Of a stretch of 64,000 nucleotides of DNA, positions 1 through 64,000 are shown piece after piece (the first letter of the stretch is position 1; every line of letters begins with the position of its first letter). A program made the translations under genes and the position numbers. Source of the DNA: Parafannyhessea umbonata (GTDB lineage Bacteria > Actinomycetota > Coriobacteriia > Coriobacteriales > Atopobiaceae); contig NZ_FOGP01000004.1 of the NCBI RefSeq assembly GCF_900111255.1, positions 186,001 through 250,000 on the forward strand, written 5' to 3'. Below the pieces are notes generated by a model. The model was not told the origin of the DNA, did not search any database, and saw only the letters and a list, made by a program, of their open reading frames with translations.

Positions 1-609
1 GACTTCAAGGCCGAGGCCGAGAAGGCCGCAGGCGAGCGTGATGACCTTCAGCAGCAGCTCGACGATGCCATGGGACAGGTTGAGGTTGCCAAGAAGGAGG
101 CCGCTGACGCGGTCGACCGCCTCGCGCGCCTCCAGGCTGACTGGGACAACTACCGCCGCCGTACCGCGCAGGAGCGCCTCGACGAGAAGCAGCGCGCCGC
201 AGAGAAGCTCGTGCTGAACCTGCTTCCCGTGCTTGATGACATGGAGCGCGCGTCGGAGCATGCCGCCAAGACCGCTTCTGACGACGAGAACCTGATGCAG
301 TTCGTCGACGGCGTCAATGCGGTCCACGACAAGATGCTCTCGATCCTGAACAAGGAGGGCGTAGAAGTCATCGATCCCGCAGGCGAGGCGTTTGATCCCA
401 TGAACCACCAGGCGGTGGGTCGCGAGGAGAACGCTGACGTTTACGACGAGACCGTCGCGCAGGTCTACCAGAAGGGCTATTCGATGGGTGGCAAGACCAT
501 TCGCAGCGCGATGGTCACGGTTACCTTTGGAGGCCCTAAGCGCCCGGCTTCGTCTGACGGGGACGAGAAGGGCGACGCAGAGTCTGCTTCGGACTCTGAC
601 GCAGAGTAA
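1..609 (+). CDS. grpE: GrpE nucleotide exchange factor (5' end outside window)
   Basis: GrpE is the cytoplasmic exchange factor that releases ADP from DnaK. The frame is open from base 1, so the true start lies upstream; an internal ATG at 70 falls inside the coiled-coil and is not the start. What is visible is a charged helical segment, the dimer region around LQADWDNYRRR, and the C-terminal beta domain with the family pattern DPAGEAFDPMNHQAV followed by VAQVYQKGYSMGGKTIRSAMVTV. The tail is acidic (EKGDAESASDSDAE). It is followed 66 bases later by a J-protein and then hspR, the usual actinobacterial dnaK-grpE-dnaJ-hspR order, so dnaK is expected just left of the window. Confidence 0.95.
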   Translation, partial: DFKAEAEKAAGERDDLQQQLDDAMGQVEVAKKEAADAVDRLARLQADWDNYRRRTAQERLDEKQRAAEKLVLNLLPVLDDMERASEHAAKTASDDENLMQFVDGVNAVHDKMLSILNKEGVEVIDPAGEAFDPMNHQAVGREENADVYDETVAQVYQKGYSMGGKTIRSAMVTVTFGGPKRPASSDGDEKGDAESASDSDAE

Positions 610-675
610 AGCGTAAGACGAGCGCCCGGACCGACAGGTTCGGGCGCAGCCATTGAAAGGGGGCGTTAGCTTCGC

Positions 676-1644
676 ATGGCAGACAAGAGAAATTACTACG
701 ACGTGCTGGGCGTCAAGCGCGATGCCAACGCCGATGAGATAAAAAGGGCCTTTCGCAAGCTTGCGGCGAAGTACCATCCTGACGCGGGTGGCGACGAGCG
801 TAAGTTCAAGGAGGTCAGCGAGGCATACACCACGCTGTCTGACCCGCAGAAGCGGCGCGAGTACGACCAGATGCTGATGTTTGGCGGCATTCCCGGTGCG
901 GACTTTGGCGGATCCGGTGGCCGCAACCGTACGTATACCTACACGGGCGGTGCGGGTGCCGACTGGTCGGAGATCTTCGACAACATCCGCGCCGGCGACG
1001 GTGCCTTTGGCGGCTTCGACTTTTCGAGCATCTTTGGCGGACAACCGGGCGGGCGTCAGTCCACGAGGCCCGTCAAGGGCGGCGATCTCACCATGGTCAT
1101 CGAGGTCGATGCGGACGAGGCCTTTTCCGGCGCACAGCGCAAGGTGAGTTACACCATCCCCTCGACCGGCGAGAAGCAGTCCCTTACCGTTAAGGTGCCT
1201 GCGGGCGCTGTTGACGGTGGCAAGCTTCGCTATCGCGGCCGCGGCGAGTACGGTATGAACGGAGGGGCCCGTGGCGACCTTGTCGTCACGACGCGCGTTG
1301 CGGAGCACCACCTGTTCAAGCGTGATGGTGCCGACGTTCGCATGGAGCTTCCCATCAGCGTGTTCGAGGCGGCCCTAGGTGCCACGGTCGACGTGCCGAC
1401 GCCCGATGGGACGGAGGTCAGGCTCAAGGTTCCGGCCGGAACCCAGGACGGGAAGACCTTCCGCTTCCGTGACCTTGGTGCACCTGACGTCAAGCACAAG
1501 GGCGTTCGCGGTGCCCTGTACGTGAAGGTCCGGGTCCAGGTTCCCACGCGACTGAGCACGAAGGAGCGCGAGGCTCTCGAGGCGCTTCGCTCTGCGGATG
1601 CGCGCAACTACAGGAAGGATGTTGAGCGCTATGGCACAAAGTGA
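676..1644 (+). CDS. dnaJ: DnaJ-family co-chaperone without zinc finger (CbpA-like)
   Basis: J-domain co-chaperone that stimulates the DnaK ATPase and delivers substrate. Residues about 5-68 are the J domain with the HPD motif at 34-36. A Gly/Phe/Asp-rich linker follows (about 75-125), then the two C-terminal substrate-binding beta domains. There are no CxxCxGxG repeats, so this is a type II J protein of CbpA/DnaJ2 type rather than zinc-finger DnaJ; its length of 322 residues agrees. The start ATG is preceded by GGGGGCG. The 3' end overlaps hspR by 14 bases, so the two are probably translationally coupled. Confidence 0.92.
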
Positions 1645-2059
1645 GGCAGAGGGCAAGAACAAGCCCCTCTACATGATCAGCGTGGCCGCCGAGCTGACCG
1701 GCATGCATCCCCAGACCCTGCGCGTCTACGAGCAGAAAGGCCTTGTAACACCTGGTAGGTCGCGGGGCAACACGCGCCTTTACTCCCAGGGCGACATCGA
1801 GCGCCTGAACCTGATCAGCAAGCTTACGGACGAGGGCATCAACCTTGCCGGCGTGGTCAGGATTCTTGACATGCGAGAGCGCGCGGTCGAGCGCGACAAG
1901 CAGATCGATCGCCTGCGTGAGCGCGTACGCGAGCTCGAGGACGAGGTGCACGAGTTCAAGATGCGCGAGAAGATCACGGCTCTCGCGCGCTATGACGGTG
2001 CGGGACCCGAGCAGGTCATGCGCGGGCTCCTCTCAAACGGCGGGGGTCGCGAGGCCTAA
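1631..2059 (+). CDS. hspR: HspR, MerR-family heat-shock repressor
   Basis: MerR-type repressor of chaperone genes, known in actinobacteria to bind HAIR operators with DnaK as co-repressor. The winged helix-turn-helix occupies about residues 10-80 (pattern [21 protein letters not shown], then [17 protein letters not shown]). A coiled-coil dimer helix rich in Arg and Glu follows (about 85-125). The ATG at 1631 is preferred over an in-frame ATG at 1598 because it starts just before the family motif and lies inside the 3' end of the J-protein gene. 142 residues is normal for HspR. A terminator follows, so clpB is transcribed separately. Confidence 0.93.
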
Positions 2060-2130
2060 GGCCGTCTTGCCGCTTCGTGGCAGGCGCTTCTTGTGCGCGT
2101 CGGTGACAACAAGCGCAAAACGTAGTACGG

Positions 2131-2164
2131 GACACCCCTCGCGTTCGCCGGGGGGTGCTTTTTT
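2131..2164 (+). terminator. Rho-independent terminator after hspR
   Basis: A CACCCC / GGGGTG stem with a GC-rich loop is followed directly by six T residues (2159-2164). It closes the grpE-dnaJ-hspR unit and separates it from clpB. Confidence 0.8.
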
Positions 2165-2254
2165 GGCTGTGACCGTCTCGCGCGTAGGGAGGGCGGGACA
2201 CGGAGGCCGTATCTCGGTTTCCTCTACCACGCGCAGAAAATCTATCAAATAAGG

Positions 2255-2273
2255 ACTTAGATTTTTGTTTAGA
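2255..2273 (+). promoter_or_regulatory. Candidate heat-shock operator upstream of clpB
   Basis: ACTTAGATTT at 2255-2264 recurs exactly upstream of hsp20 (7677-7686). A second half-site, TTTAG, follows at 2268-2272. The spot lies in the AT-rich stretch between the hspR terminator and the clpB ribosome-binding site. Binding by HspR or another heat-shock regulator is inference. The motif is a direct repeat rather than the inverted CTTGAGT-N7-ACTCAAG known from mycobacteria and streptomycetes. Confidence 0.4.
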
Positions 2274-2331
2274 CCCCTGTCCGCGGGGAACAATGAACCT
2301 TGATAAAGACTTTCCCAGAAGGGAGAAAAGC

Positions 2332-5010
2332 ATGAGGTTCGACAAGTGGGCGGTTACCGCCCAGGAAGCCCTGCAGGCATCAGTCTCCATTGCCGCAGAC
2401 GCCGAGGCGGGGCAGGTTAAGCCCATCCATCTGCTCAAGGCGCTGCTGTCGTCGGGAGAGCGCAACCTGAGCGCTGTCATCGAGCGCGTCGGTGCCGATC
2501 CCGCCCAGGTCGAGGCGCAGGTCGACGACGAGATTGCGAAGTCCCCGCGCGTGACGGGCGATATGAGCCAGATGGGTATCTCGAGCGAGCTTACGCGCGT
2601 GGGTGACGCGGCCGAGAAGCTCGCCTCGAAGATGGGCGACAGCTATGTGACCAGCGAACATCTCCTGTGTGCCCTGGCCGACGACAAGACCGAGGCGGGT
2701 GGCACCCTCAAGGCCGCGGGCGTAACGAGCAGGCGCGTGCAGGAGGCCTATGAGGACCTGCGCGGCAACGAGCGCGTGACCTCCCAGGACCAGAAGACGC
2801 AGTTCGAGGCGCTCGAGCAGTATGGTCGCAACGTGACCGACCTTGCCCGTCAGGGCAAGCTCGACCCCGTCATCGGCCGCGTCGAGGAGATTCGTCGCAC
2901 CATCCAGGTGCTGAGCCGCCGCACCAAGAACAACCCCGTACTTATCGGTGAGCCAGGTGTCGGCAAGACCGCCATCGTCGAGGGACTTGCTGAGCGCATC
3001 GTCGCCGGCGACGTCCCCTCCACCATCCGCGACAAGGACATCGTCGAGCTTGACATGAGCGCGCTCGTCGCCGGCGCAAAGTACCGCGGCGAGTTCGAGG
3101 ACCGCCTCAAGAGCGTGCTGAAGGAAGTCGAGAAGTCCGCAGGCAGGATCATCCTGTTCATCGACGAGCTCCACACCATCGTGGGCGCCGGCGCCACCGA
3201 GGGGTCGATGGACGCGGGCAACATCCTCAAGCCCGCGTTGGCCCGCGGCGAGCTCCACGCCATTGGCGCCACGACGCTGGACGAGTATCGCAAGTACATC
3301 GAGAAGGACCAGGCCCTTGCTCGCCGCTTCCAGACCGTCTTGGTGAGCGAGCCCAGCGTCGAGGACAGCGTCAGCATTCTCCGCGGCCTCAAGGAGAAGT
3401 ACGAGCAGCACCATCGCGTTCGCATCACCGATGCGGCGCTGGTCTCTGCGGCCGACCTCTCGAACCGATACATCAGCGGGCGCTTTCTGCCCGACAAGGC
3501 CATCGACCTGGTAGACGAGGCCGCATCGCGCCTGCGCATGGAGCTGGACTCCATGCCGGCCGAGATCGACGCCGTTGATCGCCAGCTCACGCAGATGCAA
3601 ATCGAGGAGCAGGCCCTCCTGAAGGAGGAGGATGCCGCGAGTCGCGAGAGGCTGGAGGCGCTTCGCAAGGAGATCGCCGTCACGCGCGAGAAGCTTGATG
3701 GAATGAAGGCCAATTGGCAGAACGAGAAGGGTGCAATCGACCGGGTCCAGGATCTCAAGGGCAAGATCGAGGAGGCCAAGGGTCAGGTTGAGCTCGCCAC
3801 GCGCGCGGGAGACCTCGCAAAGGCATCCGAGCTGCGCTATGGCACGCTTCCGGAGCTGCAGCGCCAGTACGACGAGGCCGAGCGGGCACTTTCTGCCAAG
3901 CAGGAAGCCGGCGGCATCCTGAAGGAGGAGGTCACGAGTGAGGAGATTGCGGAAGTGGTCTCCTCGTGGACCGGCATCCCCGTCTCCAAGATGATGCAGG
4001 GCGAGATGGACAAGCTCAAGGGGCTCGAGGATGAGCTGCACAAGCGCGTCATCGGGCAGGATGAGGCTGTCTCGGCCGTAGCTGCCGCCGTTCGCCGCAG
4101 CCGCGCGGGCCTGTCTGACCCCAATCGTCCGCTGGGAAGCTTCTTCTTCCTAGGCCCCACTGGCGTCGGCAAGACCGAGCTCGCGAAGACGCTCGCCGAG
4201 CGTCTGTTCGACGATGAGAAGGCCTTGGTGCGCATCGACATGTCCGAGTACATGGAGAAGTTCAGCGTCCAGCGCCTTATCGGCGCCCCTCCCGGATACG
4301 TGGGCTACGACGAGGGTGGCCAGCTGACAGAGGCCGTTCGGCGCCGTCCCTATTCCGTCATCCTTCTGGACGAGATGGAGAAGGCGCATCCGGACGTGTT
4401 CAACGTCCTGCTCCAGGTGCTCGACGACGGCCGCCTGACTGACGGCCAGGGCCGCGTGGTGAGCTTCAAGAACACGATCATCATCATGACCAGCAACGTC
4501 GGCAGTCAGTTTATCGCCGGCGCGACTGCCTCGAGCGATCCCGATGCCGTTCAGAAGCGGGTGAACGATGCGTTGCGTGCGACGTTCAAGCCGGAGTTCC
4601 TCAACCGCATCGATGACGTCGTGGTCTTCCACGCGCTTGGCCTTGGCGACATCGAGAAGATCGTGGACATCCAACTCGCAGACGTTCGCCGGCGCCTTGC
4701 CCGCGAGCGCATCACGCTCGAGCTGACTCCGGCTGCCATCCAGTCGCTCTCTCTTGACGGCCTCGACCCCGTCTATGGAGCGCGTCCGCTCAAGCGCCTG
4801 ATCCAGCGCCAGGTGGTCGACAACGTCGCAGGCCTCGTCATTGACGGCAAGCTGCACGAGGGCGACACGGTGCGCGTTGACGTTGGGGCGGATGACCGCC
4901 TGTTCGCCGAGCGCGTCGAGACGCCTTCCGTCTATGCTCACGCGGCGAGCTCCGAGGCACCAGGGGCTCATTCAGATGTCGACCCGATCGAGGCCGATGG
5001 GGTGGAGTAG
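2332..5010 (+). CDS. clpB: ClpB protein disaggregase
   Basis: Hexameric AAA+ chaperone that works with DnaK to pull proteins out of aggregates. Domains in order: Clp N-domain repeats (about 1-145), first AAA module with Walker A GEPGVGKT near 206 and Walker B LFIDELH, the coiled-coil M domain (about 410-530) that marks ClpB rather than ClpC, and a second AAA module with Walker A GPTGVGKT near 608 and the GAPPGYVGY pore loop. The start at MRFDKW is chosen over an in-frame ATG at 2293 because GAAGGGAG lies just before it. The tail beyond about residue 865 is slightly longer than usual and acidic. Probable HspR regulon member. Confidence 0.97.
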
Positions 5011-5107
5011 CAGAAGCGGCCCGCGGGCTGTCCTGGGGGTTGCGGTGCGCATCGATGCGAAGGTCGACCTGGTTCTTGTGCTAGAAGAACGACATGGTGT
5101 GGTCCAA

Positions 5108-5137
5108 GGGGCTGCCGGGCAGACGTCCGGCAGCCCC
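5108..5137 (+). terminator. GC-rich hairpin after clpB
   Basis: A perfect 11-bp stem (GGGGCTGCCGG at 5108-5118 with CCGGCAGCCCC at 5127-5137) closes an 8-base loop and is followed by TCTCGG. The T tract is weak. The rest of the interval from 5011 to 5223 shows nothing else recognisable. Confidence 0.55.
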
Positions 5138-5223
5138 TCTCGGTTGCGCCTGCGCCACGTGTGGCGCTCAGGCGAGCAGAGATGCGCGATAATGATGCAA
5201 AAGCTGGTGAGAGGGGGGCATAA

Positions 5224-6741
5224 ATGGGACTCGAAGAGGATGCGGGGCAGGTCGAGGAGCCGGCAGCCGAGGCCAAGCCGATGCAGGGTCGCCTGAGCGA
5301 TCCCTCTGCCGAGCCGACGACGCCTCTCTCGCAGAACTCGGAGGACGTCGTCGAGGACGCCTCGGGGTCTGCGGTGAACAGCCTCGACAGCTTCGGGCAG
5401 GTTTCGCCCGAGAAGACCGTGCTTCGCTCCGTGAGGCCGCCGAGCACGAGCGTCCCGCAGGAGCCCCAGCTGGAAAGGAAACGTCGCAAGCGCGCCGTTG
5501 TGGTCGCCGCGGCTTTGGTTGCGGCAGGACTTGCCGCCGTCGCCGCGTTCGTGACCTATGGCATGGAGCTTTGGGGTGGTCGAAGCATTCCCGAGGTCAC
5601 GGGCTACACGCGGCGTGCAGCTACCGAGAAGCTCGAGGCTCGTGGCTTCCAGGTCGTGGTGGAGGATCAGCCGAGCGACAAGACGGCGGGCATCGTGCTC
5701 GAGACGCGCCCCCCGGTGGGGGCGCGCGTGGCAGAGGGTTCCCAGGTCATCCTGGTGGTCGCCGCGCCCCACGTCGTGCCCGACGTGGTGGGCAAGCCGC
5801 TCGAGGAGGGTCGCAAGGCAATCGAGGACGCTGGTGCCGAGAACGTAGCCATCGAGTTCGTCTCTTCTGACGACCCCGAGGGGAGCATTGTCTCGGTGTG
5901 TCCCGAGGCCGGCCAGACCTTTTCCTCTCAAGACACCATCACGATTACCGTTGCCCAGGCCTACACCGTGCCCTACGTGCTCGGCATGCAGGAGGCCGAG
6001 GCGAGTAAGAAGGTCACTGCGGCGGGGCTGAGCCCCAAGGTGGCCTACGTCCGCTCCAAGAAGCCGGCCGGCACCGTCGTGGCGGTCAATCCCGACCAAG
6101 GCACCAAGATATCTGCCGGCGGCGCTGTGGAGCTCAGCGTCTCCGCCTACGTTCCCGAGGACTACCGTCACCTGCTTGAGTACTTCTCCTGTCCCACAGA
6201 CAAGCTCGAACAGTTCCTGGGCGAGCAGGGCTTTGCACTCTCGAGCTCGCAAAGCGAAGGCGAGGGCTACGAGATCGTCTATAACGCTGCCCACGCCACC
6301 GTCGTGTTCGATGACCAGCCCTTCTCGCACCATTACGGCATTCCGTCGGGCGAGTCGCTTGGACATGGCGTGGACGGCACGTTCTTCAACGGGATACGTC
6401 TCGACATGGACGCATCGGAGCTTTCCGGCGTGACGACCGACGACCGCTCGGCTGTGGAGTCGGTTGCCAACGCCTGTGGGTTTGGCAACATCCAGGACCT
6501 GTGTACGCAAGACGACATCAAGGCTCCCGGAGGCATGGTGCCCTCTGGTGCCGGTGGCATGACCTTCGCCTGCGGCAGTGGGGTTGAGGGAGACTACACC
6601 TGGACCGTGCTCGTCTGGAGCTACGACGGCACGCGCCACGCCTGCGCCACGTGTGCGCTCTCGACGATATACGACGGAAGGATCCAGGGGTTCGGCGGCG
6701 TTTGCGATTATGTCGCGACGATCGACCTCTTTACGGAATAG
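5224..6741 (+). CDS. Membrane-anchored PASTA-repeat protein without a kinase domain
   Basis: The protein has 505 residues: an acidic, low-complexity cytoplasmic N-terminus (1-85), one membrane helix (about 90-112, VVVAAALVAAGLAAVAAF preceded by KRRKR), then three PASTA-type repeats (about 118-312) each with a proline-valine entry (IPEVTGYT, VPDVVGKP, VPYVLGM). A C-terminal domain of about 190 residues follows that I do not recognise; it contains seven cysteines, several as near pairs (ACATCAL), which suggests disulphides outside the cell. PASTA repeats bind muropeptides or beta-lactams in known kinases and PBPs, so sensing the wall is a reasonable inference. There is no catalytic domain. The start has a GAGAGGGGG site. 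Confidence 0.75.
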   Translation: MGLEEDAGQVEEPAAEAKPMQGRLSDPSAEPTTPLSQNSEDVVEDASGSAVNSLDSFGQVSPEKTVLRSVRPPSTSVPQEPQLERKRRKRAVVVAAALVAAGLAAVAAFVTYGMELWGGRSIPEVTGYTRRAATEKLEARGFQVVVEDQPSDKTAGIVLETRPPVGARVAEGSQVILVVAAPHVVPDVVGKPLEEGRKAIEDAGAENVAIEFVSSDDPEGSIVSVCPEAGQTFSSQDTITITVAQAYTVPYVLGMQEAEASKKVTAAGLSPKVAYVRSKKPAGTVVAVNPDQGTKISAGGAVELSVSAYVPEDYRHLLEYFSCPTDKLEQFLGEQGFALSSSQSEGEGYEIVYNAAHATVVFDDQPFSHHYGIPSGESLGHGVDGTFFNGIRLDMDASELSGVTTDDRSAVESVANACGFGNIQDLCTQDDIKAPGGMVPSGAGGMTFACGSGVEGDYTWTVLVWSYDGTRHACATCALSTIYDGRIQGFGGVCDYVATIDLFTE

Positions 6742-6752
6742 GAGTGATTCGC

Positions 6753-6992
6753 ATGGCCGGCGAAAGCGAGCCGCGAGAGGACGTTCTACAGGATTCGGGC
6801 AAGGCGGCCGACTCGCGTTCCGTTGCAAAGAAGCCAAGGGGAGAAGTGCGCGGCCCAAGATCCACGGGAGACTCCCAGCCGGCGAACGACCCCTTCATCC
6901 GTGCGGAAAACGAGGACGACGATGGCTACGATCCCTATTCCGATAGGCGGCCTGCGGCGGAGCCCCTGTTCGAGCGAGACCCCTGGGACTAG
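6753..6992 (+). CDS. Small acidic hypothetical protein
   Basis: 79 residues, highly charged and probably disordered, ending in an aromatic-acidic tail (YDPYSDRRP then FERDPWD). The ATG is 12 bases after the stop of the PASTA protein gene, with GGAG between them, so the two are likely cotranscribed. The last four bases overlap the convergent gene on the other strand. No family is recognised. A role with the PASTA protein is inferred only from position. Confidence 0.5.
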   Translation: MAGESEPREDVLQDSGKAADSRSVAKKPRGEVRGPRSTGDSQPANDPFIRAENEDDDGYDPYSDRRPAAEPLFERDPWD

Positions 6993-7552
6993 TTGCCCAG
7001 CATCTTTGCGATGAGGAGCACGACCAGTGTCAGGGCAAGAATGATGACCAGGAGTCCGATGGTCGCACGGCGCTTCTTTGCGCGCTCGCGTGACTCGAAG
7101 ATGGTCCTGCGGCCCTTGGGTACCTCGAGGTACTGACCATACTGGCCACCCGTGAAGCCGCTTCGGTCGTTTCGGGCACGGCGATAGGTCCTGCTGCCCG
7201 AAAGCGCGCCCCCCCTTACGGTGATGTTGGAGTCATGTGCGTAGCCGCTCGTGCTGATGTTGCCGTCTTCGCTCAGGTCGTTGATGGCCTCCTGGGTCTT
7301 GTGGGGAGCCCTCTGGCGCACGTAGGGCGGGATGTTGCTGGGGTGGTTCTTCCCGAATAGAGGGTCGGTCGAGGACTGGCCTGCCGGTCGCTTTGCCCAG
7401 GGCAGGTCCTCCTGCTGCGGCTGCTGCGCACGTGGTTGGGAATTCTGCCAAGCGTCCTGCTCCGACGTGGCTGAACGCGGCTGCTCGGGCCCCGGGGCGG
7501 ACGCTCCCTGCGTCTGGCTTGGGCTCTGATCGAAGTCGTCAACGTCTGACAT
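6989..7552 (-). CDS. Tail-anchored hypothetical membrane protein
   Basis: 187 residues. The first 150 are hydrophilic and rich in Gln, Ser and Pro, with a DPLFGKNHPSNIPPY segment. A single hydrophobic helix sits at the extreme C-terminus (about 165-184, ATIGLLVIILALTLVVLLIA) after a basic KKRR stretch, which predicts a tail anchor with the bulk in the cytoplasm. The DPLF and PWAKRP segments echo the EPLFERDPWD end of the convergent small protein. This may be a shared interaction motif, or simply composition. Start ATG has AGGGGGA upstream. No family is recognised. Confidence 0.6.
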   Translation of the reverse strand: MSDVDDFDQSPSQTQGASAPGPEQPRSATSEQDAWQNSQPRAQQPQQEDLPWAKRPAGQSSTDPLFGKNHPSNIPPYVRQRAPHKTQEAINDLSEDGNISTSGYAHDSNITVRGGALSGSRTYRRARNDRSGFTGGQYGQYLEVPKGRRTIFESRERAKKRRATIGLLVIILALTLVVLLIAKMLGN

Positions 7553-7676
7553 AGATTCCCCCTATGGCCTCCTACACTCTCGCATCTCATGATACGGCAG
7601 TGTCGTGACCGTCCTTCCGAAAATAGCGTTCTTGGCACTAACGTGGGGGAAGGGTCATAAAACCTAATGTAACCTT

Positions 7677-7730
7677 ACTTAGATTTGCTTAGTATTTGTA
7701 ACTTAGAAAACCTTTTGAACTGAGTATAAA
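7677..7730 (+). promoter_or_regulatory. hsp20 promoter with triple CTTAG repeat
   Basis: CTTAG occurs at 7678-7682, 7688-7692 and 7702-7706. The first copy is part of ACTTAGATTT, shared with the clpB upstream region. A TATAAA box at 7725-7730 lies 17 bases after CTTAGA (7702-7707), so the third copy would cover the -35 position, as expected for a repressor site. The regulator is inferred to be HspR. Confidence 0.45.
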
Positions 7731-7808
7731 TCTTGCGGCAGTGGGAACATATAACAGCGAACCCAGGGGCGTCCAAAAGAGGCGCCAAATCGCAAGGAGT
7801 GATTCGCT

Positions 7809-8237
7809 ATGGCAAGCATGGTTCCGTATGGCAACTTTGACAGGGCCCTCCGCAGGGCTTGGCCGCTCGACGCATTTGACGAGTTCTTCTCGCCGCTGAG
7901 CACCCTAAGCACCGACGCGGGCTTCAAGATGAACGTCGAGGACGCGGACGACAGGTACGTCATCACCGCGGAGCTTGCGGGTGTCAAGCGCGACGAGATC
8001 GACGTTGAGCTCAATGAAGGCCGCCTGTCCATCTCGGTCGACAAGAAGGAGTCCGACGAGGAGAAGGGCAAGAATTACCTGCACAAGGAATCCACGGAGT
8101 GGAAGGCGTCCCGTGGCGTCTACCTCAAGGACGCCTCGACCTCTGGCCTGAGCGCAAAGCTCGAGGGTGGCATCCTCACCGTCAACGTTCCGAAGCAGGA
8201 GGAGAAGGCCAACGTCACCAAGGTCTCGATTGACTAA
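7809..8237 (+). CDS. hsp20: Hsp20 / alpha-crystallin small heat-shock protein
   Basis: ATP-independent holdase that binds unfolding proteins for later rescue by DnaK and ClpB. 142 residues: N-terminal arm with FDEFFSPLS, then the alpha-crystallin beta sandwich (about 35-135) with the family patterns ADDRYVITAELAGVKRDEIDVEL and, near the end, LSAKLEGGILTVNVPK. The start is preceded by AAGGAG. The upstream region shares a sequence block with clpB, and a strong terminator follows, so the gene is a single-gene unit. Confidence 0.95.
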   Translation: MASMVPYGNFDRALRRAWPLDAFDEFFSPLSTLSTDAGFKMNVEDADDRYVITAELAGVKRDEIDVELNEGRLSISVDKKESDEEKGKNYLHKESTEWKASRGVYLKDASTSGLSAKLEGGILTVNVPKQEEKANVTKVSID

Positions 8238-8285
8238 TTCCCTGCGCCTCGCCGCGAGCGAGTTGCGACAGGAGAACTGACTTGG

Positions 8286-8325
8286 ACGGGAGGCGATGCG
8301 TTGCATCGCCTCCCGTTTCTTGTTT
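8286..8325 (+). terminator. Strong Rho-independent terminator after hsp20
   Basis: A perfect 14-bp stem (ACGGGAGGCGATGC at 8286-8299 with its complement at 8303-8316) closes a GTT loop and is followed by TTTCTTGTTT. Confidence 0.9.
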
Positions 8326-8340
8326 GGTGCGCGACACGGC

Positions 8341-8384
8341 TTGCTGGGGGGCTAGTTGCTGGGGGGGCTAGCTCGAGGCGCCCG
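8341..8384. repeat. Short tandem repeat and relic of the pknB 3' end
   Basis: TTGCTGGGGGGCTAG (8341-8355) is repeated with one extra G at 8356-8371. Bases 8366-8384 match 8466-8484, the stop codon and last codons of pknB, at 17 of 19 positions, exactly 100 bases away. The simplest reading is an old duplication of the gene's end. Confidence 0.5.
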
Positions 8385-8392
8385 CCGACGCA

Positions 8393-8438
8393 GAAAAAGG
8401 GCACCCACGTCGCACTGTGTGCTGAGCGTAGGTGCCCT
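8393..8438 (-). terminator. Rho-independent terminator of the pknB operon
   Basis: Read on the minus strand, GGGCACC (8431-8437) pairs with GGTGCCC (8399-8405), extended by CG-rich inner pairs, and is followed by TTTTTCT. It ends the 8.4-18.1 kb kinase and cell-wall operon. Confidence 0.85.
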
Positions 8439-8467
8439 ATGGGTTGCTTTGGCGTTGTGCGGATAGG

Positions 8468-10405
8468 CTAGTTCGCGGCGCCCGTGCCGCTGTGGCCGCC
8501 CGTGGAGGGTTCGGGCCCTGTGGAAACCTTGATGGTGACCGTTGTCCCAGGGTCAGCCGTGCCCGTAATGTCTTGGCTAATTACCTGGCCCGAGGAAACG
8601 TCGCTCGTTGTGGTGACGACGTTGTACTTAAAGCCGGCATTTGCGAGAGCGGCCTCTGCGGCGTCCTGCTGCATACCGACGACCGACGGCACCTTGACCT
8701 TCGAATTTCCGGTGGAAACCGTGATCGTGATCGTTGCGCCCTTCTCGGCGGTGCCGGTCTTGGACTGCTTAATGACCAAACCCTTGTCCACGGAGCTGCT
8801 CTCGGCCGTGGTGACCTGCACTTCGAAGCCGGCATCCTTCAACTGTGCGGTCGCATCGCTTTCGGTCTGTCCCGTGACGTCGGGAACGTCCACGGTCTCG
8901 GGGCCCTTGGAGAGCTGGTAGGTTACGGTATCGCCGGCCTTTGCGGTGGCGCCTCCGTTGGGGCTCTGCTGGGCGACGGTGCCCACCGGCGTGTCGCTGT
9001 CGTAGACGGAGTCGCCCGCCTGGCCGACTAGACCGACCTTGGTGAGCGCGGCCTCGGCCTCGCTGGGGGTCATACCGGTAAGGTCGGGCACGGTTACCGT
9101 CTCTGCGGGCTCTTCTCCCTTGGAGATGACGAGATTGATCTGCGTGCCTTTGGAGACCTGCCGTCCGGGATCCGGGTCCTGGTCGATGACGAGGCCCTTG
9201 GCGACGGACGAGGAGTACTCCTCCTTTACGGTTCCGCGCTGGAAGAACCCAGATTCGTCAATCTGGCTCAGGGCCTGCTCCTGCGTGAGGTTGAGCAGGT
9301 TCGGGACGGGCTGCGTCGCGTTGTTTCCGAACATCGAGAACACGCCGACGATGATCGCTACGACTGCGATGGCGCCCACGATGGCGGCGGAGATGAGTCG
9401 GCGCTTGTGCTTGCGCTCCTTCTCCTCTGCCTCTTGCTGGGCCTTCTCGGTTGCGGTCTGGGGCTTGATTCGGCCCGTCTCGCTGATTCGGGACATGCTC
9501 TGCGTGCTGCTGACGGGAGAGAGGGGCGTCGTTACGGGCACCGCTCCGACGGGGTTCATCATGGCCGTGGCGTTGCTGACGGCGGCAAGTCGTCCCGAGA
9601 GGTAGTCGCGCAGTACGTGGTAGAGCTCGTCGGCAGTCTGGAAGCGGTCGTCGGGGTTCTTCTGCATGCACTTGAGGATGATCGACTCAAGAGACGCGTC
9701 GACGGCGGGGTTGACCTGGCTGGGCGGAACGGGAAGCTCGTTCACCTGCTTGAGCGCGACCGAAATCGCGTCGTCGCCGTCGAAGGGAACCTTGCCCGTG
9801 GCGGCCTCGTACATGACGATACCGAGCGAGTAGATGTCCGTGGTGGGGCCAAGTGCCTTGCCCTGGGTTTGCTCGGGAGAGACGTAGTGAGCGGTGCCCA
9901 GGACAGAGTTGTCCTGCGTGAGGTGGCTGTTCTTGGCACGTGCTATGCCAAAGTCCATCACCTTGATGTTGCCGTCGGGCTGGACCATGATGTTCTGCGG
10001 CTTGATGTCGCGGTGGATGATGTCATGCCTGTGTGCGACGGAAAGCGCCTGGGCAATCTGGGAGCCAATTTGTGCGACCTTCTTGCCGTCCAGGGCACCG
10101 TGCTTGCGGATGCCGCTCTTGAGGTCGGTTCCGCGCAGGTACTCCATGACGATGTAGTACGTGTCGCCGTCCTTGCCCCAGTCGTATACGGCGACGATGT
10201 AGGGGCTTTGCAGTGCGGCTGCAGCCTGGGCCTCCTGCTTGAAGCGAGCTGCGAAGGAGGGGTCTGCCGCATACTGCGGAAGCATCGTCTTGATTGCCAC
10301 GGTCCTGCCAAGGACCTCGTCGAGGCCACGGTAGACAATGGCCATGCCACCGGTGCCGATTTTGTCCTGCACCGTGTAGCGTCCGCCTAGAACTCTCTCT
10401 GACAT
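8468..10405 (-). CDS. pknB: PASTA-domain Ser/Thr protein kinase PknB
   Basis: Transmembrane kinase that senses peptidoglycan fragments and phosphorylates division and wall-synthesis proteins. 645 residues: kinase domain (about 6-270) with glycine loop IGTGGMAIVYRG, AIKTM lysine, HRDIKPQNI catalytic loop and DFGIA; a Ser/Thr/Glu-rich juxtamembrane region; one membrane helix (about 335-360); then four extracellular PASTA repeats to the C-terminus, each opening with a VPDL/VPDV-type motif. The ATG giving MSERVLGGRY is chosen over upstream in-frame ATGs because GGGAGA lies seven bases before it. It is the last gene of the operon, behind the SEDS-PBP fusion and cognate phosphatase. Confidence 0.96.
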   Translation of the reverse strand: MSERVLGGRYTVQDKIGTGGMAIVYRGLDEVLGRTVAIKTMLPQYAADPSFAARFKQEAQAAAALQSPYIVAVYDWGKDGDTYYIVMEYLRGTDLKSGIRKHGALDGKKVAQIGSQIAQALSVAHRHDIIHRDIKPQNIMVQPDGNIKVMDFGIARAKNSHLTQDNSVLGTAHYVSPEQTQGKALGPTTDIYSLGIVMYEAATGKVPFDGDDAISVALKQVNELPVPPSQVNPAVDASLESIILKCMQKNPDDRFQTADELYHVLRDYLSGRLAAVSNATAMMNPVGAVPVTTPLSPVSSTQSMSRISETGRIKPQTATEKAQQEAEEKERKHKRRLISAAIVGAIAVVAIIVGVFSMFGNNATQPVPNLLNLTQEQALSQIDESGFFQRGTVKEEYSSSVAKGLVIDQDPDPGRQVSKGTQINLVISKGEEPAETVTVPDLTGMTPSEAEAALTKVGLVGQAGDSVYDSDTPVGTVAQQSPNGGATAKAGDTVTYQLSKGPETVDVPDVTGQTESDATAQLKDAGFEVQVTTAESSSVDKGLVIKQSKTGTAEKGATITITVSTGNSKVKVPSVVGMQQDAAEAALANAGFKYNVVTTTSDVSSGQVISQDITGTADPGTTVTIKVSTGPEPSTGGHSGTGAAN

Positions 10406-10503
10406 CGTCTCTCCCATCGTAAACACGGTCTCCCGTGAAGTAACTCATCTTACAAACGCGAGGTTCGTGCGGCTTGGCCGCTGCGCTCGGGCGCTCCCCT
10501 TCC

Positions 10504-13359
10504 TTAGGAGGACGCCCCCATTGCCTGCACGTTCAGGCAGGCCGCGATCACGCTTCCCGCGACAGCCGATGCCGTGCCCGTGTCCTCGTTCTCAAGGCAG
10601 ATTGAAACGGCAATGGTTGGCTGGTCGTAGGGAGCGAAGCCCACGAACAGGGAATTGACTTGGGATGCGCTGGCCTCTGCGGTGCCGGTCTTTCCGGCGA
10701 CCTTGACGCCCGAGACGCGCGCGGCGACGCCGGTGCCACTCTCGACAACGTCAAGCATGGCCTCCTTAACCTGGCCCGCGGTCTGGGACGATACCGCCTG
10801 GCCAAGGGCGCGTGGCTGGGTCTTCGACGTCGTGGCGCCCTCGGGGGAGAGGATGTGGTCCACGACGTAGGGGTTCATGGCGATGCCGTTGTTGGCAATC
10901 GCGGCGACCATGACGGCGTTCTGCATGACCGTCGTCTGGGGGCCCGCCGGACTCGCGTGGTTGCCGACGGGCTGGCCGCAGGCTGCCCAGGCGGTCTCCC
11001 ACTCGGTCATCTCCTTGGGGTCGGGCATGAGCGACGGCGTGGTCGAGAAGTCCTGGCCAAGCGCGCTGCCATAGCCGAACGCACGCGCATAGCTCACCAG
11101 CCTGTCGGCGCCGATCTTGGTTCCGACCTGGCCGAACACGGTGTTTGCAGACTCGGCCATGGCCTCTTTGAGGGAGAGCGCGCTCCACTCCTCGCCCCTG
11201 AAGTTGGTGACGGGGGCGCCGCCGATTTCGAGGGTTGCGGGGGCCTTGTAGCTGCTGTCGAGCGTGGCCAGGTTGGAATCGAGGGCGGCCGAGAGCGTAA
11301 TGGTCTTGAAGGTGGAGCCTGGCGTGTACAGCGTATTGGTTGACCTGTCCACCAGTGCGCCGGTGTCGGAGGTCATCGACGCCCCGATGTCGGTGTAGCT
11401 GAAGGAGGGGCTGGACGCCTTTGCCAGAACCGCGCCCGTGGTGGGGTCAAGCACCACGATGGCTCCGCGGTGCCCGGCAAGCGCCGACTCCACGGCCTTC
11501 TGCATCTGCGCGTTGAGGGTCAGCACGACGCTCGAGCCCGGCGTCTCGATGCCGGCCATCGCGTTGAGCGCGCTCAGCCAGCTGGAGTAGTCGGCGTGAC
11601 CGGTGAGGGTCTCGTTGAGCGAGGCCTCGATGCCCGTGGCGCCGTACTGCGTGGAGAGGTAGCCGACGGTGTGCGTCGCGACGTTGCCCAGCGGGTACTG
11701 GCGGACGTACGTGCCGTCCTCCTGGCGGACGCTCTCCGCTAGCGTGGCGCCGTCAGCGGTGATGATCGCACCGCGCTGGACCTTGGAGCTCTTCGCAATG
11801 GTGTGGTTGTTGTTCGGGAGGTTCTGATAGTAGTCGGCCCTCACCACCTGTATGTACGTAAGGTTGGCGATGAGCAGAGCAAACATGAAGGTGAAGAGGG
11901 TGACCAGCGCTACCAGTCGCTTTCCGAGCGCAACGCGACCCAGGACCCCGGACTCGGCCGTGGTCAGCGAGAAGTGGCCGCGTGCATGGGCGCCGTGAAC
12001 CACGGCGTTGCCCCTGCCGCCGCCCTCGGCGGGCGAGAAGGTCGGGCCATCTGGGTTGGCGGCAGACTCGATCTGCGCCTCGTGGCCGGTTCCCTCGTCC
12101 CCGGTCTTGAGTAGGAGGCCAACGATGACGAAGCTGGCAAGCAGGGAGCTGCCGCCCTGGCTCATGAAGGGGAGCGTTACGCCCGTGAGGGGTAGGAACT
12201 TGGTTGTGCCGCCGACGATCAGGAATGCCTGGAACGCAATGGCAACCGTGAGACCGACCGCGGTAAACGCGGCGATGTCAGACTTTGCCCGCGCGGCCGT
12301 GACGAATCCGCGGATCGCGAGGAGCATGTAGCAGATGAGGACCGCGGAGCCGCCCAGGAGGCCCATCTCTTCTCCGATGGCAGAGAAGATGAAGTCGGAC
12401 TCGACGACGGGGATGAGGGTGGGGAGGCCCTTGCCGATGCCGGTGCCCACGAGGCCGCCGTCGGCAAGCGAGTAGAGCGACTGGACGATCTGCAGGCCCT
12501 TGTTGGAAGGATCCGAGAACGGATCGAGCCAAATCTGGATTCGAACCTGCACGTGCGAGAAGAGCGAGTAGCAGACCACGCCGCCAATGGCCAGAAGCAC
12601 GATGGAGGCGATCACGTAGCTCACGCGACCGGTGCAGACGTAGATCATGACTACGAAGAACGTGAAGAACAGAAGGGCGCTGCCCAGATCGCGCTCGAAG
12701 ACGACCAGCAGGAGCGAGATTCCCCACATGACCAGAAGGGGCGCGAGCATGCGCGGCTTCGGAAGGGCCAGCGGACCGAACTTGCGCGTGGAGGCCGAGA
12801 GCAGCTCACGGTTCTCGGCGAGGTAGGCCGCCAGGAACAAGACGATCAGGATCTTTGCAATCTCGCCCGGCTGGAACGAGAAGGGTCCGAACACCAGCCA
12901 CAGCTTGGAGCCACCGCGCTCGGTGCCGATGAGCATTGGCAGGAGCAGAAGGATGACGCCGGCTATGCCCATGGTGAACTTGTACTCTGCAAGCTTCTCG
13001 ATGGAGGGTACGAAGACCAGCACTGCGATCATCGCGGCAACCGAAATGAAGAGCCATGCGACCTGGCTCACGGCAAGGTCGGGGGCGAGCCTCGTCACGA
13101 AGGCTATGCCGATGCCCGAAAGCACGAACACCACGGGGAGGATTGCCGGGTCTGCGCCGGGGGCGAACTTGCGCGTCGAAATGTGCGCCGCGACAAATGC
13201 CGCGAGCAGGCCTATGGGGACCGCGAGCGAGCTGAAGCTGATCGTGACCGACATGTTTATGACGTACATCGCATACAGCAGAACCACCGGCACGGCTGCA
13301 GTCATCAGCAGCGCGAGCTCGGTGTTCCTGCGGGTGTTTCCCTGGCGCCTGGCCATCAT
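10504..13359 (-). CDS. Fused SEDS glycosyltransferase and class B penicillin-binding transpeptidase
   Basis: A single 951-residue protein joins a RodA/FtsW-type SEDS peptidoglycan polymerase to a class B PBP. Residues about 15-425 are polytopic, with SEDS patterns such as FQPGEIAKI and [10 protein letters not shown]. After a hydrophilic linker another membrane helix (about 485-505) begins the PBP half. The transpeptidase motifs are all present: STFK near 680, SAN near 734 and KTG near 890. In most actinobacteria rodA and pbpA are adjacent separate genes, so this is a natural fusion of partners. Two starts are possible: GTG at 13368 or ATG at 13359. The ATG is preferred for its AGGTGA site. 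It would extend and crosslink glycan in one polypeptide. Confidence 0.93.
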
Positions 13360-13360
13360 G

Positions 13361-14617
13361 TTACTCACCTGCGCCTTCGCTTGGTGTTGCGGGCACTGTG
13401 GCGGGTGCGTCCGTGCCCGTGGTCGAACGGTCCGCCGCTACGGCCGCGGCGGTCTTGTCGGCATCGATCTGGTCGCGGTAGCTCTCGACCGTGGCGCGCG
13501 CCTCCGCCTCGCTGGAGGCGGGGAGGCCGTGTTTCAGGCTTTCCTGCGTCGCCGCGGGAAGGTCCGAGGTCGAGACCGAGGTGGTCTCCTCGAGATGCGA
13601 GAGCTCGATGCCCAGGAAATTGTCATTTATGCCCTGGTAGATACCAACGGTCCCATTGTTGTCTCCCAAGTACCAGGAGCTGTTGACGTAGAGCGCCATG
13701 AGGACCGTGATGATGGCCCCAAGGACAAGAAGGAGCACGAACGCCGAGAAGATCCTGCGCCTGCGCAGCTTGCGGTGTGCCTCCAGGATGCCGTCGTCCA
13801 GCACGTCGACGATTACGACGCTCACGTTGTCGTGACCGCCGCCCTCAAGCGCGGCTGCCACGAGGTTGTCCGCTGCGGCTTGTGGGGTCGCCGAGCTTAC
13901 CGCGGTCGCCTCGATCTCGGAGTCCTCGACCATGGAGGAAAGTCCGTCCGAGCAGATGATGATACGGTCTCCCGACGAGACGTCCAGGGTGAAGTGATCT
14001 GCGTACATGTCGGGGTCGGAGCCGAGCGCACGCGTGATGATGGAGCGCGACGGATGCACGCGCGCCTCGTCCGCGGTGATCTCGCCGGCGTCGACAAGCT
14101 CCTCTACGTACGAGTGGTCTCGCGTCAGACGAACCAGCATACCCTCGTGAAGAAGGTAGATGCGCGAGTCGCCGACGTGCGCGATGGCCATGCGGTTGTT
14201 CTCGATAAGGACGCAGGAGGCGGTGCAGCCCATGCCCGGTTTGCCCTTGCCGGTCTTGGCGCCATCGATAACCTCGGCGTTGGCCGCCTCGACGGCGGCG
14301 CCCAACAGAACGTCGTCCGCGTGGAGCGGAGCGTGGCTGCCGATGGTCGATACTGCGATGGAGCTAGCCACCTCGCCGGCGGCATGGCCACCCATTCCGT
14401 CGCACACGGCGAACACCGGCGGCTGCACGAGGAAGGAGTCCTCGTTGTGGGACCTGACGAGGCCTATGTCGGTGCGTGCTCCCCATGCGAGCGTCGCGTT
14501 CGCGCCGCTCTTCGAGTCAGTGCCCTCGCGCGTCTCCACCTGGACGGTGTCATGGCCCGGGCTGTTGACGGGCTCGGTCTTGGAGCTTGCGTGCCTATGG
14601 AGCGGAAATGATCTCAT
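13361..14617 (-). CDS. pstP: PP2C-family Ser/Thr phosphatase (PstP/PrpC type)
   Basis: Metal-dependent phosphatase that opposes the operon's Ser/Thr kinases. The PP2C core spans about residues 40-285, with [10 protein letters not shown] near the start, the metal-site [32 protein letters not shown] and [11 protein letters not shown] basic stretch (KLRRRR) and one membrane helix (about 297-320) follow, then an extracellular tail rich in Ala and Thr. The first 40 residues are low complexity. The start ATG overlaps the stop of the FHA gene as ATGA, and its stop lies next to or within the start of the SEDS-PBP gene, so translation is coupled along the row. Confidence 0.95.
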
Positions 14618-15027
14618 CGACGACTCACTCGCATCACTGCGTCACCAATTTGCACTTCGTCGCCATCGCGCAGCGTGACGGGCTGGCCGATGCCATGGCC
14701 GTTGACCAGCGTGCCGTTGGTCGAGTTGAGGTCCTCCAGGACCAGTGCGGGGCCCTGCAGGGTGAAGCGCGCGTGAGCCGCAGACACGAACGGCTCGTCG
14801 ATGACGATGTCGGAAGAGGGTGCCCTGCCAATGACGACGGGGCCCAGAATGTCCACGTGCAGGCCGCGGAGCTCCTTGGTTCCCTTCTCCACGTCGACTG
14901 ACCAGATGGCTGCGTCTCGACGCTGCCCGCGCACTAGGCCGACGCCGGTGCGCATGACGGCAAACAGGAAGGCGTACAGGAGCACGACAAACGCGATGCG
15001 ACCTGCAAAGAGGACGAGATCGATCAT
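14614..15027 (-). CDS. fhaB: FhaB-type membrane-anchored FHA-domain protein
   Basis: 137 residues. An N-terminal membrane helix (about 5-27) is followed by a single FHA domain (about 60-137) with the phosphothreonine-binding pattern VIGRAPSSDIVI, SAAHARF and LNSTNGTLVNG. FhaB (FipA) proteins connect kinase signalling to wall synthesis and division in mycobacteria, by binding phosphorylated partners. It overlaps the phosphatase gene by four bases and follows fhaA with a one-base gap. Confidence 0.93.
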   Translation of the reverse strand: MIDLVLFAGRIAFVVLLYAFLFAVMRTGVGLVRGQRRDAAIWSVDVEKGTKELRGLHVDILGPVVIGRAPSSDIVIDEPFVSAAHARFTLQGPALVLEDLNSTNGTLVNGHGIGQPVTLRDGDEVQIGDAVMRVSRR

Positions 15028-15028
15028 G

Positions 15029-16243
15029 CTAGTTCTCCCTGAACTCGAGGTTCATCAGGCCAACGGTGATGAGATCACCGTTGCGCAGCATGTAGCTGTC
15101 GACGTCGCGGTCGTTCACCATGGTTCCATTGGTCGAGTTGAGGTCCGTGATGCTCCAGTTGCGGCCGTCGAAGGCGAGCTCTGCGTGGTGACGGCTGACG
15201 TTGGGGTCACGAAGGACAATGCCGTGGGGCGTGCGCTCGCGGCCGATGATGGTGGTGGGGGCGACGCCCGTATAGGTGCGGCCGGTCTGGTGGTCGATGA
15301 GCAGGCAAGTCGGCGCGTCTGCCTCGGCAGGCGCCGTGGCGCTGCGCTGGGGGTTGACCAGGGGGACGTTCCTGCGCTGGGTGACGGGGACCTCGCGCTG
15401 GCCTGCGCCGTGCGTCGAGACGGGCGCAGGAGTGGGCTCGGGGGTCGGTGCCATCATTATGGAGTCCTCGTAGCCCGTCGGCGCCTGGTAACGCGGCGCG
15501 GGCTGGGGGTATGCGCCAAAGTCAGCCTCGTCCTGCGAGAGGACGTCGTCCACGACGCTCGTCGGAATCACGCCAAGGCCGGCGGATGCGTCGAGCTCGA
15601 CGGGCTCGACGAGGGGCGCGAACTCGCCTTCGACGGTCGCGCCTGCGGCGGCACTGGCCTGCGGCTGGTTCGCGGCGGGGGCTGCGGCCTGGTGCTCTGC
15701 GGAGTGGCGTGCGGGTGCGGGGGCCGCCTGGGGCTCCTGCTGGGGGAGCGGCTGCATGACCGGCTCGCCCTGCTGCCTGGGCCTGCGCGTCTGGCCAACG
15801 CCGGCTGCCGCGCCGCCTACTCCCGCGGAGCCGGAGAGGAAGGCGTTCTCCTCTACGCGAAGACGCTCGAGCGTGCGCGCGTCGACGTTCTCGGCGAACA
15901 CGGCGAACTTGCCGCTCTTGAGAGACGGGTCGACCATGAAGCGAGCAAGCGGCTTCCCAACGAACACATAGCGCTTCTCCTGCGCCTTCGCCTCAACGAA
16001 GGAGACGACCTCACTCGTGAGCTGGCCATAGAGGGGGCGCATCGTGGCGTCGTCGGCCGAGGCCACGAGGATGGTGATCAGGGCCGGCGCGGTGTCGACG
16101 CCGTCGATCTCATATGTCTCAGCCTCCATCTCGCGCGCCGCGCGCTTCGCGAGCTTCTTGAACGAGATGGGCGCGGCGTACCCCTGCGGCGCCGCGCCGA
16201 AGGCGTCGCTCACACGGCTTTCGAAGGTCTTAAGCAAGTTCAT
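15029..16243 (-). CDS. fhaA: FhaA-type protein: DUF3662 domain plus C-terminal FHA domain
   Basis: 404 residues. The N-terminal domain (about 1-125, starting MNLLKTFESRVSDAFG) has the FhaA/DUF3662 pattern. A long Pro/Ala/Gln-rich disordered linker (about 130-310) leads to a C-terminal FHA domain (about 315-404) with IIGRERTPHGIVL, SRHHAEL and LNSTNGTMVN. In mycobacteria FhaA binds phosphorylated MviN and restrains peptidoglycan synthesis. An ATG at 16243 with GAGG upstream is the start; the longer in-frame extension lies within the preceding kinase gene and lacks family similarity. The overlap with that gene is 14 bases. Confidence 0.93.
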   Translation of the reverse strand: MNLLKTFESRVSDAFGAAPQGYAAPISFKKLAKRAAREMEAETYEIDGVDTAPALITILVASADDATMRPLYGQLTSEVVSFVEAKAQEKRYVFVGKPLARFMVDPSLKSGKFAVFAENVDARTLERLRVEENAFLSGSAGVGGAAAGVGQTRRPRQQGEPVMQPLPQQEPQAAPAPARHSAEHQAAAPAANQPQASAAAGATVEGEFAPLVEPVELDASAGLGVIPTSVVDDVLSQDEADFGAYPQPAPRYQAPTGYEDSIMMAPTPEPTPAPVSTHGAGQREVPVTQRRNVPLVNPQRSATAPAEADAPTCLLIDHQTGRTYTGVAPTTIIGRERTPHGIVLRDPNVSRHHAELAFDGRNWSITDLNSTNGTMVNDRDVDSYMLRNGDLITVGLMNLEFREN

Positions 16244-18077
16244 GTATGTCCTCAACTTCCTCTTCTGCTGGTTGCGGACCCCGAATGGCGGTCGTAATGC
16301 ACAGAAGCACACATAAGACTACCGCAACGCCCACCGAGTCCCAGCTAGGAGCTTCCCATATACCGCCATTTTTCACTCGATGCACGACGGCCTGAGAAAA
16401 TAAAAAAATCAAGGTTGCTGAAATCTGCCCAAATACTCCCATGCCTGTTGTAGGGCGAAAACGCGTGATAGCTGAGCCGATTGCTGCGGAAAACGTGCAT
16501 CCAAGAAGTGCTGCCCACGTCTCTGCGGAGCCAGCCAGCGACAGAAGTGCCGTCGCCGTTGCCGGCGCAGAAAAGCCTGCCGAGCGCGCAGAAACATATA
16601 TAGTTGCGAAAAACCACCCACCCATCGCGGTCGCGGCGGCCCCGAGGGGTGCGAACGCGTATGCGCTGGGCGCGATGCCGCCACAGGGAGTCGAGAGGGC
16701 GGCTGACAGGAGGACGGCGGGGGTCGAGAGCTTCTCGCGCGTCCCGAACTTGATCCACCAGCACAGGAACAGCGCCACGATGGCGGCGGGCAGCATGACT
16801 GATGCGGCACCACCCTCTCCGCCAAGTCCGATGGCGAGGGCGAGTCCCACGGCGACGAGCGCCGCCCCTGCGGGCTGCCACAGTGCGGCGACGGCCGTCG
16901 CGATGGCGCACAGGATCGCGCAGCTGACCGCGCCGTCGCCCGTCCACGTGCCTCCCGCACCCGAAAGAATGTGTGGTGCCAGGGGGACCGACAATACCGC
17001 CGTCGCCAGCGCCGCGCCACCACGCTCGAAGAGGCCCCCGAGCCAGGGATAGCGATAGCTGAGGGGGAGGTCGGAGGGGTTCCAGTCTCCCTCCGACGCC
17101 TGGCTGGCCTCGTCCTGCCCCATCAGCAGGCGAATTGAGTCCGCGCCCTGAGCGCTGTCGCCCAGACCGAACGAAACCTCGCTCGAGAACGCCTCGATGG
17201 AGGGGATGCGAGAGCTTGGGTTTGGGTCGAGGGCCTGCATGAGGGCCTCCTCGGCCATGCCCTCGTACTCCGGGTTCGTCTTCGAGAGGGCCGGCTTTGG
17301 TCCCCGGTCGATCTTCCTGCGGGACTCCTCGGCAGAGTTCGAGGCGAAGGGGTTGCTTCCCGTGAGCGACTGCCAGACGACCACGGCGAGCGAGAACACG
17401 TCGCAGCGCTCGTCGACCAGGTCGCCGTCAATCTGCTCGGGAGGCATGTAGCCCACGGTGCCGCCGCGCGCGCCGCCGTAGCCGGCCGCGGAGGCCAGGG
17501 TGGCCATGCCGAAATCGCAGAGCTTAACGACCCCGCTGTGATCGATCATTATGTTGGACGGTTTGATGTCCAGGTGGAGTACGCCGTTGTCGTGTGCGAA
17601 CTGCAGCGCTTTGGCGACCGATTCGACCAGGTACGCGCATTCGTCTCCCGTGAGAGTGCCGCCCTCGACGCGCGAGAGGAGCTCGGCGAGCGTAAGCCCG
17701 TCGACGTACTCCATCACGAGGTAGGCGTAGGCCGGGTCGATCTCGAAGTCGAAGACCGTGACGATGTTGGGATGGGCAAGCATGCTGGACGTGCGCGCTT
17801 CGGCCAGGGCCTCTTCGATTGTCGAGGTCTCCCGAGCGTAGCCGGCTTGCGCCACCAAGGGCATACGCTTGATTGCGACGCGCCGTTGGAGGCGTGTGTC
17901 CCAACAGGTGAGGACCGTGCCGAAGCCTCCCGACTCGTTCGACCCCATGATGCGGTACCGATTGAGCAGAAGGGCGTAATTCGGCCTGGGAGAGAGGTGG
18001 GACGGCGTGACGTCCGTCGCCCCACCGGCGGGATATGAGCGTCCTGGTCGCAATTGTGACTGAGGGTAGTTGTCCAC
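16230..18077 (-). CDS. Ser/Thr protein kinase with polytopic C-terminal membrane domain
   Basis: First gene of the wall-signalling operon. Kinase domain at about residues 39-310: glycine-rich loop GSNESGGFGTVL, AIKRM, catalytic loop with HLDIKPSNI (HLD in place of HRD) and DFGMA. Instead of one anchor helix and a sensor, the C-terminal half (about 360-600) is a series of some eight hydrophobic segments rich in Ala and Gly. The position matches PknA in other actinobacteria, but the polytopic tail is not typical of PknA. The GTG at 18077 has AGAGGA six bases upstream and is preferred over an ATG at 18143. The promoter should lie in 18078-18238. Confidence 0.88.
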   Translation of the reverse strand: MDNYPQSQLRPGRSYPAGGATDVTPSHLSPRPNYALLLNRYRIMGSNESGGFGTVLTCWDTRLQRRVAIKRMPLVAQAGYARETSTIEEALAEARTSSMLAHPNIVTVFDFEIDPAYAYLVMEYVDGLTLAELLSRVEGGTLTGDECAYLVESVAKALQFAHDNGVLHLDIKPSNIMIDHSGVVKLCDFGMATLASAAGYGGARGGTVGYMPPEQIDGDLVDERCDVFSLAVVVWQSLTGSNPFASNSAEESRRKIDRGPKPALSKTNPEYEGMAEEALMQALDPNPSSRIPSIEAFSSEVSFGLGDSAQGADSIRLLMGQDEASQASEGDWNPSDLPLSYRYPWLGGLFERGGAALATAVLSVPLAPHILSGAGGTWTGDGAVSCAILCAIATAVAALWQPAGAALVAVGLALAIGLGGEGGAASVMLPAAIVALFLCWWIKFGTREKLSTPAVLLSAALSTPCGGIAPSAYAFAPLGAAATAMGGWFFATIYVSARSAGFSAPATATALLSLAGSAETWAALLGCTFSAAIGSAITRFRPTTGMGVFGQISATLIFLFSQAVVHRVKNGGIWEAPSWDSVGVAVVLCVLLCITTAIRGPQPAEEEVEDIHELA

Positions 18078-18238
18078 GGCTCGTCCTCTGGTGTGTCTGA
18101 TTAAGCTGCATTGTGCTGAGCCGGCGCCAAATGTATGGCGCATGGCATCATTCTAGCGCGTTTGCGCTGGTAGGTCACGTTCTGAATGAATCTGCAGCTC
18201 AAATTGCCCACTTTTTTCTGGACGAGAAAAATTGTGCA

Positions 18239-18268
18239 TTGCACTTTTTGGCAAAGTAGTAGTAGAAT
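18239..18268 (+). promoter_or_regulatory. Promoter of tRNA-Leu
   Basis: TTGCAC (18239-18244) and TAGAAT (18263-18268) are separated by 18 bases. The -10 box ends 10 bases before the mature tRNA. Confidence 0.7.
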
Positions 18269-18278
18269 CCTGTCTCAC

Positions 18279-18365
18279 GCGGGCGTGGCGGAATTGGCAG
18301 ACGCGTACGGTTCAGGTCCGTATGAGAGCAATCTCATGAAGGTTCAAGTCCTTTCGCCCGCACCA
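18279..18365 (+). tRNA. tRNA-Leu (anticodon CAG)
   Basis: Acceptor GCGGGCG pairs with CGCCCGC. The anticodon stem TACGG/CCGTA holds loop TTCAGGT with anticodon CAG. The long variable arm (TGAGAGCAATCTCA) is that of a class II tRNA, and GTTCAAGTC forms the T loop. ACCA is encoded at 18362-18365. It reads CUG leucine codons, among the most frequent in this GC-rich genome. Confidence 0.97.
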
Positions 18366-18376
18366 TCTAATGCAAG

Positions 18377-18408
18377 GAGCTCCTGTCGTGAGTCAGGAGC
18401 TCTTTTTT
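18377..18408 (+). terminator. Rho-independent terminator after tRNA-Leu
   Basis: GAGCTCCTG (18377-18385) pairs with CAGGAGCTC (18394-18402), followed by TTTTTT. Confidence 0.9.
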
Positions 18409-18471
18409 GTTGCTTGGGCCATTTTGTTGCGCAGGAGAACGAGGGGCATAGCTTGGGCGCCCTCGCCACGT

Positions 18472-18503
18472 AAAGAAAAAGCCGCGGACCAAGGTTCCGC
18501 GGC
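18472..18503 (-). terminator. Rho-independent terminator of the small membrane protein gene
   Basis: On the minus strand, GCCGCGGA pairs across a short loop with TCCGCGGC (18481-18503) and is followed by TTTTTCTTT. Confidence 0.85.
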
Positions 18504-18541
18504 ACGTTGTGCGGCTTTGGGTGAGAGGAGCAGGGCCCTCT

Positions 18542-18763
18542 CTACTTGTTGTCCTCCTCGAACTCCGACCAACCGCTCTCGTCGTCGCTGTCGAAGAGGT
18601 CCCAGTCGCCTTCCTTCTTTTCGTGGTTCTTGAAGCGCTTCCTCGTCTTCACCTCGAGGCAGACGGAGATGATCAGAAACAGGACGATTCCGCCCGCAAC
18701 GAGAGCGATGACGCCAGGCCTGGTGCCGAAGAGCCATCCGAAAAACTGACTAACTGCATCCAT
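18542..18763 (-). CDS. Small single-pass membrane protein, hypothetical
   Basis: 73 residues. One membrane helix (about 16-38, GVIALVAGGIVLFLIISVCL) is followed by a basic KTRKRFK segment and a very acidic C-terminus (DSDDESGWSEFEEDNK). By the positive-inside rule the C-terminus should be cytoplasmic. No family is recognised. It is transcribed alone, divergently from serS, with its own terminator. Confidence 0.6.
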   Translation of the reverse strand: MDAVSQFFGWLFGTRPGVIALVAGGIVLFLIISVCLEVKTRKRFKNHEKKEGDWDLFDSDDESGWSEFEEDNK

Positions 18764-18875
18764 GAGATGCCCTTTCTGTTTGAGGCGAGCGATTCACCTG
18801 CACAAGTATATACTTGATGACATTGTGCGGCCGAAGCCAGAGGCCGCGTTTTTTCGATACAAGAGGGGTAGCAAG

Positions 18876-20162
18876 ATGCTCGACATCAAGTTCGTACGCG
18901 AGAATCCCGACGTCGTCGACAAGTCGTGCGAGTCGCGTCAGAACGCTCACTGGGACCGCGAGAGGTTTTTCGAGCTCGACGAGGAGCGTCGATCCGTCAT
19001 CGCCGAGGTAGAGAAGCTGCAGGCGGACCGCAACGCCATCTCCAAGCAGATTGGCGTCCTCATGCGAGAGGGCAAGAAGGACGAGGCCGAGGCTGCAAAG
19101 GCTCAGGTCAGCGCCAACAAGGGTCGCATCTCGGAGCTGGACGAGAAGCGCGGTGCGGTCGAGAAGGAGCTTTTCGACCTCGTCGCGGCAATTCCGAACA
19201 TCCCCCACGAGTCCGTTCCCTATGGCAAGGATGATTCCGACAACCCCGAGGTTCGCGCCTGGGGCGAGCCCACGAAGTTCGACTTCGAGCCCAAGGCCCA
19301 CTGGGACCTTGGCCCGTCGACCGGCATGATCGACTTCGACCGCGGCGTCAAGCTTGCGGGCACGCGCTTCTACCTCCTGGGTGGCAACGGCGCCCTGATG
19401 GAGCGCGCCCTCATCAACTTCTTCATCGACCAGCACGTCAAGGTCGGCTTCAAGGAATGGTGGCCGCCCGTCATCACCAACTATGACTCGCTGTTCGGCA
19501 CCGGGCAGCTGCCGAAGTTCGACGAGGACCTCTTCCACGTCTCTGGTGGGATGTATCTGATCCCGACCGCCGAGGTCATGCTGACCAACATCCACCGTGA
19601 TGAGACCCTGGACGCGTCGCAGCTGCCCCTGCTCTACACCGCCTTCACGCCGTGCTTCCGCGAGGAGGCTGGCTCCGCCGGCCGCGACACGCGTGGCATC
19701 ATTCGCGTTCATGAGTTCGACAAGGTCGAGATGGTAAAGTTCGCCAAGCCCGAGGACTCGATGAACCAGCTCGAGTCGATGGTCGCCGAAGCCGAGCGCT
19801 GCCTCCAGCTCCTCGGTCTTCCGTACCACGTCGTTACCCTCTGTACCGGCGACATCGGATTCTCGGCTACCAAGTGCTACGACATCGAGGTCTGGCTCCC
19901 GAGCTACAACGCCTACAAGGAGATCTCCTCCTGCTCGAACTGCTGGGACTTCCAGGCTCGCCGCGCGAACATCAAGTACAAGGATCCCTCCGAGTTCAAG
20001 GGATCGCGCTACGTGCACACACTAAACGGCTCTGGTCTCGCCGTGGGCCGTACCATGGCAGCCATCATCGAGAACTACCAGAACGCCGATGGCTCCATCA
20101 CCGTCCCCGAGGTGCTTCGTCCGTACATGCGCGGCCTTGAGGTCATCAAGCCCGAGGCATAG
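18876..20162 (+). CDS. serS: Seryl-tRNA synthetase
   Basis: Class II synthetase that charges tRNA-Ser (and tRNA-Sec where present). 428 residues, normal for the bacterial enzyme. The N-terminal antiparallel coiled coil that grips the long variable arm covers about residues 25-105. The catalytic core shows motif 2 (TPCFREEAG, RGIIRVHEFDKVE) and motif 3 (GSGLAVGRTMAAIIEN). ATG at 18876 with AGAGGGG upstream; the in-frame extension to 18762 has no family similarity. A tRNA-Ser gene lies 1.1 kb downstream. A terminator closes the unit. Confidence 0.97.
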   Translation: MLDIKFVRENPDVVDKSCESRQNAHWDRERFFELDEERRSVIAEVEKLQADRNAISKQIGVLMREGKKDEAEAAKAQVSANKGRISELDEKRGAVEKELFDLVAAIPNIPHESVPYGKDDSDNPEVRAWGEPTKFDFEPKAHWDLGPSTGMIDFDRGVKLAGTRFYLLGGNGALMERALINFFIDQHVKVGFKEWWPPVITNYDSLFGTGQLPKFDEDLFHVSGGMYLIPTAEVMLTNIHRDETLDASQLPLLYTAFTPCFREEAGSAGRDTRGIIRVHEFDKVEMVKFAKPEDSMNQLESMVAEAERCLQLLGLPYHVVTLCTGDIGFSATKCYDIEVWLPSYNAYKEISSCSNCWDFQARRANIKYKDPSEFKGSRYVHTLNGSGLAVGRTMAAIIENYQNADGSITVPEVLRPYMRGLEVIKPEA

Positions 20163-20186
20163 GCCTAGGCCCTCACTAGAGCACCG

Positions 20187-20223
20187 ATGCCCACCCTCCT
20201 CTTCAAGCGGGTGGGCATTTTTC
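20187..20223 (+). terminator. Rho-independent terminator after serS
   Basis: ATGCCCACCC (20187-20196) pairs with GGGTGGGCAT (20209-20218) and is followed by TTTTC. Confidence 0.9.
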
Positions 20224-20303
20224 TTACCGATATACAGAACACATGTTCTATTTCTTGTGCATGGCGGGTACAAAAGAGGTAGACGTCGGGGAGGGGAGCA
20301 GCA

Positions 20304-20675
20304 ATGGATGAGAAGAACAATATGACAGCGTGCAAGGTGCTCAGGAGCTCCTGCGAAGGCGGTGAGCAGCGCAAGATAGTAATGGGGAGGGAGCGTGACT
20401 CGCTGGTGGTTCGCGAGTGCACGGAAGGCGAGCTGACGAAAGCGATCTTTGGTGACTATCGGCATGACCACTCGCTCCGCCTTGCGCGGAAGCAGGAAGA
20501 GGAGGTCGCGCGGCTTGCGAACGTTGGGGCTGCGGCGCAGGCGCTGCAGGCGTTCTTTGGCGGAACGGGTCGAGTCCTCTTGGACCTGGAAGATTGGCTT
20601 GATGCCAACGGAGTGGCGTTTGAGTATCGCTCTAAGACCGGAGAGGACGTTGTCTTTCGCCCCGCTCGGGGGTGA
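20304..20675 (+). CDS. Hypothetical protein
   Basis: 123 residues, soluble and mixed-charge, with a helical middle (SLRLARKQEEEVARLANVGAA) and a C-terminal segment LLDLEDWLDANGVAFEYR. GGGGAGGGGAGC precedes the ATG, a strong ribosome-binding site, and composition matches the neighbours, so I take it as real. No family is recognised. It stands alone between the serS terminator and the convergent tRNA-Arg terminator. Confidence 0.6.
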   Translation: MDEKNNMTACKVLRSSCEGGEQRKIVMGRERDSLVVRECTEGELTKAIFGDYRHDHSLRLARKQEEEVARLANVGAAAQALQAFFGGTGRVLLDLEDWLDANGVAFEYRSKTGEDVVFRPARG

Positions 20676-20714
20676 CGGCCACGTCGCACCTTCGGGCCGG
20701 TGAGCGTGGATATG

Positions 20715-20737
20715 AAAAGAGCCCCTTTCGGGGCTCT
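20715..20737 (-). terminator. Terminator of tRNA-Arg copy 1
   Basis: AGAGCCCC (20718-20725) and GGGGCTCT (20730-20737) form the stem. On the minus strand it is followed by TTTTC. Confidence 0.85.
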
Positions 20738-20747
20738 GAACGTTCGC

Positions 20748-20824
20748 TGGTGCGGCGTACAGGATTCGAACCTGTGACGTTCTGATTCGTAGTCAGACCC
20801 TCTATCCAGCTGAGGTAACGCCGC
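20748..20824 (-). tRNA. tRNA-Arg (anticodon ACG), copy 1
   Basis: Acceptor GCGGCGT pairs with ACGCCGC. The anticodon loop CTACGAA between CTGA and TCAG gives ACG, expected to be edited to ICG by TadA to read CGU, CGC and CGA. The T loop is GTTCGAATC, and CCA is encoded. It is identical to copy 2. Confidence 0.97.
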
Positions 20825-20837
20825 TTGCGCAGTAACT

Positions 20838-20866
20838 AAAATGACACTCTTATTCGGGTGCGTCAA
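20838..20866 (-). promoter_or_regulatory. Promoter of tRNA-Arg copy 1
   Basis: On the minus strand TTGACG (20861-20866) lies 17 bases before CATTTT (20838-20843), just upstream of the tRNA. The identical element in copy 2 is at 21052-21080. Confidence 0.55.
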
Positions 20867-20928
20867 GCAAAAGTTCAAATCAGTTTGTCCGTTCGCCCAT
20901 ACTTCACATTGACTGGAAGAGCGACAAA

Positions 20929-20951
20929 AAAAGAGCCCCTTTCGGGGCTCT
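20929..20951 (-). terminator. Terminator of tRNA-Arg copy 2
   Basis: Same AGAGCCCC / GGGGCTCT stem as copy 1, followed on the minus strand by a longer T run (seven T before GTCGC). Confidence 0.85.
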
Positions 20952-20961
20952 GAACGTTCGC

Positions 20962-21038
20962 TGGTGCGGCGTACAGGATTCGAACCTGTGACGTTCTGAT
21001 TCGTAGTCAGACCCTCTATCCAGCTGAGGTAACGCCGC
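20962..21038 (-). tRNA. tRNA-Arg (anticodon ACG), copy 2
   Basis: Same 77-base sequence as copy 1, with encoded CCA and anticodon ACG. It has its own promoter and terminator, so gene dosage for the main arginine tRNA is doubled. Confidence 0.97.
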
Positions 21039-21051
21039 TTGCGCAGTAACT

Positions 21052-21080
21052 AAAATGACACTCTTATTCGGGTGCGTCAA
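21052..21080 (-). promoter_or_regulatory. Promoter of tRNA-Arg copy 2
   Basis: TTGACG (21075-21080) and CATTTT (21052-21057), minus strand, 17 bases apart, as in copy 1. Confidence 0.55.
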
Positions 21081-21212
21081 GCGACAAAAACAATTATTTG
21101 AATGCATCACACTATTCTTCGCAATGAGCTGGTGAAATGCGGCAAAAAACTCAGCGATCGACTTGTGGGAACAATGATGGCGCGTCCTACGGGGGGGTCG
21201 AAGGAGGCCAAG

Positions 21213-21245
21213 AAAAACCCGCCCCGCCTTGTCAGGCGGGGCGGG
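21213..21245 (-). terminator. Terminator of tRNA-Ser
   Basis: An 11-bp stem, CCCGCCCCGCC (21218-21228) with GGCGGGGCGGG (21235-21245), is followed on the minus strand by TTTTTC. Confidence 0.9.
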
Positions 21246-21255
21246 CAGGCTTCTC

Positions 21256-21346
21256 TGGCGGAGAGCTGGGGATTCGAACCCCAGATAGGATTTGGTCCTA
21301 TACTCGCTTAGCAGGCGAGCACCTTCGGCCTCTCGGTCAGCTCTCC
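21256..21346 (-). tRNA. tRNA-Ser (anticodon GCT)
   Basis: Acceptor GGAGAGC pairs with GCTCTCC, discriminator G, CCA encoded. The anticodon loop CTGCTAA between CTCGC and GCGAG gives GCT, reading AGC and AGU. The long variable arm marks a serine tRNA. T loop GTTCGAATC. Confidence 0.97.
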
Positions 21347-21364
21347 AAAATGTGATGCTTACGC

Positions 21365-21394
21365 ATCATACCCTACATTTGGCGGAAGTCACAA
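21365..21394 (-). promoter_or_regulatory. Promoter of tRNA-Ser
   Basis: On the minus strand TTGTGA (21389-21394) and TATGAT (21365-21370) are 18 bases apart, upstream of the tRNA 5' end at 21346. A small TGATGC/GCATCA inverted repeat (21353-21368) overlaps the likely start site. Confidence 0.6.
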
Positions 21395-21396
21395 CA

Positions 21397-22362
21397 CTAT
21401 CTTCCCAAAATAAAAGAATCATCAACCGCAACGTCAGCGACGTGCATCCTGATTGCCTCCCACGAGAAGCGCTCTACGAACTGCGTCGCTGTCAGCTCTT
21501 CTCCGGCTTCCGCAAGGTCGATGGCGTGGGCGAGGGAGCCTATCACCTGCTCGGGACGTATCCCGCGGGCCCTCAGGGCACCCAGGTCTAGGTCCCCGTC
21601 GCGCTTCGAGAGACGCCTGCCGTCTGGCGCAACCAGCAGGGGGACGTGCCCGTAGCGAGGGGGCTCGAAGCCGAGGAGCCTTGCTATGTATGACTGCCGC
21701 GCCGATGATGCGAGCAGGTCGTGCCCGCGTACCACCTCGTTAACCCCCATAAGGCTGTCATCCACTACTACGGCGAGCTGGTAGGCGATGACTCCGTCGC
21801 TGCGGCGAATCAGGAAGTCGCCGCAGTCGTCCGCCAGGATTTCATGCTGATGGCCGTAGCCAAGGTCGTCGTAGTCGAAGGTTCCGTTGGGGTCCGATCT
21901 CTCTGGCACCACGAGTCGCTTTGCGGGAGGGCGCTGGAGGCTCTTCTCGGCAATCTCTTGGGCATTGAGGTGCCGGCAGGTTCCTTGGTAGATATAGGTT
22001 CCGTCGGAGGCGTGTGGGGCTGATGCTGCGTGCAGTTCCGAACGCGTGCAGAAGCAGGGGTATGTTAGTCCCTTGTCGTCGAGTCGCGCGATGGCGTCCA
22101 GGTAGTAATTCTGGCGTTCGCTCTGGTAGTAGGGCCCCTCGTCCCAGTCGAGGCCAAGCCACCGAAGGTCGTCCAGAACCAGGCGGGCCTTCTGGGGATC
22201 CTGGGTGCGCGGATCTAGGTCTTCGATGCGCATGACCATGCGGCCGCCTTGGGACCTGGCCGAAGACCACGCAATAAGCGCCGAGAAGGCGTTGCCCAGG
22301 TGCATCCTGCCCGAAGGGGAGGGAGCAAAGCGCCCGACGATCTGTGAAGTCGACTTGTTCAT
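21397..22362 (-). CDS. gluQ: Glutamyl-Q tRNA(Asp) synthetase
   Basis: A truncated GluRS paralogue that attaches glutamate to queuosine-34 of tRNA-Asp. 321 residues, catalytic Rossmann half only, with no anticodon-binding domain, as in the YadB/GluQ family. Visible are the APSPSGRMHLGN (HIGH-type) motif near the N-terminus, RIEDLDP, the zinc site beginning CFC with a later C and H/Y (CRHLN), and SKRDGD (KMSKS-type). The ATG giving MNKSTSQ is chosen; a GTG eight codons upstream has no ribosome-binding site. It implies that tRNA-Asp is Q-modified in this organism. No neighbour is functionally linked. Confidence 0.88.
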   Translation of the reverse strand: MNKSTSQIVGRFAPSPSGRMHLGNAFSALIAWSSARSQGGRMVMRIEDLDPRTQDPQKARLVLDDLRWLGLDWDEGPYYQSERQNYYLDAIARLDDKGLTYPCFCTRSELHAASAPHASDGTYIYQGTCRHLNAQEIAEKSLQRPPAKRLVVPERSDPNGTFDYDDLGYGHQHEILADDCGDFLIRRSDGVIAYQLAVVVDDSLMGVNEVVRGHDLLASSARQSYIARLLGFEPPRYGHVPLLVAPDGRRLSKRDGDLDLGALRARGIRPEQVIGSLAHAIDLAEAGEELTATQFVERFSWEAIRMHVADVAVDDSFILGR

Positions 22363-22538
22363 GCAAGTAATCCTAGCGCGTGACACGCGCGGTTTAGCAA
22401 GGTTGAGTCAAAAAAGCTGCAGGGGAGTTCTTGCGGGGCGTCGGCGTCTAAAAAATATGATATGTACAACTGAATACAATATATTGGATAAACATAAAAT
22501 GCCATGCAAGACAATGTGTAAGAACTATCTATCTACCT

Positions 22539-22567
22539 TTGAAAACGAAAAAACTACCGTTTATAGA
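22539..22567 (+). promoter_or_regulatory. Predicted promoter of arcC
   Basis: TTGAAA (22539-22544) and TATAGA (22562-22567) are exactly 17 bases apart. Transcription from here gives a leader of about 105 bases. Confidence 0.6.
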
Positions 22568-22627
22568 ATCGGCAATTATGCCAACATTATCTTCAAATGA
22601 GCGGTATAGTTTTAGGCCCGATAGGAG

Positions 22628-22645
22628 AGGCGGCTTAGGCCGCCT
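22628..22645 (+). promoter_or_regulatory. Leader hairpin before arcC
   Basis: AGGCGGC (22628-22634), loop TTAG, GCCGCCT (22639-22645), followed by TCATATTTTCG and then the ribosome-binding site GAAGGAGAG. Similar GC hairpins precede aguD and aguA. Confidence 0.45.
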
Positions 22646-22678
22646 TCATATTTTCGAACTCTTGCGAAGGAGAGAAAC

Positions 22679-23647
22679 ATGTCCAAGGCATTCGGCAAGC
22701 CTAACCGCGTTGTCATCGCCCTCGGCGGCAATGCACTCGGCAACACCCCCGAGGAGCAGATCGAGAAGGTTCGTGCTGCTGCCCCCACCTTGCTTAAGGT
22801 TATCGAGCAGGGCAACGAGATCATCATCACCCACGGCAATGGCCCGCAGGTCGGCATGATCCAGAACGCTTTCGCGTCTGCCCACAAGGACAACCCCGAG
22901 AAGATCCCCGCGATGGATCTTCCCGAGTGCGGTGCCATGTCTCAGGGCTACATTGGCTACCACCTGCAGCAGGCAATTGGTGCGGCAATGCACAAGGAGT
23001 ACAAGCGTTGGCACGTTGCTTCCGTTGTGACTCAGATCGAGGTTGACCCCGATGACGACGCGTTCAAGAACCCCACCAAGCCCATCGGCGCCTTCATGAC
23101 CAAAGAGGAGGCCGATGCCGAGCTCGTCAAGCACCCTGACTGGAACATCGTCGAGGACTCCGGCCGTGGCTACCGTCGCGTCGTCGCTTCCCCGCAGCCC
23201 AAGAAGATCGTCGAGTACGAGAGCATCCTGAACCTCCTCGACAACGAGTTCATCGTCATCGCCTGTGGCGGCGGCGGAATCCCCGTCGTCCGCGACTACT
23301 CCGACAAGGGCACCTACAAGGGTGTTGCCGCTGTCATCGACAAGGACATGGGCGGCGAGCTCCTTGCTGAGGACTGCTCTGCTGACATGCTCGTCCTCCT
23401 TACCGCTGTCGACCATGTTGCCATCAACTTCGGCAAGCCCGATCAGCAGGACCTCGAGGACATTACCGTCGAGCAGGCCCGCGAGTACGTCGAGGCCGGC
23501 CAGTTCGGCAAGGGCTCCATGGAGCCCAAGGTCAAGGCTGGCATCAAGTTCGCCGAGTCTCGTCCGGGCCGCGTCTGCATCATCGGCTCCCTCGACAAGG
23601 CGGCAGAGGCCATGGCTGGCCTTTCCGGCACCCGCATCCACGCCTAA
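22679..23647 (+). CDS. arcC: Carbamate kinase
   Basis: Transfers phosphate from carbamoyl phosphate to ADP, giving ATP, CO2 and ammonia. This is the energy-yielding last step of agmatine or arginine deiminase pathways. 322 residues, normal length, amino-acid-kinase fold with ALGGNALG near the N-terminus, THGNGPQVG, and CGGGGIPVV in the middle; AVIDKDMGGELLAEDC is the nucleotide-site region. ATG with AAGGAGAG. It is monocistronic with its own terminator, while the other agmatine genes lie 6 kb downstream. The carbamoyl phosphate most likely comes from the putrescine carbamoyltransferase there. Confidence 0.95.
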   Translation: MSKAFGKPNRVVIALGGNALGNTPEEQIEKVRAAAPTLLKVIEQGNEIIITHGNGPQVGMIQNAFASAHKDNPEKIPAMDLPECGAMSQGYIGYHLQQAIGAAMHKEYKRWHVASVVTQIEVDPDDDAFKNPTKPIGAFMTKEEADAELVKHPDWNIVEDSGRGYRRVVASPQPKKIVEYESILNLLDNEFIVIACGGGGIPVVRDYSDKGTYKGVAAVIDKDMGGELLAEDCSADMLVLLTAVDHVAINFGKPDQQDLEDITVEQAREYVEAGQFGKGSMEPKVKAGIKFAESRPGRVCIIGSLDKAAEAMAGLSGTRIHA

Positions 23648-23670
23648 TCGCGCGGGCAACCGAAATGCCG

Positions 23671-23706
23671 AAGGAGGTCGCAACTCAGGTTGCGACCTCC
23701 TTTTTC
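23671..23706 (+). terminator. Rho-independent terminator after arcC
   Basis: GGAGGTCGCAAC (23673-23684) pairs with GTTGCGACCTCC (23689-23700) around TCAG, followed by TTTTTC. Confidence 0.92.
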
Positions 23707-23747
23707 GTTGCGATTCCTGCAAGAGGGCAAGGCTCTTCTTGCCTGAG

Positions 23748-24731
23748 CTAGCTTGCCCAGAAGTCCTTGCGGAGCTCCTCGCGGTTTGGCGTCTCGCACT
23801 TCTTCATAATGTTGTGCAGGTGCGTCTTGACGGTACCCTCGGCCAGGAAGAGCTCCGTGGCAATTTCGCGATTGGTTTTGCCCTCCATTGCGAACGCAAG
23901 AATCTCCCGCTCCCTTTTTGAGAGGGAATGCTCCGCTGCGTACCTCGGCAGGCGGTTCTCGATGTGGTTGAGCAGGTTCGAGTCGCGCTCCGCGTCATTG
24001 ACGATCTCGGGAGGCTCGTTGAAGCGCAGTGCCAGGTCCTTAACCGTCTGGTGAATGACGGTGGCCGCAATGCAGCACATCATGAGGTTCTCCGAGACGC
24101 TTCGGCTCGAGAGGAAAACGCCCGCGAAATCGTTGTCTCCCGAGGGAATCGGAGCCACCAGGATGACGACGGTGTCCTCCACGACGATGAGCACGATAAG
24201 GACAATGAGAAGAAGGATCTGACGCTTCCGCTTGAGCATCCTCTTGTGGAACACATCGTCCTCAGAGCACTTGCACTTTACGAGGCCGTAGACTAGGCAG
24301 CCAATGAGAGAGACTTGTCTCATGCCGTAGAAGAGCCACTGGCGAAGGGGGCCGTAGGGCATGAGGATGAGAATAAGGGCCTGAGATATGACCAGCACCG
24401 TGGCGGGGACGGCGACCGCCCAGGGGCTCTTCTCGTCGATTATGTCAAAGACGATGAGCCAGAAGCAGACGAGCACGATCGCGCCGATGATGATTCTGAA
24501 CGCGGGATTGTCAATCGCGTAGTAGTTGTCGTAGTTGATCTTGCCGATGTTCTGTACAGCCCACTCTCCCGCGAAGATGCTCGCTAGTTCGATGAAGTAG
24601 GCGATGAAGAACGTCGTCTGGGGCAGGTACTTTATGCGGTGGGAGACGACGAAGGCCGAGAGCGAAATCGATGCGGTGCTAAGACAAACGCACAGGATGG
24701 CAATGGTGTAGATGAAGAAGAACATGCTCAT
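23748..24731 (-). CDS. Membrane-bound LuxR-family transcriptional regulator
   Basis: 327 residues. The N-terminal two thirds is polytopic with about seven hydrophobic segments (to about residue 220). The C-terminus holds a LuxR helix-turn-helix (about 262-325) with the pattern LSKREREILAFAMEGKTNREIATEL and VKTHLHNIMKK. Regulators of this build are numerous in Coriobacteriia. It is read convergently to arcC. Control of the agmatine genes is inferred from position only. The start is uncertain: ATG at 24731, or TTG at 24743. A receiver domain is absent, so the signal is probably sensed within the membrane part. Confidence 0.85.
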   Translation of the reverse strand: MSMFFFIYTIAILCVCLSTASISLSAFVVSHRIKYLPQTTFFIAYFIELASIFAGEWAVQNIGKINYDNYYAIDNPAFRIIIGAIVLVCFWLIVFDIIDEKSPWAVAVPATVLVISQALILILMPYGPLRQWLFYGMRQVSLIGCLVYGLVKCKCSEDDVFHKRMLKRKRQILLLIVLIVLIVVEDTVVILVAPIPSGDNDFAGVFLSSRSVSENLMMCCIAATVIHQTVKDLALRFNEPPEIVNDAERDSNLLNHIENRLPRYAAEHSLSKREREILAFAMEGKTNREIATELFLAEGTVKTHLHNIMKKCETPNREELRKDFWAS

Positions 24732-24951
24732 AAGGCTGCCCAATCACCCCTAATGTCGGCTTATCCTGAACCGGATTGAGTCGGCCGGCCAATCCAGAAG
24801 TATACCGTGAAACAAGAAGACGCCCCGATCGGCAAGATGTCGCGGTTTGAGATTGAGGGCACGGCCGCTCGGGGAATTGGGTAATTACTGCAACAAATAT
24901 ATGTTGCTGAGGGCCTCTGCTGCAGCGAGGCATCGAGGACAGGAGACGCGA

Positions 24952-25611
24952 GTGACAGACGAGCACAACAGCTTTGACCCCGACTTTACCCTGGGAACCC
25001 CCTCGATCGTGTGCCGATGGAGGCTGTCGGGCGCATCGCTTCCCATGGAGAACCGGCACCTTCGCGCGCTGGGCAAGCGCGTGGGGCCTTCCGGGAAGCC
25101 CGTGTCCTGCGACCTGATAGCGTGGGCGAAGCAACACATCGAATGGACGCTGAAGGAGGGCGCTTCTCGCCATCCTGAAGGAACCCTCATGGTGGTCATC
25201 GACGAGGAGGGTAGGGCGGCCATGTCCGTCGGCCCCTACGAGCCTCTTGAGGACCTGAGGTTTGCCTCGCTTCTGGGAAGGATTGACCTCTCGTACCGTG
25301 AGGGCGAGAAGACTGGCGTTCCTCCCGAGACCATCTGGGCCGTCGTGGAGGGCGTCCTCTGCTGGGGCCTTGACGAGCAGGAGAGCCCCTCGGGCGCCGC
25401 GACGCTTGTCGAGGACCTCGCCAAGACGCTTGGCATCCGCGTTGAGAGGAGGCCGGGGCTCCTCAATTTGGTGCGCTCGCGACAAGTGATTCCGAGCGAG
25501 GTGTTCTTCGTTTCGGACGAGCACGGCATCGTCCTTCCGGACGAACTCTCGGGAGAAATGGGCGAGAAATTTGCGAGTGGTTATAGACGGCTACTTGAAC
25601 GGTCGAAATAA
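24952..25611 (+). CDS. Hypothetical protein, weakly like class IV aminotransferases
   Basis: 219 residues from a GTG preceded by AGGAGA; the in-frame ATG at 24847 lies in sequence without coding character. The protein is soluble. Its C-terminal part (EVFFVSDEHGIVLPDELSGEMGEKF) and length pattern recall the end of D-amino-acid / branched-chain aminotransferases, but I see no convincing PLP lysine context, so function is open. It sits between the LuxR gene and nifJ, reading with nifJ across a 175-base gap that should hold the nifJ promoter. Confidence 0.6.
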   Translation: MTDEHNSFDPDFTLGTPSIVCRWRLSGASLPMENRHLRALGKRVGPSGKPVSCDLIAWAKQHIEWTLKEGASRHPEGTLMVVIDEEGRAAMSVGPYEPLEDLRFASLLGRIDLSYREGEKTGVPPETIWAVVEGVLCWGLDEQESPSGAATLVEDLAKTLGIRVERRPGLLNLVRSRQVIPSEVFFVSDEHGIVLPDELSGEMGEKFASGYRRLLERSK

Positions 25612-25786
25612 CCAAAAAGTGACCTACTACCAAGCACCGAATAGGTAGTTTAACCTTGGATTTTCTCACTCTGTCGCATCGCATTTGCGCGATAATTCAC
25701 CTATGTGCGTCCGCTTTGCATCGCAGTGTTTGCGTTTGTTCCAGGCGTGAACGAGGACGCCTGGAGAAGATATGTAAGGAGAGGAT

Positions 25787-29341
<3,555 letters not shown>

Positions 29342-29366
29342 TGCCTTCGTGGCATGGTCGTCTTTC

Positions 29367-29396
29367 GGGCCCACGCGAAAGCGTGGGCCCTTTTTT
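29367..29396 (+). terminator. Rho-independent terminator after nifJ
   Basis: GGGCCCACGC (29367-29376), GAAA tetraloop, GCGTGGGCCC (29381-29390), then TTTTTT. Confidence 0.95.
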
Positions 29397-29809
29397 GTGC
29401 CGCGAAGGCGTGAGCGACGGGAGGGCTGTGTCCTAAACCTCTCTAGTCCGCATCGCCGAGGCGTCGCGGACGGTAGCTATCGGGCTGCGGGCGATTGAGA
29501 AGGCCAGTCCGCCACCTTGCTCCGCCCGGCCGCCCTTGTCCTTCTCCTGCTTGAGGCCGTTTCGATCCTACGTTCTCTACCAGCTGATTTACCGAAGGTT
29601 TAGGGAGGGGTTAGGCCTCCTGTCACCCAAAGAATCCGCTATAAACTGGCGGACGAAAATGGTCGAGCCGAATATGGGGTCGTGCATTTTCGAGCGCTCT
29701 CCAATCGTGCCGGAGAGCCGCTCGGTGTGAATGGGGGCTCCGGTCCAGAAGGGGGCGGAGCGAGTCGACGGGCGTCACTTCGGCGCAATCGTAAGAAAGG
29801 AAGCACGAC
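29397..29809 (+). other. Long intergenic region upstream of the agmatine operon
   Basis: No gene is seen in this 413-base stretch. It contains a GTCCGC/GCGGAC inverted repeat (29446-29471), two near-repeats GGTTTAGGGA and GGGGTTAGG around 29600-29615, and a TATAAA string at 29640-29645 that could be a -10 box, though no good -35 lies 16-18 bases before it. The length suggests regulation of the downstream putrescine carbamoyltransferase gene. Confidence 0.4.
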
Positions 29810-30868
29810 ATGACCATGCCCAAGGATTACATCGACACCAATGCCTATACCAAGGAGGAACTCCTTGCCCTCGAGGACCTCGGTCTTGCAATGAAGAAGG
29901 CCATCAAGGTCGACGGTTTCTATCCCCACCTGAAGCGCAACAAGTCTCTCGGCATGATCTTCCAGCAGGTGTCCACGCGTACCCGCCTGTCTTTCGAGAC
30001 TGCAATGACCGACCTTGGCGGCCACGCGCAGTTCTATGGCCCCGGCACCATCCAGCTCGGCGGCCACGAGTCCCTCGGCGACACCGCTCGCGTCATGGGC
30101 TCCCTGCTCGACATCATGATGGCTCGCGTCAACCGTCACAAGGACGTCGTCGGCCTTGCCGAGGGGTCTGCGGTTCCCGTGATCAACGGCATGTCTGAGT
30201 ACAACCACCCCACCCAAGAGCTGGGTGACCTCATGACCATGCTCGAAAACCTCCCCGAGGGCAAGAAGATTGAGGACTGTACCCTCGCCTTCATCGGCGA
30301 CGCGACCCAGGTCTGTGTCTCTCTCATGTTCATATGCTCGAAGATCGGCATGAAGTTCGTGCAATACGGCCCCAAGGGTCACCAGATCACTGACGGCGGC
30401 CTTCAGGTCGAGAACAAGGTCGACTTGCTTGCCATTGGCGAGGAGAACTGCAAGAAGTCTGGCGGCTCCATCGTGATTTCCGACGACATCGAGTGCATCA
30501 AGGGTGCTGACTTCATCTACACCGACGTTTGGTACGGCCTGTACGACGACGAGGAGGGCGGCGAGTCTTACATGGACGTCTTCTACCCCAAGTACCAGGT
30601 CACCATGGACATGATGAACTACGCCTCCCCCAACTCCAAGTTCATGCACTGCCTGCCCGCCACCCGCGGCGAGGAGGTTACCGACGAGGTTATGGATAAC
30701 CCCGAGCGCTCCCTCTGCTGGGTCGAGGCTGAGAACCGCAAGCATTCCATCCGCGCTCTCCTCGCCGCCCTCGGCGAGCGTACCCCGCTCAACGACGAGG
30801 ACCTCGAGTACTCCGCCAAGGCTGAGCTCCACGCTGCTCTGGACAAGATCGCCGAGCTCCAGAAGTAA
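29810..30868 (+). CDS. ptcA: Putrescine carbamoyltransferase
   Basis: Splits N-carbamoylputrescine with phosphate into putrescine and carbamoyl phosphate. 352 residues, transcarbamylase fold with the carbamoyl-phosphate motif STRTR at 55-59, HPTQEL in the middle and HCLPA near 285. The HCLPA motif is shared with ornithine carbamoyltransferase; the assignment to putrescine rests on the [16 protein letters not shown] region, the helical C-terminal extension and, most of all, the following antiporter and agmatine deiminase genes. Good AAAGGAAG site. An ornithine enzyme (ArcB) is the main alternative. Confidence 0.85.
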
Positions 30869-30921
30869 GCGCTCCCTGCGCCTGCGTTACGGGGTAGGGC
30901 ACGCCCCGGTATCAAGCTGCC

Positions 30922-30949
30922 CCTCCCGCCCGCGGAGTCGGGCGGGAGG
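30922..30949 (+). promoter_or_regulatory. Intercistronic hairpin between ptcA and aguD
   Basis: A perfect 11-bp stem, CCTCCCGCCCG (30922-30932) with CGGGCGGGAGG (30939-30949), closes a six-base loop. ATTCTATTG follows, so it is a poor terminator. It could be a processing or stability element. Confidence 0.6.
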
Positions 30950-31009
30950 ATTCTATTGTGTCGCGGCGCGTCGGCGCCGCGACGATCGTCACGAAAGAGG
31001 AGAAGCGCA

Positions 31010-32434
31010 ATGGGTGAGAAGAAGGGCCTTTCGTTCCTCACCGTCATTTCGACGGTCATCTGCGTCGTCTTCGTGTGCGAGGCTGCGGCTCCTGCGGCGG
31101 CCATTGGTAATCAGCAGTTCTTCTGGTGGATCTTCCTGATCCTCACCTTCCTGATTCCCTATGGCCTTGCGGTTGCCGAGCTTGGCACCACGTACGACAG
31201 CGAGGGCGGCATCATCGACTGGATTCGAGACGGACTCGGCGACAAGTGGGCGGCCCGCGCGTCCTACTACTACTGGGTCAACTACCCGTTCTGGATCGCG
31301 TCGCTGTCCACGCTGTTTCCAGCGGTCATCAACATGGCCTTTGGCATCGAGTTCACCACGGTCACTGGTCTTCTTGTCGAGCTGGCCTTTACCTGGATCG
31401 TCACCTTCATGTCGTTCTCGAAGGTCTCCGACTCCGAGATCATCCTGAACGGTGGCGCAATCATCAAGGTCATCGTCGCGGTGCTCGTCGGCTGCCTGGG
31501 CATCTGGTTCGCCTCCCAGAACGGCTTCGCCAACGACATGAGCTTCCAGACCTTCCTGCCTTCCGGCGACCTCAACGCTCTGAGCTACATCTCGATCATC
31601 ATCTTCAACTTCATGGGCTTCGAGGTCATCTGCACCATGACGGGTGACATGAAGGATCCCAACAAGGACATCCCCAAGGCCATCATCCTTGGCGGCGTCG
31701 CAATCGCGGCCATCTACCTCTTTGCCGGCTTTGGTATCGGTGCCGCAATTCCTTCCGATCAGATCGACCCTGACTACGGCATGATCGTCGCCGTTCAGGC
31801 CATGGTTGGTGACTCCATCCTGTTCAAGGCCGTCTGCGTCGCCTTCCTCGTCACGCTCTTCGCAAACATGGCCTCGTGGTCCTTCGGCGTCAACTCCGCG
31901 GCGGCATACGCTGCTAAGACGGGCAACATGCCCAAGGCGTTTGGCAAGATGAACCCCAAGACCGGCATGCCCGACCAGGCCGCCATCATCAACGGCGTCG
32001 TCGCCTCGCTGGTCCTCTGCATCCAGCTCATCCCCATTGAGGCAATCTCAAACGGCATCTTCTGGATGCTCTTCGGACTCTCGGTCGTGTTCCTGCTCCT
32101 GACCTACGTACCCATGTTCCCGGCGTTCATGAACCTGCGCAAGAACGACCCGAATCGCGAGCGCGTGTACAAGCTTCCCTTTAAGGGTGCCCTGCTGAAG
32201 ATCGCCATGGTTGTTCCCATGGTCGAGCTCATCGCGGTGACCATCACCACGGTCGTCCCCCTCAGCGCCGCCGAGGTTGACGGAAAGCTTCCGAAGCTCA
32301 TCGGCTTCATCGTCCTTCTGGCCATCGGCGAGGTCGTGCGCATCGTCTCCGCCAAGGATCGCGACGAGGAGTACATGGGTCTGACGCCCGAGCTCGCCCA
32401 GAAGCGCCTGGCCGAGGAGGCCGCGGCCGAGTAG
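31010..32434 (+). CDS. aguD: Agmatine/putrescine antiporter (APC family)
   Basis: 474-residue transporter with about twelve membrane segments, of the amino acid-polyamine-organocation family. The first helix region carries the glycine-poor variant VCEAAAPAAAIGNQQFFWW, and TM6 region FMGFEVICTMTGDMKDPNKDIPKAI is a family hallmark. Exchange of external agmatine for internal putrescine is inferred from its place between ptcA and aguA. ATG at 31010 with AGAGGAG; the frame upstream of it has no similarity. No energy cost is needed for uptake if it is a 1:1 exchanger. Confidence 0.85.
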   Translation: MGEKKGLSFLTVISTVICVVFVCEAAAPAAAIGNQQFFWWIFLILTFLIPYGLAVAELGTTYDSEGGIIDWIRDGLGDKWAARASYYYWVNYPFWIASLSTLFPAVINMAFGIEFTTVTGLLVELAFTWIVTFMSFSKVSDSEIILNGGAIIKVIVAVLVGCLGIWFASQNGFANDMSFQTFLPSGDLNALSYISIIIFNFMGFEVICTMTGDMKDPNKDIPKAIILGGVAIAAIYLFAGFGIGAAIPSDQIDPDYGMIVAVQAMVGDSILFKAVCVAFLVTLFANMASWSFGVNSAAAYAAKTGNMPKAFGKMNPKTGMPDQAAIINGVVASLVLCIQLIPIEAISNGIFWMLFGLSVVFLLLTYVPMFPAFMNLRKNDPNRERVYKLPFKGALLKIAMVVPMVELIAVTITTVVPLSAAEVDGKLPKLIGFIVLLAIGEVVRIVSAKDRDEEYMGLTPELAQKRLAEEAAAE

Positions 32435-32509
32435 GAGAAGGTCTTCTCCGCTTGCGTCGGAACGTGTTCCGACTCGCTCTAACCACCTTGTTCGTATTGT
32501 TCTCGAAGC

Positions 32510-32535
32510 GCGGCCGCCGCATGGGCGGCGGCCGC
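32510..32535 (+). promoter_or_regulatory. Intercistronic hairpin just before the aguA ribosome-binding site
   Basis: A perfect 11-bp stem, GCGGCCGCCGC (32510-32520) with GCGGCGGCCGC (32525-32535), loop ATGG, ends only a few bases before AAGAGGAGG. No T tract follows. It may affect mRNA stability or access to the aguA start. Confidence 0.65.
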
Positions 32536-32554
32536 CTCAAGAGGAGGAAATGCA

Positions 32555-33769
32555 ATGCGTACCATATTTGAGTCTGACTCAACCCCCAAGGCCGACGGCT
32601 TCCGCATGCCCGCCGAGTTCGACCCGCAGGATCGCGTCTGGATGGGCTGGCCCACCCGCACCGACACCTGGTCGTTCGGCGCCAAGCCTGCACAGGAGCA
32701 GTATGCAAACATCGCTCGCGCCATCGCCGAGTTCACGCCGGTTACCATGTGCGCCAACGAGCGCGACTACGCCAACTGCAAGGCCGTCTTCGAGGAGGAC
32801 GAGAACGTCCGCGTCATCGAGATGACCACCGACGACGCCTGGTTCCGCGATACCGGAGCGACCTTCGTCGTGAACGACACGGGCGAGAAGCGCGCGGTCA
32901 ACTGGCACTTCAACGCCTACGGCGGACTGGTGGACGGCCTCTACTTCCCCTGGCGCGCTGACGACGAGATCGCCCAGAAGATTGCCGAGATTGCTGGCGT
33001 GAAGGCCTATCGTCCCGACTACGTCATCCTCGAGGGCGGCTCCATTACCGTCGACGGCGAGGGCACCCTTGTCGTGACCGACCAGTGTCTGCTCTCTCCC
33101 GGCCGCACCTGCTCTGCCCTCGTGGCCGATGAGGAGAGAGGGGACACCATCTGGCCCAAGTGCGTTCGCAAGTTCGAGCCTTGGTCCGAGGAGCTTCGCG
33201 AGTACATGAACGAGGAACTCAAGAAGTACCTGGGCGTCGAGAAGGTCATCTGGGTCAAGGAGGGCATCGATCCCGAGGAGACCAACGGCCACATCGACGA
33301 CGTCGCGACCTTCATCGCGCCGGGCGTCATGGCCTGCATCTGGACCGACGATCCCGAGTACCCGTTCTACCGCCAGTGCCACGAGGCATACGAGACCCTC
33401 AGCAACGCGACCGACGCGCAGGGCCGGAAGCTCAAGGTCTACAAGCTCCCGATGCCCGTGAAGCCGCTGTACATGACGCAGGAGGCCTGCGACTCCATCG
33501 ACGTCGACGAGGCCGCGGAGCCGCGCGTTCCCGACGAGCCCCTGATCGCCTCCTACATGAATTACCTCGTCACCAACCACGGCGTCATCACCCCGCAGTA
33601 CGGCGACGAGAACGACCAGCTTGCCGTCGACACGCTCCAGAAGATCTATGACGAGACCTGGGGCGAGGGCGTCTATAAGGTTGTGGGTGTCAAGTCCGAG
33701 CAGGTCGTCTACGGCGGCGGCAATATCCACTGCATCACCCAGCAGGAGCCTTCCGCTCAGGCCAAGTAG
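32555..33769 (+). CDS. aguA: Agmatine deiminase
   Basis: Hydrolyses agmatine to N-carbamoylputrescine and ammonia, first step of the pathway. 404 residues, slightly longer than the usual 365-380. Family signatures: PAEFDPQDRVWMGWPTR near the N-terminus, MTTDDAWFRDTGATFVVN, LEGGSITVDGEGT, the catalytic His in NGHIDDVATF, and the nucleophile in GGGNIHC near residue 393. ATG with AAGAGGAGG. Together with PtcA, ArcC and the antiporter it yields one ATP per agmatine. Confidence 0.96.
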   Translation: MRTIFESDSTPKADGFRMPAEFDPQDRVWMGWPTRTDTWSFGAKPAQEQYANIARAIAEFTPVTMCANERDYANCKAVFEEDENVRVIEMTTDDAWFRDTGATFVVNDTGEKRAVNWHFNAYGGLVDGLYFPWRADDEIAQKIAEIAGVKAYRPDYVILEGGSITVDGEGTLVVTDQCLLSPGRTCSALVADEERGDTIWPKCVRKFEPWSEELREYMNEELKKYLGVEKVIWVKEGIDPEETNGHIDDVATFIAPGVMACIWTDDPEYPFYRQCHEAYETLSNATDAQGRKLKVYKLPMPVKPLYMTQEACDSIDVDEAAEPRVPDEPLIASYMNYLVTNHGVITPQYGDENDQLAVDTLQKIYDETWGEGVYKVVGVKSEQVVYGGGNIHCITQQEPSAQAK

Positions 33770-33821
33770 GTCCTCCCACCTCCTTGGGGCGTACGGATAG
33801 GCGGACGGCACCAAGCGAAAC

Positions 33822-33863
33822 GTCATGGGGACGTCCCCGGCTTGCCGGGGACGTCCCCATGAC
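33822..33863. repeat. 42-base near-perfect palindrome with nested palindromes
   Basis: A 20-bp perfect inverted repeat (33822-33841 with 33844-33863) around TT. Each arm contains GGGGACGTCCCC (33827-33838 and 33847-33858), itself a 12-base palindrome. No T tract follows on the plus strand; the minus strand continues GTTTCGC. It may be a repetitive extragenic palindrome, a terminator for aguA, or a protein site. Confidence 0.85.
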
Positions 33864-33930
33864 TGTAAAAGGACGTTCGGTTGCGCGTGCCTGAGACGTG
33901 GGGCGCCGATTGTGCATGCCTGTGGCATGG

Positions 33931-33954
33931 TGCTGTCACTGGTGCTGTCACTGG
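33931..33954. repeat. Tandem 12-base repeat
   Basis: TGCTGTCACTGG occurs twice in a row in the gap between aguA and the convergent yitT gene. Probably slippage; no function seen. Confidence 0.8.
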
Positions 33955-34003
33955 AGCTCGGTCGGCGTCGTCGCCCTACCTGCGTCCGGCGAGGGGCGAT
34001 GGG

Positions 34004-34921
34004 CTAGACGCCGCGGAAGCCCCTGCCGATGATTTCCGAGCTGCTGACGATGGTGATGAACGCGTCTGGGTCGTTGTCGCGCAGGAAGACGCGCAGCTGC
34101 TTGGCTTCGCTGCGAGAAAGGACGGAGACCAGAACCGTCTCGCGCTTTCCGGTGAAGCCGCCACGCTCTTCTCGAATGGTTGCGGTGCGATGGAGGTTCC
34201 TGACCAGGTAGGTCAGCACGGTGTCGGGGTCTCGGCTGATGACGGTGCAGACCTTGCGCTGGTTGACGCTCTCGATGACGGTATCGACCACGAAGGCCTT
34301 GCCAAACAGGCCGAGCACGCAGTAGAGGCCGGTGCGTGGCCCATACAGGGTTGCGGCACCGGCGACGATGGCGGCGTCGACCACCATGAGGGCCTTTCCG
34401 ATTTCGAGCGAGCTGTACTTCTTCAGGATCATCGCCAGGATGTCGGTGCCACCCGTCGACGCGCCGATGTTGAAGATGATGCCGCTGCCCACGGCCGGAA
34501 GCAGCACGGCGAAGATGAGCTCGAGCAAGGTGTCGTCCGTCATGGGGCCGCTCAGGTGAATGGCGATCTCGAGCAACGAGGTGAACGCCGAGAGTGCCAG
34601 CGACGAGTATACGGTCCAGCCGATGGTCTTCCTGTCCAGGAAGATTAGGCCGAGCACGACCAGGATGATGTTGATGACCCACATGAACGCGCTGACCGGC
34701 AGGGTGGGGAAGAGCGTCGAGAGGATGATCGACATGCCCGATGTGCCGCCCATGGCGAAGTGGTTGGGCGACTTGAAGGCGACGATGCCCAATGCCGTGA
34801 TGAAGAGGCCCACATTGAGGGTGATGAAGAAACGCGCGGGAGAGGGCTTCTCGCGCCTGCGCGATATCTTCCCGCCTTCCTCTATCTCGCTGTCGGACAA
34901 TTGCTCTTGTATTGGCTGCAT
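34004..34921 (-). CDS. YitT family membrane protein
   Basis: 305 residues. After a hydrophilic N-terminus there are five or six membrane segments (about 25-200) with the YitT pattern SPNHFAMGGTSGMSIIL and ASTGGTDILAMILKKY. A cytoplasmic DUF2179 domain follows (about 215-300, VCTVISRDPDTVLTYLVRNL). The function of the family is not known; transport has been suggested. ATG at 34921 is chosen because the upstream frame shows no similarity, though a GTG at 34942 is possible. Convergent with aguA and divergent from the next operon. Confidence 0.85.
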   Translation of the reverse strand: MQPIQEQLSDSEIEEGGKISRRREKPSPARFFITLNVGLFITALGIVAFKSPNHFAMGGTSGMSIILSTLFPTLPVSAFMWVINIILVVLGLIFLDRKTIGWTVYSSLALSAFTSLLEIAIHLSGPMTDDTLLELIFAVLLPAVGSGIIFNIGASTGGTDILAMILKKYSSLEIGKALMVVDAAIVAGAATLYGPRTGLYCVLGLFGKAFVVDTVIESVNQRKVCTVISRDPDTVLTYLVRNLHRTATIREERGGFTGKRETVLVSVLSRSEAKQLRVFLRDNDPDAFITIVSSSEIIGRGFRGV

Positions 34922-35147
34922 ATTACATTCTTTCTTACTCACGCAAGCGCTGGCGCGCCTTTCATTTCCAACCGTTGCATTCGTTATATTTGAACGGCAC
35001 TTCGAAAGACTGATTCGGCTGGGGTGGCAAGTCAACCAGTTCTCGCGGACCTGCACATAATAGTCCATAAACGGAGCGAACGGGGTAGAATGGTCCCAAC
35101 ACGGCCAACGGTCGCTGGCACGGCCCCTGCGCACTTGGAGGAACAAC

Positions 35148-35267
35148 GTGAAACGCGGTACTAAGTCCGGTGCACTTATTCAGCGTCGGGCGCTTATGCC
35201 CGCCGCGCGCGGGGTCATGGTTGCCGTCGGCGTCTCCCTGACGGTCGGGAGGTGTGCGCTCAGGTGA
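35148..35267 (+). CDS. 39-residue basic peptide overlapping the glycosyltransferase start
   Basis: GTG at 35148 has a strong TTGGAGGAAC site. The reading frame encodes 39 residues, beginning MKRGTKSGALIQRRALMP, with a short hydrophobic stretch GVMVAVGVSLTVG near the end and nine positive charges. Its TGA overlaps the GTG start of the glycosyltransferase (GTGA), which indicates translational coupling. It may be a leader peptide that sets translation of the downstream gene, or a small membrane or regulatory protein. No family is recognised. The site strength and exact overlap are the evidence that it is translated. Confidence 0.55.
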   Translation: MKRGTKSGALIQRRALMPAARGVMVAVGVSLTVGRCALR

Positions 35268-36490
35268 ATCCCGCCATCGTCATCCCCTCCTATTGGGCCG
35301 AAACCGACCAGCCTACCGAAATCGGAGAGGCTGGCGTCTACGACCACGTCACTCCCATCACGAAGCCGGTTCCCGAGCTCGAGACCTGTCTCAGGTCCCT
35401 GGAGGCGGTCCGTGGCGTGCTGAGGGTTATCGTCTTGCTCGTTGCGCCCGCGGAGTGCGAGGAGTCTGCCCGCGCACGCGTCGACGCGATCTGCCGGCAG
35501 CACCTCTCGCTGAGCCCCATCGTCATCGGCAGCCGCGAGGGTTCCATCGTGAGCGGGGCGGTCGAGAAGGTGGTTCCGCGCATGGACGCCGACTACGTCT
35601 CCCTGCGCGGCTATGGCGCCATTCGCAATATGGGTCTTGCGATTGCGGCCATGCTCAACCATGACGTGGTCGTCTTCCTGAACGATGACGAGGTCGTTCT
35701 GGACGAGAACTTCCTTATTGACGCGGTCTACGGAATCGGCTCGATCACGCGGCAGGGCATCCCCATCCGCTGCAAGAGCGGCCTGTTTCTTGACTGGCAG
35801 AACTCGCCCTACGCAAACGTTGGCCGTCCGCGCTGGTCCGAGCGCCTTTGGTCGAAGCGTATAGAGTTCAACCAGTGGATGCACCGCGCCCTGACGGGAA
35901 CGCGCATATCGCGTGCCAACTCCCTGTGCGGCGGGTGTTTCGTCGTGAGTGCGGAGGCCTATACCAAGGTTCCATTTGATCCCATCATCAGCAGGGGAGA
36001 AGACCTTGACTACCTCTTCAACCTCCGCATGAACGGCATAGATGTCTGGATTGACAACGCCTGGCGCGTGCGCCACCTCCCCCCGGACCTCCCCCAGACG
36101 GCCGAGCATTTCGTGCAGGGGGTCTACCGGTGGAGCTACGAGACCGAGAAGATTGCCGCGGCCAATGCTACGCCTGGCATCAGGCAGATTCGCGCGGAGT
36201 CGCTCAGGCCGTATCCCTCGGGCTGGATTTCGCCTGACGTGCATCGCCGTATCCGTGGGACGGCGTTCCGTCGGGCGCTTGTGGGGCCCCAGCGGCTTGC
36301 ATATCTTAAGATACTGTTGTCGGGTCACCGCCGCGCTCGAGCGTGGGCAAAGGAGCACTCGACTGAGTACTTCTCGTTTCAAACGTACTGGCCCCGCATC
36401 ATGTCGGATCTTTGGGACAGTAAACTGCTTGCCAAGAGACTGCTCAACATGGCGTCTCCAAAACCCGTCGAGGGGGGTTCTCGCTCGTGA
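35264..36490 (+). CDS. Glycosyltransferase family 2-like protein
   Basis: 408 residues with a GT-A type fold. N-terminal VNPAIVIPSYW starts the nucleotide-binding half. FLNDDEVVLDENF contains the metal-binding acidic motif, and SRGEDLDYLFNLRMNG and WIDNAWRVRHLP form the acceptor side with the ED pair. No membrane segment is seen. Target is unknown: cell-wall polysaccharide or glycolipid are options. GTG at 35264 is chosen for the GTGA overlap with the upstream peptide gene; an alternative GTG at 35252 sits on top of the GGGAGG site. Its own stop overlaps the lytS-type gene by four bases. Confidence 0.75.
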   Translation: MNPAIVIPSYWAETDQPTEIGEAGVYDHVTPITKPVPELETCLRSLEAVRGVLRVIVLLVAPAECEESARARVDAICRQHLSLSPIVIGSREGSIVSGAVEKVVPRMDADYVSLRGYGAIRNMGLAIAAMLNHDVVVFLNDDEVVLDENFLIDAVYGIGSITRQGIPIRCKSGLFLDWQNSPYANVGRPRWSERLWSKRIEFNQWMHRALTGTRISRANSLCGGCFVVSAEAYTKVPFDPIISRGEDLDYLFNLRMNGIDVWIDNAWRVRHLPPDLPQTAEHFVQGVYRWSYETEKIAAANATPGIRQIRAESLRPYPSGWISPDVHRRIRGTAFRRALVGPQRLAYLKILLSGHRRARAWAKEHSTEYFSFQTYWPRIMSDLWDSKLLAKRLLNMASPKPVEGGSRS

Positions 36491-37836
36491 ATCGTTGGCT
36501 TTCTGCGCACTACGGCTCGCTGATGCACATTGGACTCGTCCTGGTCACCATCGTTCTTCTCGCCCTGCTCTCCTGGGGCCTCATCGCCAGCAACCTCTTT
36601 GCGGCGATGATTGCTGGCGCGGGTTTGGCCATCGACATCGTTCTTGGCGGCACCAACCTGTTGGTTCCCGATGATTTGCGATCTCAGGCGACCGAGCGCA
36701 CGCTGCGCGTTGCTTCGGGCACGCTTGCCCACATGGCGGGCGGCCTCACTCCCGAGGGCTGCGTCGCGGTATGCCAGCTGCTGCTCCCCGAGACCTCGGC
36801 TGCGGCCATTGCGATGACCGACGTGATCCAGACGATGGCCTACGTGGGCGGCGAAACGCTGGGCACCCATGCCGGCGTGCCCAACACCGCCCCGACGCGC
36901 GAGGTCATTTCCAGCGGGCGCATGCAGACCTTCAGCTCGCTCGACCGCGACGAGCGCAACCTGCTCGCGGCATCCGCAAGGCCGGTTGACGGCGATGCGC
37001 AGGGGGACGACCTCTATCCCATCGGCATCATCGCGCCACTGACCGTTGCCGACCGCACCGTGGGAACGCTGAAGCTCTACTACCGTCACGCCCGTGAGGT
37101 AGACAGGACCCAGCTGACCATCGCGCGTGGCTTTGCCGAGCTCCTCTCCACGCAGCTCTCTACGTACGAGCTGGACCGCCAGGCCGAGCTTACGGCGCGC
37201 GCGGAGGTCAAGGCCCTGCAGGCGCAGATCAACCCGCATTTCCTCTTCAACACGCTCAACACCATCGCTGCGCTGACCCGCACCGACCCCACGAAGGCGC
37301 GCAACGTGCTGCGCGAGTTCTCGTCCTTCTACCGACGCACGCTCGAAAGCAGCTCAAAGAGCCTCATTCCCCTGTTCGAGGAGCTCGAGCAGACGCGTCG
37401 CTACCTGACCATCGAGAAAGCCCGCTTCGGCGAGGACCGCATCGTGGAGACCGAGGCCGTCGAGGAAGGCTGCGGCGAGGTCATGGTTCCGGGCTTCATT
37501 GTGCAGCCCATTGTCGAGAACGCCGTGCGCCACGCCATGCGCGACGAGGGGCCGCTCCGTATTGACATCCAAGTGGTCCGCGACGGCGACGACGTCATGC
37601 TTGCCGTCGTCGACGACGGAAACGGCATGGACGAGTCCGTTGCCGAGAGACTTCTCGAGGGATCGTCGCAGAACTCCTCGAGCGAGTCCAAGGGCACGGG
37701 CATCGCCCTGCGCAACGTCGCCGAGCGCATCGAGCGCTTCTACGGTAAGGGCTCGGGAGTCGAGATCATGAGCAAGGTGGGCGAGGGGACGAGCGTCACG
37801 CTGCGCCTAAAGGGGGCCGCTCCCGCGCACGAGTAG
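36487..37836 (+). CDS. LytS/YehU-type sensor histidine kinase
   Basis: 449 residues. Two hydrophobic segments near the N-terminus (about 12-55), then a GAF-like cytoplasmic domain (about 70-230). The His_kinase domain has the phosphoacceptor in INPHFLFNTLNT near residue 249, followed by a HATPase domain with IVQPIVENAVRHAM, DDGNGMD and GTGIALRNV. Kinases of this class pair with LytTR regulators, as here. The GTG overlaps the stop of the glycosyltransferase gene (GTGA), an unusual coupling of an enzyme with a sensor. The short membrane part differs from the 5TM-LYT sensor of classical LytS. Confidence 0.92.
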   Translation: MNRWLSAHYGSLMHIGLVLVTIVLLALLSWGLIASNLFAAMIAGAGLAIDIVLGGTNLLVPDDLRSQATERTLRVASGTLAHMAGGLTPEGCVAVCQLLLPETSAAAIAMTDVIQTMAYVGGETLGTHAGVPNTAPTREVISSGRMQTFSSLDRDERNLLAASARPVDGDAQGDDLYPIGIIAPLTVADRTVGTLKLYYRHAREVDRTQLTIARGFAELLSTQLSTYELDRQAELTARAEVKALQAQINPHFLFNTLNTIAALTRTDPTKARNVLREFSSFYRRTLESSSKSLIPLFEELEQTRRYLTIEKARFGEDRIVETEAVEEGCGEVMVPGFIVQPIVENAVRHAMRDEGPLRIDIQVVRDGDDVMLAVVDDGNGMDESVAERLLEGSSQNSSSESKGTGIALRNVAERIERFYGKGSGVEIMSKVGEGTSVTLRLKGAAPAHE

Positions 37837-37959
37837 CGTCTTGGCCCTGGGCACTAATACAATTGCTTGACGCATTGTCAAATAGACGCAGTTGTCAGCT
37901 AAAGGTAAGATTGAGGATGTTGTTGTTGTGTGCCCGCGCCCGCGGGCAAGGAAAGTTGG

Positions 37960-38706
37960 GTGATTCACGTGCTTAATGCTCTCATTGTCGACGACGAAGC
38001 CCCCGCCCGCTCTGAGCTTAGGTTCCTCCTGGAGGAAACCGGGCGCATTGGCAACATCGAAGAGGCTTCCAACGCCCGCGAGGCCGTCGAGGCTCTGGTC
38101 AGGAGTCGTGAGGGAACCGACGCCCGCACCGATGTGCTGTTCCTGGACATCTCGATGCCCAAGACCTCTGGCATGCAGCTTGCCGAGGCGCTCCACAAGC
38201 TCAAGAACCCGCCTGCGGTCGTCTTCGTCACCGCGTACAGCGAGTATGCGGTCGAGGCCTTCAGCGTCGACGCCGTCGACTACCTCATGAAGCCCGTTGA
38301 GACCGACCGTCTGAACCACGCCCTCGACAAGGTCGAGACGCGCGTCAAGCCCTCCGGTGGCAATCATGGTGCGGTCGAGCGCATCCCGGTCGAAAAGGGC
38401 GGCCGCAAGGTCCTCGTCCCCATCGACCAGATTCGCTACATCGAGGCCAAGGACGACTACTCCTGCATCTACACCGACTCCGATCGTTACCTCTCGACCA
38501 TCTCACTCGCCAAGCTCGAGCAGAAGCTGGTTCCCCACGGCTTCTTCCGCGTGCATCGTGGCTACATCGTCAACCTCGAGCACGTCGAGGACGTTGAGGT
38601 CATCTCCAGCGGAATCCTCCAGCTCGGCCTCAAGGGCATCGAGGACAAGAAGATTCCCGTGTCGCGTCGTCGCGTCGTCGCCCTCAAACGCGCTCTCGGC
38701 CTCTAG
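37960..38706 (+). CDS. LytTR-family response regulator
   Basis: 248 residues. Receiver domain (1-125) with acidic pocket VDDE, phosphoacceptor Asp near 62 in LFLDISMP, and K in LMKPVE. The LytTR DNA-binding domain (about 145-245) has IRYIEAKDDYSCIY and FFRVHRGYIVNL. The GTG giving MIHVLNAL is preceded by AAGGAAAG and is preferred over a GTG ten codons upstream. It follows the kinase gene after a 123-base gap that contains TTGACG and possible half-sites (CAGTTGT), so it may also have its own promoter. Confidence 0.93.
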   Translation: MIHVLNALIVDDEAPARSELRFLLEETGRIGNIEEASNAREAVEALVRSREGTDARTDVLFLDISMPKTSGMQLAEALHKLKNPPAVVFVTAYSEYAVEAFSVDAVDYLMKPVETDRLNHALDKVETRVKPSGGNHGAVERIPVEKGGRKVLVPIDQIRYIEAKDDYSCIYTDSDRYLSTISLAKLEQKLVPHGFFRVHRGYIVNLEHVEDVEVISSGILQLGLKGIEDKKIPVSRRRVVALKRALGL

Positions 38707-38714
38707 CGAGCGTC

Positions 38715-39167
38715 ATGCGCTACGACATCGTTTCCGACACGCACGGGCACATCTCGGAGGAGCTTGAGTCGGCGCTCCAGGGTGCGGACGTCATCGTTCA
38801 CGCGGGAGACATCTGCTCGGACATCGACCTTCTGCACCTCGAGACCATCGCCCCTGTCCATGCGTGCTACGGCAACAACGACTGGGGCTACGACTACGGT
38901 CCGTTCGTGATGCACAACATCACGCGTTTCTTCTCGGAGGGGCTTCGCTGGGAGATTTGCCACTATCGCGAGCGGCTTGACCTCGAGACTTGCGAGGTTG
39001 CCGTCTGCGGGCACACCCATCGTCCCTTTGTCGAGAAGGACCCGCGTACCGGGGCGCTGGTCATGAATCCTGGCAGCCCGACCTATCCCCGTGCGGGGTA
39101 TCCCTCGATGGGGAGAATCATCGTGGAGAAAGGCACCATTCTGAGTGCCGAGATCATCCGTCTTTAG
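38715..39167 (+). CDS. YfcE/MJ0936-type metallophosphodiesterase
   Basis: 150-residue calcineurin-like enzyme with all metal motifs: SDTHGH near the N-terminus, HAGDIC, YGNND, and CGHTHRPF followed by NPGSPTYPR. Members hydrolyse phosphodiesters, with natural substrates mostly unknown. The ATG is eight bases after the stop of the LytTR regulator gene, so they are likely cotranscribed. A terminator follows. Confidence 0.93.
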   Translation: MRYDIVSDTHGHISEELESALQGADVIVHAGDICSDIDLLHLETIAPVHACYGNNDWGYDYGPFVMHNITRFFSEGLRWEICHYRERLDLETCEVAVCGHTHRPFVEKDPRTGALVMNPGSPTYPRAGYPSMGRIIVEKGTILSAEIIRL

Positions 39168-39192
39168 GGAGCTGTCAAGACATGCAAGAAAG

Positions 39193-39236
39193 TCGGCCCC
39201 TCGCGCCTTCGAACGCGAGGGGCCGATTGTCGTTTT
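39193..39236 (+). terminator. Rho-independent terminator
   Basis: A 13-bp perfect stem (39193-39205 with 39214-39226; TCGGCCCCTCGCG and complement) is followed by TTGTCGTTTT. It ends the glycosyltransferase-LytS-LytTR-YfcE unit and faces the convergent PAP2 gene. Confidence 0.85.
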
Positions 39237-39277
39237 GGGAGGCATGGTTCGGGCGGACGAGACAGCAACGCCCCCAG

Positions 39278-39976
39278 CTAGGTTTGCGCGCTCTCGCCGT
39301 GCTCGCCTAGGAAGAGGGGTGCCACCAGCTTCGTGTAGACGCACAGCCAGGCCAGCGACACGCAGAAGCCTGCGATGACGTCGGAGGCGTAGTGAACGCC
39401 TAAGTACACGCGGCTCAGACCGACCAACAGGACGACGGTTCCGAACCCCGCGACGCCGAGCCACTTGACGAAGCGGTCCTTCTCGTAGTGCCAGACCATC
39501 CAGGCGAGCAGCCCGTAGAAGCCCATTGACACCATCGAGTGGCCCGAGGGGAAGCTGTAGCCGGTCTCGGCGATCAGACGGAAGCCATCCGGGCGAGGGC
39601 GCTGCACGACCTCCTTCAGGATGAGGTTCAGGAGGGTGATGCCAACCAGGTTGACCGTCGCGCACATGCCCGGCTTGCGCCCCGGTGCGAAGACCTCGAC
39701 GGCCAGAAGCATCACCAGCAGGACTACCGGCAGTGCGAGCTCAGAGATTGACTGCATGATCGGCGTGAGCCAGGGGCGGCGCAGGAACAGGACGAAGAAC
39801 TTGTAGGCCGAGACGTCAAAGCTGAACATGCCGACCTGGTTGACCTCGCCCATCAGCCAGACAAACAGAACGAGCGCCACCGAAAAGACGATGGCGCGCG
39901 GGTTGTTGCTTACGAGATTTGCGAATCCCTGCGTGGCCTGGCGTATGCGCGCGGTCAGGTTGTGCACTAGAGGCAT
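39278..39976 (-). CDS. PAP2-family membrane phosphatase
   Basis: 232 residues with about six membrane helices and the three acid-phosphatase motifs: KEVVQRPRP, PSGHS and SRVYLGVHYASD. Such enzymes dephosphorylate phosphatidic acid, phosphatidylglycerol phosphate or undecaprenyl pyrophosphate; the last would supply the wall lipid carrier. The ATG giving MPLVHN lies inside the 3' end of trxA (ten-base overlap). The upstream in-frame extension is only the antisense of coding frame and is rejected. Confidence 0.92.
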   Translation of the reverse strand: MPLVHNLTARIRQATQGFANLVSNNPRAIVFSVALVLFVWLMGEVNQVGMFSFDVSAYKFFVLFLRRPWLTPIMQSISELALPVVLLVMLLAVEVFAPGRKPGMCATVNLVGITLLNLILKEVVQRPRPDGFRLIAETGYSFPSGHSMVSMGFYGLLAWMVWHYEKDRFVKWLGVAGFGTVVLLVGLSRVYLGVHYASDVIAGFCVSLAWLCVYTKLVAPLFLGEHGESAQT

Positions 39977-40284
39977 GCCCTGATCTCTGCTTCCAGGTCG
40001 GCGCGGGGCATGTTGCCCACAAGCGTGCGGACGCACTCTCCACCCTTGAAGACCATGATGGTCGGGATGGAGACGATCTGGAAGCGCTGCGCCAGCTCGG
40101 CTTCGTCGTCTACGTTGCACTTGTAGAGGACTGCCTGGTCGGACATGCCGCCGACGACGGCCTCAATAACGGGGCCCAGCGCGCGGCAGGGACCGCACCA
40201 GGAAGCCCAGAAGTCAACGACGACGGCCCTGTCGCTGTTCGCGATGACGGAGTCGAACGACGCTGCGGAAATAGCCTCTGCCAT
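39967..40284 (-). CDS. trxA: Thioredoxin
   Basis: 105-residue cytoplasmic disulphide reductase. Active site WCGPC near residues 29-33 (FWASWCGPCRALGP), with VDDEAELAQRFQIVSIPTIMVFKGGE containing the cis-Pro. Length and motif are canonical for TrxA. ATG with TTAGGAG. It overlaps the PAP2 gene at its 3' end and is divergent from the next gene. No thioredoxin reductase is nearby. Confidence 0.96.
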   Translation of the reverse strand: MAEAISAASFDSVIANSDRAVVVDFWASWCGPCRALGPVIEAVVGGMSDQAVLYKCNVDDEAELAQRFQIVSIPTIMVFKGGECVRTLVGNMPRADLEAEIRACL

Positions 40285-40428
40285 GAATAAACTCCTAACG
40301 GTTTGTGCGGAAGTCTGATTCCGCGCTCTTTACTGTTGCCCTTATACCCACGCGTGTGGGATTGCAGCGTTAGAATTGGCGAGAAACACAACTGGCGGGG
40401 TCGCGCCCCACCTCCAAGGAGGGCATTC

Positions 40429-40980
40429 ATGCAAGAAAGCGCCGCACGAAAGCAGGAGTACGTCGAGAAGGCCAGGGCGGAGCTTGCCACTCTGGCCGCT
40501 GAGGGGCTCAGGAGCTCTGGCAATGCGTTCTCGTCGGTGCTGTTTCTGAAGGGCGACCTGTCGGAAGACGAGAAGGGCGGCCAGCCCCTGCTCTCGGGCG
40601 AGGACGGCAAAGCCTTGCGCGCCTCGCTTGTGGCGCTGGGCTATGCGCCTGAGGACTGGGTCTGCGTCGCCGCAGCGGGAAATGACGGCGAGCCGATTGA
40701 CCCGGCACTTCTCCGCAAGGCCATAATGACCCTCGATCCCGCCACGGTCATCGCCTGCGACGACGCGGCGACGGCAGACCTGCGCGAGGCCTTCTCGGAC
40801 GAGCTCAGTGACCTCGAGAGCTTTGAGCAGGCCATGATGCTTCCGGGCGAGCTAGCGACCATCATGGGAATGCGCATGATGAACCTGGGCGGTTTTGCCG
40901 CTGCCCTGGCCGACAAGGAGCAGAAGCAGCTCATGTGGTCGCGTCTCAAGAGGCTGCCCCCTCTGGGCGCGCCTTACTAG
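40429..40980 (+). CDS. Hypothetical protein with possible uracil-DNA-glycosylase-like fold
   Basis: 183 residues, soluble. After a helical N-terminus (about 1-35) comes VLFLKGDLSEDEKGGQPLLSGEDGKALRASL, which resembles in spacing the UDG family 4 segment that reads GEGPG-x-EDxxGxPFVGxAG-x-LL. The catalytic-looking residues are altered, and no Fe-S cysteines are seen. I take this as a remote, probably non-glycosylase relative. ATG at 40429 with AAGGAGGG; the upstream in-frame part is non-coding. A GCGGAA/TTCCGC inverted repeat lies in the divergent control region (40307-40324). Confidence 0.55.
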   Translation: MQESAARKQEYVEKARAELATLAAEGLRSSGNAFSSVLFLKGDLSEDEKGGQPLLSGEDGKALRASLVALGYAPEDWVCVAAAGNDGEPIDPALLRKAIMTLDPATVIACDDAATADLREAFSDELSDLESFEQAMMLPGELATIMGMRMMNLGGFAAALADKEQKQLMWSRLKRLPPLGAPY

Positions 40981-41182
40981 CTCGGTTGATTCTGCTGGAC
41001 AAACGACTTCGAATCAGCGTCCACCTGGCTTCCGATGGCAAGAAAAAATGGCAAACGGCTTGATGTTCTCGGTATCCGCGCTCCTGCGCCGCTAAAATAA
41101 ACACGCATGGCTATGCGTCCACGTGGCGCGCGACATCATCGAGCCCGCCGCATGGTGCGGCGGCTTAAGCAGAGGAGCTAGC

Positions 41183-42877
41183 ATGGCAGACGTTCCTGCA
41201 CCTATCGATGTTACCCAGACTTCCGAGTGGCATGCCCTCCAGCAGCACTTCGAGAAGATTCAGTCTTCGGGCGCCAACCTCAAGTCGTGGTTTGCCAACG
41301 ACCCGCAGCGCGTGAAGAAGCTCTCCTACGATCTCTCCGACCTTCACTTCGACCTCTCGAAGAACCTCGTGAGCGACGAGACGATCAAGCTTCTCGTCGC
41401 CCTGGGCAAGGCCGTCGACCTTGAGGGCCGTCGTGACGCGATGTTCTCGGGCGTCCACATCAACACTACCGAGGACCGCGCCGTTCTGCACACCGCCCTT
41501 CGCCGTCCGGCGAGCGAGGCCGGCAGCCTGATTGTCGACGGGCAGGACGCCGTCGCTGACGTGCACGAGGTGCTCGACCGCATGTACGCCTTCGCCAACA
41601 AGGTTCGCTCCGGCGAGTGGAAGGGCGTCACGGGCAAGAAGATCGAGAACGTCGTCTCCATCGGCATTGGTGGCTCCGACCTCGGTCCGGTCATGGTGTA
41701 CGAGGCGCTCAAGCCCTACGCTGACGCCGGAATCAACGTCCGCTACGTCTCTAACATCGACCCCAACGACATGGCCGAGAAGGTCAAGGGACTCGACCCC
41801 GAGACCACGCTGGTGATCATCGTCTCCAAGACCTTCACCACGCTCGAGACCATGACCAACGCGCGCGAGGCGAAGGCCTGGCTGCTTGAGGGCCTCAAGT
41901 CCCAGGGCGCCATCGACGGCGGCGACGCATCCGTCGAGAGGGCCATAAAGAGCCACTTCGTGGCCGTCTCCACCAACCTCGAGCTCGTCGAGCAGTTCGG
42001 CATCGACCCCCAGAACGCCTTCGGCTTCTGGAGCTGGGTTGGCGGCCGCTACTCCGTCGATGCCGCGGTCGGCCTGTCCCTCATTATCGCCTTTGGCCCC
42101 GAGGTCTTTAAGGACTTCCTCGCTGGCTTCCACGACCTGGACACCTACTTCTGCGAGACTCCGCTCGAGCAGAACGTCGTTGCCCTGATGGGCCTGCTCA
42201 ACGTCTGGTATGTGAACTTCTACAAGGCCGAGAGCCATGCGGTCCTTCCGTATGACCAGTACCTGCACCGCTTCCCGGCGTACCTGCAGCAGCTCACCAT
42301 GGAGTCCAACGGCAAGTCCACGCGCTGGGACGGCACGCCTGTGACCTGCGAGACCGGCGAGATCTTCTGGGGTGAGGCGGGCACTAACGGCCAGCATGCG
42401 TTCTACCAGCTGATTCACCAGGGCACCCGCATGATTCCCGCTGACTTTATCGCGTTCGCCAACACCCCCAACCCCACCAAGGACGGCGAGCAGGACGTTC
42501 ACGAGCTCTTCCTGGGTAACTTCCTGGCTCAGACCAAGGCCCTTGCCTTCGGCAAGACGGCAGACGAGGTTCGTGCTGAGGGCACGGCGGAGTGGATGGT
42601 TCCCGCCCGCGTGTTCACGGGCAACCGTCCGACCACGTCCGTCTTCGGCGAGGCTCTGACCCCGCACGCCCTGGGCGAGCTCATCGCGCTCTACGAGCAC
42701 ATCACCTTCGTTGAGGGCACGGTCTGGGGCCTTGACTCCTACGACCAGTGGGGTGTCGAGCTCGGCAAGCAGCTTGCCAAGCAGATTACTCCCGCCCTTC
42801 ACGATGACGAGGCCCTTGCTTTGCAGGACGAGTCTACTAAGGCGCTCATCGCGTACTACCGCGCTCACCGCAAGTAG
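41183..42877 (+). CDS. pgi: Glucose-6-phosphate isomerase
   Basis: Interconverts glucose 6-phosphate and fructose 6-phosphate in glycolysis. 564 residues, full length. Family motifs: [21 protein letters not shown], the [18 protein letters not shown] signature, and near the C-terminus [22 protein letters not shown] at 41183 with AGAGGAG. Monocistronic, with a terminator. Strong use of GC-ending codons suggests high expression. Confidence 0.97.
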
Positions 42878-42910
42878 CCAGAAGCGCATGTTGCGACCAT
42901 AGAGTGGCGC

Positions 42911-42951
42911 AAAGCCGCCTGTTCCCCATGCTGGTGGGCAGGCGGCTTTTT
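42911..42951. terminator. Terminator between pgi and the DeoR remnant, possibly bidirectional
   Basis: AAAGCCGCCTG (42911-42921) pairs with CAGGCGGCTTT (42939-42949), with a T run after it and an A run before it, so it could stop transcription from both sides. Confidence 0.8.
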
Positions 42952-42994
42952 CATCGACCTATGGCGCGTCGAGCGTGGGGCGTTGCGTGGACGT

Positions 42995-43654
42995 CTAGTT
43001 GTTTAGGAGAGATGCCGAGGGCATTGAGGGGTCGACGCGTAGGATTTTTTTGACGCCCGCTTCCGAAAGGCGGGTCACCTGATCGTCCGTGATGCCCGTG
43101 TCGGTAATCAAAAGGTCGACCTCGTCAGCTAATCCGAGCTGAAAGCTTGAGGTGACCCCGATTTTTGAGGAGTCGGCAAGGACGACGTGGTATTTAGAGC
43201 GCTCGAGCATCATGGCGTTGACCGCGGGCTCCGGAGCGGTTGCTGACGTGAGGCCGTATTCTGCCGAGATGCCGGTGCAGCCAAGGAAGCACTTCGCTGC
43301 CGTAACCTTGGCAATGCTGTTGATAGCGGCGGCTCCGGTAAGGGGGCTGCGCGGCGGGTGGACTTCTCCGCCGGTAAGCAGCAGTGACACATTGGGACGG
43401 ATTCCATCAAGCAGGACTGCCTTTCCCATGTTCGTCATGCATGTGACGTCTTCGGCTTCGATGTGGTCGAGGACCCCAATGGCTGTGGCGCTGGTGTTGA
43501 TGAGAATCAGGTCGCCGTCCTCCACGTAGCCTGCGGCGAGGCGTGAGATTGCCGTTATCGCTCGGATTTGGCGCGACCCAGACGGTCTTCCCATGGGGTT
43601 CAGCAGCTTGGCGGTTCCGTACTCTCGCGTGAGCACTCTGCGCGCCTCGAGGTT
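42995..43654 (-). pseudogene. DeoR-family regulator lacking its N-terminal DNA-binding domain
   Basis: About 219 residues match the C-terminal sensor part of a DeoR repressor: ITAISRLAAGYVEDGDLILINTSATAI, CMTNMGKAVL, LLTGGEVHPPRSPLTG, then YGLTSATAPE and VLADSSKIG. The family is normally about 250 residues and begins with a helix-turn-helix. Here similarity stops near 43650, within REYGTAKLLNP, and no start codon or helix-turn-helix precedes it. Upstream sequence in the same frame is only the antisense of the aldolase. The loss coincides with the truncated 5' end of the divergent aldolase gene. Confidence 0.75.
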
Positions 43655-44128
43655 ATCTCTGGAATCAAGGAGAGGTTCGGCGATGACATGATTGTCGGCG
43701 CCGGTACCGTCATGGAGGCGGCTACCGCGCGCATGGCGGTCATGTCTGGGGCACAGTTTGTCGTCGCGAACATGATGAGCGACGAGGTCGCGACAATCTG
43801 CAATCTCTATCAGATTCCCTATGCACCGGGCTGCACAACGATGACTGAGGCGAACCATGCCCTCTCGATCGGGGCGTCTTTCGTCAAGTGCTTCCCCATC
43901 TCGAATACCTGTGGCCCACAGCTCGTCGGGCTCTTTAAGACGCCGACTCCCTGGATGCCCCTCATGATTTCTGGCGGTATCAACCTGGATAACCTTGCCG
44001 ACTGGGTGAGGTCGGGCGCCGAATGCTATGGCATGGGGAGCCTCCTCGCGAAGGGAACTGCTGGCGAAATCGCGTCCAACGCAGCGCAGGTTCGCAAGAT
44101 CATCGACGAGACTCGCGCGAGCATGTAG
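43640..44128 (+). pseudogene. eda: KDPG/KHG aldolase fragment missing its N-terminus
   Basis: Similarity to 2-keto-3-deoxy-6-phosphogluconate aldolase runs from RLEVISGIKERFGDDMIVGAGTVM to the C-terminus, including the Schiff-base lysine in SFVKCFPIS and the phosphate-binding ISGGINLDN. Some 45-50 residues of the first beta-alpha unit, including the catalytic Glu region, are gone. The frame is open upstream to an ATG at 43568, but that part is antisense of the DeoR remnant. The product is probably inactive even if translated. The frame is otherwise intact, so the loss looks recent. Confidence 0.75.
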
Positions 44129-44238
44129 CTCGCTGTGGCCAAGCTCTCGAAGGGGCTTCTCGGCCGCATTGCACAACCGCCTATGTGCGGGCGATTCATT
44201 TTCGTCCCGCGACGATGCCTTCAAAAGAAAGGGAAAAC

Positions 44239-44922
44239 ATGAAGTTCTTTATCGACACTGCTGACATTGACGAGATCAAGGAGGCCATGAGCTGGGGGTG
44301 TCTGGCGGGAGTGACGACAAACCCCTCGCTGTATGCGTGAACTGGCGGCAAGCTTGCCGATTTCGAGGGTCACATGGTGAAGATTGCCGAGATCTGCAAG
44401 GGGCTGCCCGTCTCCGCTGAGTCCCAGTCCAAAACCGTCGAGGGAATGATTGAGGACGGTCGTCGCCTTTCTGCCCTTGCTCCAAACATCGTCGTCAAGC
44501 TCCCCATCTGCGCTGAGTCGCTTGCTGCCACGCACATACTTGCCTCTGAGGGCGTTCGCATCAACATGACGCTTATCTTCAGCGCTCCGCAGGCACTTCT
44601 CGCCGCGAATGCCGGCGCGCGCTACGTAAGCCCCTTTGTAGGCCGCTTCGATGACATCGGAGAGGATGGCATCTCCGAGCTCAATAATGTCGTTTCGGCA
44701 ATCGGCAACTATGACTGGGGCGGAAAGAACGTCGACAACCAGGTCGAGATTATTACCGCTTCCGTCAGAACTCCGAATCATGTAACCCAGGCCGCCCTCA
44801 TGGGGGCCGACATTGCCACCGTTCCGCTCTCCGCCCTCAAGAAGTGCCTCAAGCATCCCCTGACCGACCAGGGCATGGCGTCCTTTGATGCGGATTGGGC
44901 CAAGGTCGTCGCCGCCCAGTAG
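44239..44922 (+). pseudogene. TalC/FSA-type transaldolase with an in-frame TGA at codon 34
   Basis: The frame gives [20 protein letters not shown] and TTNPSLYA, then TGA (44338-44340), and continues without shift into TGGKLADFEGHM and the rest of a fructose-6-phosphate aldolase / transaldolase, with the Schiff-base lysine in NIVVKLPIC. Total 227 codons apart from the final stop, the family's length. An ATG at 44374 with GAGGG upstream could restart translation but would lose the first beta strand. CGA (Arg) to TGA is the simplest cause. ATG at 44239 has AAAGGGA. It belongs to a run with the damaged aldolase and the transketolase pair. Confidence 0.8.
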
Positions 44923-44980
44923 TCGTCTGCCGCACGACTGAACGGCGCGACGTATCAACATCAATAAGGAAAGGGGCATT

Positions 44981-45811
44981 ATGACAGACCAAGAGCTGGC
45001 GCGCATTGCCAATGAGGTCCGTCGCGGCATCGTCACCGCGGTTCATGCCGCCAAATCCGGCCACCCAGGCGGGTCGCTGTCGATAGCCGACATTCTTACC
45101 TATCTGTACTTTGAGGACATGAGCGTCGATCCGACCGACCCTGGTTGCACGAACCGCGACCGTCTCGTTCTCTCCAAGGGACACGCCGCTCCAGCGCTCT
45201 ATTCGGTCCTTGCGGCTCGGGGATTCTTCCACGCGGAAGAGCTTGAGACGCTCCGGCGCATCGGAAGCCGTCTCCAGGGGCATCCGAACATGAACGATAC
45301 GCCGGGCGTCGACATGTCGACCGGCTCGCTCGGGCAGGGTGTCAGCGCAGCCGTCGGCATGGCTCTTGCCGCCAAGCATTGGCATGAGAGCTGGCGCACG
45401 TATGCCATTTTGGGCGACGGTGAACTTGAAGAAGGGCAGGTCTGGGAGGCCGCAATGCTTGCCGGCAACATGCAACTGGACAACCTGTGCATCGTTGTCG
45501 ACCACAACGGGCTTCAGATCGACGGGACCATCGAGGAGGTCAACTCGGCCATGCCCGTTGCGGACAAGTTCCACGCATTCAGGTTCAACGTGATCGAGCT
45601 GACGGACGGCAACGACATGGCCAAGATCCGAGATGCCTTCCAGAAGGCTCGCACACACAAGGGGGAGCCGACCTGCATCGTGGCCGAGACGGTCAAGGGC
45701 AAGGGCGTCTCCTTCATGGAGAACCAGGTCGGATGGCACGGCAAGGCGCCAAACGACGAACAGTTCGCGCGGGCGATGGCCGAGCTCGTGGCCGCCGGGA
45801 AGGAGCTCTAA
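44981..45811 (+). CDS. Transketolase, N-terminal subunit
   Basis: 276 residues holding the TPP-binding half of a split transketolase: HAAKSGHPGGSLSIADILTYLY, LSKGHAAPALYS, TGSLGQGVSAAVG and GDGELEEGQVWEAAM for the diphosphate and metal. It acts only with the next gene product as a heteromer, moving two-carbon units in pentose metabolism. ATG with AAGGAAAGGGG. The stop overlaps the next start (TAATG). Confidence 0.95.
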   Translation: MTDQELARIANEVRRGIVTAVHAAKSGHPGGSLSIADILTYLYFEDMSVDPTDPGCTNRDRLVLSKGHAAPALYSVLAARGFFHAEELETLRRIGSRLQGHPNMNDTPGVDMSTGSLGQGVSAAVGMALAAKHWHESWRTYAILGDGELEEGQVWEAAMLAGNMQLDNLCIVVDHNGLQIDGTIEEVNSAMPVADKFHAFRFNVIELTDGNDMAKIRDAFQKARTHKGEPTCIVAETVKGKGVSFMENQVGWHGKAPNDEQFARAMAELVAAGKEL

Positions 45812-46752
45812 TGGCTGAGGAGAAGAGAATCGCCACTCGCGTCAGCTACGGTGAGGAGCTTGTGGCGTTGGGCGCCGAGCGCGACGACTTTGTGGTCCTG
45901 GATGCCGACCTCGCGGCAGCAACCCAAACGAGCAGGTTCAAAGCTGCGTATCCGGATCGCTTCTTCGACTGCGGAATTGCCGAGGGCAACATGGTTGGCG
46001 TCGCCGCAGGCATTGCGGCTGCGGGTAAGAAAGTATTCTGCTCGACCTTTGCGATGTTCGCCGCCGGGCGCGCGTTCGAGCAGGTCAGGAATTCCATCGG
46101 CTATCCCCATCTCAACGTTAACATCTGTGCGACCCATGCGGGGATTTCGGTTGGCGAGGACGGTGCTACCCATCAGTGCTGCGAGGACATCGCCCTCATG
46201 CGCTCCATCCCCGGCATGACCGTTATCGTTCCCTCTGACGACACGGAGGCTCGTGCGGCGGTTCGCGCGGCTCTCGACTGCGCTGGGCCCGTCTACATTC
46301 GCCTTGGCCGTCTAGCGGCCCCTGTCATCAACGACCCTGTGGCATACGACTTCAAGATGGGAAGGGGTGTCACTCTTCGTGAGGGGGGCGACGTGACCAT
46401 CGTCGCAACGGGACTCATGGTCGCGGCAGCCATACAGGCCGCCGAAGCGCTTTCTGCAAAGGGCGTGGCCGCCGAGGTAATCAATATCCACACCGTGAAG
46501 CCTCTCGACGAAGAGCTTGTGCGCGCCTCGGCCAAGAAGACGGGCCGAGTTGTGACATGCGAGGAGCACTCAATCATTGGTGGCCTCGGGGATGCCGTTT
46601 TGGCTGCTCTGGCCTCTGACCCGGTTCCCGTGCGCAAGGTCGGGATTAATGACGTCTTCGGTGAGTCTGGACCCGCTCTTGAGCTGCTGAAAAAGTATGG
46701 TCTCGACGCCACTGGCATTGAGCGCGAGGTCTTGGACTTCTTGAAGGATTAG
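45811..46752 (+). CDS. Transketolase, C-terminal subunit
   Basis: 313 residues: the pyrimidine-binding and C-terminal domains of transketolase, with LDADLAAATQTSRFKAAYPDRFFDCGIAEGNM, FAMFAAGRAFEQVRNSI and THAGISVGEDGATHQ, then a C-terminal domain including HTVKPLDEEL. The ATG shares one base with the preceding stop, so the two halves are made together. Both genes look intact, unlike the three genes before them. A strong terminator follows. Confidence 0.95.
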   Translation: MAEEKRIATRVSYGEELVALGAERDDFVVLDADLAAATQTSRFKAAYPDRFFDCGIAEGNMVGVAAGIAAAGKKVFCSTFAMFAAGRAFEQVRNSIGYPHLNVNICATHAGISVGEDGATHQCCEDIALMRSIPGMTVIVPSDDTEARAAVRAALDCAGPVYIRLGRLAAPVINDPVAYDFKMGRGVTLREGGDVTIVATGLMVAAAIQAAEALSAKGVAAEVINIHTVKPLDEELVRASAKKTGRVVTCEEHSIIGGLGDAVLAALASDPVPVRKVGINDVFGESGPALELLKKYGLDATGIEREVLDFLKD

Positions 46753-46786
46753 TATGACGCCCGCCTTGAGCGTTTGGTGGTCGCTG

Positions 46787-46828
46787 AGCGTCCCGCTGCG
46801 AAAAGGCGCAGCGGGACGCTTTTCGTTT
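46787..46828 (+). terminator. Rho-independent terminator after the transketolase genes
   Basis: A 14-bp perfect stem (AGCGTCCCGCTGCG at 46787-46800 with 46807-46820), loop AAAAGG, then TTTCGTTT. Confidence 0.9.
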
Positions 46829-46852
46829 GGGTGGCTCGTCACCTGTCGAGCA

Positions 46853-47113
46853 ACCCAAACGCGTCTGTCGAAAGAATTGCGACTGCGCGGTGGGGGACAA
46901 CCCGGCCAACAAGAACATCCTCGAGACGGCTGATGCCTGGTCGAGCACCGTCAGGCCACCAAAGACGGCATGGTGGACTGCGTCTATCCGTTGCGCGACC
47001 ACACGAGCGACATGGCCACAGCGAACGAGCTCCTGGCCGACAGCCAGGATCCCTACGGCTTCCTTTGCGGCAAGACGCGCGAGGTCATAGGGGACGAGTT
47101 CCGATCGACATGT
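46853..47113 (+). pseudogene. Possible frameshifted gene fragment, weakly like a HAD phosphatase end
   Basis: In one frame the region reads GDNPANKNILETADA up to about 46938. In the next it reads CLVEHRQATKDGMVDCV and continues (DMATANELLADSQDPYGFLCGKT) until about 47110. Joined across one shift the two make a plausible protein C-terminus, and GDNPANKNILETAD recalls motif IV of HAD-type phosphatases. There is no start or ribosome-binding site, and it runs into the 3' end of the convergent radical SAM gene. The rest of the interval 46829-47134 shows nothing else. Confidence 0.3.
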
Positions 47114-47134
47114 GACGGCGGCCGGGGGACGGGC

Positions 47135-47992
47135 CTAGCAGTTGCCGACCACGACGCTGGCAAGCTCTTCTCGCGCGACGTCTGCCAGGCGATAGACGTC
47201 TTCCACGGGCGTCGCCGGGCGGTCGCGGAGCCGCCAGCGGGGGAAGAACCTCGTGACGTGCAGCACGATGTTGGGGTCGACGGAGGCGAGCCACCGGGCG
47301 ATCTGGCGCATCTCGTCTGCGGAGTCGTTTATGCCCGTCACGACGAGGGTCGTGATCTCCAGGTGGCACGAGGGCTCGGCGGCCAGGATCTCTATCGTCC
47401 TTCGCGTTGCGTCGAGGTCGCCGGCGCAGCTCTGGTAGAACGCGGGCGAGAAGGACTTCAGGTCGATGTTTGCGGCGTCCGTCAGGGGCGCGAGCGCGCG
47501 GACGACCGACTCGCTCGCGCATCCGTTCGAGACGAGCACGCAGGCGAGGTCGGAGTCGCGTGCGAGCTTGGCGCAGTCCCGCACGTATTCCCAGCCAATA
47601 AGCGGCTCGTTGTAGGTGAAGGCGAGGCCGACCATGCGCGGGTCTCGCCTGCGTTCGCGCGCGGCCAGGTCGACGAGCTCATGGGGCGAGACGTAGCGCC
47701 AGGCGACGTCGCCTGATTCCGCCTGGGATATCTGCCAGTTCTGGCAAAAGGGGCAGCGCAAGTTGCAGCCATAGCTGCCGACCGAGAGCACGGTGCCCCC
47801 GGACCTCCAGCGTGCGATGGGCTTCTTTTCGATTGGGTCGAGCGCAAGCGAGGTCGCGCGTCCGTAATTCTGGGCGACGATGTGCCCGTCCACGTTCCGC
47901 CGCGCACGGCAGAATCCCATGGCGCCTTCTTTCAGGCTACAGTGCCTGGGGCAGACGTCGCAGAACGCGCTCTTGCCTTCGCCTGCGCTCAC
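47135..47992 (-). CDS. amrS: AmmeMemoRadiSam system radical SAM enzyme
   Basis: 285 residues. N-terminal CDVCPRHCSLKEGAMGFCRAR carries extra cysteines typical of the family. The radical SAM cluster motif is GCNLRCPFCQNW, with SAM-contact segments FTYNEPLIGWEY and VSNG downstream, and DIKSF-like NIDLKSF. Named for co-occurrence with AMMECR1 and MEMO domains, which lie in the next protein; the reaction is not established. The GTG start overlaps the stop of the upstream gene by four bases (GTGA). Confidence 0.92.
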   Translation of the reverse strand: MSAGEGKSAFCDVCPRHCSLKEGAMGFCRARRNVDGHIVAQNYGRATSLALDPIEKKPIARWRSGGTVLSVGSYGCNLRCPFCQNWQISQAESGDVAWRYVSPHELVDLAARERRRDPRMVGLAFTYNEPLIGWEYVRDCAKLARDSDLACVLVSNGCASESVVRALAPLTDAANIDLKSFSPAFYQSCAGDLDATRRTIEILAAEPSCHLEITTLVVTGINDSADEMRQIARWLASVDPNIVLHVTRFFPRWRLRDRPATPVEDVYRLADVAREELASVVVGNC

Positions 47993-49425
47993 CGGTGTCT
48001 CACGACCTCAAAGCGCTCCAGCCGCCAGTCGTCGTCCGTCAGGCTGATGCCTCCCTTGCGGGCGGCGATGGAGATCTGGCTCTGCGTGCCGTCGACGCCG
48101 TCGAGGTCGGGAAGGAGCAGGCCGTGCCTGCCGTCGGACGTGCTGACGATGACGCCGTAGCGACGGGGGTCGAGTTGGCTGGCGTCCGAGATGGACTCGG
48201 GCTTGCCCATGACGTCCACGTCGTAGACCAGCTGCGACAGCTCGTCCTTGCGCACGGGGCTGAAGCGCGGGTCATGGCAGGCGGCCGAAAGGGCGTTGGC
48301 GACGATCTCCTCGGCCAGATTGCGCCGGACGGGAAGGATGGTGCCGATGCAGCCCCTCAGCTCGCCGTTTAGCGTGAGCGAGACAAAGCACCCGGAGGGG
48401 GAGGAGAGCTCTTCGACCTCGGGTGCCAGCGGGTTGTCCAGCAACCCCTCGGCATCGGGGCGGACTCCCTCGCGGACGAAGGTCTCCACCGCACGCCGCG
48501 CGAGCCTGACCAGGGAGTCCTCGTGCGAGCGCAGCTCCCGCATCTTCCGGTCCCGGGCCTCCTCGTACTGGGGCAGGAACGCGCGGGAGAAGGACGCGCG
48601 CTCTTCTCCGCAGGGCGTGAACGCGGCGACGCCGTATCCCACTCCAAAGGGACCCTCGTAGGAGAGGAGCTCGGCCTTGACCTCCGTCTGGTCCAGTGCG
48701 CCGGCCATGATCTGGAAGCTGCGCAGCCCGCACTCTGCGGCCCGCTTGGCCAGGCTATGGTCGGTGGTAAGAAGGTCGAGGAACGATCCGGACCTGAAGG
48801 CTTGGCAGACGTGGTCGTCGAAGCGCGGTGCCTCGGGAGCGAAGCCGTAGGGACCTTCTTCCAAAAGCTTGTGCGACAGGTCTCCCGAGGCGACGTACAC
48901 CACCCGGCGCCCCAGGACGTCGGCGCAGCGCTGCACGAGCATTCCCATGCGATAGTGGTCTGCGGGAGACAGTCCGGATATCCCCATGCGCACCAGCTTG
49001 AAGTCGACCGCGTGGCCTGCCCGCGTGTAGGCCTCGCGGACGAAGTGGAGGGGGATGAGGGTGCCATGGTCGAGCTCGGGCGAGCGCTCGCCCTGGCTTC
49101 CGGCGCTCAGGGCGTCGGCCTGGGCGGCCGCGTCCAGGGCGCTTACGAAGGCGCTGTCGTAGTCCGCTTCGTATGCCGCGTCCGGAGCTCCGAACTGCAA
49201 GAAGTCGCCGCGCGCGCCGGTTCCGGGCGAAACGTGGACGTAGTCGCGGTAGCACGTGGCGTGGGGCGACGACAGGACTATCGTCTGCGGGGCGAGCCGC
49301 TCTATGCGCTGGGCGACCTCCTGGTACGCCTCGACGGTCGCGCGAATACCCTCCTCGCGCCCATGGCCGACCGCCGGAATGATGAGGGGCGGGTGCGGTA
49401 CCGCAAACGCTGCGACGATGGACAT
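47989..49425 (-). CDS. Extradiol-dioxygenase-like (MEMO) and AMMECR1 domain fusion protein
   Basis: 478 residues. Residues about 1-270 resemble class III extradiol dioxygenases / MEMO: AVPHPPLIIPAVG, LSSPHATCYRDYV, LDHGTLIPLHF and ASGDLSHKL with conserved histidines. Residues about 300-475 are an AMMECR1 domain with the hallmark LRGCIGT and a core RDPRFSPV-type segment (HDPRFSPVRKDEL). Together with the radical SAM protein it makes the complete AmmeMemoRadiSam set in two genes. Biological role unknown. ATG with GGGAGAAG. Confidence 0.92.
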   Translation of the reverse strand: MSIVAAFAVPHPPLIIPAVGHGREEGIRATVEAYQEVAQRIERLAPQTIVLSSPHATCYRDYVHVSPGTGARGDFLQFGAPDAAYEADYDSAFVSALDAAAQADALSAGSQGERSPELDHGTLIPLHFVREAYTRAGHAVDFKLVRMGISGLSPADHYRMGMLVQRCADVLGRRVVYVASGDLSHKLLEEGPYGFAPEAPRFDDHVCQAFRSGSFLDLLTTDHSLAKRAAECGLRSFQIMAGALDQTEVKAELLSYEGPFGVGYGVAAFTPCGEERASFSRAFLPQYEEARDRKMRELRSHEDSLVRLARRAVETFVREGVRPDAEGLLDNPLAPEVEELSSPSGCFVSLTLNGELRGCIGTILPVRRNLAEEIVANALSAACHDPRFSPVRKDELSQLVYDVDVMGKPESISDASQLDPRRYGVIVSTSDGRHGLLLPDLDGVDGTQSQISIAARKGGISLTDDDWRLERFEVVRHR

Positions 49426-49535
49426 GCTCTTCTCCCTTGGCCTCGCTCTGTGCTACAGGCAACATAGCGCGCTTGTGCGACGGGCGCGTCGGGAAATCGG
49501 GCAATCGGGAGCGTGTGGGGCCGCCGGGTCAGGGG

Positions 49536-50360
49536 CTACCAGATCGTCAGGGGCTCGGTCTGGGAGGCACAACAGAGGCTCAGGAGCCCGTCGGGAGTCC
49601 GTGCCTCGTTTGGACGCCCGGCGTCTACCGTCGCGCCCATGGCCGCGGCCAGCGTTCGCATGCAGACGCTGGGGCGGTTGTTCTTTTGTGAGAGGTGCAA
49701 GGCGACCACGGTTTCGGTGTCCTCCCCCACAAGAAGCGGCAGCGCGTCGGCGCACTGGTCGTTCGAGAGGTGTCCGCGCTCGCCACCCACGCGCTGTCGC
49801 AGGAAGTACGGGTAGGGGCCGTTTTTTAGCATGTCGCTGTCGTGGTTGCTCTCGATGCCCAGGATGCGGGCGTCGCGCAGCAGGCCGAGGGCCTCCGCCG
49901 TCAGGACGCCCGTATCAGTGCACCAGCCCACGGCGTCGGCCGGCTCACCGTCCGCGCCCGAAACCTCGAAGCGAATGCCAAAGGGGTCGGCGACGTCGTG
50001 CGAGGTGGGGAACAGGCGCAGCGTCATCCCGGCAAGCTCGAGGACGTCGTCGTGACCGACGAGTTCGAAGGGGGTGCCCGCAATGCTCTTTCGCGCGCTT
50101 GCGGTTCCGGCGGTCGAGAAGACCGGGCCGCCGTAGTTGTTGCAGAAGGCGGGCAGACCGCTCACGTGGTCCGAGTGCTCGTGCGTCACGATGACGGCGT
50201 CTACGGCTTCCACGTCCACCCCCAGCGCGCCGCCGCGCCTGAGCAGCTCGCGGCGAGAGATGCCGCAGTCGACGAGCACACTTCCCGTGGGCCCCTCGAC
50301 GACGGCGGCGTTGCCTTTGGAGCCGCTGGCCAGTATGTGCAGGTGCAGTTGGGGTGTCAT
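49536..50360 (-). CDS. WalJ/YycJ-type metallo-beta-lactamase fold hydrolase
   Basis: 274 residues. ASGSKGNAAVVEGPTGSVLVDCGIS opens the fold, and THEHSDHVSGL is the dinuclear metal motif. TSHDVADPFGIRFE and GIESNHD with a later LHLSQKNN supply the other ligands. In Firmicutes WalJ (YycJ, VicX) is a nuclease-like protein linked to cell-wall control; here no WalRK genes are near. The ATG giving MTPQLHL is chosen; the in-frame frame upstream is antisense of tilS. Divergent from tilS. Confidence 0.88.
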   Translation of the reverse strand: MTPQLHLHILASGSKGNAAVVEGPTGSVLVDCGISRRELLRRGGALGVDVEAVDAVIVTHEHSDHVSGLPAFCNNYGGPVFSTAGTASARKSIAGTPFELVGHDDVLELAGMTLRLFPTSHDVADPFGIRFEVSGADGEPADAVGWCTDTGVLTAEALGLLRDARILGIESNHDSDMLKNGPYPYFLRQRVGGERGHLSNDQCADALPLLVGEDTETVVALHLSQKNNRPSVCMRTLAAAMGATVDAGRPNEARTPDGLLSLCCASQTEPLTIW

Positions 50361-50505
50361 GGGCGTCGCTCTCGAATGTCGTCGTTGTCTGCCGGTATGG
50401 CAGAACTCTAGCGCACGGCGGAACGCGTGGGTGCGGGGGCGCGTGCCGTGGCATACTCTAGTCGAGAAAAAACATCGGTGCGGCCGCGGCCGCAAGGGAG
50501 GTACC

Positions 50506-52032
50506 GTGCCCAGCGTCAATCGAAGGTATGCGCCAACGGAGCTGCGCTTCAAGCGTCCGCCGGCGGCGCGGGGCGACGAGTCGCGCGCCCCGGTCGTGCT
50601 CATGGTCTCGGGCGGCGCGGACTCCACGGCGCTGGTCGTGCTTGCGGCCACGAGCCCCCTGGACATCGACGACGGTCGCGGGGCGCAGCGCATCATGCGC
50701 GAGCGCCTTCACATCCTGCACGTGAACCATCAGCTTAGGGGCATCGACGCGGAGGAAGACGAGGAGTTCGTTCGTCAGCTCGCGTCGCGCTTTGGCATGC
50801 CCTGCACCGTCCATAGAGCGGACGTCAGGGCCCTGGCGGAGGAGGCCGCCCGTCGCACGGGCTCAAGCGATGACGCCAACGTGGAGAACGTGGGTCGCGA
50901 GGTTCGCTACGAGGCCGCGCGAAAGCTGGCGAACGACCTTTGCGACCAGCTGGGGGCCCCGCGTTCCGCGGCGCGTATCGTCACGGCCCACACGGCCGAT
51001 GACCGCGCGGAGACGTTCTTCATGAACGCCATCCGAGGCACGGGGCCTGCGGGCCTCTCGTCCATCCCTCGCAGGCGCAACCGCATCGTCCGCCCTCTGC
51101 TCGACTACACGCACGAGGAGCTATGCGATCTGCTTCGCATGCGCGGCATCATCTGGCGCGAGGACGTGACTAACAAGGACACCCACTACCTGCGCGCCTA
51201 CGTTCGCCACGAGGTCATGCCCGTGGTGCGCAAGCGAAATGCCCGCGTGGCCGGCAGCATTGCCACGACCTGCGACATTCTCTCTGATGAGGACGCCTAC
51301 ATGAACCAGGTCGCCTCGAAGACCTATCGCGAGCTGATTCGCAGGAGCTCCGACAGCATGGTCGCCCTCGACGCCCGCCGGCTTGCCGCCTGCGAGGTAG
51401 CCATCGCCCGTCGCGTCGTGCGCAAGGCGATCGTTGACATCTGCCCCGACGCGCGCCTCGAGGCGCGTCACATTGCGAGGGCGCTCGAGCTCGTTGCCGC
51501 GGATCACGGTTCCGCGAGCATTCCGTTGGGGGCCGACGTGCGTGTCGAGTATGGCCTGCTGTTCATTCGCGCTCATGGGTCCTCGCGTCGCGAGCTTGCC
51601 CTCTGGCTTGAGGTTCCGGGGCGTGTTGCCCTTCCCGACGGCCGCGCCCTCTCCGCACGCCTGGTCAGCCTGCCTGCGGGCGCCAGCGCGCCCGACGTGG
51701 CACGGGCCCACGCGTTGGAGTTCAAAGGAAGCTCCGTGCTGCTCGACGCGGAGGCCTGCGGGCTGTCGCGCTCCCAGGGCGGAAGGCTTTGGGTGGACGC
51801 TGCGGCCCCGGGCGACGTCATGTGCCCCCTGGGCATGCATGGCCAGTCGAAGAAGCTCTCGGACGTCCTCAATGAGGCTAAGGTTCCTGCGGCTGACCGT
51901 CCCGGCGTGCCCATTGTCCGACTGGACGCGACGGGCCCCGTTGCGTGGGTGGCAGGAATTCGCCCCGACGAGCGAGTTCGCTGCGCGTCAGATACCAAGC
52001 TGCTGCTAGAATTGGGCATTATCGACGGGTAA
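50506..52032 (+). CDS. tilS: tRNA(Ile)-lysidine synthetase
   Basis: Modifies C34 of the CAU-anticodon isoleucine tRNA with lysine, so it reads AUA. 508 residues. N-type ATP pyrophosphatase domain with PP-loop VSGGADST near residue 35, LHVNHQLRG, TAHTADDRAETFFMN and GTGPAGLSSIPRRR; a linker helical region, and a C-terminal domain with the SKKLSDVLNEAKVP pattern. GTG at 50506 with AAGGGAGG; the upstream in-frame sequence is antisense of the divergent hydrolase gene. Followed by hpt and ftsH, the conserved tilS-hpt-ftsH order of many Gram-positive bacteria. Confidence 0.95.
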   Translation: MPSVNRRYAPTELRFKRPPAARGDESRAPVVLMVSGGADSTALVVLAATSPLDIDDGRGAQRIMRERLHILHVNHQLRGIDAEEDEEFVRQLASRFGMPCTVHRADVRALAEEAARRTGSSDDANVENVGREVRYEAARKLANDLCDQLGAPRSAARIVTAHTADDRAETFFMNAIRGTGPAGLSSIPRRRNRIVRPLLDYTHEELCDLLRMRGIIWREDVTNKDTHYLRAYVRHEVMPVVRKRNARVAGSIATTCDILSDEDAYMNQVASKTYRELIRRSSDSMVALDARRLAACEVAIARRVVRKAIVDICPDARLEARHIARALELVAADHGSASIPLGADVRVEYGLLFIRAHGSSRRELALWLEVPGRVALPDGRALSARLVSLPAGASAPDVARAHALEFKGSSVLLDAEACGLSRSQGGRLWVDAAAPGDVMCPLGMHGQSKKLSDVLNEAKVPAADRPGVPIVRLDATGPVAWVAGIRPDERVRCASDTKLLLELGIIDG

Positions 52033-52077
52033 CCCCGTTCGCTTGACACAGTACGTCTCAAAAGGAGAGCAACCAGA

Positions 52078-52626
52078 ATGGCTGAGCTGCACAAGGATAT
52101 AGAGAGGGTCGTTCTCACCGAGGACGAGATTAAGGAGATCATCGCCCGCCTGGGAGACCAGATCAACCACGACTACGCGGACAAGAACCCCCTGATCGTC
52201 GCGGTTCTCCGCGGCGCCTTCGTGTTCACCGCGGACCTCATGCGTGCCATCAAGGTTCCCTGCGCCGTGGACTTCATGGCCGTCTCGAGCTACGGCGACG
52301 GCGTCAAGAGCTCTGGCGTGGTCCGCATCGTGAAGGACCTCGACACCAAGATCGAAGGCCGCGACGTCCTGATCGCCGAGGACATTCTGGATTCCGGTCT
52401 GACCCTGAGCTACCTGGTCGACCTCTTCAAGGGCCGTAGGCCGCGCTCCATCAGGATCTGCGCCTTCGCTGTGAAGGACATTCCCAACCACACCGCGGCG
52501 GTCGTGCCCGACTACGTGGGCACCCACGTTCCCGACGAGTTCATCGTCGGCTACGGTCTCGACTACGCTGAGCGCTATCGCAACCTGCCCTACGTCGGCG
52601 TGCTTAAGTCCGAGGTTTACAGCTAA
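52078..52626 (+). CDS. hpt: Hypoxanthine phosphoribosyltransferase
   Basis: Purine salvage enzyme that converts hypoxanthine or guanine to IMP or GMP. 182 residues, type I phosphoribosyltransferase fold: VLRGAFVFTADLMRAI, the flexible loop near SSYGDGVKSSG, the PRPP motif VLIAEDILDSGLTL, and base-site VPDYVGTHVPDEFIVGYGLDY. ATG with AAAGGAGAG. It lies 45 bases after tilS. Confidence 0.97.
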   Translation: MAELHKDIERVVLTEDEIKEIIARLGDQINHDYADKNPLIVAVLRGAFVFTADLMRAIKVPCAVDFMAVSSYGDGVKSSGVVRIVKDLDTKIEGRDVLIAEDILDSGLTLSYLVDLFKGRRPRSIRICAFAVKDIPNHTAAVVPDYVGTHVPDEFIVGYGLDYAERYRNLPYVGVLKSEVYS

Positions 52627-52634
52627 TGGCCGAC

Positions 52635-52663
52635 GCGTGCCCCCGATTAGGTCGGGGGCACGC
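52635..52663 (+). promoter_or_regulatory. Intercistronic hairpin between hpt and ftsH
   Basis: GCGTGCCCCCGA (52635-52646) pairs perfectly with TCGGGGGCACGC (52652-52663) around a five-base loop. No T tract (TCATACTG) follows. It may be a weak terminator or an mRNA-stability element. Confidence 0.6.
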
Positions 52664-52715
52664 TCATACTGGGCGATGAGAGTCCCGCGCACCAAACGCA
52701 GCAAGGAGCACCTTC

Positions 52716-54662
<1,947 letters not shown>

Positions 54663-54767
54663 CAGCACGGGCATCTGATTGCCATGCGCTTACAATGAAG
54701 CCAACCGACGGCGTGCGGCTTGTCGCGCGTCGTCTTCTTTTTTCGACGAGCAAGAGGGGAAGAGCGC

Positions 54768-55949
54768 ATGTCAATTAACGAGAAGAGCTACGCATTCGGC
54801 GCCGCAAAGTCCTCGATCCGCGAGATCGCCGCCTATGGCGCGGCGCGCAAGGCCGAGATTGGCGCGGAGAATGTCTTCGACTTCTCGATTGGCAACCCCT
54901 CGGTGCCCGCGCCCGAGTCGGTGCGCGCCGCTATCGAACGCTGCGCACAGCTGCCGCCGACGGAGCTTCACGGCTATACTCCCGCGGCGGGCCTTCCCCA
55001 GGCGCGCAAGGCGGTCGCCGACTCGCTCAACCGTAGGTTCTCCACTAGCTATGGCCTCGAGGACCTCTACCTGACCTGCGGTGCAGCTGCCTCCATCTCG
55101 ATTACCCTCCATGCGCTGGTCAACCCGGGTGACGAGGTCATCGTCATCGCTCCCTACTTCCCGGAGTACCGCGTCTGGATCGAGACTGCTGGCGCCACCT
55201 GCGTCGAGGTCATGGCGGACCCCGAGACCTTCCAGATCGACACCGCGGCCGTCGCCGCGGCAATCACGCCGGCTACCAAGGCCATCATCGTCGACTCGCC
55301 CAACAATCCTGTTGGCTCCGTCTACTCTGCGCAGAACCTCGCCGACTTGGCGCAGGTCCTCACCACGCGCGGCGAGGAGATCGGCCACCCCATCTACCTC
55401 GTGTCCGACGAACCGTATCGCGAGATAACCTATGGCGTCGAGGTTCCCTGGGTGCCTGCTGCGTACGAGCGGACTATCGTCTGCTACTCCTACTCGAAGT
55501 CGCTTTCGCTCCCTGGCGAGCGCATTGGTTGGGTCCTGGTCCCCAACACCAACCCTGATCACGATGAGCTCATGTTTGCCGTTGCGGGTGCGGGCCGCAA
55601 GCTGGGATTCGTCTGCGCCCCTGCGCTGTTCCAGCGCGTCCTGGCAGAGTGCGTCGACGAGCCCACGGATATCGATGCCTATGCCCGCAATCGCGAGGCC
55701 CTCACGCGTGGCCTCTCCGAGCTCGGCTATGAGTACATCGAGCCGCAGGGCGCCTTCTACCTGTGGGTCAAGGCGCTCGAACCCGATGCCGAGGCCTTCT
55801 TCCGGAAGGCGAAGGCCTTCGAGATTCTTCCCGTTCCCTCCGACAGCTTCGGCTGTGGCGGTTGGGTGCGCCTTGGCTACTGCGTCAGCTACGATACAAT
55901 CGTTAACTCCATGCCCGCATGGAAGAAGCTGATGGAGCAGTACCGGTAG
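54768..55949 (+). CDS. PLP-dependent class I/II aminotransferase
   Basis: 393 residues, fold type I. DFSIGNPSVPAPESVRAAI and HGYTPAAGLPQARKAVAD at the N-terminus, SPNNPVGSVYS, DEPYREITYG, and the PLP lysine in SYSKSLSLPGERIGW. The C-terminal small domain contains PQGAFYLWVKA. It is aspartate-aminotransferase-like, but substrate cannot be told from sequence. ATG at 54768 with AGAGGGGAAG; the frame upstream to 54720 lacks similarity. It stands 105 bases after ftsH. Confidence 0.9.
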   Translation: MSINEKSYAFGAAKSSIREIAAYGAARKAEIGAENVFDFSIGNPSVPAPESVRAAIERCAQLPPTELHGYTPAAGLPQARKAVADSLNRRFSTSYGLEDLYLTCGAAASISITLHALVNPGDEVIVIAPYFPEYRVWIETAGATCVEVMADPETFQIDTAAVAAAITPATKAIIVDSPNNPVGSVYSAQNLADLAQVLTTRGEEIGHPIYLVSDEPYREITYGVEVPWVPAAYERTIVCYSYSKSLSLPGERIGWVLVPNTNPDHDELMFAVAGAGRKLGFVCAPALFQRVLAECVDEPTDIDAYARNREALTRGLSELGYEYIEPQGAFYLWVKALEPDAEAFFRKAKAFEILPVPSDSFGCGGWVRLGYCVSYDTIVNSMPAWKKLMEQYR

Positions 55950-55986
55950 CGTCGCCTGGGCGCCGCTGCGTTTTCGGGGGAGAGAC

Positions 55987-56391
55987 ATGACTGGTGACCT
56001 TAGGTGCAGGGACTGCATTTTCCTGAGCGAGAAGACCGGCCTCTTGCGCTCCCACGCCGTCTGCATCCAGGGCTCTCGCCGCGGACGCCAGCGCGTGAGC
56101 GAGGACAATCGCGCCTGCGGGCACTTCAAGCCCCAAATGGTGAAGCCAGGCCTCAGCTTAGTTCGAACGCTCGAGAAGGGCGTGCGCCACTCATATGACG
56201 TCCTGTCTTCTCAGGCAGGGGAGGTCGAGGCCCCGAAGGTCGACGGCGGACAGCAGGTTGATGCCACCGACCTCGACCTTGCGGCACTCGAGGCGCGTGC
56301 CGCTGCGGCTGAGGCCCGCGCGCAGGCACTTGAGGCAAAGGCCGCCCTCGCCGAGGCCCGCGCCCGCGCGCGCCGTTACAACGAAAGGTAA
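55987..56391 (+). CDS. Hypothetical protein with four cysteines and an Ala-rich coiled coil
   Basis: 134 residues. The N-terminal 45 hold CRDC, AVC and ACGHF, four cysteines and a histidine spaced like a small zinc-binding module. The last 40 residues (DLAALEARAAAAEARAQALEA and on) are a strongly predicted alanine/glutamate coiled coil ending in Arg-rich sequence. GGGGGAGAG precedes the ATG. The next gene starts four bases after the stop, so the pair is probably coupled. No family is recognised; the cysteine part may bind zinc. Confidence 0.65.
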   Translation: MTGDLRCRDCIFLSEKTGLLRSHAVCIQGSRRGRQRVSEDNRACGHFKPQMVKPGLSLVRTLEKGVRHSYDVLSSQAGEVEAPKVDGGQQVDATDLDLAALEARAAAAEARAQALEAKAALAEARARARRYNER

Positions 56392-56395
56392 GTTG

Positions 56396-57208
56396 ATGCT
56401 CCGTATCGCCTGCGACGTGCATACGCACACGCTGTACTCTCGCCATGCCTATTCCACGATAGAGGAGAACGTTCGCGCGGCTCGTGAGGCCTCTCTCGAG
56501 CTCTTGGGGTCCACCGATCACTTCTCGCGCATGGTGCACGCCCCGCGAGGCATCGCGGGCGACGAGCGGTTCGACGTGCGCGACTATCAGTTCTTCCTCA
56601 ACTACCTTTGCTGGCCGCGCACGTGGCGTGAAGTGAGCCTGGTCCGCGGCTGCGAGGCCGACATCGTCGATCTTGACGGTCACCTGTTCGGCTGGGACGT
56701 CTCGGTTCCCGAGGCCATCAACGGCTACGTGTACGACAAGCCCCAGAACCTGAAGGAGCGCGTGTTCAGGGAGAGCGACTACGTCATCGCGAGCGTTCAC
56801 GACGAGAGCATCTGCGACGGCGCGTCGGTCGAGCACGCGACGCAGATGTACCTCAATGCCTTGAAGGACCCCAAGGTGCTCATCCTGGGGCATGTCATTC
56901 GCTCGGGCGTGAACTTCGAGCTCGATCCCGTTCTCGACGCCGTCCGCGAGTCGGGCAAGCTGGTCGAGATCAACGAGTCGACGCTGGCTGACTACCCGGA
57001 GCTCGTGCCCGCGGTGAAGGACCTCGCGCGGCGCTGCGCCCAGAAGGGCGTCATGGTCTCCACGGGAAGCGACTCTCACATCTCCGCGACCATCGGCCGC
57101 TTCGAGCGGACGCGCGCCCTGCTGGAAGAGGTCGACTTCCCCCAGGAGCTTGTCGCCACCTCCAGCGCAGAGACCTTCCTCAAGGCCATGAGAAGGGCCA
57201 TCGCCTAG
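56396..57208 (+). CDS. PHP-domain phosphoesterase (YcdX-like)
   Basis: 270 residues. The PHP metal-site motifs are visible: DVHTHTLYSRHAYST at the N-terminus, GSTDHFSR, RGCEADIVD, ASVHDE, LGHVIR and near the end STGSDSH. The family contains phosphatases acting on small phosphorylated molecules; the substrate is unknown. ATG at 56396 with GAAAGG. It is tail-to-tail with the exonuclease gene, separated by three bases. Confidence 0.88.
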   Translation: MLRIACDVHTHTLYSRHAYSTIEENVRAAREASLELLGSTDHFSRMVHAPRGIAGDERFDVRDYQFFLNYLCWPRTWREVSLVRGCEADIVDLDGHLFGWDVSVPEAINGYVYDKPQNLKERVFRESDYVIASVHDESICDGASVEHATQMYLNALKDPKVLILGHVIRSGVNFELDPVLDAVRESGKLVEINESTLADYPELVPAVKDLARRCAQKGVMVSTGSDSHISATIGRFERTRALLEEVDFPQELVATSSAETFLKAMRRAIA

Positions 57209-57211
57209 AGC

Positions 57212-58000
57212 TTAGATGCGAATGCGCAGTTCGATGGGACAGTGGTCAGATCCGATTATCTCGTCGTGGATGGATGCGTCGACGATGGAGCCCGCGATGC
57301 GGTCGCTCGTTAGAAAGTAGTCGATGCGCCAGCCCACGTTGCGCTCGCGAGCGCGCATGCGATAGCTCCACCAGCTGTAGGCGCCCTCAAGGGTGGGGTG
57401 GAGCGTCCTGAAGCTGTCGGTCAGGCCCGCACCCAGAAGCTTGCCGAAGCTCTCTCGCTCCTGGTCCGAGAAGCCCGGGCTCTCGTGATTCGTGGCAGGG
57501 TTCTTCAGGTCGATCTCCTCGTGGGCAACGTTGAAGTCCCCACAGGCGATGATCGGCTTGCTCTGGTCCAGCTCGCAGAGGAACTCTCGGAAGCGGCTGT
57601 CCCAGACCAGGCGCTCGTCCAAGCGGGCCAGCCCCTGCTTCGAGTTGGGCGTATAGACGTTGACGAGCCAGTAGCCGGGAAACTCCAGCGCGCAGACGCG
57701 GCCCTCGTCGTCTGCCACGTCGCAGCCGATTTGGCGGACGACGTGGGTGGGCTTCTCTCGCGAGAACACGGCAGTGCCCGAGTAGCCCTTGCGCTCTGCG
57801 TGGCTCCAGGTTTGGTGGTAGCCGGGCAGCTCAAGGTCGATCTGCCCTTCCTGGAGCTTGGTTTCCTGAATCGCGAACACGTCGGCGTCGAGCGTCGCAA
57901 AAATGCTCTTGAAGTCGGGGTCCTTCCGGAGGGTCGCCCTCAGCCCGTTGACGTTCCACGAGACGAGCTTCACTTCGCGCGCGCCCAAGGCATCAGCCAT
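57212..58000 (-). CDS. xth: Exodeoxyribonuclease III (AP endonuclease)
   Basis: Base-excision repair nuclease cutting at abasic sites. 262 residues: VKLVSWNVNGLRATL, the metal Glu in IQETKLQEGQ, YSGTAVFSREKP, GDFNVAHEEIDL, WWSYRMRARERNVGWRIDYFL and the terminal SDHCPI histidine. ATG at 58000 with TAGGAGG; the frame upstream of it is antisense of the patatin gene. It lies eight bases after the patatin gene, which probably shares its promoter. Confidence 0.96.
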   Translation of the reverse strand: MADALGAREVKLVSWNVNGLRATLRKDPDFKSIFATLDADVFAIQETKLQEGQIDLELPGYHQTWSHAERKGYSGTAVFSREKPTHVVRQIGCDVADDEGRVCALEFPGYWLVNVYTPNSKQGLARLDERLVWDSRFREFLCELDQSKPIIACGDFNVAHEEIDLKNPATNHESPGFSDQERESFGKLLGAGLTDSFRTLHPTLEGAYSWWSYRMRARERNVGWRIDYFLTSDRIAGSIVDASIHDEIIGSDHCPIELRIRI

Positions 58001-58008
58001 GATTCCTC

Positions 58009-58983
58009 CTAGGTGACGTTGCCGGTTGTTGCGGTCGAGCTGCCGTACAGGAACTCTCGCCAGCGTGGGAGCTCGCGCAGGGCCTGGGCGTGGCCCATCT
58101 TGTATGCCTGCTGCAGTTCCACGGTGTCGAGGTTGGTGCTCGAGACCGGCATGAAGTCCGGGCGGACCCACAGGAGGTCGCCGGCGCGCTCCATGCGCTC
58201 AAGGCGATCGAGCTCGGCGTTGTATCGCTCCCAACGGGTGAGAAGTGCGTTGCGAAGGTACGGATGGCTTTTGCCCAGACGGGCGATGACCTTGCGCTCG
58301 CGATCGGTGGGAGGCTGCTTGCGGTATCCCGCGGGCCTCGTCGCGACGAAGAAGAACTTCTTGTAGTCGGCTTCCTCAGCCATGTGAAGCGGGATGCCGG
58401 CGCCCTTGCCCAGGCCGCCGTCGAGGAAGGTTTGCCCATCGATGGGCTCGGGCTTCATCATGATGGGAAGCGTCGAGCTCGCGCGAACGCAGCGGATGAG
58501 CGACCACACGTCGGGCATGTCGTCTTTGGTGAAGGTCACGGTCCGGCCCGTGTCCCGCTCGAACGCCTGGATGGCGATCTTTGCGGGGTTGTCCGAGAAC
58601 GCTCGGAAGTTGAACGGTAGGTAGCCGTCTTCGATACAGCCCTCGTAGAGGTAGTCTGCGTTGAAGTAGCCCTTTCCGCGCAGGAAGAAGCCGAGGCCTC
58701 CGACCCCCTCGTTTCCGGGCGTTGCGAGGAAGGCCTGCTCGACGCGGCGTCGGTCGCGGCTCACGTAGTTGACGGTGTGACTGGCGCCTGCGGAGAGGCC
58801 GCACACGAAGTCGAAGTAGATGTGGTTCTCCAGCAAAGCGTTGGCAATGCCGGCCGTGTAGGCACCGCGGTAGCCGCCGCCCTCAAACACCAGGGCGCAG
58901 TCGTGAATCATGCCCTCTGTGGAAACGTCGAATACGGAGCCGTCGCGAGGCTCGCTGACGAGACCTTTGGCTTCGTCGCTCAT
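58009..58983 (-). CDS. Patatin-like phospholipase
   Basis: 324 residues, YjjU-type lipid acyl hydrolase. The oxyanion motif is EGGGYRGAYTAG, the nucleophile serine sits in GLSAGAS, and the catalytic Asp is in LDGGLGKGAG (DGG). No signal peptide, so a cytoplasmic or membrane-surface esterase. Natural lipid substrate is unknown. ATG confirmed by family length; the intergenic region to the divergent sirtuin gene is 122 bases. Confidence 0.9.
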   Translation of the reverse strand: MSDEAKGLVSEPRDGSVFDVSTEGMIHDCALVFEGGGYRGAYTAGIANALLENHIYFDFVCGLSAGASHTVNYVSRDRRRVEQAFLATPGNEGVGGLGFFLRGKGYFNADYLYEGCIEDGYLPFNFRAFSDNPAKIAIQAFERDTGRTVTFTKDDMPDVWSLIRCVRASSTLPIMMKPEPIDGQTFLDGGLGKGAGIPLHMAEEADYKKFFFVATRPAGYRKQPPTDRERKVIARLGKSHPYLRNALLTRWERYNAELDRLERMERAGDLLWVRPDFMPVSSTNLDTVELQQAYKMGHAQALRELPRWREFLYGSSTATTGNVT

Positions 58984-59105
58984 GCGTGTGACCTTCCTTC
59001 CTCTGCCTCCCTAGAAGGTACCCGTTTGGCGCTTCGCTAAGCAAGCGGGCGCGTCGCCTTCCGAAGTGTTAACGTTGGCCCAAGACACTCGATTGAGGGG
59101 GGCAC

Positions 59106-59849
59106 ATGGCACAGGTCATTCGCGATTGCGCGCAGGCTGCCGAGGAGCTGAGGGGCATCGTCGAGCAAGCACGGGACGTCGTCTTCTTTGGTGGTGCGGG
59201 CGTGTCGACGGCAAGCGGAATCCCCGACTTCCGAAGCGAGAACGGACTGTACAACCAGCACTTCTCCAGCAAGTACTCTCCGGAGGCGCTCCTGAGCCAC
59301 CAGATCTGGCGCGATGATCCCGAGGCGTTCTACGACTTCTACCGCAAGATGATGTGCGCGCCTGAGGCGCGCCCCAACCAGGCCCATCTGAAGCTCGCGG
59401 AGCTCGAGGAGCAGGGCAAGGTGTCGGCGGTCATCACCCAGAACATCGATGGGCTCCATCAGATTGCCGGCTCGCGCAACGTCATCGAGCTCCATGGATC
59501 GACCCACCGCAACTACTGCGTATCCTGCGGCGCTGGCTACGACGAGGAGTGGATGCTCCAGACCGACGGCATCCCTCGCTGCGAGAAGTGCGGATCTATC
59601 GTCAAGCCCGACGTCGTCCTGTATGGCGAGTCGCTCGACGAGTCGAACATCACCCGCGCCGTCAGGGCGATTAGCTCCTGTGACGTGCTGATCGTAGGAG
59701 GGACCTCGCTCGTGGTCTATCCCGCGGCGGGCCTCGTCCAGTACTTCCAGGGCAAGAAGCTCGTCATCTGCAACCTCGAGCCCACGCCGCAGGACGCCCA
59801 GGCCGATCTGCTGTGCGCCTGTGACATCGCTGGAGCCTTCGACTGGTAG
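59106..59849 (+). CDS. cobB: NAD-dependent protein deacylase (sirtuin)
   Basis: 247 residues. NAD-binding GGAGVSTASGIPDFRS near residue 30, TQNIDGLHQIAGS, the catalytic histidine in ELHGSTHRNYC, and the four-cysteine zinc site (CVSC and CEKC). IVKPDVVLYGE and VGGTSLVVYPAA complete the fold. It removes acyl groups from protein lysines in the cytoplasm. ATG with GAGGGGGG. No acetyltransferase is adjacent. Confidence 0.95.
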   Translation: MAQVIRDCAQAAEELRGIVEQARDVVFFGGAGVSTASGIPDFRSENGLYNQHFSSKYSPEALLSHQIWRDDPEAFYDFYRKMMCAPEARPNQAHLKLAELEEQGKVSAVITQNIDGLHQIAGSRNVIELHGSTHRNYCVSCGAGYDEEWMLQTDGIPRCEKCGSIVKPDVVLYGESLDESNITRAVRAISSCDVLIVGGTSLVVYPAAGLVQYFQGKKLVICNLEPTPQDAQADLLCACDIAGAFDW

Positions 59850-59989
59850 CGCGCTCATCCGGCCGTTCGCGTTACGGATAATGCGCAGCTTTTGGTGAGG
59901 GGGCGCAGACCCGCTACAATCAGGAAGACGAAAGGGGACCGTGGGTTGTGGTGACCTGGCCCCACGCTACTCTTGGAGGATCCGATCCC

Positions 59990-61414
59990 ATGCTTCGTGA
60001 AGACTATTCCGTCTGGCGCTGCGGCCGCCACGAGCTTTCGCTCGCCCGCCCGCGCGTCATGGGCATCCTCAACGTCACCCCGGACTCGTTCTCGGATGGT
60101 GGCAAGAACCTTGATCCCCAGAAGGCCGTCACCCGCGCCCTCCAGATGCTGGACGAGGGTGCCGACATCATCGACGTTGGAGGCGAGTCCACGAGGCCGG
60201 GCTTTACGCCCGTCTCTCCCGACGAGGAGGCCGGGCGCATCGTCCCGGTCATCCGTGGCATCCTCGAGGCGGCTCCCACTGCGATCATCTCGGTAGACAC
60301 GCGCCACGCGCCCGTCGCCAAGGTGTGCGCGCGACTGGGCGTCTCGATCATCAACGACGTCAACGGGTTCTCCGACCCGGCGATGGTCCAGGTTGCGGCC
60401 GAGACCGGCCTGGGATGCATTGTCATGCACTGGAACAAGCTGGGCGCCGGCAGCAGCCGTCGCTCCGTCACGCTCGACTCCGTCCGTCCCGCGCGCTCGG
60501 TTCCCACCAGCACGCGCCGATTCACCCTGCCCGAAGAGGCACCCATCATGCGCGAGATCATGGGCTTCTTGGGCGACCAGGCTCGCATCCTCATGCGTGC
60601 GGGCGTCAAGCGCGAGTGCATCTGCGTCGACCCGGGCCCTGGCTTCGACAAGACGGCTGACGAGGACGTCGTCATCCAGCGCGCCACGCGCAAGCTCACC
60701 TCGATGGGCTACCCCGTCTGCTGCGCGCCTTCCCGCAAGCGCTTCGTCGGCGCAATCTCGGGAGTAACCGAGGCTCCGCAGAGGGACTTCGCCACGGCCG
60801 GCGTCGTGCTCTCGGCGGTCGAGGGCGGCGCGCGTGTCCTGCGCGTCCACGACGTCGCGGGTACGGCCCAGGCGGTCAACTCCTATTGGGCGGTCGCCAA
60901 GAACGACGCGCGCCAGGGCTTCATCTCGCTCGGCTCGAACGTGGGCGACCGCATCGGCCACCTCACCCAGGCCGTCAGGCTCATCAACGAGATCCCCCTC
61001 ACCTGTGTGGTCCAGGTCTCCCACGCCTACGAGACGGAGCCGGCCTACGGAATCGCGACTCCGGTCGTCAACGCCGTCGCGGAGATCAGGACCGAGTTGC
61101 ACCCGACCGTCCTGGTCGAGGCACTCATGGACGTCGAGGCCAAGCTCAAGCGCGTTCGCGACCCGCGCATGGCGGGTCACGGCCCTCGCACCATCGACTG
61201 CGACCTGTGCTGGGTCGAGGACGAGGAGCACGCCGGCGCCAAGCTCACGCTCCCGCACCCCCACCTGGGCGAGAGAGACTACGTCCTGGTCCCGATGGAG
61301 GACCTCATGCACGATCCCGCGCGCTTCCTCATTCATGCGGGCGTGCCCGTCTACGCTCCGGGCGACCGCGTCGGTCACGTTACCGCCGAGATTGGCGAGC
61401 TCGACTGGCAGTAG
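59990..61414 (+). CDS. folP-folK: Dihydropteroate synthase fused to HPPK (FolP-FolK)
   Basis: 474 residues with two consecutive folate enzymes. Residues about 20-290 are dihydropteroate synthase (MGILNVTPDSFSDGG, DVGGESTRPG, DVNGFSDPAM, DPGPGFDKT, PSRKRFVG). Residues about 308-470 are 6-hydroxymethyl-dihydropterin pyrophosphokinase (FISLGSNVGDR, PRTIDCDLCW, LPHPHLGERDYVLVPM). HPPK makes the pyrophosphate substrate of the synthase, so the fusion could channel it; no separate dihydroneopterin aldolase is seen here. The order, FolP first, is the reverse of the fungal and plant fusions. ATG at 59990 with TTGGAGGA. Confidence 0.93.
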   Translation: MLREDYSVWRCGRHELSLARPRVMGILNVTPDSFSDGGKNLDPQKAVTRALQMLDEGADIIDVGGESTRPGFTPVSPDEEAGRIVPVIRGILEAAPTAIISVDTRHAPVAKVCARLGVSIINDVNGFSDPAMVQVAAETGLGCIVMHWNKLGAGSSRRSVTLDSVRPARSVPTSTRRFTLPEEAPIMREIMGFLGDQARILMRAGVKRECICVDPGPGFDKTADEDVVIQRATRKLTSMGYPVCCAPSRKRFVGAISGVTEAPQRDFATAGVVLSAVEGGARVLRVHDVAGTAQAVNSYWAVAKNDARQGFISLGSNVGDRIGHLTQAVRLINEIPLTCVVQVSHAYETEPAYGIATPVVNAVAEIRTELHPTVLVEALMDVEAKLKRVRDPRMAGHGPRTIDCDLCWVEDEEHAGAKLTLPHPHLGERDYVLVPMEDLMHDPARFLIHAGVPVYAPGDRVGHVTAEIGELDWQ

Positions 61415-61493
61415 CCGCATCACATGTACGATGACCTGGCGGCGCCCCTCGTGGGCGCCGCTTCCCCTGAGTTTCCAAGCAAAGGAGAAGAAC

Positions 61494-62051
61494 GTGGCCG
61501 ATTCGCTCGATAGTCTCACGGCGACCGTCCGTCCCGACGTCCCCATGCAGATGTACACCTGCGTCCAGCACGTCATGGCGCTCGGCTGCGTCCGCGCGCT
61601 GCGCGACGCTGGCCTCGAGGCGCACATTGTCTGGCCGGCAGGGGTTGCGGTCGATGGCGAGGAGGCGCTTCACGTGAGGGCCCGTGCCGGCTACGAGGAG
61701 GGCCTCTTTGCCGAGGTGACCCTAGCTGCGACGGAGCGGGGCACGTCTCTTCTGGCACAGAGGAGGCGGCTTCTTTCCGAGGCCCTTGAGGCCAGCGCGC
61801 GCGAGTGGGAGGCCTCCCTGCGCAGGGCGGGCACCGTTGCTGGCCCCCTGGCCCCCGTTTTGGACGAGTACTTCTCGCTCCTGCTTCTTGCCCAGAAGGA
61901 AGTGGACGTCGTCTACCCCAACGGAAACCTGTGCGCCCGCGGCGTGCTCGCCGGCATGGACGTGTGGGGGAGGGCCGCGGTTCGCACCGCGTCCGGTCGC
62001 GTCGTGGACATCTCGCCCGAGCAGGCGAGCCTCAGGGGCGCGACCGCCTAG
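61494..62051 (+). CDS. Biotin-ligase-like protein lacking the substrate-binding N-terminal part
   Basis: 185 residues. IVWPAGVAVDGEEALHVRARAGYEEGLFAEVTLA lines up with the BirA segment KWPNDVLVDGxKLAGI-x-E and following strand, and the end (VVYPNGNLCARGVLAGMDVWGRAAVRT) with the BirA C-terminal SH3-like domain. The GRGRxGR biotin-adenylate loop and the N-terminal 80 or so catalytic residues are absent, and WPND has become WPAG, so ligase activity is unlikely. GTG at 61494 with AAAGGAG. The adjacent gene is coaX, a common neighbour of birA in other genomes, which supports the homology. Function unknown. Confidence 0.6.
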   Translation: MADSLDSLTATVRPDVPMQMYTCVQHVMALGCVRALRDAGLEAHIVWPAGVAVDGEEALHVRARAGYEEGLFAEVTLAATERGTSLLAQRRRLLSEALEASAREWEASLRRAGTVAGPLAPVLDEYFSLLLLAQKEVDVVYPNGNLCARGVLAGMDVWGRAAVRTASGRVVDISPEQASLRGATA

Positions 62052-62116
62052 CTGACGGGGACGCTCGAAGTCCGCTCGCGCTCGGCCGCGTTGCGATGCC
62101 TGGCTTCTGGGCGCGT

Positions 62117-62911
62117 CTACTTGCGCGCCGCGCGCTTCGCGGCGCGGTGGCGCCAGATGCTGTAGATGCCTCGTACGGTGAGGTCCGGGTCGATGGTGTC
62201 AAACATGTCGGTCGCACGGGTGATCTCCTCGGCGAGTCCGCCCGTGCCGACGACCGTCGCGTCTGGCTCCCCGAGCTCAGACTTGATGCGGGCCACCAGC
62301 CCCTCGGCGGCACAGGCCGCGCCAATCACGATGCCCGATTGGACGGCGCACTCGGTGGAGACTCCCAAGGCGTGCTCTGGCGCCACAAGGGGAACGCTCG
62401 AGAGCTTTGCCGCGCGCTCGAAGAGCGAGTTGGCCGACAGCAGGAGGCCCGGCATGATCACGCCACCTCGGAAGGTGCCCGTCTTGTCGACGACGTCGAT
62501 GTTCGTGGCGGTGCCGAAGTCGACCACGATGGTCGAGGGGCCATAGCTGTCTCGGGCGGCCACCGCGTTCGCGATGCGGTCGGCGCCAACCTGGCGCGGA
62601 TCGGGAATGCCGACGGCGATGCCGCAGTCGCGGGTCGCGTCGACCATCAGGACGTCCTCCGCCTTGAGGACGTTGGTCATCATGTAGCTCCACTGCTGCG
62701 AGAGGATGGGGACGACGCTCGAGATCGCGACGTCGGTCACGCTCTCCATCTTCATTCCCAGCATCAGGAAGTAGCCAAACAGGCGCTCGTGCAGCTCGTC
62801 TGCCGTGTCGGTACGGTCGGTCGCCATGCGCCACTGGACGACGAGCTCGCCTCCCTCGTCGAAGAGGCCAAGGGTGGTCTGCGTGTTTCCTACGTCTACG
62901 GTCAGGAGCAT
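62117..62911 (-). CDS. coaX: Type III pantothenate kinase
   Basis: First step of coenzyme A synthesis. 264 residues, ASKHA fold: [16 protein letters not shown] at the N-terminus, [38 protein letters not shown] and GTGGLAEEI. Length and all motifs are typical of CoaX. ATG at 62911 with CGGAGGAC; upstream in-frame sequence has no similarity. Convergent with the biotin-ligase-like gene across a 65-base gap. Confidence 0.95.
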
Positions 62912-63089
62912 GGAGTCCTCCGGTGAGCGCGGTGGTTTTATTCGGGCGCCGTGCCGCCGGCAGGGCGTCCCTCTTGGAGTGTAGCAACTGCGGGATGGGA
63001 GCCGTGGCACAAACTGCAGGTTCTTCTCCACCGGCTCGCCACATAATCGGGGGCATTGCATTTAGTTCTGGAAATGGCCCGACCTTGCG

Positions 63090-63169
63090 TGCTACTATTC
63101 AAAAGCTTGAGGCCCCTGGTCGGAACCAGGGGCAGTACCATCCTCGCCTGGTCGGAAACCAGGCCAATC
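63090..63169 (+). promoter_or_regulatory. rpmE promoter and two-hairpin leader
   Basis: TGC plus TACTAT (63090-63098) looks like an extended -10. Just downstream come two similar stem-loops: GCCCCTGGT/ACCAGGGGC (63112-63133, loop CGGA) and GCCTGGT/ACCAGGC (63146-63164, loop CGGAA), ending before AAAGGAG. The repeated CTGGTCGGA-ACCAG design suggests autogenous binding by L31. L31 leaders have been described in several bacterial groups; assignment here is inference. Confidence 0.6.
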
Positions 63170-63183
63170 AAAGGAGTCCTGAG

Positions 63184-63609
63184 ATGAAGCAAGGCATCCA
63201 TCCTGACTACGTGGAGTGCACCGTCCGCTGCACCTGTGGCAACACCTGGACCACGCGTTCCACCAAGAGCGAGATGACCGTCGACCTGTGCGACAAGTGC
63301 CACCCGTTCTACACTGGCCAGCAGAAGCTCGTCGACACCGGCGGACGCGTCCAGCGCTTCTCCGACAAGTTCGGTGGCGCAGCTGCTGCCCAGCTCAAGA
63401 AGGCCCAGGAGGCCAAGGCTGCTAAGGCCGCCAAGGCTGCCGAGGAGGCCGCTGCCAAGAAGGCTGCCAAGGAGGCCAAGGCCGCAGAGAAGGCCAAGCG
63501 TGCTGCCGAGTACGCCAAGAAGGCTGAGGCACAGGCTGCCAAGCAGGCCGAGCAGGAGGCCGCTGAGGCCGAGGCTGCCGCAGAGACCGTCGAGGAGTCT
63601 GCCGAGTAG
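63184..63609 (+). CDS. rpmE: Ribosomal protein L31 with a long Ala/Lys/Glu-rich C-terminal extension
   Basis: 141 residues. The first 70 are ordinary zinc-type L31, beginning MKQGIHPDY, with zinc cysteines in RCTCGN and [13 protein letters not shown] and the [10 protein letters not shown] end. Residues about 70-141 form a repetitive helix of Ala, Lys and Glu ([20 protein letters not shown]-type), ending acidic. Normal L31 stops at about 70-75 residues, so the protein is doubled in length. The tail is in frame and followed by a strong terminator. ATG with AAAGGAG. A zinc-free L31 paralogue was not seen here. Confidence 0.95.
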
Positions 63610-63636
63610 GCTCTCGCGTACGCACTGCATACCGCA

Positions 63637-63671
63637 GGGGGGAGGTCGACGTTGGTCGGCCTCCCCTTTTT
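63637..63671 (+). terminator. Rho-independent terminator after rpmE
   Basis: GGGGAGG (63639-63645) pairs with CCTCCCC (63660-63666), with an inner CGAC/GTCG extension, then TTTTT. Confidence 0.88.
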
Positions 63672-63790
63672 GCGGGAACGACGCTCGCCGGGGCTCGCCC
63701 GTGCGAGGGAAGGGGTAACGTGCGGCCGGCTTGGGTAAAATCCCCTTGCACATCGGCCGCATCGGTGCCATTGACCAGAGGAGCTCTCAC

Positions 63791-64000
63791 ATGACATGCG
63801 TTCTGCCTGACACCTCCGCCATCAAGACCGACCTGCTCATCGTGGGTGCCGGTCCCGCCGGCATCTTCACCGCGCTGGGACTCCTGCGCAAGGGCGATTG
63901 CCGCTCGATCACGATGGTCGAGAAGGGGCTGCCCATCGAGCGCCGCTCGTGTCCCAAGCAGAAGGTCGGCCACTGCGTCCACTGCAAGCCCTGCCGCATC
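63791..64000 (+). CDS. FAD-dependent oxidoreductase, N-terminal part (runs off the window)
   Basis: 70 codons are visible. TDLLIVGAGPAGIFTALGLL is a Rossmann dinucleotide motif (GxGxxG), followed by a charged strand end (VEKG) as in FAD binding. Three cysteines in CVHCKPC-type spacing near residue 60-68, after an earlier RRSCP, recall the NAD(FAD)-dependent dehydrogenases with N-terminal cysteine motif, but the family cannot be fixed from this part. ATG with AGAGGAGC. Confidence 0.75.
   Translation, partial: MTCVLPDTSAIKTDLLIVGAGPAGIFTALGLLRKGDCRSITMVEKGLPIERRSCPKQKVGHCVHCKPCRI

Follow-up and report, generated by a model that had tools for sequence, protein, structure and literature searches.

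A glycosyltransferase and sensor kinase locus of Coriobacteriales that has probably lost queT in Parafannyhessea umbonata

In Parafannyhessea umbonata, of the family Atopobiaceae, a 39-codon reading frame, a glycosyltransferase (GT) gene and a sensor kinase gene follow one another so closely that each stop codon overlaps the next start by 4 nt in a GTGA, and a LytTR regulator gene lies downstream of the kinase without overlap. Do the two overlaps mark one unit of peptide, transferase and kinase, as a preliminary description proposed, and does the arrangement extend beyond this genome? The window examined is a 64,000-nt stretch of the genome referred to here as G000. The coordinates and frames, the Shine-Dalgarno-like TTGGAGGAAC and both 4-nt GTGA overlaps (peptide/GT and GT/kinase) were confirmed on the sequence. 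Our reading, which we hold with a probability of roughly three in four, is that the window carries one variant of a locus that is old in Coriobacteriales, that queT has been lost from it here, that the GT and the kinase are translationally coupled, and that the GT is not required for the kinase. The features are as follows.

34004..34921, minus strand: YitT-family membrane protein gene, divergent, the left border of the locus (Pfam YitT_membrane 5.8e-53, plus DUF2179)
35086..35091, plus strand: TAGAAT, the conserved -10 element in the promoter of the queT/GT operon (distance comparison and flank alignment)
35148..35267, plus strand: 39-codon frame without a homologue in relatives, probably what is left of the 5' end of a deleted queT
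35264..36490, plus strand: GT gene, 408 aa, GT-A fold (Pfam, AlphaFold2 model, order-wide profile)
36487..37836, plus strand: sensor histidine kinase (HK) gene, His_kinase (PF06580) and HATPase_c, its start overlapping the GT stop by 4 nt
37906..37911, plus strand: TAAGAT, the probable -10 of a distinct promoter for the regulator (the string CTAAAGGTAAkAT is kept in L069 and L070)
37960..38706, plus strand: LytTR response regulator (RR) gene, start at 37960 or 37969 (Pfam Response_reg and LytTR)
38715..39167, plus strand: YfcE-type phosphodiesterase gene (TIGR00040 above cut-off), the right member of the conserved block

Both borders recur in relatives. A divergent YitT gene is in the equivalent position in L069, L070, L047, L041, L049 and L051, and in Atopobiaceae and Coriobacteriaceae-type loci of sufficient length, the regulator is almost always followed by yfcE.

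The first overlap, that between the 39-codon frame and the GT, is automatic. The GT starts at GTG 35264 and not at the upstream GTG 35252, and its MNP..VIP motif is near-invariant in 23 relatives. Since the protein begins MNP in essentially all relatives, an A follows the start codon, be it ATG, GTG or TTG (41 of 42 loci), and a TGA is thereby built into the next frame. Any open upstream frame in that register must end there. Many relatives have unrelated frames, 25 to 253 codons long, that end at this point; some have the length of queT and others are plainly meaningless. The overlap is therefore not beyond chance and carries no information. A false lead is thereby set aside, since coupling cannot be read from a frame that stops at a start codon with a built-in TGA.

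The 39-residue product had been put forward as a leader that gates translation or as a small membrane partner of the kinase. A real peptide of this kind, gating GT translation or binding the kinase, would agree with the strong Shine-Dalgarno-like GGAGGA at 35137-35142, the GTG start, the hydrophobic stretch of about 15 residues and the 4-nt overlap, the last of these being automatic. The comparison with relatives speaks against it. By tblastn, the peptide is matched only in the window's own genome, and it is absent from all 42 other family loci compared, so that it shows no amino-acid conservation as a gene. In 14 relatives that lack queT, the promoter stands directly before the GT, at 48-57 nt, which leaves no room for a 39-codon frame. 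Codon-position GC in the frame (0.69, 0.59 and 0.72) is flatter than in the GT, HK or RR genes. The 196-nt leader folds less stably than its shuffles (z = +1.27), with no attenuator-like structure, and no Rfam family was matched in the window region. A structured leader RNA or riboswitch, including preQ1, was also sought upstream of queT in seven relatives, where Rfam matched only tRNAs, and was rejected; the results point to neither a preQ1 switch nor an attenuator. Both proposed roles for the peptide thus fall, and we regard them as very improbable. The frame very probably specifies no functional peptide, and it may still be translated, given that a strong Shine-Dalgarno sequence and a start codon have been kept.

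What, then, is the 39-codon frame? In both same-genus genomes (G001 and G002), queT (PF06177) is found between YitT and the GT, and neither a protein search nor Pfam finds it anywhere in G000. The frame therefore occupies the place of a deleted queT. The TAGAAT -10 element lies 723 and 741 nt from the GT in the same-genus genomes, ahead of queT, and 178 nt from it in the window. The sequence flanking the promoter has clear homologues in L003 and L004, its alignment to them scoring above all 3000 shuffles. The frame itself was matched to the queT 5' ends as ungapped DNA, in register from the start codon, with scores of 12 (L004) and 10 (L003). When 3315 in-frame coding fragments of the window served as the null set, with the start codon as the fixed point and the same diagonal, scores as good or better were obtained for 0.2% (L004), 0.3% (L003) and, for both together, 0.06% of the fragments, a combined chance of ~0.0006. 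A likeness to the QueT N-terminus at the protein level (AR..M.A in register) is convincing by eye, but we rejected it because a profile of 27 QueT N-termini scores the peptide no better than shuffles. An unrestricted DNA alignment of the frame to queT is likewise not significant. Thus, it is position, the absence of queT and the in-register test that lead us to consider the frame quite likely a 5' relic of queT, with no significance contributed by the protein level or the free alignment. Compared with the same-genus gene for the QueT transporter component (PF06177) at exactly this position, the window keeps only the probable 5' remnant and no QueT function.

Two further observations concern queT. 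G000, and also G054 and G055, have no QueT anywhere and retain the tRNA-guanine transglycosylase (TGT), so in these genomes, the queuosine precursor must arrive by another route. A loss of queuosine use as the cause of queT loss was rejected because the genome has kept TGT. In eight other loci (L038, L039, L040, L041, L043, L049, L063 and L064), a frame as long as queT lies upstream and its TGA stop overlaps the GT start by 4 nt, and there queT, the GT and the kinase may be chained by two overlaps.

The second overlap is of a different kind. The GT stop and the nearest kinase start overlap by 1-8 nt in 36 of the 43 Atopobiaceae loci (26 loci at 4 nt, and five each at 1 nt and 8 nt). Over the same family, GT length ranges from 403 to >1200 residues, the variation being in the C-terminal tail. 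That the overlap is kept despite such variable tails is good sequence evidence for translational coupling, which is a common operon arrangement. The overlap is thus more than chance, and the GT and the kinase are probably co-translated. Conservation in relatives, the check suggested for both overlaps in the preliminary description, is found for this one; the other is automatic, and its peptide is absent elsewhere.

The GT genes of individual genomes show some peculiarities. In L034 (999-4685, minus strand, genome G006), the protein is 1229 aa long with an acidic low-complexity tail of ~820 residues, and its stop still overlaps the kinase start codon by 1 nt. In-frame TGA codons inside some relatives' GTs were considered and rejected; in the three that were read, the match runs past the normal stop. 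Genome G111 has two GT copies with identical scores in opposite orientation ~52 kb apart (C1:2102262-2103458, plus strand, and 2153899-2155095, minus strand), representing either an inverted duplication or an assembly artefact. The GT of L075, a relative also named Parafannyhessea umbonata, is 64% identical to that of the window.

The distribution of the pair is wide. With a GT profile (A1), the protein is found in 345 of 395 Coriobacteriales genomes and 109 of 123 genera, almost always as a single copy. The kinase comes after it in all 43 Atopobiaceae loci, followed by the regulator and then yfcE as far as the sequence reaches. Of 25 loci taken from further families of the order, 24 have this kinase behind the GT, and the contig of the 25th ends. 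The two genes adjoin across Atopobiaceae and Coriobacteriaceae-type genomes, and the kinase is directly after the GT in family f3. Most other families, including f4, have one TauE-type gene of ~1 kb in between. Pfam identifies it as a TauE/SafE permease in the single case tested, and the others read are similar in sequence. The same gene set is kept in L138, a locus from a single genome that belongs to a different order of the class. The preliminary description had staked its proposal on finding the GT beside the kinase in relatives, and there it is, in the same order. By gene order and overlap, the GT-kinase pair is genuinely conserved across Coriobacteriales, an order of gut bacteria, and this part of the proposal, the coupling included, stands. 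Two f3 loci, L107 (1-1350) and L109 (50-1780), carry an additional related kinase/LytTR pair ~2-2.5 kb upstream of the GT.

A single-copy GT next to the kinase, or one gene from it, throughout an order, together with a conserved overlap of 1-8 nt, might mean that the two form one functional unit, in which the GT produces or decorates the signal sensed by the kinase, or else the glycan that the kinase monitors, and coupling fixes the ratio of the two proteins. Strict dependence is weakened by the genomes without a GT. Those family members of genera g15, g31 and g2 that have no GT keep queT, kinase, regulator and yfcE in place, and one of genus g5 keeps kinase, regulator and yfcE. The persistence of the kinase and regulator where the GT has been lost suggests that signalling does not require it. 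In addition, the distant GT relatives in other Actinomycetota are not near this kinase. We therefore consider a functional unit of this kind unlikely.

The GT itself falls just short of Pfam Glyco_tranf_2_3 (2.2e-5, 25 bits against a cut-off of 27), which 19 of 23 relatives match at 1e-3. Its AlphaFold2 model (pLDDT 88.7) aligns with many GT-A enzymes (Z 16-20, about 233-291 residues), and the GT-A fold spans residues 1-384. DDE-like and RGED motifs are conserved, and there is no clear membrane helix. As modelled, the protein is a soluble GT-A glycosyltransferase. Mannosyl-3-phosphoglycerate synthase, MtdL and the polypeptide GalNAc-transferases, themselves soluble, share the fold at these Z scores but at only roughly 10-18% identity, and no sequence relative was found among solved structures at E 0.1. 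With many GT-A families tied at low identity and no solved sequence relative, assignment of the substrate from structure was rejected; neither donor nor acceptor can be assigned.

The kinase had been called LytS. The catalytic part of that name holds, with His_kinase (PF06580) at 2.1e-27 and HATPase_c at 7.5e-15, both above cut-off. The input part does not. The 5TMR-LYT domain is characteristic of all LytS-type kinases (PMC10653868), but Pfam finds no match to it (PF07694) up to E = 1 in the kinases of the window and L069, and hydropathy gives about two transmembrane helices at residues ~5-61. A GAF-like region matches GAF_3 and GAF_2 at 2e-4 to 9e-4, below the gathering scores. The name therefore denotes likeness and not membership, and by its domains, the kinase is LytS-like only in the catalytic core. 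BtsS/BtsR and other LytS/LytTR systems have in common with the window the PF06580 and HATPase_c core, to which the window kinase adds a weak GAF match, and a regulator with REC and LytTR domains. They differ in having the 5TMR-LYT input, which the two-helix kinase of the window lacks, and in that LytS/LytTR pairs normally stand alone, whereas this kinase is preceded by a glycosyltransferase.

The regulator was correctly identified as LytTR, having a REC domain (Response_reg, 1.1e-22) followed by LytTR (9.7e-25), both above the Pfam cut-offs; the closest NCBIfam model is BtsR at 9.2e-52, below the BtsR cut-off. In most relatives, homology sets in only at about residue 11-15 of the frame opening at 37930, so the start is probably at 37960 or 37969 instead. 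The regulator has a probable promoter of its own, with TAAGAT as the -10. In the spacer between kinase and regulator (37840-37960), just upstream of this promoter, there is a direct repeat, GACGCAttGTCA / GACGCAgtTGTCA, which is a possible regulator site.

A promoter-like site for the regulator alone would also fit another view, namely that the gene order reflects nothing more than an old shared operon, with the GT, kinase, queT and yfcE functionally unrelated and held together by a common promoter. The loss of queT, the GT or TauE in some lineages while the rest stays points the same way. Against it, the tight overlap kept in spite of variable GT tails suggests selection on coupling. We would put this view at about even odds.

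Under our preferred reading, with queT lost and GT and kinase coupled, the old locus would run queT, GT, sensor kinase, LytTR regulator and yfcE, with a TauE/SafE gene between GT and kinase in some families. Deletion of queT in this species would have left ~110 nt, from the former queT start signal to the GT, and this leftover would by chance read as a 39-codon frame, ended by the TGA built into the GT start. The GT would be translated from its own ribosome site, the Shine-Dalgarno-like GGGAGG at 35247-35252, 11 nt upstream of GTG 35264. Judging by the conserved overlap, a ribosome that has finished the GT most likely goes on to start the kinase. The LytTR regulator would receive phosphate from the kinase and would also be expressed from its own promoter. 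The soluble GT-A enzyme would add a nucleotide-activated sugar to an acceptor, being co-expressed with the kinase and not required for it.

A literature search found no description of the locus. What had been proposed as an undescribed unit therefore survives as GT, kinase and regulator, with the peptide dropped from it; this is a conserved locus, of which the literature searched gives no account, and it is not exotic. A bolder reading, which we consider unlikely, would have a soluble GT and a two-helix, non-5TMR kinase made in fixed ratio throughout Coriobacteriales as a signalling unit, with the kinase reading a glycan-building step and the LytTR regulator adjusting the envelope. With a single-copy GT near this kinase in nearly every Coriobacteriales genome examined, across ten families, the locus is a good target for the genetics of envelope signalling in the order.
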